Translations under genes and position numbers: made by a program
Notes under the pieces: generated by a model
Database searches by the model: none
The model's input: only the letters and a program-made list of their open reading frames with translations
What the model was told of the DNA's origin: nothing
From: Neofusicoccum parvum
Lineage: Eukaryota > Ascomycota > Dothideomycetes > Botryosphaeriales > Botryosphaeriaceae
Direction: 5' to 3'
NCBI GenBank assembly: GCA_020912385.1
Contig: CP087216.1
Location: 1,240,001-1,304,000 of the forward strand
DNA length: 64,000 nt
Shown: in pieces, positions 1 to 64,000 of the stretch
Layout: each line of letters begins with the position of its first letter
Position numbering within the stretch: the stretch's first letter is position 1

Positions 1-541
1 CAGGCTCGATTCGCTGTACCATTTCCAGAACACGACGTCCTCGTTCATCGTGGCCGACTTCAGCTTCGCCTTCTGCGCCAGGTCGAAGATCTGCAGTGTC
101 CGCTGCTGGGCCTTCAACGCGATGATCTGCTTGTTGTAGTGCATGATGGCGCTGTCGGCCTTGATGGGCCGCCGGATGATGTTGTTGCCATTCTTGAGGT
201 CGATTATGATGACTTCCGGCGATGCAGTCTGGTCGGCCTGCTGCCTGACGCAGATGTACGAGTCGGACTCAAGGGTCTAGCTGGCGGGTCAATTCCATCG
301 CGTGCGATGCGCGGCGGGTCGGCGGGGCGCGACTTACACATGAGTTGAATCCTATCGAGGTGGGCTGCTGTGTGGTCAGCGCGACGCTCCGGCCAGATGT
401 ATGTTTGCGCGAACGGGTGACGTACGAGGATGTCGACTTGCGACAGCTGGACACATTCGGCGGTTAGCGGTGGCTCTGACGCAGCGCGCGGGCGACGCAT
501 ACCTGGAGCAGCTCGGAGAACTTAATGGGGAGCGGTGCCAT
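1..541 (-). CDS. CHC1: Clathrin heavy chain, N-terminal part (runs off the window)
   Basis: Encodes the first ~122 residues of clathrin heavy chain, the triskelion subunit of coated vesicles. Read on the minus strand, exons are 541-503, 446-426, 367-338 and 276-1. The spliced start reads MAPLPIKFSELLQ, then a 7-residue exon LSQVDIL, then QPTSIGFNSC, then TLESDSYICVRQ. These match the start of the clathrin terminal-domain beta-propeller, where the family carries SIGFNSC and ESDxxxCVRE-like motifs. Donors are GTATGC, GTACGT and GTAAGT; acceptors are CAG, CAG and TAG. Introns are 56, 58 and 61 nt. The 21-nt second exon is forced, because the family alignment needs exactly that segment. The rest of the roughly 1,680-residue protein lies left of base 1. 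Identification is firm; the exact junctions are inferred. Confidence 0.93.
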
Positions 542-2220
542 GGCTGCGAGTTTGCGGGATTGCGATTTCGTTACGCCAGCTCATCAACAAGAACCAACGC
601 CGCTCGTTATTAAGGAGAGGGGAATCGGAAAGGAAGAGGAAATCCGACAAGCCGGGGCGCCGAGCTTGCAGGGAAGCAATCCAGAAGGAAAAGGCAGGCG
701 GGGAGTGTGGTGGTGATAGTGAGAAGGTCGACTCTTGTCAGGAGTTCCATTATGATCAAGCTGGCCGCGAGCTGCGGCCCAGAAGTCGCTGCCGCTATGC
801 CTGATCCGGCGCTAGGGCTGGCTCAGCGAAGGTGCCAGGTCGTCGTCATGGCACCGACCCAGCGCAGCCCTGCAGCTGCGACGGCAGCTCTCCCGCCGTG
901 AAGACTCCAGATTGTGAGCTGCACGCGACTTGCACAATCGCCGTTGCGGCAGCACCAGACACATGCGCCTTGCCTCGCAGCACAACGGCACAACGCACTT
1001 CTGCCCAGCTCTTGCGGCAGCAACATGCACCGCACATGCACTCTTGGAGCAAGAAGGCCTTTGGATGGCCTCCTCCGGACGAATGCTTCAACTACGTGTG
1101 CATGGTGGCCTTGCGTGAACATATCCTGCCTGTGCGACACTTTGGGAGCCGGCCAAGTCCTCGCACCCAAATGCACACACTCGTTGCTTTACATTCCAAA
1201 GCCACGAGGCTTCCATCCTCAACCACTTCAACAGCGCGTAGAGAACATGGCTGGGGCCTAGCGGCGTCACCACCTCAGGACTGATTCACTGGGCAAGGTT
1301 CCGGCCAGAACAGTGGAGCAGGTAAACCCAGATGGCTTTTCCGAAACAGCATCCCCATCTGCCTCTTGCAATAGCAACTAATCCGTAGAGGACGATCAAG
1401 GGCGGCGAGACGCATACCAGCACAAGAGAACTGAAGCTGGATACTAAGACTATCGCAGGTTCGCGTCAGGATCTACGTACGGATGTCTCATTTGTTCTGG
1501 TCACGGGAGTTCGGACGGTCTGCCAGCGTGCGAGAATCTGGGTCTGAATAATGCTCCCAGCGCCCAAAGCGGAGCCCCTTTAATTTGGTAGTCAAGCGTT
1601 GTCGGTGGCTACTGGGCATCAAGAAAAGCAAAGAAGAAGAAGAAAAAAAAACAAAAGGACGTCGTACTGCTCCAGCCACGTTGTGTCTGGGTTGGTGGTC
1701 ACACGTCCGACAGCGGTGCCCTATAGGTCGTCTGTTTTTAGACGCAGCGCCAGCAGAGACCGAAGTTCGGCGCGAGGCACTGAGATCGGCTCTTGCGGAA
1801 CGGACGAGCGACGTGGAGCGTTTCAGTGGACGCAGACAGCAGGCAGCACCAGTGGCTGGCCGCACGAAGCTGCGCAAAACAGAATTGCCAGTTGGCGAAA
1901 CGCACGCTGGACGCACGAGAAAGCAAGCGGGACGACGGCATCGAGACATCACGTATAGACATGGGTGGCGGGGCCCGCAAGCGCAAGCGCAAGACGCAGC
2001 GCAGTGCAGCCCAAGCCGGAAAATTAGCGAGGGGCGCTGCAGTCAGACCTTGAGCGGCCGAACAAAGTCACCCTCACGCAGCCCACCTTCAATTTCCGCA
2101 TCCAACTCTTCCACGCCCCGACCACACCCGCCCAAGGCAGCCTGCGTCTGACGCTCTGCCCTCGCCACGCTCGTCTGCGCTCTCTGACACGATCTGCACG
2201 CGTCTGCGCTGCCCAACACC
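542..2220. other. Intergenic, upstream of CHC1 and of the eIF3j gene
   Basis: Divergent interval between two housekeeping genes, so it should hold both promoters. Open frames at 832-1284 (plus), 1488-1952 (minus) and 1585-2151 (plus) overlap each other, lack convincing starts or splice partners, and match no family I know. A purine tract lies at about 1,620-1,660. The last ~70 bases before 2221 are pyrimidine-rich, as is usual upstream of highly expressed fungal genes. Confidence 0.5.
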
Positions 2221-3253
2221 ATGCCACCATCCAAGTGGGGTACGTCATGAATCACGGCCACAAAATTGCCTGCCCGCCGGGGAGCAAGCGCCTCGCCGCG
2301 CAGGCGCTGAACAGTGGACGAGGCTGACGGCTGGTGCTTACTCGCAGACGACGAGAGCGAGGAGGAGAGCAACTCCCCTCCGGCACCGGTCGTGCGCCGC
2401 GGCAAGTTTGACGACGAGGAGGACGATGACGAGGTAGGCCCGCCCACGCGCATGCGCCCTTAGCCCGCCACCCGCTGAACTCACCCAGGTTCTCGACTCG
2501 TGGGATGCTGCCGACGACTCCGAGGTCGAGCGCGAGAAGGCAAAGAAGGCTGCTGAGGCCAAAGCAAAGGCTGAGGCTGAGGCTAAGGCCAACCACAAGA
2601 GCAAGAGCCAGCGGATGAAGGAGCGTATCGAGGAGAACAAGGCGAGGAAGGCGGCTGAATGGGACGACAGCGAAGAGGAAGAGGATGAGGCCGCGCGTCG
2701 CCTGAGGTTGCGCAAGTCTGAGATGGACTCTGACCTGGCCGCCGCCGAGGACCTTTTCGGCGAGCTGGCTATCGGCTCTGGCAGCAAGCGCTCTGCGGCG
2801 AAGCCTACCGTCCTGGCCGACCCGAGCGACTCAACCAATACCATCGACCTGTCGACGCTCAAGATCTTCAACCCAACGACCAAGGACGACTTCCACAAGC
2901 TCCGCGAGACCCTGGCACCGCTGCTCTCGGCCAACGCCAAGAAGCCGCAGTACGCCCTCTTCCTGCAGGAGTTCTGCAAGCAGATCGCCAAAGAGCTGCC
3001 CAGCGACCAGATCAAGAAGGTGTCCAGCGGCCTGACCACGCTGTCGAACGAGAAGCTCAAGGAGGAGAAGGCGGCGGAGAAGGGCGGGAAGAAGACCAAG
3101 GCGGCGAAGACAAAGACGAGCCTGAATGCCTCGCGCGACGTCTCGTTCAAGGCTGACACTGCAACTTACGACGACGACTTTGGCGAGTAAGTATTCGCGG
3201 CCATCTCCAAGCTTGGCTCAAACTGACGGTGCCTCAGCGACGATTTCATGTGA
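2221..3253 (+). CDS. HCR1: Eukaryotic translation initiation factor 3 subunit J
   Basis: eIF3j, the loosely bound eIF3 subunit that sits near the 40S decoding centre and, in yeast, also aids 20S pre-rRNA processing and termination. Exons are 2221-2239, 2348-2433, 2489-3186 and 3238-3253, giving 272 residues. The family start MPPSKWDD and acidic first 40 residues are present. A Lys/Glu-rich helical middle follows (MKERIEENKARKAAEW), and the C-terminus ends in acidic residues plus DDFM, the typical eIF3j tail. The first exon is only 19 nt and stops inside the conserved WDD motif. The last exon is 16 nt; without its splice the protein would end at a TAA inside the GTAAGT donor. Length fits the family (about 265 residues). 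Flanked by the divergent CHC1 gene. Confidence 0.93.
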
Positions 3254-4351
3254 AACCCATTGCGGCTCGTCCTTCTACACCCCACCTCCCCCACCTACTC
3301 GAGGCGGCGTACATCAACTCGCGATGCCGCTACCGACGCACCGCGAGTGCGAGTATGCCTCGCGGCGGAGCTCGTCTTGCGCTCTTGAAACGGCCCGCAA
3401 AGCTCTCACGCCAATCTGGCAGACTAGCGACAACCTAGACAGGGCTGCCTCGTGTGCAAGAGGCGTTCGAAGCAGCAGATCGGAAACCACAGCCTCGTAG
3501 GGTGTACGCACTCGAGGAAGTTGGAGACGTCTCTGTTGCATTCCTCCTGGCGTTCAACATATCGGCTACACCTGCACACACCCATCCGCATCCCTTCATC
3601 AAAAGGCCTCTTTCCTTCTCATTCACTAGCTTTCGGGTTCTTTTGGACACACGTGGGTCTGTCTGGTCGGCACGACATTCGGTTTTCATGTATCTTACTT
3701 GGGTAGTTTCAAGGAGGAGCAATGAGAGCAGCTTTCCCCTCTTTCTCTACAATTCCGCCCGGGGCCCATTCCGCCCGGGCTTTCGTTCTGCGTCCGAGTT
3801 CCTCGCCTCTGCCTTCCCCGAGCTCGCCGATCCTGTTCGCTTCACGAGGCGCAGTAACGTTCGGTGCGGACGTGCAGCGTGTGGCCCCGCCGTGCCGTTC
3901 AATGCAAACACTACGGCCGTGATCCACGCGAAGTTGTAGGAGGATACCTAACACACAACCACGCCGCGCCGGGTGGTCCACCATTTAGAAACGGCTGCTA
4001 TGCTTTCCCACCTCATTTTCCACCAATGATCCCGGCTGCACCTCCCAAAACAAGGAACTTCCCGTAGGGATTGCGGAAGGTTTACGCGTTCGCCGTTGGG
4101 CTGTGGCTGTGGTTTGGGAGCGAGCTACAGACCAGATCTTAGTGCCAGCTGAGCAAAGAAGCCTAGCCTCCGACGTGTTTGTATGGGATAAGTTGTGCAG
4201 TGTGTGTCGTGTGCTACCTAGTAAGTTTCTGCATATAAGAAGGGCGAAGCACTCAGGCCAAGCTGTGTCTCGAGGCAACCCTCCCAACCACCGTCCGTAC
4301 TTTTGTGTTCCCTTCTCTATACCACTCGTTTCGGTATAAACATTTATTCCA
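3254..4351. other. Intergenic between eIF3j and a small coiled-coil gene
   Basis: Contains the 3' end of the eIF3j transcript and the promoter of the next gene. Open frames here (for example 3454-3939 plus, 3709-3984 minus) show no family signature. I see no other feature except the TATA-like element listed separately. Confidence 0.45.
4233..4238 (+). promoter_or_regulatory. TATA-like element
   Basis: ATATAAG-type element about 115 bases before the start of the small gene at 4352. Spacing fits a TSS near 4265. Position and motif only; weak evidence. Confidence 0.3.
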
Positions 4352-5343
4352 ATGGTCGCCCTTGTCGAAAGCCACGCCCTTCAACCGAAGTCGTTCATGT
4401 CTTCCTCTTCCCCCAAGGCAGACGCTGCACGAGAGGCAATTAAAGTGCAGGGGCGGCAGTATGCGAGGCTCAGAGACGAGGGCGGCGACATTGACGTGCT
4501 CCGTGGCATTCTGAAGGGCATGATTTCTGATTCCGAGAAGTGAGTATCTCTCAGGTTCCTCTTTTGGCGAATGCTCCTTGCTCTCTCTCTCTCTTTCGCC
4601 CGTGTCCCGCTCGTCCATCCGCTGTCCTTCCCAGGACAGTCTGTCAATGTTTCCAATTTCTCCCATTCTGTATACCCTCAGCTCTGCTTTACATGGTTTA
4701 CGTCCTCGTTTTTCCATATTTAACTTTAGGCTCTCCGTCTGGCGAGAGATCATCTCGGATCCGGGTTTCACATTTCGTGATCTCTCGCCTACCAGCACAC
4801 AAGCGAGCTTCTATTTTCATCGGCTACGGGCGATTCATTTAATGCTTTCTGCTTCTTTACACCTAGATTCTCTGGCTGTTGCTCCATCGCGCAATTCCTC
4901 CGGCCCCCTCCGTATTAATGCAATATGCACTTCATGCATGATGCATACACTCCACCTCACGAGCACAAGACACCACATCTCCATAGCTCCACGGAACTAC
5001 TTTCTTCCCGAACTCTCTAGTCGTGTCCCCGTCCTCGTTATTTCTTCTTCTTTCTCAGCTTGTTTCCTGTTTTCTCGGCGGTCTGACCGTGTCTCAGTCT
5101 ATAGGCTTTGGATCGGTAGAACTAATCTCGGCATTACTCAGGCTCATCAGCACCCTCGTTCAGCAGCAAAGCACATCTTCGGCCGAGCCGTTCGAAATCC
5201 ACGAACGCCGCATCGAGACGCTGCAAGCCAGCATCGACCAGTACAGGCTCCAGTCTTTGCACTTGGAGCTCGACGATGGCTCGCAAGGCAAAGAAGGGTG
5301 GGATGATCAAGAGAGGAGCTCGTGGCTAAGGCTTTGCGAATGA
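4352..5343 (+). CDS. Small coiled-coil protein of unknown function
   Basis: Two-exon model 4352-4539 and 5142-5343, 129 residues. The frame joins exactly: AA before GTGAGT plus G after the acceptor make a Lys codon. The product is helical and charged throughout, with stretches such as AREAIKVQGRQYARLRDEGG and EIHERRIETLQASIDQYRLQ that have heptad-like hydrophobics. The second Met (4397, MSSSSPKAD) is an equally good start. The 602-nt intron is much longer than any other in the window; it holds a (TC)n run near 4580 and a branch-like ACTAATC 10-20 bases before the acceptor. I do not recognise a family. The protein could be a coiled-coil subunit of a larger complex, or the model may miss an internal exon. 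Confidence 0.45.
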
Positions 5344-6045
5344 TTGTGACGCGGGTGTTAAAAGAGGCACATTCGGACCTTTTATTTTCATTCGGATTTC
5401 TTCGCCTTCTGTACCTCCTTTTTCATTTCCTACCCATTCTTCTTCTTCTCCTCCATTCTTTTTTTTTCCCCTTCACCTTCCTACACCATTCAGGTGGTGG
5501 TTTGGAGGCCTGCGAGATGTTCTTCCTCGCTTTTTTCCTCCATGACTTCCGGTTGTCTTTCTTACTTTGAGGGGTAAGCGGAGGACGCCTTGCACGAGCA
5601 GCGAGGCCAAGTTACGATAGCACACTCCTTGTGATAAACGAAAGAGACGAGAATAGCGGCGGTTTGCCATCACTCGCTCAAAGCCGCAATCCGCGGGCAG
5701 CCCGCGCAGGGCAACAAATGAAGACCTTGAAAATTCGTTTTCCGTATTTCCATTACTGATCAGGTGGCGGGTATTCGAAACGTAACAGGGAAGAACATCC
5801 TTAGTTCCTTGATGTCCTTCTCTTGTGATGTTCCTGCTCCTGTATCCCAAACGCCGTGCCGTGCAAAGTTGATTCCGAGATCCATCGCGCATGCTTTTTC
5901 CTGACCCAAACCGAAACGCCTTGCTACCGGGTCTCGGGCAGCATGTCTAGCCCGAGCTCAGTACCATAAAACATGTGAACCTTTCCATGTGAGAAAGTTT
6001 CACTGGGGCAATTCTAGCGGACGCGTACCCTGATCTTGTGAAAGC
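5344..6045. other. Convergent intergenic region
   Basis: Lies between the 3' ends of the small coiled-coil gene (plus) and FCF1 (minus). Pyrimidine-rich at about 5,380-5,480. No gene or RNA seen. Confidence 0.5.
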
Positions 6046-6913
6046 TTATTTCTCTGGGGCATCCGGCAATCTCTCGATCACATATTTACCACGAGCCACA
6101 GACATGATTGGACAACCGGGTATCTTCCTAAGTCGACGTTTTAAATCACGGTCTGATTTACAGTCAGCAGAAGCACATTTTTTCCAGTCTAGAGGACTTA
6201 CCGTTTGTGGCCACGATATAGACCTTGTGCTTCTGAACCCTGTCGACAATGCCTACAGAGGAGTCAGTATGAGTCTCAAGGATCCAATGGATCAGCGCTT
6301 GCAGTTCGCCGGGCTCACTCACAGTCATCTGCATAGACGCCCTTGTGGTCACACTGGAGCCGTTCCCACCGTTCGTCACGCGCTATTCTCAAGGCAATGC
6401 GGTATTTCGGGCCCAATTTCTCGAGTTCGGCCATGACGCAGGAGGTTATGACGGGCGTGCACTTGGCATAGAGGCAGTCCATCATGGCAGGGAGAAGCTC
6501 GAGCTTGCGCTGCACGGTGTGGGAGAGAAAGTTCTGCGTGAGGGTCAGCAGGCCGGCAGTGTGGATGGCTGGGAAGGGCGCGCACGGTATCAACGAGAAC
6601 CGAGTCTGTCGGAAAGTCAGCTTCGAGATGGCGGGCAGAGGAGAGGACGACGCACACGGAGGAACGAGACTTGTGTTGTACTGGAAAAACAACGAGGACG
6701 AGACCTGAGGCACCTCGCGCACGACGTCGTCGGGCTTGGCCTTTTTCTTCGCCTGCTCGGCATCAGCAGAAAGCTGGTTTTTCTTGAGGCGGGCCTAAAA
6801 CAAAGCATCCAGGTAAGCAAGAGCGCGCGGCAGGAGGACGGAGCGCTTACGTCGCGCTGGCCGATGACGCGCTTGACCTGGGCGAACTTGCGGGTGCGCT
6901 TCTGGACACCCAT
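6046..6913 (-). CDS. FCF1: rRNA-processing PIN-domain protein Fcf1/Utp24
   Basis: Small-subunit processome endonuclease that cleaves pre-rRNA around the 18S 5' end (family knowledge). Minus-strand exons are 6913-6851, 6794-6656, 6605-6586, 6533-6323, 6252-6202 and 6152-6046; total 196 residues, against about 190-200 in the family. The start MGVQKRTRKFAQVKR is the conserved basic N-terminus. The 20-nt third exon encodes SVLVDT, which completes the PIN-domain metal-binding Asp (about residue 73). Later come the family blocks MMDCLYAKCTPVITSCVMAE, GVYADDC with acidic metal ligands, KVYIVATNDRDLKRRLRK, and IPGCPIMSVARGKY. Five introns of 49-70 nt. Shares a 686-base divergent promoter region with the Csi2-like gene. 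PIN catalytic residues appear intact. Confidence 0.95.
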
Positions 6914-7599
6914 GGCGACGGGGGCAGCGGCGGCAGCGGCGGCGGGCGAGCACGGCGGGCGGGGCGCGGAGCAGGATGGTGGTGCTGGACGGGCGGCGCT
7001 GCGGCTCAAAAAAGAGTTGCGGGTCGCAGCTGCTATCGGCCGCGCTATCGCCCCGTGACCCGGCGCCGGAACAACGACGGGGCAGGGATGGCTATTCTGG
7101 GGTGTTGACGGCCCCTGCTGATCGGGCGTCAGCAGGCAAGGTACGTGACGCTGCCGGCGCCCTGCAGCCCTCGCAGTTGCATGTCCCACAGCGCGTCTCC
7201 ATCTGCTGCATCCTCCCCGTCCGAGCCTGTGCGCTGGGAACTGCCCGCCGTCTGCTCGTGCCGTGCCGGAGCCTGACGATTGCCGTCCTGGGTTTCGTTG
7301 CCGCCGCCGCCGCCGCCGAGCCCATCCGGGCTGCGAGCCCGCGCTGAGCCACGCGAAGGAGCGGCAACACGAGCATTGCGACGCTCCCCTTGTTTTGCCT
7401 CTCCAGTCTCCACCATCCGCCATCAGCCAAGCGCTTGCGTGCCACCGGCATTCCAGCGCCGCCCACACCAGCCCCGCGAGCCACGACGGGCTCTGTCCTG
7501 CGCTTCTGTCCTGCGCTTCTCTCCTGAGCGACGCCGGCCCTCCTCCAACCTCGGTCCTGACCTCACCACCGCCGGCCACCCCACGGCCAGTCGCCCACC
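6914..7599. promoter_or_regulatory. Divergent promoter region, FCF1 and Csi2-like gene
   Basis: 686 bases between two divergent start codons. GC-rich, with a GCC triplet run at about 7,300-7,318. No clear TATA element on either side. Open frames on both strands come from base composition. Confidence 0.5.
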
Positions 7600-8933
7600 A
7601 TGCGGTCCGTCGCCGTGCGCCTGTCTGAGCGCTCCGCTGCTAACCCTTCCGCAGGGCCTTCCTCTACGCGCTCCTCCTGCTCCTGGCACTGGTGACTCTC
7701 GCCTCTGCCCAGAGCGACGCCACGACCACTGCCGCCGCGACGACCGGAACCAACGATGCCACCACCACCGCTGCAGCCGAGACGACGGCCGACGCGACCA
7801 CCACGGCAGCAGCGACAACCGACAGTGACACTGCATCGTCTGACGATTCCAGTGCCACCAGCGCATCCACCGAGTCGGCCGCCTCCACAACGGCCGCCGC
7901 AACTACCACCGGCGATGCCTCGTCTACGACCTCTGCGTCGCAAACGACGCGCAGCTCTGCAACCACAACCCTGGGAAACACTGCCAGCTCCGTGCGCACA
8001 AAGTCTGACCTCCCAACCCTCGCTGGCGCCGGCATTCCCACCGTGATTGTGCCCGATCTTTCCAGTGCGCCCTTTATGCAGAAGTCGTCCTATCCGGAGG
8101 GCACCGTCTTCATATGTGTGGGCGCAATTCTGGGTTTCCTTGGCATGTGTATCCTGGCATGGCGTGCGATGATCGCATACGCACTGCACCGCAGCGTGAA
8201 GAAGGCTGCCATGGCCCAGAGCATGAGCGACAGCAAGACTATGCGCGGTCCCGGCTCGACGTATGGCCCCGGCGGCGCCATGTACAACGCAGTGGGACAC
8301 GGCAGCACCCTGTCCCTGGACCACCTCAAATCGCCCCACCACGGCGGTCCCAAGTCGCCGCTGGAAAAGACGCGCTTCGCCCCCAGCCAGTCGTCGCTTT
8401 TCTTCTCTCCCACGGCCGACAACCCAAACCGTGTCTCGCACTACAGCTTGCCCGGCAATCGCTCGTCCACCTATCTCCCCGCCGGCTACTATGCGGCAGG
8501 AAACTCGACTCTCAGCCCCACCGCCGGCACCTTTGGCAATCCGCGCACCCGTTCCATGTACTCGCAAAACTACACCGGCCCTTCACCGCCCGAGTCTCCG
8601 GGCCTGCCGCCCAGCTCGCGCGACGGGCCTGCGCACGTTCCGCACAGCCCGCTTGAGAGCCGGCACCCCAGTGGCTCGTACAACAACGCCCTGTACCCGC
8701 GCCCGCCGGGAAGTCGCGGTAACGACTCGTCTGCAGGCGCGCGCAGCAGCGTTGCCGGCACCGTCGCTGGTGGGAACAGTACCAGCACGCTTAATCTGAA
8801 CGCTCCGCCGCAAGGTCGCGCTCCCAGCGCCTACCTCGAGGACCTCTTCGAGAACGGCACTGACCTTCCTGGCCCTGGTCCGGACCACTACACTCCGAGG
8901 CGCGGTCGCCGTGAGAGTGGCTCCCGATTCTGA
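7600..8933 (+). CDS. CSI2: Csi2-like type I membrane glycoprotein
   Basis: Predicted single-pass surface protein related to fungal Csi2, linked in yeast to the septin ring and chitin deposition. Exons 7600-7604 and 7655-8933, 427 residues. A 5-nt first exon (ATGCG) joins to give MRAFLYALLLLLALVTLASA, an excellent signal peptide; the 50-nt intron has a perfect GCTAAC branch site. A later donor (32-nt intron) would also keep frame but is implausibly short. Residues ~22-125 are Thr/Ser/Ala-rich, as for an O-mannosylated stalk. Then comes the family block LPTLAGAGIPT...APFMQKS.YPEGT and one transmembrane helix at ~151-175 (VFICVGAILGFLGMCILAW), followed by a basic stop-transfer and a Ser/Pro-rich cytosolic tail. 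The membrane architecture is clear; the Csi2 assignment rests on the block around the helix. Confidence 0.8.
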
Positions 8934-11900
8934 GAGGCATGAGCGCGTTTTGTTTTGAAATCTCTGTCGCATTATAATCAGGTTTGCATAAGGAGCAGCC
9001 CAAGGTAACGGCAAGGTAGACGCTGGACATCAACAAGGTATCAACTGCATGCGGGTCCGCTGCTCATATTGGGAGAGAAGCGGTTGCATCGGGACGGTCA
9101 CGGCATGGTCCAATCGGGCGGGTTTACTCATTTTGCATGCGACTGCTGCTTTACTGCGTATTTTTTTCTTTCTTTTCTTCGTTCATGCTCCTTCTACCCA
9201 TTCCTTAAAGATGGGGAGACTTAGGTGTAAGAACTAATGAGGTGATGAGACGGATTGGAGTAGGGCTAGGGGGTTTTTCTGTGCATACCTTTTCATCCCC
9301 CATCTCCCCAAGCCAACCGGGGGAATTAGGGCACACGCCGTGTGTGTACGATACCACTTTCAATTTTGATCATGTATATGAGCACAAACTTCATGACGGA
9401 CGAGCATTTAGTAAGCATGGTAATCCGGTTTGAACTAGTTATTCCATCCAATGGCTTGTCCAAGAAATGCAACCGGTGTAGTGGCTGCTGGTCTTGTTCG
9501 GACCCTTTCTAGACCTATCTGATATCAAAGAACAACCCTACTGGCATCCGAACGGACGCAAGAGCACGTAAGAGCTGAAGCATTCGCCTTGACAGGACGA
9601 CCATTTCCAGAAGACTTGTAGACTTGAGCTTACATCGATGATTAATGATTAACAAGCTCTCGGCTACAGACAGTGTCTGCAATCGGTGAAAGACGGCATT
9701 CACCTTTCAAGCCCAAGCGCGGTCGGACATAGGCGTTCGAAGAGTTCATCCACGTGCGAAAGTGCCTTCTCAAGACGGATACTTCAACTCTACACGCAGG
9801 TCGTGGTTGTAGAAATCAACGGCGGCAATCGATACTGCCCGTCGACTGCAGCACTGCTCTGTTCGCAATCCGCATCGAGTGAGGGACAGGGTTGGTCATC
9901 AGCTTTGTGAACGTGGACATATCTTCGGCTCATGATTACCATCCCATGTTCATGGCATACAATGACAAGCTCGTAACTCACGCTCCCCCTTCGTCCCTCA
10001 ATCATCTATCAGTCGTACGTCAGATACACGAGAAAGGAGAAGATTGCCAAACGAGACCAACAATTCTCTTACGCCCGCTCGGGCTAAACACGCGCCGAAA
10101 CCTCCCTCCCATTCCCATCGCCGACTCCTTGCTTTCCTCCGAGACGTCTTGCTCCAAGCGAACGCCACAGCGCGGCCCTACCCGGCGCCCATTACTCCAT
10201 CCCGCCCTGTTCTCCGTCCGCTCTTCCCCCGACGCCCCGAACACGGAGCATCTCAGATCTCAATATATCGGATGATCTGTTCTCACTAAGCTCTCAGCTC
10301 CCGGACCTCGGTCCGCAATAATGTCTGTGAAGTCGCGTCAATGTCGGGTCATTGCGCAAGCATCGCCCTCCTCCTTCCCGTTTCCCCGGTCTGTGCCTGC
10401 CGACCGCATGCCCGATAAATTGTCTTTTTTAAGTCCGCCCCGAGCGGCATTACGTATTGACAGTTTCGCACAGGACTATGCACACGCACGAGATCCTGAA
10501 AGGGGCCCCGCCGCGGAGGACCGACCCGCGTGCTTGTTGCATGTTTTTGACACGGAGGATGCACGTACGCGTGGCTGGGTGGATCTCGGTCCGGCGGGTA
10601 TATCAGGACAGTGTGTGCGTTCCCGGTCGGTTGACTGTATGTCGTGTTTCCGAGGGAGGTGATCCATGGGAATTTGCTATCTCGAAGCGAGGGCCATTGC
10701 AAGGAAGCAAAATCGAGGGGTGGAGTGGAACGGCGTCATTCTTGATGTTCGGTTATGGGTTTGTAAAGCGAACAGGTGATATAAGTCCCTAAATTGGATG
10801 GAGCGCGGAAGAGGTGCAGTTGCAGAACCCCATAGTGCATGACATTGAGAAAATAGCCTTTCGTTGTCACAGCTACTTGCAAGGGAGACGGGAGTACAAG
10901 ACAATGCTCCCCCCATCGTACATCACGAATTCAACGGAGAGCTGAAGCATCTATCTTTGATCTAGGTACCTTTGGCACGTGTGCTAAAGCATCTCTGCAT
11001 CTGAATGGCACTTCATCTCCCCAGGAAGTCCGTAGTATGAGTACATGGCGTCCATATTTTTTTTACAGCCGCGATGCCACGCCTTTCCATTATCATCAGA
11101 GCTGGCTGTTCAAAACTTTCCGCACGACATGAACACAACTCACCGATAGCCTCATAGTAACCGTGCAACCTGGCTATCAATCATAGCAACTCTACCCGAA
11201 CAACACCTAGCACCATATATGAGCCTCGCCAGGTTATCCTCCCTGGCGTCACAAACTCTAATTCATGCGTCAACTAACCACCCGGTCAACTTTATTTCAC
11301 AATTCATGTAGGGCGAAACCCAATTACACCAGGAATCTTCTATATTTAGCTTACATTATCAAATGAAGTTCGATTGGAGAAGAAGAAGAGTGGTACGAAT
11401 TGAGTTTGTAGTGGAGGGGTCTTGTCTCGACAGCGTTGGAAGATTCCAATTAACACGGCGGAGTTCTTGTTGGAAGGAACACTTCCAGGGCAGAATCAGA
11501 GACGTATGGCTGGTGATCAGATCAACTGCCAGACAGAGACACACGAATAAAGTCATTTGGAGCAGAAGAAGAGGGCCTCTGCAGCATCCACATGAAGGCA
11601 AAGGCAAAAAAACAAAGACTCCGATTTCCTAACCCTAGCCATGACTTCCTAGCTATTTGAGCGACTAATCGCAGCAGCGTTTGAAGAGATCCTTGCTTTT
11701 TCCTTTGTTTCTCCTTTTTCCCGTTTTCTCTCCAGAAAGGACAGTTGCAGGAACGCCTTTTTTGCCTTGTTTACAACAAGTAGCAAAGGCAGCAACAGAC
11801 GCAGCAATGTAAAGCTACCTTATACAGGAGTACAGAAGATTAAATGAAACGCCGATTGGAGAACCCGCCATTCATTTGTCGTTTCCTTGAATTCCTCAGT

Positions 11901-12537
11901 CCATCTGCAAAGCAAAGAAGACCAACGCCAGAATTGAGAAGCTTAAAAGACGACGCCAACAATACTTGCACTTCGTGAGACAATTCTCGTGCTAAGGCAA
12001 GACTGCAAGACTGCGACACCCATTCGGTTTGGATGTGAAGGCAGGAATCCCAAGGTACAATTCAACGCCATGAAGGAAAAACCAGCAGAGTCGTGACAGT
12101 CGTTAGGTATTCGTGATCGGATCATGATCCGGTGCGTAGTGGTGATTGCATGGACCACGGAGTGGGCATGTAGAAGCCACGAAGTAGCTGCAAAGCAAAG
12201 ACGGTCACTGCCCAAAGACAGGAGATGCTTCCTTCGACGTTCGAGGGCAGGCCAACGAATGAGTAGTAGACTGCAGCAGACAGGCGTAGAGGCGTGCAGG
12301 CTAGGATGCTCAGATCGATGACCTAAACAGTGGGGTGGAGGATACAAAAGGTCGCTGGGTGGTCGATCTTTTTGTGATTTTCCTTTTTTTCCTGGCGGGG
12401 GAGGGTACAGCACGCGATGGCACTGTGAACGTCGATGCAGGTGATCCGATGTGAGTATACCGATGTCGTCTGTATCATACACGTCGAGCGTGTGATATTT
12501 CGTCTTCATTCACGATGTGCCCAGGATGTCCCGGGTC
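8934..12537. other. Long gene-poor interval
   Basis: 3.6 kb with no convincing gene. Composition becomes more AT-rich around 10.9-11.9 kb. It must hold both 3' untranslated regions of the convergent flanking genes. Open frames such as 9892-10275 (plus) and 11943-12509 (minus) lack family signals or good splice partners. I saw no terminal repeats or transposase motifs. Confidence 0.45.
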
Positions 12538-13469
12538 CTAGTCCATGTAGAAGTCTCCCTTCAGGATGCGCTCCTGGAAGGCATCGGGAGCCTTTGCAAC
12601 CTTGGGAACCTCACGGATGGGCTCGGCAGTGGCAATGCTCTTGGCCCGATGGTGCATGGGAGGTGAGATGCGGCCAGGGCTGGCGGCCGAGATGGAGGAG
12701 CGCTCGGCTCTGGTGCGCATGTTCTCGGCGAAGTTGAAACCGTCTGCGAGCGAAAACGAAGCGGTTAGCCAGAGCTCGACAGCTAGATAACATGGACATG
12801 ACTTCTTTGTTCGCATCGAACGGCAAGGACCAGCGAGCGGAACGCAGCAGCAGAGACATGTCAAAGCCAAGGGGGAGAAGGGACTGTACACGTAACATGC
12901 GGCAAGGGCAGCGCAGAGGGGATGGAGGGCAGCGAGCAGGACAGACCTCGACCCTTGGTCGCAGTGATGTTCGCAGACGGTGTAGGAGACTTGGAAGAAG
13001 CATTGGGGCGAGCTCTACCATTGGCAGACGTGTTTCCGCTCCCATTTCCCTGCTTCACGTCACGAAGCGCCCGGGCACCAAAGCTCAGCCTACGCGCAAA
13101 CGGCGACGTGGCGGCAGTGTTCGGCGGACTGTTGGAGCTGGAGGTGTCGTCGTCGTCGAATGGGCTCTCGTTGAAGGAGCCCGAGGTCGCCGAAGAGACG
13201 CTCTCGCCCCGGCTTCGCATGCTGTTGAAGGGGGACGGCTGGCTGGGCGAGCCCGAGAGGCCCAGGGTGGTCAGCGACAGGCGGCGGCGGTTGGCCTGGG
13301 CGGCAGCGCTGGTGATGGGGCCCTGGTAGCTCGCACTGCCACTGCCATTGCCGCTGGCGGTGTTGCTCGGGGCCGGGCCGTTGGGCGGGCGGCCGAACAG
13401 GCCGGCGAAGGACGAGCGACGACGCTCGGTCGGAGGGGGCGAGCGGGGCGGCGAGTTCGTGTCGGACAT
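12538..13469 (-). CDS. Conserved fungal Ser/Arg-rich phosphoprotein, unknown function
   Basis: Two minus-strand exons, 13469-12947 and 12743-12538, 242 residues, with a 203-nt intron (donor GTCTGT). The joined frame reads ATKGR then DGFNFAENMRTRAERSSISA. The protein is low-complexity: RRRSSFAGLFGRPP near the start, ARRLSFGARALRDVKQ in the middle, and several RRxS/RxxS motifs that look like basophilic-kinase or 14-3-3 sites. The C-terminus is the best-conserved part, ending APDAFQERILKGDFYMD. I recall this architecture and tail from uncharacterised filamentous-ascomycete proteins, but know no function. A 14-3-3 gene is encoded elsewhere in the window; any link is speculation. Confidence 0.75.
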
Positions 13470-15632
13470 GGCGGGACTCGCGGATGCGGAGCGTGGGCGT
13501 GGGGCGGTTTGGCGGAGGGGTTGAGCAGCGAGGCAGCAAGGGGCAGGCGGGTGCGCTGGCGTGGGCGACGGCGACAGCGGCAGCGACAGCGACAGCGACA
13601 GCGACAGGCGACGCGCGGATTACGTCAGTGCGCGGCGGGGCGGCGGGCGGCGGGCGGCGCTGTGCGGGCGGCTGGCGGCGAGCGGATGGGCAGGCGCGGC
13701 GGCGGTGGTGGTGCGGGCGGTGGGCGCAGGCAGGCGAGGAGGGCGCGGGTGGAATGCAGCGGACAGCGCGAGGAGGTCGTCTTGTAAATAATGGAGCAGG
13801 AAGGAGCAGCCACGACGGGGCCGCTAGGGAGCGCTGATCGCGCTGAGAGCAGCCTAGCCTTCCCCGCGTCCCAGCACGCAGGGCGCAGAATCCGCCCCCG
13901 GCCGCGCGCTGCCCACGCATTGGCTTATCGCGCAGCGCTGACGTGCAAGCTCAATCCCCAAGCCTCCCACCGCGCGAGCATGCCACCCGACCAGGAACGC
14001 ACCACACCCTCCCCGCGCGCAGCAGCAGCACCATCCCTCCGCGCCGCGGGCGCCCACGTGAGGCGCCTTTGTCTGCTCGCCTGCAGCTGCCGCCTCGCGC
14101 CTGTCTCAGCCCTTGCCATCACGTCATGCAGGGCCCGGCTGCGCGTCTGATGCACGCCCGACGCACCTCCCCTATTCCGAGCGCTATATCTCCGTGCCGC
14201 CGACTCTCTCTCGGCCATGCGTCGGCGGGCGCCTGTCTGCAGCCATGCAGCCCGAAAGGGCGAGGCGTGGCTGCTCGATGATGTGGGCTGCGCTCGGCGG
14301 CGAGTCAGCGGGCGAGCCACCAGATCTTCGACCCGGCCCACCCGCCAGCGCTGAACGGTGGATCTGGCGTTCGAGAAGCGCCCAACCCCGCAGCACAGGA
14401 GCAGTAAGCTTGTTGGCATGTGGCGGCGTCCCTTGCTCGCGCTGCTCTGCGAGCCGCCCGTTCCATCCACTCCGTGCCTGTAAACAGCGCGCCGCGCATC
14501 CCCGGCGCCCCAGGTGCCTCTCGCCGGCGTGCTGCAGCCGTGGCTTGAGGAGAAAAAATGGAGCCCAGGGGCCGCCGCCTCACGAGATATCTCAGGAACT
14601 CATCACGCTATCGGCGAAAACGGCTTGCCCCCCTCCATCCCACCCCAACGTCTCGGGCCCTGCTTCTGACAACCAGACACGCGTAACGCGCGACATTGTT
14701 CTGCCGGTGGTTCGACCGTCACCCTATCCATTCAAGCTCCGACGTTCCCAGCCCCACCAATCTCAAGCCATCTCGAAGATCTTCGGCCCGTCCCGCCCAT
14801 CTCAATGCTTCTTCATGCTCGCCGTTGCTCACGCCAGCATGTCTCGCGTCTATCAGGCCATGTCGCCAGCCACCTTCTCGAACCCCATCCTTGTGCTACG
14901 GAAGTCTCTCCGACCGCTGGGTGCGCGTGTGGCGACAGGCATGTGATTGTGACACAGAAACCCCCCACTGTCCAAGCCAGGTCAAGCTTTAAGCGAGCTC
15001 GCCCTCAAGAAAACGCCAGCCCACTCTAAACGAAGCCAGCTCGCGGTGACACGTCACGACGCAGAGCGTCCCTTGCGTCTGTGAGCCACAAAGCTCGATC
15101 CATCCGGACGCCAGCTGTCAACCGCAGCTCTTTTCCAGTGGCCGACAGATTGTTCCGTATCGCGATCTGGGACACTCAGGCGTAGCCTTGCTGCCAAGCT
15201 GGTTCAGCTCTGCCGTTGGTCATCAGCGATGAGAGGCAAGTACACATTTTGAGTTGGCTGTGCTGCTGGAAGCAGATGTGATCCATTCTCAAAGCTTTGC
15301 GGCAACAGCATGTTCATGCACATGATGCACGAGTTTGCGGAAAGGCATCATGAATTTAGTCACTACGTTCTAGTCCAGCTAGAAATGGTCTCTAAGTAAG
15401 AAAGAAAAGAGAGGTCTATCAGAAACGAGCGTATGAGAGTTGGAGACTAGGTGCAGGAAAAACATGAAATACAAGGAGCGACCTTGCTCCAATTCAGACA
15501 ATCCACCCAAAAGCAAAAGGAAGAACAGATGTTTCAAAGTACAGAAAGAAAGAAACGGAATCAAGGGAAATCCAGTAAACGAGTGACGTGGAGGCAGCGA
15601 GCCATGGTGTCTAATCATCCCCTTTCGCCTCA
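13470..15632. other. Intergenic, very GC-rich near the phosphoprotein promoter
   Basis: Upstream of the minus-strand phosphoprotein and downstream of the minus-strand SWIM gene. The 13.5-14.5 kb part is so GC-rich that frames are open on both strands. It contains the hexanucleotide repeat at 13571-13606. No gene found. Confidence 0.45.
13571..13606. repeat. GCGACA hexanucleotide tandem repeat
   Basis: Six contiguous 6-base units, five GCGACA and one GCGGCA. Lies about 100 bases upstream of the phosphoprotein start, probably in its promoter or leader. Confidence 0.85.
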
Positions 15633-16961
15633 TCATCTCCTGGACGAGCCCCCTTGAGCACCCGAGCGCTCCAGTTTTGCAACGTTGGTTTCGAAGTATT
15701 GGATATATTGGTTGTTTCCTCCATGTTCTCTCAAGATCCGCCCGATGGATTGCAAGTTGCTCAGATGCTTCACGAGGATCTTCTGTGGAATCTGCTCGAA
15801 GAGCATGTCTACGAGGAACCGCTGGGGATTGCCTGCCGGAGGATCACCGATGAGACGGACGTAGAGATTGTTGTCCTGGGGGCTGGAGTTTGCTATGGCT
15901 CCCTGGACACGTTCGTACATATTGTAGTTCCTCTCGACCACGCTGCGGAGTATCTCAATGAGCATGCCGGCCACGTACCACGTGTGATCGGCTGTTCCCA
16001 CGCTGTCTTCGTAGAATTCGAATATCTCTTCGACGATCCTCTTAAGCATATCGGCACCCTGTTTCAAGTCGGTGCTCCTTTGGGTGGACTGCGGGTTGCT
16101 GGCGGCGTCGAGGCGTCTGAACACTTCCACGTAACGTAGCGTCATCCGGGCGAGCTCGGCAGAGATACAGAATTCCGTCGTGAGGATTTTGCCCAAGGCC
16201 GTTTGGAAATCCTGGTTGTTCGCAGCGAATTCCTGGATGAGGCGCTTGAACCCTTCGAAAACGTCATTGAGAATCTTCTCGTCGTCAACATTGACGCTAC
16301 TGCATTTGCTGAACTCCTTCTTCACCGCCTCCCTGGGAGTGATGGCCCAGCACAGAATCTCGATCCTGTCCTCGAGCTCTTCATATTCCTCCGTTCGAGT
16401 CTCACTCCGATCGTCGTCGGCAGCTTGTCGGTGAAGAATCCTCCAGCCTCGGGGGTTGTCGGCACGCTTGAGAATGGCATCCATGATCTCGTTGGCGTGT
16501 ATGAGATCCATGCCGGCAGATTCGGGTGGTCCTGTGATACGGCCGTCCTCGAGCAGGACAAACGACATGTTGGTGAGCTCACGGTCATACGCATCGGCAT
16601 ACGTCGTCAGGATCTGATCCCAGAGCCAGAATATATGCTGCAGCTCCGTGTTAGTAGAAAGTAGCCCGAGCAACTGACACCGTCGTACCTTGCAAGCAGT
16701 CCCGTTCGTGTTGTCTCGGCATGCACAGCGTGGCGGATGCACTCCGCCCATTTCCAGGAAGAAAGACCTCCCATCCTCGAGCTGGAACTGGAAGTAGGTC
16801 TCTCCGGCGCCAATTCTTTCACACATTGTCACGGTGATACTGGCACCTCTGAGTCCATCCCAAGCATTCCTGCGGGCAGTGCCGTCCACCAGCCAACGAG
16901 TATCGTACACGATGCCCGAGGCGGCCCGGATCATTTGACCTTCAGCAGCAGGGCCAGACAT
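15633..16961 (-). CDS. SWIM-type zinc-finger protein
   Basis: Minus-strand gene with start at 16961 (MSGPAAEGQMIRAAS) and one intron at 16688-16638, 425 residues. The 51-nt intron is a multiple of three with no stop, so the frame also stays open unspliced. It has GTACGA, a textbook TACTAAC branch site and GCAG. Splicing creates C79-x-C81-x8-C90-x-H92 (CACRDNTNGTAC then KH), the SWIM zinc-binding pattern; retention would insert 17 residues between Cys90-Lys and His. The rest is helical, with no other known domain (e.g. RIEILCWAITPREAVKKEFS). Similar proteins of unknown function occur across filamentous ascomycetes. An upstream in-frame Met at 17051 would add 30 unconserved-looking residues. 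SWIM domains bind DNA or protein; the role here is unknown. Confidence 0.85.
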   Translation of the reverse strand: MSGPAAEGQMIRAASGIVYDTRWLVDGTARRNAWDGLRGASITVTMCERIGAGETYFQFQLEDGRSFFLEMGGVHPPRCACRDNTNGTACKVRRCQLLGLLSTNTELQHIFWLWDQILTTYADAYDRELTNMSFVLLEDGRITGPPESAGMDLIHANEIMDAILKRADNPRGWRILHRQAADDDRSETRTEEYEELEDRIEILCWAITPREAVKKEFSKCSSVNVDDEKILNDVFEGFKRLIQEFAANNQDFQTALGKILTTEFCISAELARMTLRYVEVFRRLDAASNPQSTQRSTDLKQGADMLKRIVEEIFEFYEDSVGTADHTWYVAGMLIEILRSVVERNYNMYERVQGAIANSSPQDNNLYVRLIGDPPAGNPQRFLVDMLFEQIPQKILVKHLSNLQSIGRILREHGGNNQYIQYFETNVAKLERSGAQGGSSRR

Positions 16962-18454
16962 GGAGGGAAGAGGCCGAGAGTATGGGGCTAGACAGTGGAA
17001 AAGTAGAGAGTATGGGGGGTAGGCTGCACGAGGTAGAGAGGATGGAGACAAGCAGAGAAAGCGGGCGAAAGTGAAGTGTGCAGGCAGGATGTAGAGGGTT
17101 CGTTTGGAGCGTGAGTGGTAGTGACTTCTGGCCTGGATCCTCCGCGCGGATATTTAACTTGATGGCGGCAGCAAACCTCGCCGCACCAGAATGGACGAGA
17201 AAAGGGAAGTTGGTAGACAGATAGCCCATCCAAGCCTCGATCTAAGCGGCGCTTAACGGCGTGGAGAAAGCTGTCGGCAGCGCCGCCTCACGAGTGTACC
17301 GCCGCAAGGCGGGGTCCGCAGTGGTGTGTTTGTCCGGCTCGCAATCGCAATGGCAAACAGGACGCCAGCTGCGGCGTGAACATTCCACATTGCAGAGAGA
17401 GCAGCCATGGCTACGGGGGCCCACCCCGGTCCTTCTGGACCATCCACCGCGCACGGATGGCGTTCGCAGACTGCTTTGCCGCATCGAGATGGGCTGCAGC
17501 CTTGATAGATGACGTTTCCTGAGATTGCGGGGAGCAGCCCTCGCGAATGAGGGCTGTCGCGGGCGTGCCTGCGGCAGCAGCGGCGAGCTGGCTGCCTCCG
17601 ATGCAAGGCACCAGCCGCGGCGCAGCGGACAGTGTCGCAGCGGCGGCCGGCGGCGGGTGGTGGGCGCCGTGAGAGCCGCGACGGGTGGCGAACGCGCGGC
17701 ACGTCTGGCAGCATGGACACGCGCAGCTGCGATGGAGCCGGCGCGGGCAGGCGCGAGTTGGATGTTGTCGCGCGCGCGGTGGAGGCTCGCGGGCGATGGC
17801 GGCCGTTGCCAAGCGCACCTTGCATGGCTGTGCACCGCATCCCGCGCAGCGCTAGCTATTTTTGCACGCCGCACCGTCTGACAGCCGGCTCTTTTTAGAC
17901 CCAACACGCCTCTGTCTTCCATTCTGCGGCCTCGACAGAGACCGCCAAGCGCTTAGATGCTCTTCGTCTATGGCTGGCCACACAAGAATAGATCTGCTCC
18001 ATCTCCGCCGCGGCTCTGCTCTGCGAGTCTGCCCTGCGCAAATCCTGCCCTACACGCGCCGCAGCGCAGCCACAGCTGTCTCCACCGCGATGCCGCTCCA
18101 AAATACTCCGGAAGATCAACGCCTCGAAAATGCAACTTTACGCGCCTGCCACGATTCTCCAGCACGAAGCGGTGACGCCCGCCCCGCCCGCCGCGGCGAC
18201 TGAAGGAAATCGTCTCTCCGTATTACGGCTGCCCGAGCCCCCCGTACCATCGCGCCGTGGCCTGCACGGCACAGGCTCCCACCTGGATCTCGATCGTCAT
18301 TTGCGGCGATAAGGAGGGTGAGGATACGGGAACGTCCTCCAAGCGGGATGCCCGCGCGCGAAATGATCCGTCAGGTGCAGGCCCAGTCTGATCACTGCGT
18401 TAACCGGCGCTCCGTCGCATGCGGCTTGGAGACACTCACGCTGGCTAGGAATGC
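16962..18454. other. Intergenic
   Basis: Upstream of the SWIM gene and downstream of the bZIP gene. Open frames on both strands at 17.2-17.9 kb reflect GC-rich sequence; none has a family signature. No RNA gene seen. Confidence 0.45.
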
Positions 18455-18911
18455 TTACCGCGAACTCCCTCCAGTCCGAGACCCTGCAGCATATACCGAT
18501 GTCTCGCGTGAGCTTTCGTGAGAGCTCTGCTCCTTCGCCTTGCCCGTCTCGACGATGTGCTTCATGGACACCCCTCCCCAGGGGAGTCCTGATAGGTGCC
18601 TGCTCGGATACGCCTCGAAATCCTCAGGATCCGGCGCGTTGTATGCACTTCCCGCCAGTTGTTGGTTCGTCAAGTTTCTCTCCTTCGCCTCGCGCTCATC
18701 CTTGGTTTTCTGTCCTGTGCCATACTCTTAGTGATCTCTGAGTGCTGTGATACGGCGCGGGTTCCTTACGATACCGCCTCTGCGCCAACTTGTTCTGAAT
18801 TTTACGCCGCTCCGCTGGGTCTTGGACGTGAGCCCAATCGTCACCGGGAGAGTGCCATGACTCGCCGCCCGAGCTCGAACCTTCGCCACCCGCTTGCTGT
18901 CCTTGGGACAT
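18455..18911 (-). CDS. Short bZIP-type protein
   Basis: Two exons, 18911-18770 and 18714-18455, 133 residues, with a 55-nt intron (GTAAGG...CAG). The start is ATG in the context ACCATGTCC. The junction lies inside the basic region, which spliced reads DPAERRKIQNKLAQRRYRQK, a canonical fungal bZIP DNA-contact segment (N-x2-A-Q-x2-Y/F-R). What follows (TKDEREAKERNLTNQQLAGS) has no regular leucine heptads, so the zipper is very short or absent. Then comes a block recalled from related ascomycete proteins: SAYNAPDPEDFEAYPSRHLS and GLPWGGVSMKHIVETGK. The stop TAA overlaps a GTAAGC donor-like site, so a further C-terminal exon is possible. Probably nuclear; targets unknown. Confidence 0.75.
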
Positions 18912-21900
18912 GGTGCGATTGCTCCTGGGATCTTGCGGTGTGATGAAGCTCTCGACGCCGTGCAGGTGTGGGCCGTGGAGAGCTGGGTTCACATGCGGCG
19001 CAGAGAACCCGCCCAGCTTGCTTCATAGAGCGTTTATCTTGGATCAATGTGGCCCAAGAGAGTGTCACCATTCGAACGGCGAAGCGCGGATGGACTGCGT
19101 GCCACTGGGTGAATGTGCATGCGGCACTGGGACGGGCGAGCGCCAGATAACAACCCGCAATTTCACGGGGAGTGCTGCGGCGAAGATATTATCTAAATCG
19201 GGAGGGAGTAGAGTGTGAGGTGTAGGCGTGTGTGGTCCAAATGCCTGAGAACCAGTTGCGACAGCGTTGACACTTTCGAGCTTAGCAGAGAAGGGTCGAC
19301 GTCCGATCTTATGAGACAAGTGAATGCCCCCATCAGTGATACTCGGCGCTGCTTGTCTAGGGCTGAGATGATAGCATCATCCGGGGAATGTATCCAACTA
19401 ATGGCAGGCTCGTAGGCAGCACTGGAGGTCGGGGGTGGCGAACACCGACACAGTTACCATTGACTCAAAAGCGGAAGGGAGAATCAAGCGAGCCATGCCG
19501 ACACGGATGGGCCGCGAGCGCTAAGCTCTGCTTGCTCCAATGAGAAAACGGACAGCGAAGACTGCATGGGCAATGGTGGGAAGAGAAGAGTTTAGGCAAC
19601 GGCCCCAAGATTCTAGAAAGGCGTGCACAAGGAAAGCGGGTGTGCAAGTCGTCGAGGAGCTGGGCCCAAAGGCATCCTGCCGCGACGAGCAGGCTGCCAA
19701 TCGGCAGCTCTGAAAGCGCATCTGAGGACCGGATGACGAGATACACCATCAGCCGCACGGGTCAGAAGCGAAGGATGACAGTCCACATAGGCGGAACGCA
19801 TGGTCGTTGGCCCGCGGGTGATGCAAGACAAGCTCCCGTCTGCATGGCGTGGATCCACGGGAACCGGAGGTACCTGCATTTGCTACTGCCGTCTTGCCTG
19901 CATGCGCCGCAAGGCACTCCTCGGCATGTCCGCCGCAGCGAGTCACTGCATCGAGTCAGCCTTGAGCCCGCGAGGAGCCGGCCCACATCCGCGCCTGATT
20001 GGCCCAGGTGCTTCATTTCATCCAGCAACATCGAAAGTAGGCCGCGGTGGAGAGGCAATGGCTGCGCATGCAGAGGCATGCGCGTGGTGCGCCTGCGGCC
20101 TAGAGCCAAGAAGGCGCAGGGCCACGGTGAGGAGATTGATGCTCAGTCCTCAATACAGACGCCCCATCATGCCCTATCCGGACCGGCTGGGGGTTGGCTG
20201 GATCGGTGTCGCGACGAGCGCTGCGCTAATCAGCAACTGCGGTCAGCCCGGGCTCGCCTTCACCGACGGGCGGCGTGGGGGCCGGGGAGCGGAGATCGAC
20301 AGGAAAGTAGCGCAGCATCGAGGCGTCGTCGGTGAGACCTAGCCACGATAGCTGCGCGGACGGCCCAAAAGCGAGATGCGAGATGCTGGGACGGCGTTGA
20401 CGGAGAAGCGACGGCGGAGCGGAGAGGGTCGAAGAGCGGTGACTCCGGGGCGTTGCGCGCGCCTCCACCAATGAGCGCTGCCCGGTAGATCCCTATAGGG
20501 CTACAGACCGCCCAGCTGTCCCCGCGCGTCCCAGCCTCAGGCAGCACTCCGGCGAAGCCATCACCGCATCCCCAAGCACCTGCAGCCAGAGTCCCAGATG
20601 ACAGGATCTTCGCTTTCGTTTAGCATTCACCCGCGCAGCAATTGGAACCAGCGCAGAGCCAGAGACGTCAACGGCCATGCCGCTTTGCCGCGGGCCATGA
20701 GCTCGCGCTGGATACCGCTCGTCTTTCCCTCCCCCTCTGACGCCGTCGCCGGGCACGCGATGCACACTGCCCCACGGTCCCGCTGCCGTCCTAGGCATTC
20801 AAGCGGTCAGCTTACCCTGCGCGACACCGATTCAGGCACGTTCGCGTTGAAGAGATGTGCTCCTCTTGTCTCGTTTCATGTTTACGCATTTGTTCGGGCA
20901 GCCCGTGGTGCTCGTTCACACAAAGCGCTTTGCAGCCCGAGAGCATTGCTTGCGCGTCCGCACCTTCGCTTTGGGCAGACAGCGACGGCCGAAGCCCACT
21001 TTCTTCCATGTGCGCTTTACGGCCGAGGAAGCACAGGTCATCGACTGGAGGACCAAAGAAACATGGCAGAAAAGAAGTCTTGCAGATTGCATTGCAACAT
21101 GTGCATGTCTTCGTGAGCAGTCGAAGCATTCAGGTGCACGCAGACGTGCAGTTCAAGCATTTACCTGGGTCAGCTGGACATTCCGGACGAATGCCTCAGT
21201 TGCCCATGGCGGCACGCACGAGATGCAATACTTCCCGAACTGTCCACACCGGACGAGATTAGGAAAGTCCGTGGTTGGTAAGGTGCAACAGCCGAGACTT
21301 GCCCACATTACATTCACTGCCCAGACCCAGACGGCTGAAAACCCATCGACACGCAATTTCAAATAGCGACATGTTCGTCGGTTAAAATAGTCCTGCTGCT
21401 CCACGGCGAGTGAGCAGCAGGGTGGAGAAGACGCGGCCCTGCTAAAAGCCTGTTTTGCTCTTCCACTGATTGATGAAGTATGCTTCAGGGCCATTGAACG
21501 ACGCGAGAGGCAGGCAAATCGTGGTGCTGGAATCGTCGCTTCCAGCCGGCGGATCATGGCGAAGCGAAACGGGAGATGATCTGGTCGTGACATGGGGCCA
21601 GATAGTGCGTTGGGCTGCGGCCCCGAGAGAGCGGGCGCCGAGCCTGTATTAATAGACGTACGGTGCGACATTGCGATGTGCAGGGCACACAGACAGCCGA
21701 GGAGGCCAGCGGCAGACGTCTCATTTTGCGGACGTCGAGCGTGCGGGACGGAAGGCGCGCGGTGGAGAGCAGGCCGCGCGAAGTTTTTAAGGGCCCGGCA
21801 GCCGCTTACATCAGCGCGCTAGGCTGCGCCGGGCCTATCGAAATCTCTTTCTGCGCCGCGCTCCCGCTCCCCTTTTCCTCCTCATCACACAATCAAGCCG

Positions 21901-22643
21901 CCTTCGGGCGGGACGTACACTTAATCAACCGCCTGCGCACAGCCCATGAGCCTGGCGGTCATATTGGCGTACCAGACCAACTTGGAGGTGGTGCAGGTTC
22001 CTCTGGCTTCGGCGTGGACATTCATCTCATGTCGCAGGCGCCCGAAGCTGCCTGCCTGCCACACATGCCGGCGCGCGCATTTCTCGCAAATGACGCTGCA
22101 CCTGCTCCGCCGGCTCGGTGCAATAATCCGCTGCGCTGCGCGCCCGGCACTTGGCGACGGGCCTGGCGGACGCGGTCGACGAGGCCGCTGCCAGTGGCGC
22201 TTGCAACAGCGACGCCGTGCCAGCCAGGCCTGCCAGCGCGCGTGGAGCGCGCCCAGCGCGGGCAATAAATGTCAAGCGAGTCTATCGCATTTAAATACAC
22301 GGGGACGCCGCAGGATACGCGGGAGCACTGCCCCTGACGCGCCGTGTCCTCGCTCCAAACGAGCGCCACTTCTATATGGGCGACGCTATCCGCGGCGGCA
22401 GCAGAGTGCCGGACCACACGACTCGTCTGCCCGCCAGCGCCATCCAACTTTATGCGGCTGCCCGCTGGACACACCTAGACGCGCTCTTCTCTCTCCTTTC
22501 GCTCTCCCTCTGCACGCTCAGCATGCACGCGCTGGCACGCCTTGCCCCTGGGTTTAGCGTGACCTGACGTCTGTTTACCAATCTTGAGGATCGCATCCGT
22601 CCCTCCTCCGCACCTCCTCCGATCCGCCCAACCACCACCCAGC
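18912..22643. other. Long gene-poor, GC-rich interval
   Basis: 3.7 kb between divergent genes (bZIP minus, ArfGAP plus). Open frames include 19640-20335, 20857-21366 and 21663-22268 (plus) and 21153-21671 (minus), overlapping in several frames, with no recognisable domain or coherent splice model. A TTTAAATA element at about 22,290 and the pyrimidine-rich 22,490-22,640 stretch probably belong to the ArfGAP promoter and leader. Confidence 0.45.
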
Positions 22644-24844
22644 ATGACCTCGGCCCTGAACAAGCGCCAGCAGGCGCGCAACGAGCGAGCGCTCCAGGAC
22701 CTGATCAAGTCCGTCCCCGGCAACGACAGGTGTGCCGACTGCAGTGCGCGGAACCCAGGTGCGTGATGAGCCCGCTGCCCTCAGGCCCTGCGCGCCCAAT
22801 GCTGACCATGTTCTGCAGGATGGGCAAGCTGGAGTGTGAGTGCCGGCCCACGCGATCCTCCCCGTTCCGCTGCGCGACTCTATTGCGAATGAAACACATG
22901 GACTGCTGGACACTGACACGGCGTTGTGATAATAGTTGGGCATCTTCCTCTGCATGCGGTGCGCCACGCTGCATCGCAAGCTCGGGACACACATCTCGAA
23001 GGTCAAGTCGCTGAGCATGGACAGCTGGAGTAACGATCAAGTCGACGTGCGTTTTTCTCTTTCCCGTCCAGCTGGCATGTAATAATTCTCGGCAGAACAT
23101 GAAGCGTGTAGGAAATGTGGCCTCCAACCGGATTTACAACTCGACCAACGTCAAGCCGAACATACCAATCGACGTGGACGAGGTCGAGGGTGCGCTGGAG
23201 CGCTTTATTCGACAGAAGTATGAACACAAGGCCTTCTCAGGAGAATCGCGACCCGGGACCAGGCAAAACACTGGCAGCACGAGCTCTGCAGAAGACCGCC
23301 CCCCGCCATTGCCCCCGAAGCCGGGCAAGCGCTTTGGATTCGGGCTCCGAACCTCTTCGGCTACCTTCCCAGCTTCCAAGCCAGACCCAAGCAGCCCTCC
23401 TTCATCTCCAGGCATGGGCGTTGGTCTGAGTGGATTTGGAGACTCTTCGCCACCCAGGGTGAACAAGGCATCGAGAGTATTCGGACATGACGTGCGAAGC
23501 GCATCTGCCGACAGCTTCGAAACCAAGCTGCAGACATTGAAAGAGATGGGCTTCCCGGACGAAAAGCGCAACATAACGGTACTCAAGGGTCTCAATGGGA
23601 ACCTGGAGAAATCAGTTGAAACATTGATAAGGCTTGGGGAGGGTGGAAGGAGTCTTTCCGGAGCACACACCCCTGTTTCTGCCCATAGCGAAAGTGCAAA
23701 CGGACTCTCCATAAGCCGGGCCAGGCCCTCTGCCCCTCCTCCAACCGCTCCGGCCGGAATGCACTCTATGAATCCTTTCGACAGACTTGATGCCCCTCAG
23801 GCGGCATCTCAACAGCATTATTCGGGCCTGCATCAACAGCCAACTGGAGCAGCATACAACCCCTTCCTTCCCTCCTCTCAACCATCCCAAGCTCCTGCTA
23901 CGGCTCACCCGTCTTTGGACCAATCTTTCCAGAATCTTCAGCTTTCTCAATCGCAGCAGCCACCACAGCTTTTTCCAAACCACACTGGAGGTCATGGTAC
24001 GCAAAGCCAGCAGCAAGGGTACAATCCGTTCCTGCAGACCTTTACACCTCCACCGGTACCGCAGATACCACCTCAGTTCACTGGCGCCCAGCAAAGCCAA
24101 TCACCTTATGGCCAACAAGGCGGATTTCAACCTTCTCCGGGAGTCAACCCATTCTTGAAGACATCTCGCTCCCAAGTTTTTACGCCCAGTAATCCCTTTA
24201 ATCCTCAATCATCTTCCGCCTCGATTTTCGGCCAGTCTTTCCAGCAACCGCAGCAACCGCAACAGCAGCAGCAATTCGAGGCTGCCCCTAACATGCAGAC
24301 GCAGTATTTCCAACAGCCACAGCAATCGGCGCATTTTGGATACGGCCAGCAGCAGCAGCAGCAGCAGCAGCACCCACAACATCCTAGTGTTGGATATCAG
24401 CAGGCGCAAGACCAGTTCCAGGCTCAAAATGCATACCAACAGTACCAGCAGCAGCAGAATCAATTTACCAATCCCTACCAGCCGCAGCCGCAGTTTCCGA
24501 TTCGTCAGGACAAAAATTCGATATTAGCTTTGTATGGGCAACCTCAGCTTGCACCAGCGCCAGCTTCTGGTTCTGCGGCGCCTGGTTCCGTCGAAGGTGC
24601 AGCAGCGAACGGACAGCCGAAACGTAGCGTGACCATGCCGATCTCTTCAAACACAGCAGGCGACATGGCAGGGCCAGCAGGCAGCATGAACCCGTTTGCG
24701 CAGGCGCCTGGCCAGCCTGCAGCGGGCACCGGTGCCGCTGGAGGGCGGCACGTTAGTCAAGAGAGTGTTGATTTCTCGGGGCTCATGGGCGGCAGACAAA
24801 GCCCGGACGCGTTCGCCGGGCTGAGCGCACGGTTTGGTCGATAG
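22644..24844 (+). CDS. ArfGAP with UBA domain and NPF/polyQ tail
   Basis: GTPase-activating protein for Arf-family GTPases. Exons 22644-22758, 22819-22835 (17 nt), 22936-23046 and 23096-24844; 663 residues. The zinc finger C-x2-C-x16-C-x2-C is built across three introns from CADCSARNPG, WASWS and LGIFLCMRCATLHRKLGTHI; the catalytic Arg is in CATLHR. The ArfGAP domain ends near residue 125. A UBA domain follows at ~222-265 (LQTLKEMGFPDEKRNITVLK). The rest is Q/P-rich with at least five NPF motifs (YNPFL, VNPFL, SNPFN, MNPFA), which bind EH-domain endocytic proteins, plus CAG-encoded polyQ at 24346-24369. The order ArfGAP-UBA-Q-rich resembles yeast Gts1 and fission-yeast Ucp3. Inferred role: vesicle coat and endocytic traffic, in the same process as clathrin. 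Confidence 0.93.
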
Positions 24845-25752
24845 GATGGAGAGCAAGGCGAATCGGATTTGATGGGCGCTTGCTATTTCTCAAGTCCGTC
24901 CTCCTCTGCAGCACCAGGTCTTGGATTAATTTAGGGAAAGGCACATCTGGCATTGCCTCTGCAATTGGATCTTGGCGGGAGCTCACAGTCATACGCAGCG
25001 TTGGCGCATGTCCAGCTGCAGCGGGGGGTTGGCATGGACTGCGGCAACTGCTGGCGCGGGAGTCCGCACAAACGATAGCTGTACAGATCAATGCAAGTAG
25101 TAATAAACGAAGCACCCTCGCAGAGACCGTGTCCCAGCACCAGACGGCGCGTCCGCTGGGTTGCTTGATTGGTCTAGTGCGGCAGGACAAAGCAGGGACG
25201 GCCTCGTGGAGCGCACGTGTGGAACGGCGCGAGATTGGCCGTCGCGGGCTTTGAGCGAGCAAAACTCTGGTCAGGAACACCCACTCCACCATGGCCGAGC
25301 CGAGCCGCTGCTCGTCGAGGCGCTTCGAGCACGGCGCGCGGTGGCTCGAGAGGATGGCCGGAAGGGCGGCCAGCAAATCAGCGCTCGAAGCGGCGCTGGG
25401 CCACTTCCCCGCGCGCTTAGAGGCCGGAAAACAGGCCTGTGACGTCTGGGCGCCCGGCGCATCACAGCCATCGGGCAGCTCCATTGGGCGCGTAGGACCC
25501 TCTCAGACAGCGATATCACGCGCGGCCCTACGCTGCCTGGCGCCGGCGAAGCACGCTCGAGTCTCGACCTCCAAGCTGACAGCCGCGCTCCTTCGTGCTC
25601 TCTTTCCTGAGACACTCCCACTGCGCCTGCCGCAGCTGTCATAATCCGCCTGCACCGCACCCCACCTCGCCGCCCGCCGTGCATGCGCAGCGTCGACACG
25701 CAACCCGCCGCCCGCCCGCCTCCCTCCGCCAGCTTTCTCGCACCCGGCCGCC
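24845..25752. other. Intergenic between ArfGAP and WW-PhoD genes
   Basis: Holds the ArfGAP 3' untranslated region, with an AATAAA at 25102-25107, and the promoter of the next gene. Open frames on the minus strand (24783-25484, 25503-25964) carry no family signature. Confidence 0.45.
25102..25107 (+). terminator. Candidate polyadenylation signal of the ArfGAP gene
   Basis: AATAAA 258 bases after the ArfGAP stop codon. Fungal poly(A) signals are degenerate, so this is suggestive only. Confidence 0.3.
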
Positions 25753-28700
25753 ATGGACGGCTCTCGGCGCCATGGCCGCCCCGAAGAGGAGCTCTTCCTG
25801 GGCCATGCCAGCAATGGGCCCGAGACGCCCACCGTTGGTCCGCTGCGCATCAACAAGCGCGACAACGCCGCCTCACCTCCGCCGCGCGCTGGCTCCGCTG
25901 GCAGCCTGAATGAAGGCCTTTCGCGCCCGCCGCCCGTTCCCAATTTTCCCGCGCCAGCATCCACGCCTCCCGCAGGCCCGCTGCCGTATCCCGACGACGG
26001 CCCGCGTCCGCAGCCTGCTGCCGCCCGCCGTGTCTACACGCCGCTCTCCGAGCGTGAAAGGACCTCGAGGAACAACACACCTGAGCAGGATGGACACCGG
26101 CGCCCGTCTGGGGGCTCTCCGCGCACACGCTTTGACGCCAACGACCCGCATAGGCCTACCGTCTCGGGCTATGCCTACGCACCCTATCCCGCCGACGAAG
26201 GCCGCGCGGGGTCTTCGCAGGGCAGGCCTACGGATAAGCGGCAGGGCACGCCGAAGCCGTTGCCTGCGTCACCGGGTCCGGAGACTCCAGACAAGGAGGA
26301 CTTGTTCCAGAAGGCCCCCAAGCGGGCTGGCCCGCAACCGCAAGATGCCACCCAGCGTCCGGTGGGAGTTGAACCAAATCCATATCCCGAGTACCACCAG
26401 CAGTATTGGCCACCGCCACCAACGGCCGCATCGCCGCCCCAGAACCAAGCTCTGAGAATACCAAACCCGGCGGGCGTGAATCGTCTCAGCTCCACCGCAT
26501 CAACATCGACAACGAGAGCGCAGAGGGGCTCTCCCCCTCCGCCTGAGACACCTGCAGCCGACCATCCTCCAGGCGGAGGAATTGAGGCTCGTTATGCCGC
26601 TGCTGGGATAGCGGGACCTTCTACCCTTAACAGCATTCAAGCACAAAATGCAGCGTCGACACAGCGGCTTAATCAGTATGGTGGACAGCCGCCTCAAGTG
26701 AGCTCTCCGCCCCAGCAAGCTCAGCAGCCACCTCAGCGGCCATGGACGCCAACTGAACAACCGGGAACGCAACCTCACGGCCCTCCAACTGTCTACCAAG
26801 GACTCTCAGAGGTCCGTCCACCTATTTCTTCATCCACTCCCCCAGTGGGCCCTCCTACAATGTCTTCTCCCCTTCCGTCCTCCGCAGGCCAGGTCCCAAC
26901 ACAGCAGGCTACGGCTCCCGGAGCAGCAGCGGTAGCCACCACCGGTCTCCGGCCTGGCGAGCAGACTTTAGAAACAGATTTCCAGCGCTTAAACGTTGGC
27001 GAGGAGCCACCGCCGGCATACTCCAGCGTGCAGCCTCAAGCCCCTCAGGGGTATCCCAACGACAAGCGCCCTTCTCCAGCAAATTCGCAGACCCCTGCGC
27101 AGCCTGTGGGCGTAGATGTGAATGTTGATCCCAGCCTCCAAGGACACCCAGCCTTTGCAAACCAGCAAGGCCAGCAACCAGGACTCGCACCTCAGCCGGG
27201 AATGCAGCCCCCCTCGCAAGCGCAGCCGCAGCCACAACAGCAGGCTGGACCAAGTAACTTGGCGCCTCTTCAGATTCTTCCCCATCAACAGAACGCGTCT
27301 CCTGGTCCTGGTCCCGGCCCAGCTTCTCCTCCGCCTCTCCCGGAAGGCTGGATTGCGCACCTAGACCCCAACTCCGGACACTACTATTACATTCATCTTC
27401 CAACACAGTCAACCCAATGGGAATTTCCAAAAGGTCCCACTCCTCTCAACCTTAGCGAACCTTTGTCTCCCACCGGCACTTTCGTCAACCCATTGACCTC
27501 TCCAGGACTGGGATCCTTCTCCGGGAAGCCTTTGGCATCACCTGGTTTTCCGCCCCAACAAGCAACGTACCATGAGGGCATGCCGGGCATGGCTGGTATT
27601 GCAAGCCCAACAGCTGCAGGCTTCACTGGTCCGCCGCCACAAGCTGGAGTCGACATGTACAAGATTCAACCTACCAATGGAGTCTACTTTGGGCCCTACT
27701 TACGTTACACCAACATGGATCTGGAGCGTGGCATTTGGCTCGGTTCGATCTTGCTAGTCACCGATGCCCCCCAGCCTCCAACCATCCATATTCATCAGAG
27801 TTTGGATCTCTCCCCGAATCCCCGACAGCTTAAACCCAATCCCATCTACAGCCACCAGAGATGGATTTTCTACAGATACGATATTGACCTCAAGATGGAA
27901 GAAGACCACGGTGCAAAGTGGACGTATGCTGTTACTTCCCATTTGGGTTGCACACGATATGAGTTCCTCGTCGCAGGGCGTCATGAGACTAGCTGGCGCT
28001 TTATTGCACACTCAGGCAACGACTTTGCACTCAATGTTGGTGCCAACGAACGTCAAAAGCTGGGTGGTGTCGGCTACATGTGGAAGGATATCTTGCAGAA
28101 GCACATCGAATGCGGCGGCTTCCATGTTCAGCTAGGTCTGGGCGACCAGATCTACGCGGACCGTGTCTGGAAGGAAATACCACTGCTCAAGCAATGGACA
28201 TCGATGAGTGGAAAAGATGTCCGGAAGAATGCACAATGGACAGCAAAGCACGAGGAAGATGTTACGCATTCATACTTCCACTACTATACCAGCCATTTTG
28301 ATCAGCCTCATCTTCGCGAGGCGTTTGCGCAAATCCCGCACGTCTTGACTCTAGATGACCACGATATGTAAGTACTCGTTTCCGATTGTTACTCCGTGCC
28401 GTGTTAGACTAGCCTTGCTAACGTGGTGATAGCTTTGATGGCTGGGGCTCCTATCCTGAGTATATGCAATTCTCCAACATGTTCAAGAACATCGGACGAA
28501 TCGGCATCGAGATGTATCTCTTATTTCAGCACCACACAACCCTGGAGATTCTTCGCAATGTGAACAATGACCAGGATCTCTTCACTATCACCGGAACTGG
28601 CTGGCACTTCGTCAAGTACTTGGGTCCGTCAGTCGTGGTAGTCGGCCCGGATACTCGGTCCGAGAGGAACCCGCACCAGGTCATGGCTGGCCCAACATAT

Positions 28701-29635
28701 CAAGGCCTCTTTCCCAAGGTAGCACTGTTACCTCCCAGCGTCCAACACTGCATCTGGATGGTGCCTGTGCCTCTGATATATCCGCGTCTAGAATCAGTTG
28801 AGCACCTGGCCAGCACTATGGCTACAGGCAAGAAGGCCGTCACGGGTACTTTTAACATGCTTGGAAAGGTTACAAGCTCAGTCGCTGGTGTCGTTGGCGC
28901 CAAGGGGGTTGTCGGCGATGGCTTCAACTCGGTCAAGAAAGCTGTTGGAAAGTCCGGCTTGATGAGTGGTGTTCTCAGTCCCTTTGGAGAGATTGACATG
29001 CTTGATGAGCTCCGAGATCAGTGGACGCATGAATCCAAGGTGGGTTGTCTGTTTAGGCGTGGGCCTATGATATCTTCTAACAGTCGTCAATATAGGATCT
29101 CGAGCGAACCTACCTGATTCGCACGCTCCAGGGTATTGCGCACAACAAGTCTCTCCGGATCACGTTCCTTTCCGGAGACGTCAATTGCTGCGGTGCAGGC
29201 CTCGTCCACGACCCATCTCGTCTTCAGGACCACAAGACGATGTACCAGATCATATCCTCCAGTGTGGTGAACAGTCCGCCGTCTTCCTATGTTCTGCGTC
29301 TCCTTCACAACAACAAGCCTCTCTACGTCCCTGCCAACGGCCATCGTTCCACACACAGCCCATCCGATACCAAGGAGGAGATGATGGAAATCTTCACACA
29401 GGACGTGAATGGTCAGCCACGCGAGATGAAACGGCTGATGGGTCGCCGAAACTACGTCGCTTGTGTCATCTACGATCCAGAGATTGTCAACGGCACATTT
29501 GGCCAAGCAGTGCCCGGCCATGGGGGTGGCAAGTTGAGCATCGCAGTTGACTTCATGGTGCAGAACGAGAACCTCTATGGTGCGCCGATGAAGTATGGAC
29601 CGGTCATCATCCCAAGTCTCGAATATGGCCGGTAG
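25753..29635 (+). CDS. WW domain plus PhoD-like metallophosphatase
   Basis: Exons 25753-28367, 28433-29039 and 29096-29635; 1,253 residues. Residues 1-~520 are disordered and Pro/Gln-rich. A WW domain follows at ~525-562 (PLPEGWIAHLDPNSGHYYYI ... STQWEFP), with both Trp residues and the YYY core. The C-terminal half is a PhoD-type phosphatase-like domain, with blocks such as FLVAGRHETSWRF, QLGLGDQIYAD, LTLDDHDIFDGWGS and ITFLSGDVNCCGAG; these hold candidate metal ligands (GDQ, DDHD, SGDVN). PhoD enzymes are Ca/Fe-dependent phosphodiesterases or phosphatases; the fungal WW-linked form has no function known to me. No signal peptide is visible, so a cytosolic site is likely, unlike bacterial PhoD. 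The WW domain suggests recruitment to PPxY or proline-rich partners. Confidence 0.92.
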
Positions 29636-30325
29636 GAATCTCTCTTAGAATGAGGACACGACGCTGGGAGACAAAGGCAAGCAAGAAAACGACGAGATCA
29701 TACGGCGATACCACTTTCCTTTTTTTTCGTTCTGTCGGCCTTTTTTCTTTCTTTTTCTCTTCTCTTCCTCTCTTCTCGAAGGAGTCGAAATTAGCGTGGC
29801 ATTACAGGTTCCAGGGGCACCTTCTCAACTTGGGGAAGCGGGGCGGAAAGCATGTATCGTAGACAGCGTGTGGCCTTTGGCGAAAGCGGAGAAGGAACTG
29901 GTGCGGTGGTGTTCCGGCCGTCCGTAGGCAGCATACCTACACAGTAGAGATTCATGAAATTCATGACCAATTTGCGTGTCTAATTGTCCGAAGTCCGAGG
30001 CGAAGAAATGGGCCCCTGAAAGAGAGAACAGCCCCCACCCCTTGTTGACGAAGGGACCTTCATTGACGTGGTCGGCGGAGACGTCGGCGGGCACGTGCGT
30101 CTCTGGGATTCCACCCAGCGAGCTCGGCGCTCGCGAGGACGTTGGCAACCATCACCCGCCGACGCTCTCTTGTCTCTCTTTGCAACGCCAGACTGGCTAT
30201 CCCACTGGCGGCGTTCTGTGTCGAATTGCCTTTCGAAAGTCCGCTCCCTGCGCCTTTACCGGCCCCTTTGCGACCTGCCCAGCAGTACCCCTCCACATCC
30301 CACCTTCTGCACCGCTTCACGCGTC
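29636..30325. other. Intergenic
   Basis: Holds the 3' end of the WW-PhoD transcript, with a T-rich tract at 29,718-29,770, and the promoter of the mitochondrial coiled-coil gene. No other feature seen. Confidence 0.45.
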
Positions 30326-31381
30326 ATGGCAGCACCCAGCGCACTTGCAGGGACATTTCCACGATTGCTGCGCTCAAGCATCGCCCAGCGCTCAATGCTT
30401 TCCGACCGAGCGACGATTTACTATGCCGTACCGAGCCTTCTGTCACATTCACGCAACATCGCGTCCGGCACTTGCGCCAGCCGTCTCCAGCGGGAAAGCC
30501 GCCCAAGTGGGCCAATTCCCGCACCTTATACATTGCATCAGTCAAGAGAGCGCCGGGTGGACCTCTCGAGGACAGCACGGCGAGCATTCTCGGCAACAGC
30601 TGTTCGGACGAAAGATCACCACTTCGACACGCTCAAGTTCGTGCAGAGGCTGAAGGATGAGGGCCTCACTGAGGAGCAGGCGGTAGCGATGATGAAGGTC
30701 TTGAGCGATGTGATAGAAGAGAGGTACGTGAATGCCGCGCCCCGGCAAGCCTGCTTCAGCGTACCCAGCTTTACCTCCATGGCACCCTTTCGCGCCACTG
30801 ACAGGCTCGCCTATCCCAGTATACAGAATCTTACGCGCACCATGGTGCTTCGCGAAGACCAAGAGCGGGCGACGTACACGCAAAAGGTTGATTTCGCGAA
30901 GCTGCGCTCCGAATTGTTGACGGCCGACTCGACCGAGATGTCCCTGACGCGCGCGTCGCACGAACGCCTTACAAACGAGATTGCGAAGCTCAACAGCAGA
31001 CTACGGGACGAGATACAGCGTACGCAGGCCAGCGTGCGGTTGGACCTAAACCTCGAAAAAGGCCGCATCAGAGAGGAGGCCAATGTGCAGGAGCTCAAGC
31101 TTAAGGAGACAGAGACTAGGATCGAGCAGGAGACAGCAGTGCTGCGGGAGAAGCTGGAGGCGGTCAAGTTTACAACGCTGCAGTGGCTGATGTAAGTGCT
31201 CCTCCTTTTGGGGTTGCGGTGGTTGAGACGCATCCATGGGCTGCTCGTGCTTCCTGGACGGAGGGTGCCTCAGCAGCTTTTCGCCGGCTCCATGGTCTGG
31301 ACACGATGGCTAACAGCGAACAGGGGTGTCTGCACGGGTACGGCGGCACTGATTCTCGGTGCTTGGAGATTGCTCATGTGA
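30326..31381 (+). CDS. FMP32: Mitochondrial coiled-coil membrane protein, CCDC90/MCUR1 (DUF1640) family
   Basis: Exons 30326-30723, 30820-31191 and 31324-31381; 275 residues. The first ~90 are Arg/Ser-rich with no acidic residues until late, a mitochondrial targeting signal ending around RRAFSATA, a typical cleavage site. Next is the family block HHFDTLKFVQRLKDEGLTEE followed by QAVAMMKVLSDVIEES, then a long coiled coil (MSLTRASHERLTNEIAKLNS to VLREKLEAVKFTTLQWLM). The tiny last exon encodes the C-terminal membrane helix (GVCTGTAALILGAWRLLM). This is the architecture of yeast Fmp32 and animal CCDC90/MCUR1 inner-membrane proteins, implicated in complex IV assembly, proline metabolism or the calcium uniporter. 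Intron 1 (96 nt) is a multiple of three without a stop. Upstream in-frame Mets exist, but 30326 gives the natural presequence. Confidence 0.88.
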
Positions 31382-32508
31382 AGGCGTAGCCGGCATTGCG
31401 AGAGGGCCTCTGAGGACGGGTGCATTTGCAAAACAGGCCGGTGGCTTGCCCTGGCGACGGCCCATGTTTGAGAAGAAGGGCAGGCCCGTCGCCGGAGGGA
31501 ATGGTGGCTCGCCGGGGCGTTGCGCACACGGCACCAGCTCAAAACAGCAGTGGAGGACGAGGAGCTTGCCAGGCCGAGACAAGAGAGCATGCAGGACGGC
31601 GGGCTGTCGAGGTGCAGAGGCCAGCGCGCCGGACCGCGTCAGGCATGTTCTTCTGGAAACGCTATATTGAAGATCTCCCGCACGCCGAGGCGGTGGGATA
31701 ACACACCAGGAGGGCGGCAGGAGGCGGGCGACAACATGTAGCATAGCGCAGCACGCGACCATCTCGAGCAAAAATAGAACACAGCACGCAGCCGCTGCCG
31801 GCACAGCTGCCGGCGCCGGTTCCAGCGCTTGCACCGGGCTGCAATTGGGCGGGCTTCAGGGTCATGCTGGTCTGCCATCTCAGCCCTCCGATCGCTATCA
31901 GGGAGATCTCGCGGACGCTGCGGCGGCGCTGCTGGGGCACGGCCGAGAGGCCAGCCGGGGCGGCCAGGAGAAGGGCGCGAGGCGAGTGCACACTGGGCGC
32001 GAGGCCTTCTCCTGGAGATCGTCGGCGCATGAGCGCGCGCGACACAGCCAGATCACGGGGTCTGGCCCCGGCGCGGCGGGCTGTGATTGGCGCGTCGCGG
32101 TGCAGTGCGCGCAAAACCAGGCGGGCCAGCGTGCAGGCGGTGGACGGCTGCCTGGCGGCGGCTGCGCAGCGGGCGGGAGATTTTTTCTGGCGGCCGCATG
32201 CGCGTGTGGGTGCGTGGAGCAGGCGGGTGCGTGGCCGCGCAGGTGCGCAGCGCTGCGCTGCTGCTGGGCGCGCCAGATCTCGCTGGGCCGGGCGGCGTGT
32301 AGGCGTGGGCCGCAGCCTCCTGCGCAAAGACGCTCGCTGCTGCGCGGGGCATCTTAGAAAACGCTTGGCAAGCACTTAATCCACCGGCCCTCGTCCCGTC
32401 ACTCTCCCCCAACACCATATCGCAAACCTACACAATCCTCCCTCCTCCTCCATCCCACCCCCCCCAGCGTCTCCCACTGCCCGCACCACCCCGTCTTCCA
32501 CCGTCGAA
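31382..32508. other. Intergenic, promoter region of the 14-3-3 gene
   Basis: Very GC-rich, with frames open on both strands from 31.6 to 32.4 kb and no family signature. The last ~120 bases are strongly pyrimidine-rich and contain a C8 run at 32,459, typical of promoters and leaders of highly expressed fungal genes. Confidence 0.45.
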
Positions 32509-33868
32509 ATGGCCAACGAAGTAAGTCTGCCCCCCGCCCGCTCTCGCCGCCCCCTAATCGCGAGACCGCCCAACGCCCCCCTCTGCCGTCACCGCAGCTG
32601 CCGTGGCAGGACGAGCCTGTGCTGACCCGCCTGCCTCCCACAGCGTGAGAGGTACGCCCCGCCGCGCCCGCTGGCCGCAGTCCCCGTGTCCTGACCGACC
32701 TGCAGCAAAACTTTCCTCGCCCGCCTGTGCGAGCAGGCTGAGCGCTACGATGGTACGTCACCCACTCCCTTGGTGGCCCGCCGTTGGTCGCTGACTCTGG
32801 TGCCTCGCAGAGATGGTTACGTACATGAAGGTCAGTCATCCCGAGCATTGAAAATGAGCGAGCTGAGCGGCTGACGTGGACCACAGGAAGTTGCAAAGGT
32901 ATGCACACCCTCGCCGCGCGGGCGCAGCAATTGAGGGAAACACGTGGTTAACACAGCAGCTGTCGCAGCTCGGCGGTGAGCTTACCGTGGATGAGCGCAA
33001 CCTTCTGTCCGTCGCCTACAAGAACGTCGTCGGTACCCGCCGTGCGTCGTGGCGCATAATCTCGTCGATCGAGCAGAAGGAGGAGTCGAAGGGCTCTGAC
33101 AAGCACGTCGGCACCATCCGCGACTACCGCCAGAAGATCGAGACCGAGCTCGAGAAGGTCTGCCAGGACGTCCTCGATGTCCTTGACGACTCCCTCATCC
33201 CCAAGGCCGAGTCCGGCGAGTCCAAGGTCTTCTACCACAAGATGTACGTCAACCGCCGTGCCCGCGTCGACAGCCGCTGCCGCGGCCGCGCGCCGCTGCA
33301 GGCTGGCGCCGCCATCGCCGTCGAGGCAGCTCACTGATTTGGTTCGGCTCAACAGGAAGGGTGACTACCACCGCTACCTCGCCGAGTTCGCGTCGGGCGA
33401 GAAGCGCAAGGTCGCCGCCACGGCCGCGCACGAGGCTTACAAGGTTCGTTTGCCATGTGCCGCGCGACCAGAGTCGCAATTGAAACGGCTACGGCTAACC
33501 CAAAACTCCAGACTGCCACGGACGTGGCCCAGACGGAGCTCACGCCCACGCATCCCATCCGCCTTGGTCTTGCGCTCAACTTCTCTGTCTTCTACTACGA
33601 GATCCTCAACTCGCCCGACCGTGCGTGCCACCTTGCCAAGCAGGCGTTCGATGACGCCATCGCCGAGCTCGACTCGCTGTCGGAGGAGTCGTACCGCGAC
33701 AGCACGCTCATCATGCAGCTCCTCCGCGACAACCTCACGCTCTGGACCTCTTCGGACGGCAACGAGCCCGAGCCGGCGTCCGAGGCACCCAAGGCCGAGG
33801 ACAAGCCGGCCGAGGAGGCGCCCAAGGCCGCTGAGACGACCGAGGAGCAGCCCGCCGCTGCCTCCTAA
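32509..33868 (+). CDS. BMH1: 14-3-3 protein
   Basis: Phosphoserine/threonine-binding dimeric adaptor. Eight exons: 32509-32520, 32644-32651, 32706-32752, 32811-32830, 32887-32898, 32969-33243, 33356-33443 and 33512-33868; 272 residues. The first five exons are only 12, 8, 47, 20 and 12 nt. They splice to [20 protein letters not shown], then YDEMVTYMKEVAK, then [19 protein letters not shown]. The 14-3-3 signatures [10 protein letters not shown] and [20 protein letters not shown] are intact, as are groove residues in RRASWR and the [10 protein letters not shown] helix. The tail is acidic and Ala/Glu/Pro-rich, usual for fungi. Exon 6 has three nearby in-frame acceptors. Likely binds many phosphoproteins in signalling, cell cycle and metabolism. 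Confidence 0.96.
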
Positions 33869-34734
33869 GCGGGGATGGTTGCGGTGCGTTGACAAGGCAT
33901 CTGATGTTACTGCCGCGGCCTGGTCTCCACGGCTCATCTGGTAAGACACGGTCTTTCTTGAGGGAACTGAAGCAAACGGTTCGGGGGCAGCAAGGGTGGC
34001 GTATAGTTGTCTGAGGATCGAATCATCATGGAAAGCGAAGAGTTAACGTGCTTGGTTCGGCTTCGGAACGGTGATCCTTTGATTGTCTTGTTTTCCCTTT
34101 TCCCTTTTCCATGGTCTGCTCTCTTTGAATCATCCTCCGAGTACACTAGCGATGCGTGATTCTTTAGGGATTCTATATCCCCGATTACCAATGATATCGA
34201 CACGTCTCCTCAGACCACTGATGGCATGTGGTGAGAATAGGGGTCGACGCTCGACGCTCAGACCCGTGGGACAGACAGCATCATGACTTCTCGGCACTAA
34301 GGCCGCGCCGCTCGCGCACGCCTCTCGATACGGGTCATGTGTGCACGCGATAGGCGCACCCCCCGCGGGCAGGCAGACGGCGGAGGGCGCGCAATGGCAG
34401 CCGCACGTGGCGTGCTTTCATTCACGGCCGCGCCGGCGGCGACGGTGCAGGAGCGCCTCGCAGGCGCGGCAGGATGCGGGCGTCCTATGGGAGAGGCGTG
34501 AAGGCGAGCGAAGGGTGAGTCTGGCGTGGTGCAGCGTCTCGGAGGCACGAGGCCAGGCGCGCTGTGGTGCCGCCGCGATCCGCCGCCTGGCAGCGCTGGC
34601 GCTGGCGCCCGTCGGCGGGGGCTGCAGCAAACGCCGACGGCTAGGCCGCATCGGGGGAGCTGCTCTGGAAATTTTGGACGCTGCGCCTGCGATCGCGACT
34701 CCCAGACCCCAGACCCCAGTGCACGCCGCCCGCC
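33869..34734. other. Intergenic between 14-3-3 and YTM1
   Basis: Contains the 14-3-3 3' untranslated region (to about 34.2 kb) and the GC-rich YTM1 promoter. The open frame 34341-34835 (plus) overlaps the YTM1 start in another frame and is not supported. Confidence 0.45.
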
Positions 34735-36263
34735 ATGGCCGACAGCGCGACCCAGGTGCGCGTCCAGCTCACCACCCGCCATCCGGACATCGCCATTGCC
34801 CAGAGCCCCGGCGAGCTCCTGGTCTCGACATGTGAGCCCTCCAGCCGCGCATGTGAAGGCATACTGACGTTTGCTTGCTGCCAGCCCTGCGCCGCTATGC
34901 CCTGTCGACGCTGGTCAACGACCTGCTCGAGACCTCCCGGCCGATCCCCTTCGAGTTCCTCATCAATGGCCAGTTCCTGCGCTCCTCGATCGACGATTTC
35001 CTGACCGCGAACGGCATCTCCGCCGAAACCACCCTCACCGTTGAGTATGTGCGCGCTCTGGTCCCGCCGCTACACATCGCCTCCTTTGAGCATGACGACT
35101 GGGTTTCCGACGTGGACGTTCTGTCGGGGCACTCGCTCGCGGCGCAATGGAGCAAACAGGGCGTGGCCGAGGGCCAAGAGAGAATACTGTCGGCCTGCTA
35201 CGACGGCCTGTTGCGCGTGTGGGATCCCTCGACATCAGAAGTCGTAGCGACCTCTCCAGCTGCAGGCGGGCACACGTCCTACGTCACCTCAGCAAAATTC
35301 CTGTCTCCCACGAGCGTCGTCTCCGCAGGCGCCGACCGGACATTGCGCATCTGGACCTACGGCGAGGGCGACACAGACTCCCTCAACTCCTCTTCCTCTA
35401 TAACCCCAACTCTGGAACTCTACGGTCACAAGGCCAGCGTGGATAGCATCGCCGTCCACGCTCCCTCGTCTCGCATTCTCTCCGCCTCCGCCGACAACAC
35501 CGTTGGCGTCTGGAGCACAACATCCGCCAACGCCCCCGCCGCCCCCGTTAACCTCCTTGCTAGCGCCTCCGCGCATGCTAACAAACGTCGCAAGCTTGCC
35601 GCCAAAGAGTCAAAGCAGGCTCCCGGCAAACCCGCCGCCCAACGTGGTCCCCTCCAGCTCCTCACAGGCCACGCCGCCCCCGTCTCCGCTGCCATCTTCG
35701 CGCCCACAGATCCTACCGTTGCCTACTCGACTTCCTGGGACCACACACTGCGCACATGGGACCTACCAACGGGTACGTGCGTTGACACCCGCACAACGGC
35801 ACAGTCGTTGCTCGGTTTGTGCGCCCTACCGGAACTGCGCCTGCTAGCCGCCGGGACCAGCGCTCGCCACATTACCCTTTTTGACCCACGCGTCGATGCC
35901 CGTACTGTTGCAGCACTAACTCTGCGTGGCCACTCAAATGCCGTTGTTGCGCTGGCCCCGCGGCCCGGTGATGCATACGGTCTGGTCAGTGGCAGTCATG
36001 ACGGCACGTGCAGAATATGGGACGTCAGAAGCGTGAACGCGGGGGTCGAGACTGGTGGAGACGCAGGCGGTGGACAGGTGGGCGAGCCGGTTTATAGAAT
36101 CACGCGGGAGAGCGTGGACGGGGATAGCGAAAGAAAGGCTGGTGGGGATGGCGTCAAAGTATTTGGCGTTGCATGGGACAAGAATGTTGGCATTGTGAGT
36201 GGTAGTGAGGACAAGAGAGTGCAGGTCAACCGCGGAGAGGAGGTTGTTGGAGGAAGGGAGTAG
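34735..36263 (+). CDS. YTM1: WD40 ribosome-biogenesis protein Ytm1 (WDR12)
   Basis: 60S assembly factor of the Erb1-Nop7-Ytm1 (PeBoW) complex in the nucleolus. Exons 34735-34831 and 34885-36263; 491 residues. The N-terminus (VRVQLTTRHPDIAIAQSPGE to IPFEFLINGQFLRSSIDDFL) is the NLE ubiquitin-like domain, which in this family binds the MIDAS domain of the AAA ATPase Rea1. A WD40 beta-propeller follows with repeats ending in WD or WT, for example YDGLLRVWDPSTSEV, GADRTLRIWTYGEGD, TSWDHTLRTWDLPTG and GSHDGTCRIWDVRSV. A basic insert near residue 230-260 (ANKRRKLAAKESKQ) is usual. The protein ends at VGIVSGSEDKRVQVNRGE plus a few residues, as in the family. A 53-nt intron separates the first 32 residues. 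Confidence 0.95.
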
Positions 36264-37351
36264 TAGACGCATCCTTGCTTGGGATGCAAGGAAAACCTGC
36301 GGGCGTTTAAAGGGAGGGATAGTCAACTTTTATATGCATAGGTGGAAAAAATGGCTGGCCTCGGGGAAAATGAAGCAATTTTCACGTTCGAACCTGGAGA
36401 CGCGCGGAAGATATCTGTGTCTCCACTGGCGATCCATTTCTAGTGTGATCCAGTGTGGAAGTGGAAAGACAACGCACGTACGACCGACAAAGTTCTCCGA
36501 GAAAAAAAAGGAAAAGAAAAGGAATGAATCGGGGCTGCCGCAGCCCCTATAAATCACCGCTCCGGATGGGTTTCTGCCTCCAGATAGTGATGGTAGTCAG
36601 GTGGGAGAATTGTATTAACTGCAACTCTTCCAGCATCTTTCTAACTGCTCCATAGACATCGACCCCAATGGTGTGCGGAACAGATCAGCACCCTTGGGTG
36701 GAAACTCCATTCATGGGTTGGACTTATGTACACCTTGGAACTTCAGAATGGAAGATGAGCCTCGCGCGCCATAATGAATGTTCCCACTTCACCTTCCGGA
36801 GAAATTGCGCACAAGCCCGCAAGCCCGTCTCATTGCCACGCCTGACGACCGTTTAAGGGTAGAAGGAATTGTGGTATCGCAAACAAGAAAATAAGCCGCG
36901 TCGTTCAAACTTCTTCTGAGATCATGCATGTGAGATTCAAACGATTTCTAGAGTTTAGAATCATGTTGATCCATGAAATTTGGTGCCTATCGGGTATAAA
37001 TTTTTGAGCACCTTCTATGCCAGTAGTTCCGCTCCATCAGGCTCGTCCAAATCCATATCTCATCTTGATGAGCAAGCCTGTCCTGCGCTGCACTCAGCAG
37101 TAGTTCCATTGTGCATACCTTGAAAACTACCCCAGATGAGTACCTGCATCGCAAACGCCAAAAGATCATGCACCACTTCCAGGACGGTCCTCATCACGGC
37201 TGGCAAAGTCAGCCTCGTGAAGCTACAAGTGCCGGTCCGTCGGAAGTGCGTAACCCCTTTATCCCGTAATGCTCATCGGCTCTTTCTCTTTTATCTTCCC
37301 CCCGCCCCTAGGCTAAGCCACTGGCCGCTTGCTGGCTGTCTTTGTTTACCC
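36264..37351. other. Convergent intergenic region
   Basis: Between the 3' ends of YTM1 (plus) and TRM112 (minus). More AT-rich than its surroundings, with a homopurine run at 36,501-36,530. No gene or RNA recognised. Confidence 0.5.
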
Positions 37352-37828
37352 TCAGACCAGATGACTCGGCAGCAGAAAGTTGGCAATGCCCTCCTTGACC
37401 GCGTACTCATGCCCGCAGTTCGCGCACACTAACTTCCCTGAAGATATCGTGGTCTCGAGCAGCAGGGTGTGTAGGTCCTTCAGCGTCTGATTCGGCTCCT
37501 CGACCTCCTCCGCCGCGTTCGCCGTTGCGATACCAAGGGCTTCCGGTTCGGGCGCTGTCTCCGGGAGGGTGGGAAGGCCGAGCTGCATTTCGTCGGTCAG
37601 TCAACCGGTTTCTTTTCGTGTTGTCGGGGGCTGGCTGTGTACCTCGGAGGCAAGCGTCCTCAGAGCCTCCCACTCCAGGCGCGGCAGTATGTTGCGGATA
37701 AACGGCGGGTTCAAGTCGGTCTCAACGACCTCGAGCTCCGCGTCGCGCGGGTGGAGCGGAAAGGCGGCGGGACTGGACTTGCAGGCCTTGCGTGCGCAGG
37801 TGAGAAAGTTGAGGGTAAGGAGCTTCAT
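37352..37828 (-). CDS. TRM112: Trm112, activator subunit of methyltransferases
   Basis: Small zinc-binding partner that stabilises and activates Trm9, Trm11, Mtq2 and Bud23, thereby serving tRNA, eRF1 and 18S rRNA methylation. Exons 37828-37643 and 37582-37352, intron 60 nt; 138 residues. The N-terminus MKLLTLNFLTCARKACKSSP carries the first two Cys ligands (C-x4-C). A FPLHPRDAELEVVETDLNPP block follows, then FIRNILPRLEWEALRTLASE. The C-terminus has the second zinc pair in KLVCANCGHEYAVKEGIANF and ends LLPSHLV. Length and both half-zinc sites match the family. Confidence 0.95.
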
Positions 37829-38425
37829 GATGGTGTCGACCTTGGTGGGGCGGGGTTTGCGACGACGACGAAGGGCGGCGAGCGGATTCTGGTGCTCGCG
37901 AGAGCGGGAGAGTGCGCTTGCGCAATGCAAAGACGGTGTCGAGGCTGGCTTGAGCGCTGGGGTGTCTTCGTCGGCGGGAGGGTGAGGGTGGGAGCTGGGA
38001 GGGAGTAGGAGTCGCGAGATGATCGGCGGACGTGCTCTGGGAAATTTTTGGCCGCCGCGAGTCAGCGCGCGGCTCTGAATTAAGCTTATTCCCCCGCATC
38101 GCGCCAATGCTTGTTCGAGCCTGTTCGGCTCGCTATCTACAACGACGATCGTTTTGTGTTCGTTTGCCAATAGCTCCAATGAATGGCGGAGAGGGTTCTA
38201 TTTGTTGCTGGCCTCCGCATGCCAGCTGCCTCGAATACCGCTCGCCGAGCGCAGCTTGAATAAGCTGGAAGGGATTTTGAGCCAGTGAGGCGAAGGGTAT
38301 CGTTATTCTCCAAGCAAGACGCCAAAACGCCAACGCATATGGCCCCCCCGGCGTGTGTTCAAGCTTCCCGTGAGGAGAGGGAAAAGCTCGAGAGTTTCCG
38401 GTGCTGGACTTTTCAAAACACACAA
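37829..38425. other. Intergenic
   Basis: Holds the TRM112 promoter and the 3' end of the Rad60-type gene, both minus strand. The frame that reads into TRM112 from 38179 stays open only because the region is GC-rich. No separate gene. Confidence 0.45.
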
Positions 38426-39881
38426 CTAATCAAAATGCATCTCCAGTGCATCTCCGTCCTCGAAGTCGTCAAGATCTGCCATCGTCCCGGTGGGATCCAG
38501 GCGCTCGCCGTCAAATAGAAGATACGGCCGCTTATCTGCAGAGAGCTTTAGCTTAAGCATGGACGATCCCGTAAGCTTCTCGAAGGTAGTTTCCTACGAC
38601 AAAATCAGTGTGATCCAATACAAAGCCAGACAACCAAGCACTGTCGAAGGCGTACCGGACCGCAGGTGAACTTAGCATCGCCGAAGTCCTTCGTCTTGAT
38701 GATGATCTTGATCCTCTTCGGCTCCGGCTCCGGCTCCGGCGCAGATTCCACTTCACGCTGTCGCTTCATTTCCCTCATGTCCTCGTTATAAATGTCCAAT
38801 GTCACCGCTTCTACGGTGATTCTCCCGTCGTTCTCATCCCATTCACGATTGTCTTTCATGTACACGTTGCCGAAGCCATCAGCGACCAGTCCTAAACTCG
38901 TGCAAGTCGCGACGTCGAACAGTCTCCGGCCTTTGAACGTGAAGAATACCGAGTCGGTCATTTCTTCGTTAAAGCCTTGCCTCTTGCACCAAGCCTCCCT
39001 CACTTCCTGTAGACGTTGTCTGAGCCTGCGGGTTACTATGAGTGGCTTTGTGTCGGGTATCCGAGAAGTGATGAATATCTGAACCGGCGGATCTGGTGGG
39101 GCGGGAGAAAGCGGCGTGCTGCCGCATCTTGCAATCCCCGGGCTTGAGCCTTGCTGGTCTGGTGGACTCGCATGTGACACGTGTTGTTCTCTTGCCAGCC
39201 TCTGCTTGCGCCGTGTTTCCAGTATGATTTCCCGGATCTCAGGGTCGGATTCGTCAACGTCGTCATCGAGATCAGTCGACGTGGTCTGTGTTGGCCGATA
39301 TGTGGCTTCGGTGACCGGCGGCGAGACTCCAGACTCAGAATCGCTGTCATCAAGATCAATTACCACAGCCGCTTTGGGTTGAGGCTGGCGCGCTTTCGCG
39401 GCGGCCTCGTAGCGCGAGGACAACGAGGTGGTGTCGGGCCTGTGGGGTGGCGAAGGCGACAGATGCACGGGCGAAGCTTTCTCCACCGGCGTGCTGCTTC
39501 TGCGTCTACAATATCCATCAGTTCCCGTATACCACAATTTTTGGCTTATCCGTACTCCTTGCGATCGTCCCGTCCTGCTGGCGCCGAATCCTCGCCGCTG
39601 CTGTGGTGATCCTCATCGCGGACGACCTTCCGCCGCTTGCCCTGTCTAGCTGCTCCCAGCTCCTTCCTCCTGGCCTGTTCCTCCTGCTCCTGTAGCTTCT
39701 TCTTCCTAGCGCGCTCTTGCTCCTCCATGATGGCAGAGAACGTCTGCCTCGAGCCGTCAAACATGGCTGTGGGATCGTCGTCGTCGGCATTATCGAGCTT
39801 TTGCTTCCAAGACGGCTTTTTGAAGAATGAGCGCTTCTGCTTTGGTGGGGCGCCGCTGGCGGCCGAAGCGCTGTCGGCCAT
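38426..39881 (-). CDS. Rad60/Esc2-type SUMO-like domain protein
   Basis: Genome-stability factor of the RENi family (Rad60, Esc2, NIP45), which mimics SUMO and works with SUMO pathway enzymes. Exons 39881-39556, 39505-38656 and 38593-38426; 447 residues. The N-terminus is charged and disordered. A strong SUMO-interacting motif lies near residue ~155 (AAVVIDLDDSDSES), followed by an acidic patch. SUMO-like domain 1 is at ~250-350 (VQIFITSRIPDTKPLIVTRR ... DSVFFTFKGRRLFD). SUMO-like domain 2 is at ~373-447 (RIKIIIKTK ... LFDGERLDPTGTMADLDDFE), ending DGDALEMHFD with no Gly-Gly, so it cannot be conjugated. That C-terminal ending is typical of Rad60-SLD, which binds Ubc9. Introns are 50 and 62 nt. 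Confidence 0.88.
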
Positions 39882-40234
39882 GGCCAGGCAGTCACAGACA
39901 GTGCTGTCCGACGGTTCGTGGTGGGGTATGCTGGCGGTGAGGATCAGAGCGGATGGCGACGCGGTCAGTCGTTCTGCCAGTTGGAGGTAGGGCGCGGGCG
40001 CAGTGAGCCGGCGCTACTGGTTGCGTTTTGCGAGAGAAGTGGTGGAGAAGAGAGGCAGGCTGGCGGATCGAGTGCAGCGGAGCTGGAAAGTTGTCGGCGT
40101 TTCCGCGCCGCCAAACGCCGACGCGCCGCGCAGTCCCGTGAGCGCCCGAAGGCACTTCATCTCTCGTCGCGCCAATCCTCCCTGCCATATAACACCCGAA
40201 CATCGCTCACTCGCCTTGCAACTGAAGAGCAATC
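39882..40234. promoter_or_regulatory. Divergent promoter, Rad60-type gene and LSM6
   Basis: 353 bases between divergent starts. On the LSM6 side a CCAAT lies at 40172-40176 and an ATATAA at 40187-40192, 43 bases before the LSM6 ATG. That would give a very short leader if the TATA-like element is used. Motif evidence only. Confidence 0.45.
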
Positions 40235-40595
40235 ATGGAGAACGGTGCCAGCGACGCGAAAGACCCCTCCGGCTTCCTCAGTGAGATCATCGGCGCCCCA
40301 GTCACGGTCAAGCTCAACTCCGGCGTCGTCTACAAGGGTACGCCCATCCGCTGTGGCGGTTCGCCAATGTTTGCGAATGCTCGCGCTGATGCAAGGGACA
40401 GGCGAGCTCCAGTCCGTTGATGGCTACATGAACATTGCGCTCGAGCAGACCAAGGAGTACGTCGGGGGAAAGCTGCGAAGGAACTACGGCGACGCCTTTG
40501 TGAGAGGCAACAACGGTATGGTGTCCCGCATTTCCGCCCATCCAACCTGGCCGTGCTAAACCATCGCAGTCATGTACATCTCTGCCGATCACTGA
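40235..40595 (+). CDS. LSM6: U6 snRNA-associated Sm-like protein LSm6
   Basis: Subunit of the heptameric LSm2-8 ring on U6 snRNA and the LSm1-7 ring in mRNA decay. Exons 40235-40337, 40402-40515 and 40570-40595; 80 residues, the standard LSm6 length. The Sm1 motif spans intron 1: PVTVKLNSGVVYKG then ELQSVDGYMNIAL. The Sm2 motif spans intron 2: YGDAFVRGNN then VMYISADH, ending the protein. The link sequence EQTKEYVGGKLRRNYGDAFV is characteristic of LSm6. Introns are 64 and 54 nt. Confidence 0.96.
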
Positions 40596-40634
40596 GCTTA
40601 TGAGAAGTCAAGAGCTAGGTAGAGCAGGAGGCAA

Positions 40635-40640
40635 AATAAA
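40635..40640 (+). terminator. Candidate polyadenylation signal of LSM6
   Basis: AATAAA 40 bases after the LSM6 stop codon. Confidence 0.35.
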
Positions 40641-41126
40641 CGGAAAAAGCCTTGATAGCTGGGCTACACGTCAAAACTCAACCGGCACGCCATTCATATA
40701 CTTGTGAAGGACGGCTTGAAAGCCCCCGTTTTTGCTTAACAGATTCGCCAGGAACGGCAGCCGTGGCATCTCACTGACATCACGGGGCTTCAACGGGACG
40801 CCGAACCAAACTTGGGAGAACAAAACATGAGAGAATCTATACTTTACTGAAGATTAAGTGGTATGCACAAGAATTGGCCTGGGTCACGCTCTGATTTTTC
40901 CAGTACGTCCACAGATACTTCTCACGCGGTGATTCTCTAGCCTTGGATCCGATGTCTCACACAACAGAGACATGGCGCTGCCAGTGTTACCTTTGACGGA
41001 TCGGATAAATGCCCGGATGCTGCCGAACGAGAACATCACTCTGTACGCTCGTGAAGAAAAGCAATACGATGGGCTAAGGTGGCTGCATGAGTGTAAGTAG
41101 GTCACAAGAGCCTGCCCGCCCACGTG

Positions 41127-41140
41127 CCCCCCCCCCCCCC
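41127..41140. repeat. Homopolymeric C14 tract
   Basis: Fourteen consecutive C followed by TCCCCTCC. A mononucleotide run in non-coding DNA; its length may also be an assembly uncertainty. Confidence 0.85.
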
Positions 41141-43280
41141 TCCCCTCCAACGCCAAACAAACCAGAGGTAGAAGAGTCTGCAGCCGGCTAAATTTCTGGC
41201 CATATATGAACATCTTATCTCAGCCGGCCGTCACAACCATTTCGAGGTCCTCGTCGGATTGCGACTGACTTCACTTGAGGATTTCAATCGAAACGTTTGC
41301 AGGCTACGGTCTGGTATAGTCTCCGGGTCTACTCCACTAATCGGTAGCCAAGTCCATTTCGCTGCTTCGCATATGACTCTTCGGGCGCAAGTTATATAAC
41401 GACATTGAATACAATGGCATTGTAAGCTTCCGGTCCCAGTGACTTCTTTGCATCTATAAACCCTGAACCTTTTGATGATGGAATACTTTACTTTCAAGAC
41501 AACCGATCAAGTCTTGCGCCATGCCCTTGTATTAGTACAACATTTATGGATGTTTAAGCATCTTCTGCTTTCCTCGCAGGGGAACAGTTAGCACACGGAC
41601 TCATTCGAGCGTGCGTGCATCTATAAGTGGATTGAATGAAAGCTGTAAAACTGCGGCATTTGCTTTCGCTTCATCTCAGCCTTTATGTGTTCAAGTCAGG
41701 TAATAGTACATGTCCAGAAAAAGCTGTTGGCTTCGGAGCTATCGTTGCCTGGAAAGTCTGTCACAGAAAGTCTGTACCTTACTGTTCTACCATGGCCCAT
41801 TTGACACAGGATCACAGTTGGTCGTTTGAGGCTCTATACCATGAAATTTGGGAGGGTAGGACGAATACTGCTTGACGCTCGTGGGCGTAAGTCTACGCCG
41901 ACACCGTCGTTCGAATTGCGCATCAGCGAGGAGCAATGTGCGAGCCACGATATCCCGTTTATTTCCGGTCCTCCTACGCAGAATGAACCCCTCCGAGCGT
42001 ACCACAGCCGCATTCGAGTCACCTATCACGTCAAGTGGGGTGACTTCTGGTCTCGTACAGCCTCACATAGCAGCAGTTCCGGACCCGAAAGAGTGGCAAT
42101 AATCCTTGGCTGCCATGCTGTATCTAGCTCTCTGGAGCCGGAGATCCCGTGCTGCATCGTCGGACTTTTCTCACAGTGGTAATGCCAAGAGCTGTCAAGG
42201 AGGGGCGGGGCGGGATTCCGAACACCTGATTCTTGGCTTTAGACACTTCCGATGTAACAGTGCAAAGTGTGCTGTTCAAGTTCCCGGAGATTGATCAAGA
42301 AATTAGATCGCCGTAGAGGTGTTTAAGAGAATGCAGCTGCCGGTGTGTCTTTGAGATAGACCTTGAAGCCAGCGGAACGGCATGTAGTGAACGGCATAGC
42401 ATGGTAGCTGACAAAAAGAGATGTGTGGACAGCCGCTTCCGAGTCGTGCTGTACCCAAAAACAGCGGGCCTTGGCAAGCTGCATCATTGCAATCGTCAGT
42501 GCCAAAATCAAGCAAGCTCGCCAACCTGCAGTGATCACGAGCAAGTAGTGCAGATGTCCATTCTTCGCCTGTCATTCAGCCAGTCAGCCATCAGCTGGTG
42601 GGCACGAGTCTGTTTCAAACATGACAATCTTCTCCTTACCGGAAGCTGCAAGCTGGAAAGCTACGAGGCGGCTCCCATGCCACAGCATGATTACATGCAG
42701 TAGTGGGGATAGATCCCGACGAATGCAAACAAATGTGTCGATGTACCGTCGATCTGAGCTCCGGAATCGATGCCATTAGCAGCGGGGTAGCACGGAGAGC
42801 ATGCTGTAGAGCCACACGAGACGGTCTAGTCCTAGGACGGCACATAGCTGAACAAGCTTTTCCGTAAGCAGCTGAAGACATGCTGGCAGTGGACTGAGAG
42901 GGCCTGAGGCGACGCTTCAGTGGTGCCGCTCGGCACAACATGGAACAATGCAGAAAACGGCAAGAAGCCGGGGGATGGCGAGCAACGACTCCGTCCGAAG
43001 CCCGGTGGTAGGCTTAGCGTGACCCGGGAAAGTGCCCGCCACGCGAGGCGGGACTGCCCCGCCTGTTGGAGACACAGCTGCATCAGGCGACAGAACGGAT
43101 CACAGAGACGAGCATGGTTTCTCCACGCCGTAACGTGGAGATCGGCAATCTAGGCCTGAGCGGCATCGTGCAGGGCGGGCGACTACGATCAAGCAGCCGG
43201 CACACGGCAAGGCAGTCTGTGGGGGGCCGCGCTGTCCAGTCGGAATCGAGGCGTCGTGAGCGTGGAGGGTGGTTGCCAGA

Positions 43281-43318
43281 CCAATACGGAACAGATGACG
43301 CGGCCGCGAAGATATAAG
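43281..43318 (+). promoter_or_regulatory. CCAAT plus TATAAG candidate core promoter
   Basis: CCAAT at 43281-43285 and TATAAG at 43313-43318, on the plus strand. The nearest credible plus-strand start is at 44949, so use of this promoter would mean a 1.6 kb leader, perhaps with introns. Motif evidence only. Confidence 0.25.
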
Positions 43319-44948
43319 AGGCTCGCCGACAGCCAGCTTGGACAGAAGCGTGAGAGACACGGCAGCGCGACAGCAGCAGCGGACGACAGCGAGACAGCAG
43401 ACATGCGGTGAGGGTGGAGGGAGGGGTCCCGGCGCAGTCCCGAACGAAAACGGCACAACGGCGAACAATGGAGGCGAGAAGAAAGGCCTTGTTGACCATT
43501 CCAACGGCAGCGGACGGGTTGTCACGTGCTGGCGTCCTCGGCGCTCAGCCGTCCAATCTCCGCGGGCGCCTGTGGCTTGGTGGCAGCGGGCGAGGGAGGC
43601 TGGGAGGCGTGGGCGGCGCGGCACCGGCGTAAGCGAGCGTGCTGGCGGGCTGTCTGGCTGCTTGCGAGAGGGTGGTGAGGGCGGCCGTCCTTAGGCGGCC
43701 GTTTGCAGAAAAGCGGAGGCTAACAGCGCGGGCCTGAGTCGCGGCGTGGCAGGCAGGCCGGGCGCTGCTCGCCTGGCGACTCCTGGGCGCTGGCTCTCGG
43801 GTGCAACGATGCCCGCGGCCAGCCCACGGCCTGTCGCGCGGCCGGCGCCACCGAGCTGGGGCGGCTGCGGTCTGCGGTCTGCGGTCGCACGGCGCGAGGG
43901 GCATGTGGAGGCATCGTCGCTTTTTCGTGTGCAAGTGGCCGCGCGCGGCGGCTCTCGCGCGGGCTGGGGCGCGGCGGGCAGCGAAGGCCACCCTGGCGCG
44001 GGAGGCGGAGCTGTGGCGCCTGCGTCCAGCTGCAACGCCGGGCGCGGGCGACGAGAGTGGTCGAGCGGGTGCTTGGATCGACGGCGGCCGCTGCACATCC
44101 ACCGCTAGGCCGCGATCTGACTTCTAATAATGAACGGCTGAATGATCCCTGACGCTGGCCACTTTATGCTCCTCGTTCCTTAGGCTGCTTACCTAGCGTT
44201 GCCGGCCTCGTATTAGGGTACATGACGCCGGCGCACTCCTGACCCGGCACCGCGACACCTGCGAGTCTGCATCTCGCTCGAACGCTCTCCGCATCCGTCT
44301 GTCGTCTCTCGTTCAGGGCCTGTCCCCTAATTCGCAGTGTCCGGACGCCCAACGTCCGCATCAAAGGTGAGCCAGCTCTCTGCGTTCCTCCACCCAACGC
44401 CCGCCCTGGGACGACAAGCGCCGCCACGCCCGCCCACAACAACCCGCCCAGTCGCTCCACCCAAACCCTCCCGACCTCCCGTCCAACACCCGCCAACCCG
44501 CCTGTCTGCCATCTTCCTGGGCCTGCTGCTGCCAGCGTCGCTCCGTCCCTGCCCGGCACCACCGAGACGCGAGCCCGGACCCTCGTCGCCCCCCTCTTAG
44601 GTCGTCGCCGCAGCCGCTGCGCGCTCACCCACGCCGCGATTGGACCGCCGGACGTTGCCAGCAGCCTCGAGCAGCCTCGAATCCCATTGCTAACCGTCGC
44701 GTCGCCCGCAGAGCTTCGACACCACTCGTTTCACCTCGCGCGACGCTTCACCGCTGCCCGGCTTGTTGCTGCCGCCGAGTCGCCTGCCTGGAGCTCGCAT
44801 ACGTCACCCTATCTTCAGCCTAATACTTGCCGCCCTTCGATCGATGCGCATTTGAGCAGCCTGAACGCGTAGCATCTCATCGGCTCGGGCTCGCTGCCGC
44901 TGCTGGCCGGTCGTTACACCCACCCGCGTACACTCGCTCCCAGTCACG

Positions 44949-47900
44949 ATGCCGAATTTCATGCCAAAAGCCTTCACACGCAGAAAATCGTCGGGCAACG
45001 CGCTGGAGGAATTTGACAAGCCCATGGAGCCGTCGTCGTCGTTCCGGGTTATGCCTCGCACCGAGGTGCAGAAGTCGGCGACCACTGGCGATGTTAGTCT
45101 GGGTGTCAGGCGCGCCTTCAATGCGCGCCCCGTGAGCTCGCCCATGCAGCCCATGCAACCGGCCCAGCAGATGCAGCACCTGAGGCAGAACTCGTACGAC
45201 GAGAGTCCGTATGCTGGCCCCGGTAACAGGTAAGAAACCGCGTCTTGTCTTTACTGCTTTGCCTAATTGTGCACTAGGGGTAGCAACGGCAGCAGTGCCG
45301 CGAACTCCAGTGCCTCGCGGTTCTACGACACGAGCTCATCCGCGCGCTACAGCTCCAGCTCCACTCTACCCTCCTCTGCCGAGTTCGAAAACGACGATCT
45401 TTTTGCCAAGAAGGTCCCCGTGCCGCACGAGGGCCGCGACCGCACCTCGTCCTTCACGAGCATCACGGGCCGGTTCGCATTCCACCGGAAGTCGGGAAAG
45501 GCTTCCGGATCGCCCACAACCAAGAATGATCTGGAAGACGTCAGTCTCCAGAATTCGGGTCGGGATCGAGCTATGACCGCGAGCAGTTATGCCAGCACGG
45601 CCCATCCGCCGAAGCTTGAGAACTTGCCATCAACGGACTTCGGAAACGATTTTGGAGATCTTTTCAGCAGCTTCGCTAGCCAACAGCGGAAGAGTGCTAT
45701 TCTTGAAGAGTCGCCTCTCCCGCACCCGCCCCCGCTCGCAATGAGATCCGTGAGTGAGACATTTCCTCGTGTTTGGTATTTATTAACTGTTATGACTAGG
45801 AGTCCGAGCCCATGCTTCCTCCGCCTCCCAAGACTTTCGCGTCTTCTAGACCCACTCAACCTCCATCTCCCATTCGTGTTGACAGGTCTAAAGATGTGGG
45901 CGGCTCCCCCTACTCGTGGGACAGTCGCGACTCCAATGATGCTCTGATGGCATCCCCTCCTGCTGCTGCCCATTCCCCCTACAACGAAAGACCTCCACCA
46001 GTGCCTCGACACACAGCTCCCCTCTCTGTCAGCCCTCCTCCCCCCCTCCAGCCTCGCACCAACACCAGCCCGGTCACGGAGCGCAAGCCTGGTCGCAACG
46101 GACTCATGAAGACAGCTTCTCTACCTGTGGAGGATGAGGATGCCCGACTGGTCCGGGAGTCTTTTAGGGCTAGTCGCGATGCCAAGGAGCTGGGGGCGAC
46201 CCAGACTCGCCAAAATGGTTCCTCCGAATCCTCCGTGAAAACTCCATCTTTCTCTTCTGCACACTCGAGCATCCAATCTCAACATCAAGCGCAGCCAGTC
46301 ACTGCTGCGTCTTCGCCGGACTCGATGGCTGAGGCAACCCCTCGTGCCAAGGGCGCCAGCATGGCCAATGAGGAGGCGCGTCCCTTGTTCAGCAAGACGC
46401 CTCCCACCCCCCAGACAACACGGCCGGGCGTCCGCTTCGAGTCGCAGAAGCCTGCACGCATGACTCAGGCTGAGTTTGCTGTGTTGCAACGTCAGCACCA
46501 GGTGGACCCTTTGAGCGACGATGAGTCTGACGTGTCTGATGAGTACATTGATGACGACCAGGAAGAGGAGGAGCGCAAGAAGATCGAAGAGATGCGGAAG
46601 ATCCGTCAGCAGCAACAGAAGAAGATGAGCGCACATCGGGAGATGATGAAAAAGACGGTTGGCGGCATGAACCAGTCGTTTGGAGGGTCGGTGCGTCCTG
46701 GAAGTATTGAGAGGCCTGGTCTCAACCGGGCCAGCATGAGCGCGTCAGAGCTGCTTGGTAACAGGACTTCCTACTACGGCGGCAACGACGAGGAGGATGA
46801 GACCGACGACATCCCGTTAGGTATCCTGAAGGAGCACAAGTTTCCCAAGCTCGGCAATCGCCTGTCGCACCATAGCTCCCTCACGAATCTTCGCTCAGCT
46901 TCGGCGCAGGGTATGCGCCCGTCTTCTGCCGCCGGCTCTGTCGTTGGAGGATCCAACAACCTTCCTCCGTTTGCTCGTGGTCTCCCGGCAGACCTGCCCT
47001 CAGAACCCTACCTTGGTGCCAACCTGGTCCAGCAACCCATGCGCGAGTCTATTGGTTATGGCGCCATGGGCCCCGCTTCTGTCTACGAAGGTTCCGCTGC
47101 CGGAAACGCGCAGCCCACGCTGGTCAACATGATTGCCGACGCCGAGCAGGCCAAGGAGGCTCGTCGGGGAGGTGCTACCAAAATATTCGGTACAGGTACC
47201 ACTTACGGACAACGGTTACCCCAACCGGGTGCTATGCAGCAACAGATGGTTCCGGGTCAAGGTATGCTCGGATTGGGGATGGGGATGCCTCAAGCGCAGG
47301 CGCAACCGCAGCAGATGTTCATGCCTCAGCAGCAGCAGATGAGCATGAACATGCAGCAGATGCAGATGCAGCAGATGCAGGCGATGGCCCAGCTCCAACA
47401 GCAGATGCAGCTGATGTTACAGCAGCAGCAGATGGGCATCCAGCAGGGCCTGCCCCAAATGAGCATGCCGCAGCCGATGATGCAACCGGGAATGATGCCG
47501 CAGAACAGTTTCCTGTCGGCCAACCTAGGCCAGCGCCCGATGTCGATGGCCAGCAATCAAGGGCTGGGCCAGCAACGCACGAGGAGCATGGTCAACCCGC
47601 CTACCATGAACTTCAACAGCATGCAACAGCAGTTCGGAAACCATCTGGCACCTGGCTACGCGCCATCTCTTGCGCCTTCTGAGCGCAGCAACGTAGGCAA
47701 GTCTGCCCGCTACAGGCCCGTTACGCAGCAGATTCATGACGGTAGTTCTACAGTCATGTCTCAATCGACGGTTCAGCCTGGTCAGGCTGGCGCGAACCGC
47801 CTGACGATCCGGGTCAAGGCCAAATCGCCCAAGTCGCAGGCGAACGGAGCCAACGACGACGACGACGAAGGTTGGGGTTCGCCGAAGAAGAAGTGGTCGG

Positions 47901-47959
47901 CAAAGAAGCGGTCGCAATCCGACAACCAGCTCGCTGACTTCATCCCCGCGTTCGAGTGA
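44949..47959 (+). CDS. Large disordered Q/M-rich fungal protein, unknown function
   Basis: Exons 44949-45229, 45278-45749 and 45800-47959; introns 48 and 50 nt; 970 residues. Basic N-terminus MPNFMPKAFTRRKSSG, then Ser/Pro-rich disorder with SH3-type proline motifs (NERPPPVPRHTAPL). The middle holds the most conserved-looking block: MTQAEFAVLQRQHQVDPLSD, an acidic stretch (DESDVSDEYIDDDQEEEERK), and a helical basic segment (EMRKIRQQQQKKMSAHREMM). Then come GILKEHKFPKLGNRL, LPPFARGLPADLPSEPYLGA and TLVNMIADAEQAKEARRGGA. Residues ~730-850 are Gln/Met-rich, possibly prion-like. The C-terminus reads GWGSPKKKWSAKKRSQSDNQ. I have seen such blocks in uncharacterised ascomycete proteins but know no function. 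No membrane helix or enzyme domain. Confidence 0.85.
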
Positions 47960-50407
47960 GCATTCCGCCATACCCGATTGACGAGACGAAGCCACGACTT
48001 TCCCTCTTTATCCGGTGCACGATTTTGAAGCCCGATTCCCTTCACGCTGCAAGAGTTGTTCATTGAGCCGATTTTGGGCTGCTGCGTTTTGAAGCATTGA
48101 ATTGCGTCTCGTTCTCTCGCATCCCACTGGGGACACTGATACCACCTCATTTGCGTGTTACTTGCCTTGCTGGTTTCCAAGTCTTTCCGCATGGTTCCGA
48201 TCACTTTTTCCTTTCCATCGTCGCACACCTGGGTGGGTAATAATCGCGCATCACGGCATTGGGAGGTTAACCACACAAAAACATGGCTGGAGTGCTTTTC
48301 TCGGCACTCATGGCGACCACGCACACTTCACACCGCGTTGGCATGCAAGCTCTACACTTTTCTAATTTGCATACATTTCCCTACGGCATACCCACGTCCA
48401 AAGTGCATTTCCAGCATTTGCGAGCGGTAGAGCCAGTTCTTCCTTTCGTGCCTCTATTTCAACCTCAATTGTCCACAAAACACAGCCGGTTCTCATCTTC
48501 TTGTATAGAAAGCATTGCAACATGGACGGACAGGGGCGGGTAATGCGGAAGGGCAGAGTCGGTACACGAAGCTCTGCGTTGTCTTGTAGTAGTGGGGGGT
48601 TGGGGAGTTGGTGGGGTAGGCAGGGTGGGGTTTTGACTGGGAGTTCAGCTGGGAGCCTTGAAGTGCAAGGCAAGGGACTGTACGTAATAACCGGAGTCAT
48701 CAACGAGCGAGATCAAACCGAAGACGTTGAAAGCAGAGGCGACAACAGCATGTGAAGACGGCGGACTCGGTCAGCAGCGGGCGAGCGGTTCGCTGCACAG
48801 GTAGCTGACGACGCGGGCCAAGCAAGGAGGGCGACAGCCACCCCGCCACAACCGGCCGGCCCAGGTGCACGCATTGTTCTTCATGACGTGGGCGAGGAGA
48901 CGCAAGGGATGGGTTCAGCAAGAGAGCGGGAAGCAGCTGAATCATTGCAGTGCAGAAGCAGCCAGGACCGACGGCGGATGACCAACCGACGGCAGAGGCA
49001 CAGACGCGGTTGGCACAAGACGGCGCGCAGCAGCACACAAGCCAAGCGGGCAGCGGGCGGGAAAAAAAAAAGTCAAGAGCGATCGGTGCTTCAATGTGCC
49101 GGGATATCCCATCCCGTCGTATTGCCTAGTGAGAGGGGGCAGGCTGGCAGGGCTCGGCGGCGGCGGCGGCGACGGGCCAGGCAGGCGGGCAGGCGGGCAG
49201 GCGGGCAGGCGGGCGGCGGGCAGCGAAGGCCGCGGTGGCCGGAGAGCAGACCACCAGCGCCAGCAACGGCGGAGACGGGCATCATGATCGCCGGCCGGGA
49301 CGCGGAAACACCCCCTTGCCCGCCTGCGTTTCCTGATTCGCCGGGAGGCGGCAGGCCGGCAGGCAGGCGGACGAGGTGCACCGCACACAGCGCACAAGAT
49401 CCAGGGTCAGGCACGACATCGACGGGGCGCGTTGCAGCACATGCCAGCGCGGGCGTGGGTGGGCGGGGAACGGGGATTGGCTGGCTGCAGCAAAAATAGA
49501 AGACAGCGGGGCCTGTGATTTGATTGATTGACAGCGCAGGCGAGAGACAGCGCAAAAAGTGGAAACGCCGTCGCGGGCGGGCCCAATCAGGCCATCTGCA
49601 AGTTTCTTGTTTAGCCGTGCTGATCTCGCTGCGGGCATTGCTTGGTGCATCTTGTCTTCATCCTCCAGGGCGCACTCTCTCTCTCACACGCACACGCGTT
49701 TGCCGTCTCGCATCGGCCCACAGCGCACCGCCCGCACCGCCCGCACCTGCCGGGCCCGGCCAACGTCGCGCCGCTGTCACCCACCGCCGAGCAGGGAGGC
49801 TGGCAGGACTTGGTCGGGCACTGGGGCGGATCGACTAGCGGGAAGCGTACCAGATGGCAGCTGCCGCGAGCCACGGCGGGCAGCTCTGGTGCTGTGCGCG
49901 TTGAAACAGCGGCGCGTCGCAGGCGGCCTCCGCGCAATCGATGACCCAGCCTTGCAGCGCTGCGAGCCATGGGCCGTCTCGCTCCTTCTGCTCTGGTGCC
50001 ATGGGGCCGCCGGGTGGCATCATGTCAACACGCCTTGGCGGGCCGTGGGCGCCCGGCGCTGCGGCTCTGCCTCTGCGCAAATTTGCTGGATACGGCGGAT
50101 ACGAGCGAAAAGGGAGCAGGGAGGTGCACAACCCGCCGCACCGCCACGCCCGTCTCCACGTGGGCGAGCGTGTCCGGGCCTGTCCTGATGTCACCGCCCT
50201 CCCCGGCTGTGTTGCACCGCACATGCCATGGCCATAGTTTATGCTTGCTATCGTACGCACGTAGTAGGTACATATACTCGCTTCCCGCTGTCCATAGGAT
50301 TCGCACATGACATCAGCGGCCGGAGCGCTCCGTCGGTGTATAGGGCGGGATCGTCACATATCACCGCCCTCGCCCTCCTCCTTCCCTCTGCTTCTGCCCG
50401 GCCCACT
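47960..50407. other. Intergenic, GC-rich with a G-rich octamer repeat
   Basis: Includes the 3' end of the 970-residue gene to about 48.3 kb. Frames on both strands from 48.9 to 50.3 kb are composition artefacts. The octamer repeat at 49181-49214 lies here, and an A10 run at about 49,062. No gene recognised. Confidence 0.45.
49181..49214. repeat. GCAGGCGG octamer tandem repeat
   Basis: Four exact 8-base units followed by a degenerate unit, inside a G-rich strand that could form G-quadruplexes. Confidence 0.8.
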
Positions 50408-50650
50408 TCACAGCTGGTCGATCCGGTCAAGGCATTGCGTGATGGCCTCCAGCGCTTGCGAGACGTTGAACGACTGCTGCGCGTCTGGCGAGAGATCGAG
50501 GTCGAGGCGGTGCTGGCTGGGCTTGGTGGCCGACGTCGGCGACGACACGACAGTGACGTTTGGAATCGCGACCTTGAGCGGTGGAAGGCCCCGCCGCGAG
50601 CGCAGCTGGCCGAAGGTGGAGCTGTCCGAGTCTGGCAGCGGCGAGCTCAT
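50408..50650 (-). CDS. Small hypothetical protein, weakly supported
   Basis: 80-residue open frame from an ATG at 50650 (MSSPLPDSDSSTFGQLRSRR) to DAQQSFNVSQALEAITQCLD and RIDQL. The C-terminal ~30 residues form a good amphipathic helix, and the Ser/Pro composition is protein-like. The frame stays open upstream to 50872, but there it runs through a GAGCAA repeat giving Ser-Cys repeats, which is unlikely coding. An ATG directly followed by GTAAGC at 50872 could be the end of an upstream exon. I recognise no family. It lies on the same strand as, and just downstream of, the Cys-rich tandem cluster. Confidence 0.3.
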   Translation of the reverse strand: MSSPLPDSDSSTFGQLRSRRGLPPLKVAIPNVTVVSSPTSATKPSQHRLDLDLSPDAQQSFNVSQALEAITQCLDRIDQL

Positions 50651-51102
50651 CTCCAATGTTGTTGTCGCGATGCCGGATAGCGCTGGGCGCGGGCGTGTTT
50701 CATGGCAGCAGCGACGGCCACTGCAAGGAGGAGAGCAAGAGCAAGAGCAAGAGCAAGAGCAAGAGCGTGGGGAGGTCTGTGTTCGTGATGACTCGACGCG
50801 CTGCCGTGCTTTAATCTGAGGGCGTTCGTCGCCGTCTTCTGACCTAAGCTGATGGAGGCTGAAGCTTACCATGTCGCATCACCGGGCTTGCCGTGTCGAA
50901 GACGTTGCAGTGGCCTGGCCTGCTTTGCTGCCTCGCGCCGTCCGCCCATCACCGTCACGCCCGTCGCACGTCACGCGCAGTCAACGCGGGAAGCAGTCAT
51001 CTCTATTCAGCAGCTCTTCGCTGCCGCTCTACGGAAAAACGCTAAGCCACCACCAACCCAAGCACGCCGGTCCGCAGACTCACCTATAAGCTTACCCTCA
51101 GC
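50651..51102. other. Intergenic
   Basis: Short gap below Cys-rich gene A. Contains the GAGCAA repeat at 50733-50766. Nothing else seen. Confidence 0.4.
50733..50766. repeat. GAGCAA hexanucleotide tandem repeat
   Basis: About 5.7 units of a 6-base repeat; read on the minus strand it would encode alternating Ser and Cys. Confidence 0.85.
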
Positions 51103-52038
51103 TCAGAATCCCACCAGCTCCTGCTTCGCCTCCGGAGAAAGCTCTGGCTGGGTCCCCTTCGCAGCCTTGAGGACTTGTGGGTTGAAGAGAAGAGGCGATG
51201 CAGCGGCCAGCCGTTCCGGGTTGGAGACATCTACTTGCAAAGGAGGGCCTCCCCGGCGTTGGCGTAACCCTTCAGTGCCGGCGCCATGAGGTAGCAGACT
51301 GCACTTCGCCGGACTCACTGTCGGCTCGTCGCCGTCTTTCCTGGCCTCTTGCTTGCCCTCCATGCCATCCACTGACTCTTGGCTCCACTCTCGACTCCAC
51401 TCGTCGAAGCTCAGCCTCGCCTCAATCTTCGATCTCTCAAACATGTCCGGCGAAGCAAGGCTATCCTCTTCGCCAGCTCCAAGGCCTACCTTCGTCTCCT
51501 TCACAAATGCCTCCGCCTTCCCAACCTTGAACTTCAGTCTTCCTTCACCGCACTGCTTTCCACATCTCTTGCATGCTTTGCCCTTGAACACAACCATCTC
51601 CGTCTGCTTACGGACTACTCCAGACGTCCGGCTCGGCTCCACCACCACAGCTTCCCCGCAATCTCCGCAAACGTAAAAGAAAACATCTTGCAGCAGTGCG
51701 TCGGCCGGCACCTGATGGTAATCAGCGGCGCGTGGAATCAGGTGCAGATGAGAGTTAGTCAAGGGCACAGTGCAATCGCCGCAAGCGTAGTGCTGGCATG
51801 CGAAGCAGCAAGAAGTCTTGGGGGCGAATTCGCGAGCAGCGTCAAGGAGAGGCGATGTATGACCGCAGCAGCAGCAGCTGAAGCTGTGGACAGCAAGGTG
51901 GGCGCGGATAGTAAGTTCAACCAGCGTGTATGGCAGCACGTATGCAGAGCGGCGGGCTTGAGGCCGTGTCGAGGTTTGCTGCGGTTGTCCTCGTCGTGGG
52001 TGCTTGGCAGAAAGGGAGCGGCGGAGAGTCTCAGACAT
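51103..52038 (-). CDS. Cys-rich zinc-ribbon-like protein A of a tandem trio
   Basis: 311 residues, single exon, start MSETLRRSLSAKHPRRG at 52038. The frame is open 107 codons further upstream, but that stretch is not protein-like. Ordered Cys blocks: C55-C58 (SCCCCGH), C77/78-x2-C81-x4-C86-x2-C89 (CCFACQHYACGDC), C124-x2-C127 (FYVCGDCGEAV), and C156-x2-C159-x3-C163 (ACKRCGKQC), then LKFKV. The first half has the look of the fungal CCxC...CxxCxHxxCxxC zinc-ribbon type. The tail is acidic and Ser-rich (FDEWSREWSQESVDGMEG) and ends SPEAKQELVGF. No signal peptide or membrane helix. Genes B and C, upstream on the same strand, share the block order and spacing. Function unknown; metal-stabilised protein or nucleic-acid binding is inference. 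Confidence 0.8.
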   Translation of the reverse strand: MSETLRRSLSAKHPRRGQPQQTSTRPQARRSAYVLPYTLVELTIRAHLAVHSFSCCCCGHTSPLLDAAREFAPKTSCCFACQHYACGDCTVPLTNSHLHLIPRAADYHQVPADALLQDVFFYVCGDCGEAVVVEPSRTSGVVRKQTEMVVFKGKACKRCGKQCGEGRLKFKVGKAEAFVKETKVGLGAGEEDSLASPDMFERSKIEARLSFDEWSREWSQESVDGMEGKQEARKDGDEPTVSPAKCSLLPHGAGTEGLRQRRGGPPLQVDVSNPERLAAASPLLFNPQVLKAAKGTQPELSPEAKQELVGF

Positions 52039-52711
52039 GTTGGACTGCGGAGTAGAGGTCCTAGGAGATCCAACTACCTGTGAGGTCAAGCTTTCCGGGT
52101 TTCTTCTTGATTGAGTCGGATTGGTAGCGAATCTGCTAGCAAGAAGCTTTGTGAGGGATGGCCGAAAGGTGAACTTGCCAACGGACAGGAGACGGCGGTA
52201 TAATTTGAATGAGAGTAGTGTACGGTATCTGCTGGCATAAATCATGGCTACTAGCATGGCACTGTTGTGGTACAAGACGAACAATTGCATTATTCTGCTG
52301 AACCGTGAACGGACCTCGATGTATCGTGGGCACATCTCAACCTTCAATACCAAAAACAATGCAACAAAGAGATCGGCGTGGGCTCACTTCCCTGGTTTTG
52401 GCCTCAAGTCTGGTAGCATCTGAAAGATATGGTTGATACTTTCACTATGCGTTAACTGTCTGCAAGTGTCACTGTGTAGTCTCCCCTTCGAGACTGGCAG
52501 GGAGCACTTCTTGTTGCACTCTCAGCATGTTTGATTCCATGACCACCAGTCGTGCTCTATCGTCTTTCCACAAGAAGGCGTGGTATTTCACATCTGCAAA
52601 TCACAGCATGAGGCTATTCAAAAAGATTCATAGAGGGATATTTTAAAGCATCTATTCATAACTTACACGATACCATTGCCAAATAGCAAAACGTAGGAAA
52701 CCATCTAAAAA
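52039..52711. other. Intergenic between Cys-rich genes B and A
   Basis: 673 bases, moderately AT-rich, presumably the promoter of gene A and the 3' end of gene B. No other feature. Confidence 0.45.
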
Positions 52712-54337
52712 TCACAACGAAACACTCGAATCATCCTCTGTATCCTGCAGCTCTTGTTCAGGTAGGAGAGGACCAAGAAGCTGACGAATGCGGTTATCAA
52801 GAATCGGTTGCAACGAGAACGCTGCTGCGAGACTGGGATGCAGTCCAGCTGGTGAGAAGCTTACATGGACTGGTCTCTCTGTATCCTCACCTTCCTCGGC
52901 CGCATCGTCATCATCCTTCCCATATTCCAGTCCGCCGTCTTCAGGAGCCACCGTCACCACAGTAGACTCATCCCATCTCTCTCCGGATACAGTGCTGCTG
53001 GTGTCAGGTGCCCCAAAAGAATATCCAATTGCAAGATCCTCCAGGACAGGTGCGGAAGAGCATCCAACGATGATGGAATCCTCTCCAATGGAAGAATGAA
53101 GAGGGCGTCTGGGAAATGAGCCCGGAGAGGGGCCAGTCGGGCGCTCTGACATACTCGCATCGAAGGAAGAGGTGTTCGTGAGCGTTGAAGGTGACGGATA
53201 GTTAGATGACTGTGAGTAGCATGAGAGATTCGCAGACGGGGGGGACCGGGCCGGGGAAGGCGGCAAAGGTATCTCGAAAGGATCTGCAAGGATAACGAGA
53301 CCTTCTTCGCCCCTAAGAGGGTCGTTAGGAACTGGAACGAGGCACGAGTCCAGACTCTCCATCGAACTTACATCCGAGTTGCTGGATTCTCGTAGACCGA
53401 AGTGGATAAAGCTGTCCAGCGCTGTCTCCTTCTGTTCCTCCGGAGGTGTCGGTGACGCATCGGAGTTGTATGGCTGATCCCGTATCCAAAGATAGAAGGG
53501 GACGTCCTGGCCTTGTGACACAGGCTCCAGGTTGTCATTGGAGGATTCTGGAGGTAAAGACAGTGGCTGGCATGGGTTGTGAGATGAGAACGAAAGAGCG
53601 GTCTCGGTCTCGTGATATGCCAGCATAAGCGAGCGCGGAGGAGAATCGCTAGGAGGCCTTGGTGCCTCACCTTCAAGCTCAATTTCCCCCTGAAGAAAGG
53701 GCGAATTAGGCGGCGCAGGGTGCCAGACCTCGGCAGCGAATGCCAGAGGGTTGATCGATCGTAGGTGGGGAGTTGCTAAGTCAGTCCAAGCCTGGGGAAA
53801 GAACTGTCCTGTTGGTGGTGGCGTCACTTCTTCAAGAACCCGTCCTACAGCTTCAGCCTCCACTAGGACTTTGTCCAAGCTGAGACAGGTGTTGATAGAA
53901 AGGCTTGGCGACGGTCGAAGACGAGTCGAAGGACTCAGGGGAGCAGAGCAGAGCTTAACTTTCAACTTCAGAAATTTCGAGTTGTACGCTCTCCCGCAGT
54001 CCTTGCACTCCTCCCCGAGAAAGCAAACGGAGAGAGTTGAGCGACGGAGCTTTCCCCACCAAGAGCCCGTCGGCTCGCTTTCAATGGAGTTGCAGGTCCC
54101 ACACTCACAAATGTAAAGATATTTGTCGTCGCTGCACTCATCGGTGTCCGAGTAAAGCTGCTGAACGGACTCAGAAGCGGAGACAACGACACAGTCGCGG
54201 CAGGGAGTGGAAGAGCATTGCTTGCATTTTGTGGTCTTTGAAGAAGCGATCATCTCTTCAGAATAGCAGCCACACAAGCAGCACATGAATCCAGTCCTTC
54301 CAAGCTCGGCCAGCAAGCTAAGCTGAGCTGGTTCCAT
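52712..54337 (-). CDS. Cys-rich zinc-ribbon-like protein B of a tandem trio, long acidic tail
   Basis: 541 residues from MEPAQLSLLAELGRTGFMCC at 54337; an in-frame Met at 54451 is another possible start. Cys blocks: C19-C20-x-C22-x-C24 (MCCLCGC), C38-x2-C41-x4-C46-x2-C49 (KCKQCSSTPCRDC), C77-x-C79-x2-C82 (YICECGTCN), and C111-x2-C114 (ECKDCGRAY), then FLKLKVKLC. Gene A ends its module similarly (LKFKV). After residue ~125 the protein is a long disordered Ser/Pro/Glu-rich tail with segments such as PSTRLRPSPSLSINTCLSLD and WDESTVVTVAPEDGGLEYGK, ending in an acidic EQELQDTEDDSSVSL. No transmembrane helix or catalytic domain. The N-terminal module looks structural; the tail could be a phospho-regulated interaction region. 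Function unknown. Confidence 0.8.
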   Translation of the reverse strand: MEPAQLSLLAELGRTGFMCCLCGCYSEEMIASSKTTKCKQCSSTPCRDCVVVSASESVQQLYSDTDECSDDKYLYICECGTCNSIESEPTGSWWGKLRRSTLSVCFLGEECKDCGRAYNSKFLKLKVKLCSAPLSPSTRLRPSPSLSINTCLSLDKVLVEAEAVGRVLEEVTPPPTGQFFPQAWTDLATPHLRSINPLAFAAEVWHPAPPNSPFLQGEIELEGEAPRPPSDSPPRSLMLAYHETETALSFSSHNPCQPLSLPPESSNDNLEPVSQGQDVPFYLWIRDQPYNSDASPTPPEEQKETALDSFIHFGLRESSNSDVSSMESLDSCLVPVPNDPLRGEEGLVILADPFEIPLPPSPARSPPSANLSCYSQSSNYPSPSTLTNTSSFDASMSERPTGPSPGSFPRRPLHSSIGEDSIIVGCSSAPVLEDLAIGYSFGAPDTSSTVSGERWDESTVVTVAPEDGGLEYGKDDDDAAEEGEDTERPVHVSFSPAGLHPSLAAAFSLQPILDNRIRQLLGPLLPEQELQDTEDDSSVSL

Positions 54338-55016
54338 AGTTTGATTGCTGTAAGGGTGGCGAAGAGACGGGGAACTTAGACGGCTGTCCTTGGAAGTGAA
54401 TGTGAGATTGGGTGGGAATGATGATTGGGGCAGGACGGTTTTTTCAGAGCACATATTCGCATTGCCTGCGCGGGTTTGTTTATGTTTGTCTTTGTGGAGC
54501 GATGTTGCCCTACGATGCCATTGTGTTTGTGGACTGGCCTGAATAATTCTCAACAGTAAGACTACGTCTGGGACAAGGGAAAAAACAATGAGCAAGCTGA
54601 TATTGTATACGAGAGAGTGTGATGGTCAATTCGCGAAGTGTTGCAACAAATTCACACATGGGCAGATGAAACATTCAAGCGGATGGTTCTGGAATTCCTG
54701 CACTCTTTCCGAGCCGACCTCTTATCGTCTGCAAGGCATGATGCCACAGGGTTGGGTAAAGGCCAACTATGATCTGCATACTTTTCGTAATATCAGCATG
54801 AACGTAGCCCCTTCTTCAGGACCTGCTTACCTTGTCTGGAGCGAGCAGTCTGCGGGCCCAGATCTCCGCGAAGCACACCCATCACAACGCCGGGATCCTG
54901 AATAAAGCCTAGCCTGCACTCGGATCACCTTGCGGGTCGTCAATTGGGGGTCTACTGTGGTCAGACGGTGGCGCCAGATTGCCATTGCGAGCTAGCGCGA
55001 TGTTGAAGCGCCAGGA
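54338..55016. other. Intergenic between Cys-rich genes C and B
   Basis: 679 bases, almost the same length as the B-A spacer. A plus-strand open frame at 54588-54905 has no recognisable product. Otherwise nothing seen. Confidence 0.45.
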
Positions 55017-55736
55017 TCACATGCCATACTCGAGCGTCTCCATCTCCTCGAGGGTGAGGCTACCATGCGTGGCCTGGGAGCTGCAGCTGGCCGAATCGTC
55101 GGAGTCTATCTCGTCCGGGGTCAGAGCGGGGCGCGCCAGCGGTGAGGTAGGAGCTCCAGAAGCGAGGCGGGTCCTGACAGCTCTCGTATGGGTATCGTAC
55201 TCCCTTCTGTTCCTCTTGGGACTGCTGACGGGGTCCTGCGGCTGCTCCCAGGGCTTGATGCGGTAAAGGAAGCATCTCTCGTGGCAGCGTCGGGCACAAC
55301 AGCGGCAGGTGCTCCAGGTAAAGTCGACAAACCAGTCCTTGTCGGCGGCGCGGGAGCGTAGCTGACGGGTGGTGTTAGCAGCTGAGCTGGCTGTGTCGTT
55401 GAGCTGGAGCAGTGGCGGCACCTTGTTCGAGGCGCCACAGCCATCACAGTAGAAGCCGTGCGAGTACCGGAAGCGGTCCTTGCCGGGGACGTGGTGGCGG
55501 AGGCCCTTGATCTGAGTAAAGACATCGGACGCGACGTGGCAGTTGGCGCACAAAGGGTGGGCGCACGCGCAGACAGCACTCTTGAGACTGCGGTTCTCGT
55601 CGGTGTCCAGGAAGGAGGGCTGGCAGCAGAGACAACAGGTGGCTGTCGTGTTCTTGATCTTGACTTCGGTGACGTGGTGCTCGTAGGCGCGCCACTTGGA
55701 GTTGAGCACGCCGCCCAGCAACGGCGAGCATGCCAT
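55017..55736 (-). CDS. Cys-rich zinc-ribbon-like protein C of a tandem trio
   Basis: 239 residues from MACSPLLGGVLNSKWRAYEH at 55736. The frame remains open upstream to 55925, but that part is GC-rich and unlike protein. Cys blocks: C34-C35-x-C37-C38 (CCLCC), C56-x-C58-x4-C63-x2-C66 (VCACAHPLCANC, with a His as in gene A), C97-x2-C100 (FYCDGCGASN), and C144-x-C146-C147-x3-C151-x3-C155 (STCRCCARRCHERC). It has a basic linker after the module and an acidic Ser-rich end, closing TLEEMETLEYGM. It is the shortest tail of the trio. Block order and the C-x4-C-x2-C core are identical to A and B, so common descent is likely despite low overall identity. Function unknown. Confidence 0.78.
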   Translation of the reverse strand: MACSPLLGGVLNSKWRAYEHHVTEVKIKNTTATCCLCCQPSFLDTDENRSLKSAVCACAHPLCANCHVASDVFTQIKGLRHHVPGKDRFRYSHGFYCDGCGASNKVPPLLQLNDTASSAANTTRQLRSRAADKDWFVDFTWSTCRCCARRCHERCFLYRIKPWEQPQDPVSSPKRNRREYDTHTRAVRTRLASGAPTSPLARPALTPDEIDSDDSASCSSQATHGSLTLEEMETLEYGM

Positions 55737-56915
55737 GGCTGCAGGCGGGCGTGGAAGACGTCGAGCGCGGCGGCTGCGGCAGACGATGCAGAGCGCGGGA
55801 GAGTGAGGCAGGCGACGCGGCGGGCCGCCGTGCAGGGTGAAGCATGGCGATGGAGACGGATAGCATCGCGCTCTTCCCAGGCGGCGGTGGCTTCCGGGGG
55901 CCGACGCGGTCGCTGCAGCACACACTTCGACGATGTGAAGCGAGAGCTGGCTGGCAGCTGGCGGCGGTGGCTCGACGACGTGAGGTGAGAGTTGGCTGGC
56001 GGCAGCGGGCGCCCACGCGTTCGCTTAGGTAAGTAGGGCGGACGCGCCGCGGACGCAGCAGCCTGCTCCCCCATCCCTCCACCTCCATCCGCCTCGAACA
56101 GCCCGCTGCAAGCAAGCATGCCGACGCCGTTGGATCGCGTCACGCAGTCACGGGTAAGCGTGCCGCCGCTGCGTCGCTGCTCGCGCTGCATCTGACCGCC
56201 GTGTCCAGGGAGCATTCTTCGGTACCTGAGCCCCGCGTCAGTCCCGGCTTTGATGTCTTCTCACGCGCGCCAGCCTTCGCCGGCCTGGTGACGGCCGCGA
56301 CGGCCTGGGTCATCTGGGGCGGCGACATGTTCCCCGCCGAGCCCGATCCCACTGGCGGTACCTGCCCAGCCTGTCCGCCGCCGCCGCCGCCGCTCCGCTG
56401 ACCCGTCTGCAGATCCAAGCACCTGGTCCGCCGCCGAGCTGCGGAGATGGCTGCGCAACGTACTGTCCACCGCGAGCGCCGGCTCTTTCTGCCCGCTGCA
56501 GCTAACCCTCGCGTAGCGCCGGCTGTTTCCTAGCGAGCTGGCAACCCGCGACGACCTCCTCGAGCGCGTCCAGGCCAACATGCGCCCGCCGCCGCGCGCT
56601 TGATTGCCCCCCGCAACGCACTGGCCCCGTCACCGTCACCTCCCGAAAAGCTCGGGTGTCGATGAGACCCGATTACGGCTCGGTTTCCATGCACTCGCCC
56701 ATCAAGCGCCATCGCCAATGGCCTCCTTGGTCGTTCGGCTTGCGGCTCGTTCTACGCCTGCTGGTCAGAGGGTGACTGCGCTTGGTCTGAGGTAAAGCCA
56801 GAATAAAAATAAAATCAGTTTGAACGCGAAGCGAGGGTATATGAGTGAGGACTGAGAAATAGAGGATCGAAAGAACGCCACTCCAACTGCAACTGTCCGC
56901 CGACCTTTCTCGAGC
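55737..56915. other. Intergenic, GC-rich
   Basis: Upstream of Cys-rich gene C and downstream of the membrane-protein gene, both minus strand. A GCC triplet run lies at about 56,380-56,395. Open frames on both strands are composition-driven. Confidence 0.45.
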
Positions 56916-58095
56916 TCATGCTTGCAACTCCTCGACGCAGCCGCCCTGCTCCACCCGCGTGACGACGATCCACATGATCTTGTTTGCAACCTTCTCCTCC
57001 TTCTTGTCCACCGCTGCCATTTCCCTCTCACCGACCAACTTGATTTCCTCAATGATCTGGCTCCTCTTCTCCAGCTTGGCGGCGAAGTTCCGGTCGGCTC
57101 CGTCCGGCGCGTGTCCCTGGGTTTCCATGGCCGCAATCTCCTGGTTCACCGTCGCCAACTCCGCAGCCAGCGCGGTTGTCTCCTGCGTCACGTTCTGTAG
57201 CGCCTTCGCGCGCCTCTTTATCGTGTTGTTAACGCTCCTGTTGTTCATTGCTCTCATGTGCCCCCTCAGGAACCCCCTGACCATTGGGTCGCGACCCGCA
57301 TCCCATGAAAGCGGCATCACAAGCCCTTGGACTGCCCGCACCCTCCTTTCCTGGGGGTCCTCCGCAACCGTCGTCATCTCCGTGCTGCCGTTGTAGTATT
57401 CCAGCTCATCCAACTCGTTCAGCCCCGGCAGCTTCAGCTTCCCGTTGTTCTCTGTGTCAAAGGCACCAATCGCTTTCATCATCTTCTTGGTAGGCAGAAT
57501 CTCGCACTTCAGGCCCCGGGGTGCAAAGAGGTCGCGGTTGGCTCGCTTGACGTATAGCTTGGTCCGGATCATGGTGACGACGAAGGATGACATGGAGCAC
57601 AGGACGTGGCACGCACCGCCGATGATCTGTACAACGAGGACGGGGATGACGATCGGAATGTAGGTGAGCAGCCAGCCCAGCTGCGAGAAAGTGTTGGACA
57701 CGTAGGCGCTGTTGAGGCCGTCGATGAAGGCGATGAACTCGGCTTGCGTAATAGGGTGCTGGATGTCGGCCAGGGCGGGTGGGTAGGCGCGCGAGAAGGG
57801 CGACAAGGATTGGACGAAGATGTTGGTGACCTCTGTTGCCATGTTGATCATGGTGAGCGGTGCGGGCTGCGGTTTGGGAGGGCACGCTACACTTACGAGG
57901 CACCACGATTGGCCTTGTGAGAGACTGCGAGCTCGATGAGGAAGACAAGGCACTCTGCGAAGTCATCTCGACGCCTTGGGATTGAGCTTTCGGACCGGCT
58001 CTGAACGCCATTGTGAAGGAGATGCGTGGCTGAGGCTGTGCCGTTCGCACTGGGACTGTCGTCTCTTGCATGGACTTTGTCGACAAGGTCAACAT
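56916..58095 (-). CDS. Conserved fungal membrane-associated protein, unknown function
   Basis: Exons 58095-57897 and 57832-56916; 371 residues. The 64-nt intron (GTAAGT...CAG) joins RPIVVP to QVTNIFVQSLSPFSRAYPPA in frame. The start could be 58095 (MLTLSTKSMQETT), 58071 or 58011. The core SPFSRAYPPALADIQHPITQ and EFIAFIDGLNSAYVSNTFSQ is followed by a hydrophobic region with one or two membrane helices (LGWLLTYIPIVIPVLVVQII, GGACHVLCSMSSFVVTMI), then TKLYVKRANRDLFAPRGLKC with ILPTKKMMKAIG. These blocks recur in a family I have seen in many ascomycetes, often without known role. The C-terminal third is a Lys/Glu coiled coil. Probably membrane-anchored, with a cytosolic coiled coil; function unknown. 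Confidence 0.8.
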
Positions 58096-59249
58096 GGTTG
58101 ACTTATATGTCCACCGAGTATCTCTAGCGTAGAGATCTACCTGCTATTCTTGGGAGGCTTGCGCAACCTAGTCCAGGGTGGCACACCATGAAAGTGAAAC
58201 TTGAGCAAATATGGCCGCCGAGTGGGGGATCCTGGATGGGCAATCCGATTCGTGCAGTCACGATAAAGACGCTCTCAGGGGGGTCCCCACATGTGATTGT
58301 GCTGCGGTGCCCATGCTTCGCAGACTGGAAGGTCTTTGCTCTTCTTCTAACTGACCTCTTTCGCTGCAAGGCCATTGCGACCCGCCCGCTCTTCGATCCG
58401 CCGGCCGGAGGCTTCGAATATCTTTTCCAACTAGCCCCAGACACAACGGCGCCAACGTGGGGCGCACGACTGCCCGAACATCCTTATCTACACACTGGCT
58501 CCAAATAATGCCTGAAGAGCTGTAGGGCTGCTTTTGGGTTGTCCGAAACGGGTCAAGGGAGTCTCGGATCGTATTCGCTCACTCCCTGGCAGCAACGCTA
58601 CCCGAGCACCCGAGCTGGCGCGATGCAGCGACACTGTCAATTTTACCAAAGCTCTTTCCAGGCGATCTGCAAACGGCGTGCGTTGTGTGCCAGGCTGATC
58701 CGCGGCCATGGACGCGAGATACGAACAACCTCGGATTCACCCTGCCTGCCCGTGGTGGAGAGGGAAGCTAGAACTGCGAAACCTGGATTCCGGAGACGGC
58801 TCAGCCGGCCCTGCTCGAACCCAGTCTGAGTCCGTGCAACCATGTATTTGATGTTCTATGGCGCCGGGCTGGCCAATCAATCATGTCGTAACACATGGAC
58901 GCTCAAATGGAGAGTCGTGTCGCTCGAGGCAATCTACGTGACTGCCGCACCTATTTGGGACCTGTGCAGAATGCAAAGTCCCGGTTTGACGTGGACTTGC
59001 AAAGCAGTGGACAGATCCCAGGCGCAAGCCGTGGTGCCCGCCGTTCAACACTCAACCTCGACCCAACAGGACCGACAGGCTTCAATCGCCTGAGAACCAG
59101 CATCCCGGCTGCTCGTCCAGAGGATGCGGTCAAAGAAACAAATAGATTCCGACCGGACCTGCAGATTCTAGAAGACCCACAGAGGCACGAGCTAGAGGGC
59201 ACGAGGGGTGACGTACGCCTGATCGACGGTGGCGCCTGCCGGCTGCCTG

Positions 59250-59259
59250 TATATATAAG
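59250..59259 (+). promoter_or_regulatory. Strong TATA box before an orphan open frame
   Basis: TATATATAAG is the best TATA match in the window. A TSS near 59,282 would give a ~20-base leader to the ATG at 59304. Confidence 0.35.
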
Positions 59260-59303
59260 CCACATTGGGCCGGGGTCGTTGTGCTGAGGGCATTGACTGT
59301 CGA

Positions 59304-59564
59304 ATGCCAGAAGCCGTGTTGCAACCACCACGAAGCTTGAACCTTTGCCGCCTCGTGCGTTGCCTGGAGCATCTGGACGGAGCGACGACGTTCCCCAAGA
59401 GCTGCAAGATGGGTGTGCAACACCGCACGTCAGTGTCAGCCCTGTGCACGCCCTGCCGGCGATTCCGGAAAAGGGCGGGCCCGCGGCCTTTGCCCCACAA
59501 CCTTCGTTCTATTCTTAACCTTGTGGCTGCAGAAGGACGCGTAATGATGGCGGCTCACCGATAA
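59304..59564 (+). CDS. Orphan 86-residue open frame, doubtful
   Basis: Starts MPEAVLQPPRSLNLCRLVRC and ends VAAEGRVMMAAHR. Basic and Cys-containing, with no recognisable domain, signal peptide or splice signals. Listed only because of the well-placed TATA box; it may instead be a short non-coding transcript. Confidence 0.18.
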   Translation: MPEAVLQPPRSLNLCRLVRCLEHLDGATTFPKSCKMGVQHRTSVSALCTPCRRFRKRAGPRPLPHNLRSILNLVAAEGRVMMAAHR

Positions 59565-60421
59565 GGTTGTGGGAACTTTGTGTATTTATACTGTCGTCTC
59601 CACGATCCAGCGGGTGCGCTAAGGATGGGTGCTGTCTTGTGCTTGCACTAGCCGGGCAGGGCAATGGTGTTGGAAGCGGTTCCTTTCCCCTCTTGAGTGC
59701 TTGTACCGTCCAGGCAAGTCTTGTTCTCAATTTAAATCTGACTACATGCATGCCTGGCCCTCCTATTTCCAACGAGTGTGTGCAGCCTCCTTGGTGCCAC
59801 CACAGTGGTGTTCTGATCGAGGAACGGAGGCAAAAGGCGTGTGACCACCAAGAACTCGGTACGTATGTCTGCTGGAAGATCTTCTCCGCACTGGGTCTTA
59901 ATATAGAGCGGTCAGGCTTGTGGAGAGGAGATTGGTGCGCGTTGAACAACGTCACGGCTCTCGCACTTGTACCCAGACTCGTCCCTCCTCCGTGCCACCA
60001 CAGTACGGGATAATCCTTCTCTCTAGCGATGAGAATGTGCCATGTTTTCCTCACAGGGTACTTCATGGCTGCACCGGCTTGAACACGCCCGAGGAGCAGG
60101 TAATAGAAGAGCCTCGCTTAGGAAAGGCCGGCCTTTCACTTGCGGCGGCACGCAGCATAATTGCAGAGAATATATCGTCGTTCATGCTTCTAAAGTGAGA
60201 AGGGAATCGTGAGAACTGACTGTACGGATGCATGCACCCAGCGCTCGCTTTTCCTAGTAAGAAAGATGCTTCGGAACCCAGAGAACGCCACCCATGCCAT
60301 CCCGCGATAACCAAGACCTGCGCCCACCCATCCATCCAATGCCAAGGAACCGAGAACGGAGGCTTTCTCTTCGCAACTCCGCCTCGCGAACGGGTATCAT
60401 CTTCTCCCCCTGCTCCCCCAC

Positions 60422-60736
60422 TCAATGCTTCATGGCCTGGAATGCCTTCTCGATGCAGCTATCGCAGCCCAGCTCGTCGTACTCGGACTTTTCGCACGTG
60501 CAGAAGACGCCCTTTGCGTAGTCCTGCACGGACAGTTCCGTCTCCGAAGGCGGCGTCTCCAGCGAGAGGTCGGCCACCGACGATGTTTCGGAGGTGAGGT
60601 TGGAGTCGGTCGTCTCCGGGTGTTCGATGGCGCACAGGCCCTTCTCGAAGCACTTGATGCAGCCGACCTCGTCGTAGGTGGACTCGGCGCAGGTGCAGAC
60701 GATGCCCGTGGGCGCGGTTGTGGCGACAAGAGGCAT
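60422..60736 (-). CDS. Small protein with duplicated C-x-C-x9-C-x2-C motif
   Basis: 104 residues, single exon, start MPLVATTAPTGIVCTCAEST at 60736; no in-frame Met lies close upstream. Two copies of one motif: C14-x-C16-x9-C26-x2-C29 (CTCAESTYDEVGCIKCFEKG) and C79-x-C81-x9-C91-x2-C94 (CTCEKSEYDELGCDSCIEKA), offset by 65 residues. Shared residues include CTC, YDE, GC, C and EK, so this is an internal duplication. The linker is acidic and Ser/Thr-rich. Each repeat has four Cys in zinc-ligand-like spacing. A TATA box stands 126 bases upstream. No signal peptide, so it is probably intracellular. It does not share the block order of the nearby Cys-rich trio. No family recognised; metal binding is inferred. 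Confidence 0.75.
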   Translation of the reverse strand: MPLVATTAPTGIVCTCAESTYDEVGCIKCFEKGLCAIEHPETTDSNLTSETSSVADLSLETPPSETELSVQDYAKGVFCTCEKSEYDELGCDSCIEKAFQAMKH

Positions 60737-61504
60737 GTTTGGTGTGGCGGTCTTGGTGGTCGAGGCGCGTTGCGCGTCAAAAGAGGCAGTGGTGGCAAGC
60801 GATGAGAGCTGTTTGCTGTGGATGCTGGAGGCTACGCAGCAGGCTTGAGAACACAGGCACGTTATATAGTCATGCCACAGCGTCGCGGGCGGCGCGCGGT
60901 GGTGCAGTGGCCAAGTCGCGCAATGTGGCGACGCAGGGCGAGGGCTGGCGCGCGAAAAATTATCACACCACCGGGCCGCAGCGCAGCGAGGCGGTTTCAG
61001 GCGCCAGGGGCCGCCGGCACATCTCCCGTTGGTGGTTCGAGGCTTGAATGACCGGTTGGCTTGGCCGTATCTTCGTTGCGCATGCGGCCCTGCGCAGTCC
61101 TGCGGTGTACTGGTGCGGGCGTGGCCGGGCGCATGCGGCACGCCCAGCTGACGAGCCCGTCGGGAGAACTCGCGACGCACTTTCTTCCGTGGCGAGACAG
61201 CCCAGCCCATCGCCGACTGAACCCATCATCCTGTCAGCTTTGCATTTTTTTTTTCTTCTTATCTAGTGCTGCCGACGTGTTCGACGCCCCCACTTGGGCT
61301 CGACGAGTTTTTCCCCCAAGCTTCCGTAGCTTCTGCGCCGTCTGGGACATCGGCCCGCCCGACGAGAGCAGCGATGGTGTGCGTCCGTCGTCGCCGCGCC
61401 ACGGCCGTTTGTCTTTCCTTTGCCCTCCGGAGGCTCCGCCGTGAGAGGCCAAGGCGGGCTTTATCTGCCAGCGGCTGGAAGGACGTCACCTGGAGCGCAC
61501 GTGG
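60737..61504. other. Intergenic
   Basis: Promoter of the Cys-repeat gene, and 3' end of the WD40-cyclophilin gene. Contains a T-rich tract at 61,247-61,260. No gene found. Confidence 0.45.
60862..60869 (-). promoter_or_regulatory. TATA box of the Cys-repeat gene
   Basis: Reads CTATATAAC on the minus strand, 126 bases before the ATG at 60736, a normal distance for a fungal gene with a ~90-base leader. Confidence 0.45.
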
Positions 61505-63621
61505 CTAGTTGATGGATATGTTGACGATCTTGATGTCTTCCTCCGGCCTTTCTTTGTACGTCCTGGCATTCTCGATCTTGTGGATGACGTCGAGACCTGC
61601 CACCGCTCGGCCAAAGATGGTGTGCTTGTTGTCAAGCCACGGCTACAATCAAGATCAGTGTCCGGGCCGGACCAGCAACATTCGCCGTTTAGAGACATAC
61701 CGTTTTCTCCGTCGTGACGAAGAACTGCGAGCCGTTGGTGTTGGGGCCAGCATTAGCCATGCTGACCGTGTAAGGCTTGTCATGCTTCAGCGTGGAGAAC
61801 TCGTCCTCGAATTCTTTACCCCAGATGCTCTCGCCACCCGTCCCATCGCCAAGAGGATCGCCCGTCTGCGAGGCTGTTAGTCTGCGAGCCCGACACAGGT
61901 GGGACCCAGGACACTGACCTGAATCATGAACTTGCGGATCACACGATGGAAGATCACGTTGTTGTAGTACCCATTCCGTGAGTGGACAACGAAATTCTCC
62001 ACGGCTTTGGGTGCGGCTTCAGGGAACAGCCGGACGTGGACATCTCCGTAGGTGGTGTGGATGATTGCGGAGGTTCCGGACTCTGCTGCCTTCTGCTCAT
62101 CTTGCTTGCGAGCATTGACACTGCGGGGCTTCTCGTTCTGGACATCACGTTCCGACTTGCTGATCCTGAAGCACGAATTAGCACACTCTGTCACACTGCG
62201 GAAAGTTGGCCTGCACGTACTGGTCATCGTTCGTGAACATGTAGAAGCGCACTTTGCCAAACCCTGTCGAAACAAGCATAGCATCCCTCTCTTCGGCTTC
62301 TTTGATGAGAGGATTCTCACTCGCGGCCATCTCCACCGTCATGACACCCTTTTTCTCCGGCTGGCCTTGGTATAGTGCGAGATTCAAAGCTCTAAAGGGC
62401 TCGTCCTTGCCATAGACTTTGACCACCCGGTTGGTGAAGGTGTTGATTACTTTGGTGCCTAACACTGAACCGTACATGATAAAGTGGCCGGTCTCGTCGA
62501 AGATTACGTTGATGCGCGGCTTCACTGCCGGGTGTTCCAGTTCGCGCTCCACTGCCAATCGGCGCCCAAACTCAACATCTTCGAGCTTCTGCAATGCCGT
62601 GCCTGCCTGCTGCATCTCCACGATGGTCGCGATGGACTCATCGTAGGTGCGGTGCAATTTGGCGGTCGCGAAGTCGAAGACTCGGACCTTCCGATCAGGA
62701 AATGAAAAGGTTGCGAACTGCGTTCCGTTCGGGGATATTGTGATGGAGCTTGGGACAGACTTGGTCTTCTTGAACTCGAAGAGATTTGTCGAACTCTTCA
62801 TCTGGAAGACGTTGTCGGGTTTCTCGTAGCTGCCGCCAGGCCTCCAGTACTCCAGCATGCCTCCCTCGTCTGCCGAGACGACACAGTCGTACTCATTATT
62901 GTACGCCATGAGAGACACCGGGCTACGGTGAAGACCGGCAATGGTGTGTATCGGCTGCTGGTTCTCACCTCTGCCGTCGTAGATGCGGATGGTCTTTTCC
63001 GTCTCGAGCGAAACAGCAAGAAGAGGCAGAGATGCACCACGGTTGTGCACCCAGCAGAGGCACTTGGGGAGTGCTTCGAGCGTCACCATGGCCAGCAGGT
63101 CGAAGGTGATGACGTCGAAAATCTTGACCGTGTTGTCTGCACCAGCCGACGCAAAGCTCCTCCCGTCAGCGCTGACGCTGACTGCCTTGACCTCCCCATT
63201 GTGGGCGCGGAATTCCTTGACAAACTCAACGCCATCGCGTGTTTTTTTCCAAAACTTGACGACACCGTCGATTGAAGAGGTGATCAGGAAGTCGGTGTAC
63301 GGGGTAAAGGTGGAGAAGCACAGCTGTTCCTTGTGCATCAACGACTTGGAGTAGCGGGCGGAGGCGGGGAGGGCGGCAACGTAGAGGCTCTCGTAGGGCA
63401 GCTTCCTGCGCTTCTTCTTGGGCACTTGGGACGGCAGGGCGGGGCCGAAGTCGTCGTCGTCCGAGGAGGTGTCTGTGGCGGGTGAGTTTGCGGAAGCGGC
63501 TTGCGGGCGGCGGGTAGTTACCTTCGACTTGAGGAGCGCGGGCGCCGCCATTGCGCTCCTCGTCCGCAATCTCATCGAAGGTGCGCTTCCTCGCGCCCGG
63601 GGAGGACGGAGCGGGACTCAT
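61505..63621 (-). CDS. PPWD1: WD40-repeat cyclophilin (peptidyl-prolyl isomerase), PPWD1 type
   Basis: Spliceosome-associated cyclophilin with an N-terminal WD40 domain. Exons 63621-63522, 63472-62221, 62165-61919, 61865-61701 and 61642-61505; 633 residues, close to human PPWD1 (646). The start is [20 protein letters not shown], with a nuclear-type basic motif ([12 protein letters not shown]). WD40 repeats occupy ~70-430, with phrases such as [37 protein letters not shown] and [17 protein letters not shown]. The cyclophilin domain fills the last ~160 residues: [17 protein letters not shown] carries the catalytic Arg, Phe, Met and Gln. [14 protein letters not shown] and [13 protein letters not shown] follow, with the cyclosporin-contact Trp. 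It ends [12 protein letters not shown]. Introns are 49-58 nt, so isomerase activity should be intact. Confidence 0.95.
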
Positions 63622-63875
63622 GGCTGCGGGTTGCCGGGGTGTTGGCGCGCTGTTTGGGGGCGCGGCTCAAAATCGAGAGCTGCGGCGCGTCTTATCTTAT
63701 CGCGGCTTGGCGGCCGCTCGCTTAGCGCTTGTGACGTCTGCCGGGAATCTTGTCGGTTGCGCCTTCCATCACCGCCTGTGCAACAGCACCACTTTGTGCC
63801 TCCACGAATCTATTGTGCTCACTTTTATGGTTTGCGAGGAGCATGTCATTCAAGCCGAAATGCTACCTGCCTCAT

Positions 63876-64000
63876 CACACCTCTTCCTCCATCGTCTTCG
63901 CCGTCTTGGCCTTCTCCAGCTCAGCCCGCACCAGCGGGCTCCGCTCGTTCTCGATCTCCGTCCCCAACTTCCCGACAAGTAGACCCCTTGCAAAGCCCCT
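63876..64000 (-). CDS. C-terminal fragment of an unidentified gene
   Basis: The last ~41 codons of a minus-strand gene that starts beyond the right edge. The frame reads GLLVGKLGTEIENERSPLVR then AELEKAKTAKTMEEEV and TGA (63876-63878). Helical, Lys/Glu-rich, protein-like composition. It lies head-to-head with nothing, only 254 bases upstream of the WD40-cyclophilin gene on the same strand. Family not recognised; another frame or an intron at the edge is possible. Confidence 0.45.

What the first reader, a model, noticed from the sequence alone, without database searches (positions are those of the whole stretch)
51103..55736. Tandem trio of divergent Cys-rich zinc-ribbon-like genes
Three consecutive minus-strand single-exon genes, separated by nearly equal 679 and 673 base spacers, share one ordered Cys signature. 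It runs CCxC; C-x1-3-C-x4-C-x2-C; aromatic-x-C-x2-C-G type; C-x1-2-C type. The C-x4-C-x2-C core is exact in all three, and A and B both end the module with a LKxKV-like strand. Outside the Cys the proteins hardly agree, and tail lengths vary from about 85 to about 415 residues. This looks like an old local duplication with fast divergence, typical of lineage-specific or environment-facing fungal families. I know no function for it. The shared first half resembles a poorly characterised fungal double-zinc-ribbon type.
Basis: partly seen in the sequence, partly recalled or inferred. Interest (0 to 1): 0.8.

Follow-up and report, generated by a model that had tools for sequence, protein, structure and literature searches.

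The report
Tandem trio of fungal zinc-ribbon genes
Three neighbouring fungal genes share one old cysteine-based, probably zinc-binding module and look like ancient local duplicates of a known but little-studied kind.

Summary
Three minus-strand ORFs, A (51103-52038), B (52712-54454, or from 54337) and C (55017-55736), share one ordered five-knuckle cysteine module, matched by only these 3 of 1023 window ORFs. A and B are clear homologues (E about 1e-7 in whole-genome searches). C is linked mainly by profile-profile comparison: hhalign 95%, and 0 of 150 Cys-fixed column shuffles reach the real score; single-sequence links to C are weak or absent. No convincing copy was found elsewhere in the 44-Mb genome. 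C has relatives in Macrophomina, Diplodia and Lasiodiplodia at 59%. A has a 95% relative that its database tags PF26652 (name recalled: probable double zinc ribbon) and a fragmentary record; B's module has no relative found. Both fold predictions are low-confidence; parts of A's model weakly resemble zinc-ribbon proteins. No clear signal peptide or membrane span by hydropathy. Best reading: old tandem duplicates of an intracellular double-zinc-ribbon binding module with fast-evolving tails; function untested. Side lead: a downstream ORF resembles A's tail, and one public protein splices it to A.

The parts
51103..52038 (-). Gene A, 311 aa, single exon as read (ATG 52038); basic N-terminus, Cys module, variable tail
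   Evidence: relative P0004 95% identical with the same first residues
51550..51876 (-). Cys module of A, C55 to C163: CCCC..CxxCxHxxCxxC..CxxCG..CxxCG..C
52712..54454 (-). Gene B, 580 aa from ATG 54454 (541 aa from ATG 54337); module, then 405 residues rich in Ser (15%) and Pro (13%)
53996..54283 (-). Cys module of B, C58 to C153 (numbered from ATG 54454); the His of the C-x-H-x2-C core is Ser and the fourth knuckle is C-x-C-G
55017..55736 (-). Gene C, 239 aa, the conserved member, with relatives in Macrophomina, Diplodia and Lasiodiplodia
55272..55637 (-). Cys module of C, C34 to C155, with extra C-x3-C-H-x2-C at its end
50408..50650 (-). ORF T, 80 aa from ATG 50650; LRSRRGLPPLKV resembles LRQRRGGPPLQV of A's tail; joined to A in public protein P0005. 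Separate gene or alternative last exon
50651..51318 (-). Putative 668-base intron (GTGAGT..GAG) implied by P0005; overlaps A's own last 71 codons
   Evidence: read; no transcript data

Best explanation
A, B and C are old tandem duplicates of one gene encoding an intracellular protein built on a double zinc-ribbon module. Shown: one ordered Cys module in all three, A-B homology, and C's conservation in other genera. Probable: common origin of C with A and B. Inferred: knuckle pairs hold two structural zincs (first ribbon from the CCxC and next CxxC knuckles, second from the CxxCG and last CxxC knuckles; the remaining CxxC, with His in A and C, may help form a third site); the module is a binding surface for protein or nucleic acid; the fast-changing tails set partners or regulation. 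C, with the conserved sequence and GC-rich third positions, is the best candidate for the original role; A and B are the diverged copies.
Against: Mean pLDDT is 43.4 and 38.7, so no fold is established; no Foldseek match at E up to 1e-3, and all Z are below 5, which the tool says may mean only a common arrangement. No Pfam model of this copy matches A, B or C as whole proteins, and the database rows of P0005-P0009 carry no Pfam tag. B-C single-sequence scores are at noise; the A+P0004+B profile gives C's ORF 11.6 bits and an unrelated window ORF 11.0, and the C profile against B is reached by 130 of 1000 Cys-fixed shuffles. A genome search with C's relative P0007 ranks A (E 0.109) below a spurious match (E 0.0013); P0009 and P0008 list neither A nor B. 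C38 and C146 are not conserved. P0009 reaches 1.61 in 19-residue hydropathy. No partner, expression or metal data.
Confidence: 0.55

Rival explanations
1. The first four knuckles form a divergent RING-type cross-brace (C3HC4), making A and C ubiquitin-ligase-like proteins, with B a copy that lost the His.
For: The generic RING-HC spacing (consensus recalled) is met by 7 of 8 sequences: A, P0004, C and P0006-P0009; only A's and C's ORFs of 1023 window ORFs match, and 1, 2 and 2 of 20000 shuffles of A, B and C. The core CQHYACGDC looks RING-like by eye.
Against: No Pfam RING model appears at E up to 10 (filters drop most matches above about 0.1); the last pair is not CPxC in any of the 8 (P0009's CPVC lies at the third knuckle); an extra Cys pair and a fifth knuckle; B lacks the His; A's model leans to ribbons (low confidence).
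Confidence: 0.15
2. A and B are homologous duplicates, but C is an unrelated Cys-rich zinc protein next door that resembles them only through similar Cys spacing.
For: B-C single-sequence scores are at noise; C's module finds neither A nor B in the genome at E up to 10; 3 of 5 C-family members, not the window's C, give weak C1-domain matches (best E 0.0027) that A and B do not.
Against: Profile-profile score exceeds all 150 Cys-fixed column shuffles; same order of five knuckles, and invariant Y, CG, R and V-x-F positions in the 8-row alignment; adjacency on one strand.
Confidence: 0.15
3. They are secreted or host-facing effectors.
For: Cys-rich, fast-diverging and clustered, with relatives in plant-associated fungi (recalled lifestyle); one L. 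theobromae record is named 'Surface antigen-like protein'.
Against: No clear signal peptide or membrane span by hydropathy: N-terminal 11-residue maxima 0.69 (A), 0.11 (B; 1.43 for its short form), 1.69 (C); 19-residue maxima 1.31, 1.31, 1.08, though P0009 reaches 1.61 in its Cys core. CxxC knuckles fit structural zinc better than disulphides (inference).
Confidence: 0.07

Closest known systems
PF26652 (name recalled, from no call: probable double zinc ribbon domain)
   Same: P0004, 95% identical to A, carries PF26652.1 as precomputed in the protein database; paired CxxC knuckles
   Different: The model is not in the Pfam copy held here, so A, B and C could not be scored; P0005-P0009 carry no tag
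RING-HC fingers
   Same: Generic C3HC4 spacing (recalled) in 7 of 8 sequences
   Different: No RING profile match, extra Cys pair and fifth knuckle, last pair not CPxC, His missing in B
Zinc ribbons of ribosomal protein S27e, MCM N-terminal domains and USP finger regions (ribbons recalled)
   Same: Weak resemblance of two separate parts of A's model

Membership tests
PF26652 double zinc ribbon | Score above the curated profile cut-off | not testable with these tools
   Model absent from the library; only the precomputed tag on P0004, 95% identical to A
PF26652 double zinc ribbon | Two zinc ribbons in the fold | tested here: inconclusive
RING-HC | C3HC4 ligand spacing | tested here: inconclusive
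   Met in 7 of 8 sequences including A and C; not met in B
RING-HC | Match to a curated RING profile | tested here: not met
   No RING family listed at E up to 10
FYVE | (R/K)(R/K)HH(C/S)R motif (recalled) | tested here: not met
   0 of 8 sequences
One tandem family (A, B, C) | Sequence homology beyond the Cys pattern | tested here: met
   A-B 0 of 1000 Cys-fixed shuffles; A+P0004+B versus C 0 of 150; B-C by single sequence not distinguishable from shuffles
C1 (phorbol ester) domain | Pfam cut-off score | tested here: inconclusive
   3 of 5 C-family proteins, best E 0.0027, window C not among them; scores and cut-off not shown for those members

The most novel reading that the evidence does not exclude
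Gene A has two alternative C-terminal exons made by duplication of its tail: reading on through the donor site gives LRQRRGGPPLQV..., and splicing over 668 bases to T gives LRSRRGLPPLKV.... One zinc module would then carry either of two swappable tails, which would be unusual for a fungal gene.
Probability: 0.1. Interest if true: 0.55.

Novelty: new member of a known kind. Interest (0 to 1): 0.3.

Why it matters
It gives a compact case of how a little-studied fungal zinc module evolves: one constrained copy and two diverged copies side by side, with tails free to change. I found no paper on the domain in the open-licence library, so deleting C and its copies in one strain would be a direct entry. 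It is not a new kind of system.

Full report
Setting. The window is bases 1240001-1304000 of contig C11 of a 43.99-Mb, 18-contig genome. Its protein relatives with a named organism are from Botryosphaeriaceae: P0005, labelled Neofusicoccum parvum with a BOTSDO locus tag (a tag I recall as Botryosphaeria dothidea), and P0007-P0009 from Macrophomina, Diplodia and Lasiodiplodia (family). P0005 is identical to A over 93 residues (A 148-240) and differs from T at 2 of 80, so the window is from the same or a very close species.

The observation. Gene A (51103-52038, 311 aa), gene B (52712-54454, 580 aa; alternative ATG 54337) and gene C (55017-55736, 239 aa) are open on the minus strand. The shared five-knuckle pattern occurs in these three and no other of 1023 window ORFs of at least 40 codons, and in 0, 1 and 0 of 20000 shuffles of A, B (first 190 residues each) and C. 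Spacers are 673 and 679 bases only if B starts at 54337; otherwise the second is 562.

Homology. A-B is solid: BLASTP pair E 2e-12, whole-genome E 9.6e-8 and 1.2e-7, 0 of 1000 Cys-fixed shuffles in both directions. A-C is weak by single sequence (pair E 1e-4; 25 and 9 of 1000 Cys-fixed shuffles reach the scores) and B-C is at noise (273 and 136 of 1000). With profiles it becomes good: hhalign of the C family against A, P0004 and B gives 95.2% and E 2.7e-8 for that one comparison. A rerun trimmed to the module gives 91.9% and score 46.1, against a maximum of 39.5 in 150 column shuffles that keep the Cys in place and 23.0 in 80 full shuffles; A+P0004 against C gives 49.7% (score 32.1, no shuffles made), and B alone against C gives 36.9% and 29.2, reached by 0 of 100. 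hmmsearch agrees only in part: the A+P0004+B profile against C is reached by 0 of 1000 and the C profile against A by 1 of 1000, but the C profile against B by 130 of 1000, and the first profile gives an unrelated ORF (1741-2067) 11.0 bits against 11.6 for C's ORF. I therefore call A-B certain and C probable.

Distribution. Whole-genome protein searches with the modules of A, B and C, with full A and B and with C's relatives P0007, P0009 and P0008 found no convincing copy outside this cluster; the weak outside matches are told under Tried and rejected. Counts from that tool are lower bounds. In the protein database A gave 2 relatives among 5028 candidates, the A/B/C profile gave 6 among 4202 at E up to 10, and B's module gave none of 134; candidates are limited by length. 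C's relatives are 99% (P0006) and 59% (P0007-P0009) identical; 13 of its 15 module Cys are kept in all four, C38 and C146 are not. A-C identity is 24%, so the split is older than these genera if rates are similar. A and B may be lost, undetected or unannotated elsewhere. Synteny could not be tested: the genome tool holds no relatives of this genome.

RING or ribbon. The generic RING-HC spacing (recalled) fits 7 of 8 sequences and fails in B. No RING profile matched. FYVE's RHHC motif is absent in 8 of 8. I keep RING as the main rival.

Mechanism. Shown: shared Cys module, A-B homology, C's conservation. Inferred: structural zincs, an intracellular place (no clear signal peptide or membrane span by hydropathy, with P0009 at 1.61 as a borderline value), a binding surface, and tails that set partners. 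Third-position GC is 0.80 in C, 0.62 in A, 0.53 in B, and 0.67-0.79 in three other window genes, which fits C as the constrained copy and A and B as relaxed or weakly expressed copies.

Side lead. P0005 runs from A's DEPT straight into ORF T's first Met. In the window the junction reads ACA|GTGAGT and TTGGAG|ATG, in phase, 668 bases apart. A's unspliced tail and T share LRxRRGxPPLxV; their Smith-Waterman score of 56 is reached by 1 of 5000 shuffles, but against all window ORFs the match is only E 0.3-0.5, and T finds nothing but itself in the genome. T's third-position GC is 0.86. P0004 keeps the unspliced tail with 2 changes in 63 residues. T starts with its own ATG exactly at the acceptor, so a separate small gene joined by a predictor is the simpler reading; duplicated alternative last exons are the bolder one.

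Verdict. A real, old tandem trio of a little-studied fungal zinc-type module; new members of a known kind, with formal membership not testable here; interest 0.3.

Noticed in passing
50408-50650 (-): ORF T shares LRxRRGxPPLxV with A's tail and is joined to A in public protein P0005; separate gene or alternative last exon.
   Followed up: partly
60425-60970 (-): Small ORF with two internal repeats of a CxC..CxxC kind (CTCAESTYDEVGCIKC and CTCEKSEYDELGCDSC), another Cys-rich gene about 5 kb away with a different pattern; no Pfam match at E up to 0.01.
   Followed up: no
56919-57953 (-): Gene next to C with a weak Erf4/Golgin A7 match (E 0.00087, 19.7 bits, below the cut-off of 29.3).
   Followed up: no
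25747-28371 (+): WW domain followed by the start of a PhoD_2 phosphatase domain in one reading frame.
   Followed up: no
P0009 (Lasiodiplodia theobromae, relative of C): Named 'Surface antigen-like protein' in the database; no clear signal peptide or membrane span was seen, with one borderline hydropathy value.
   Followed up: partly
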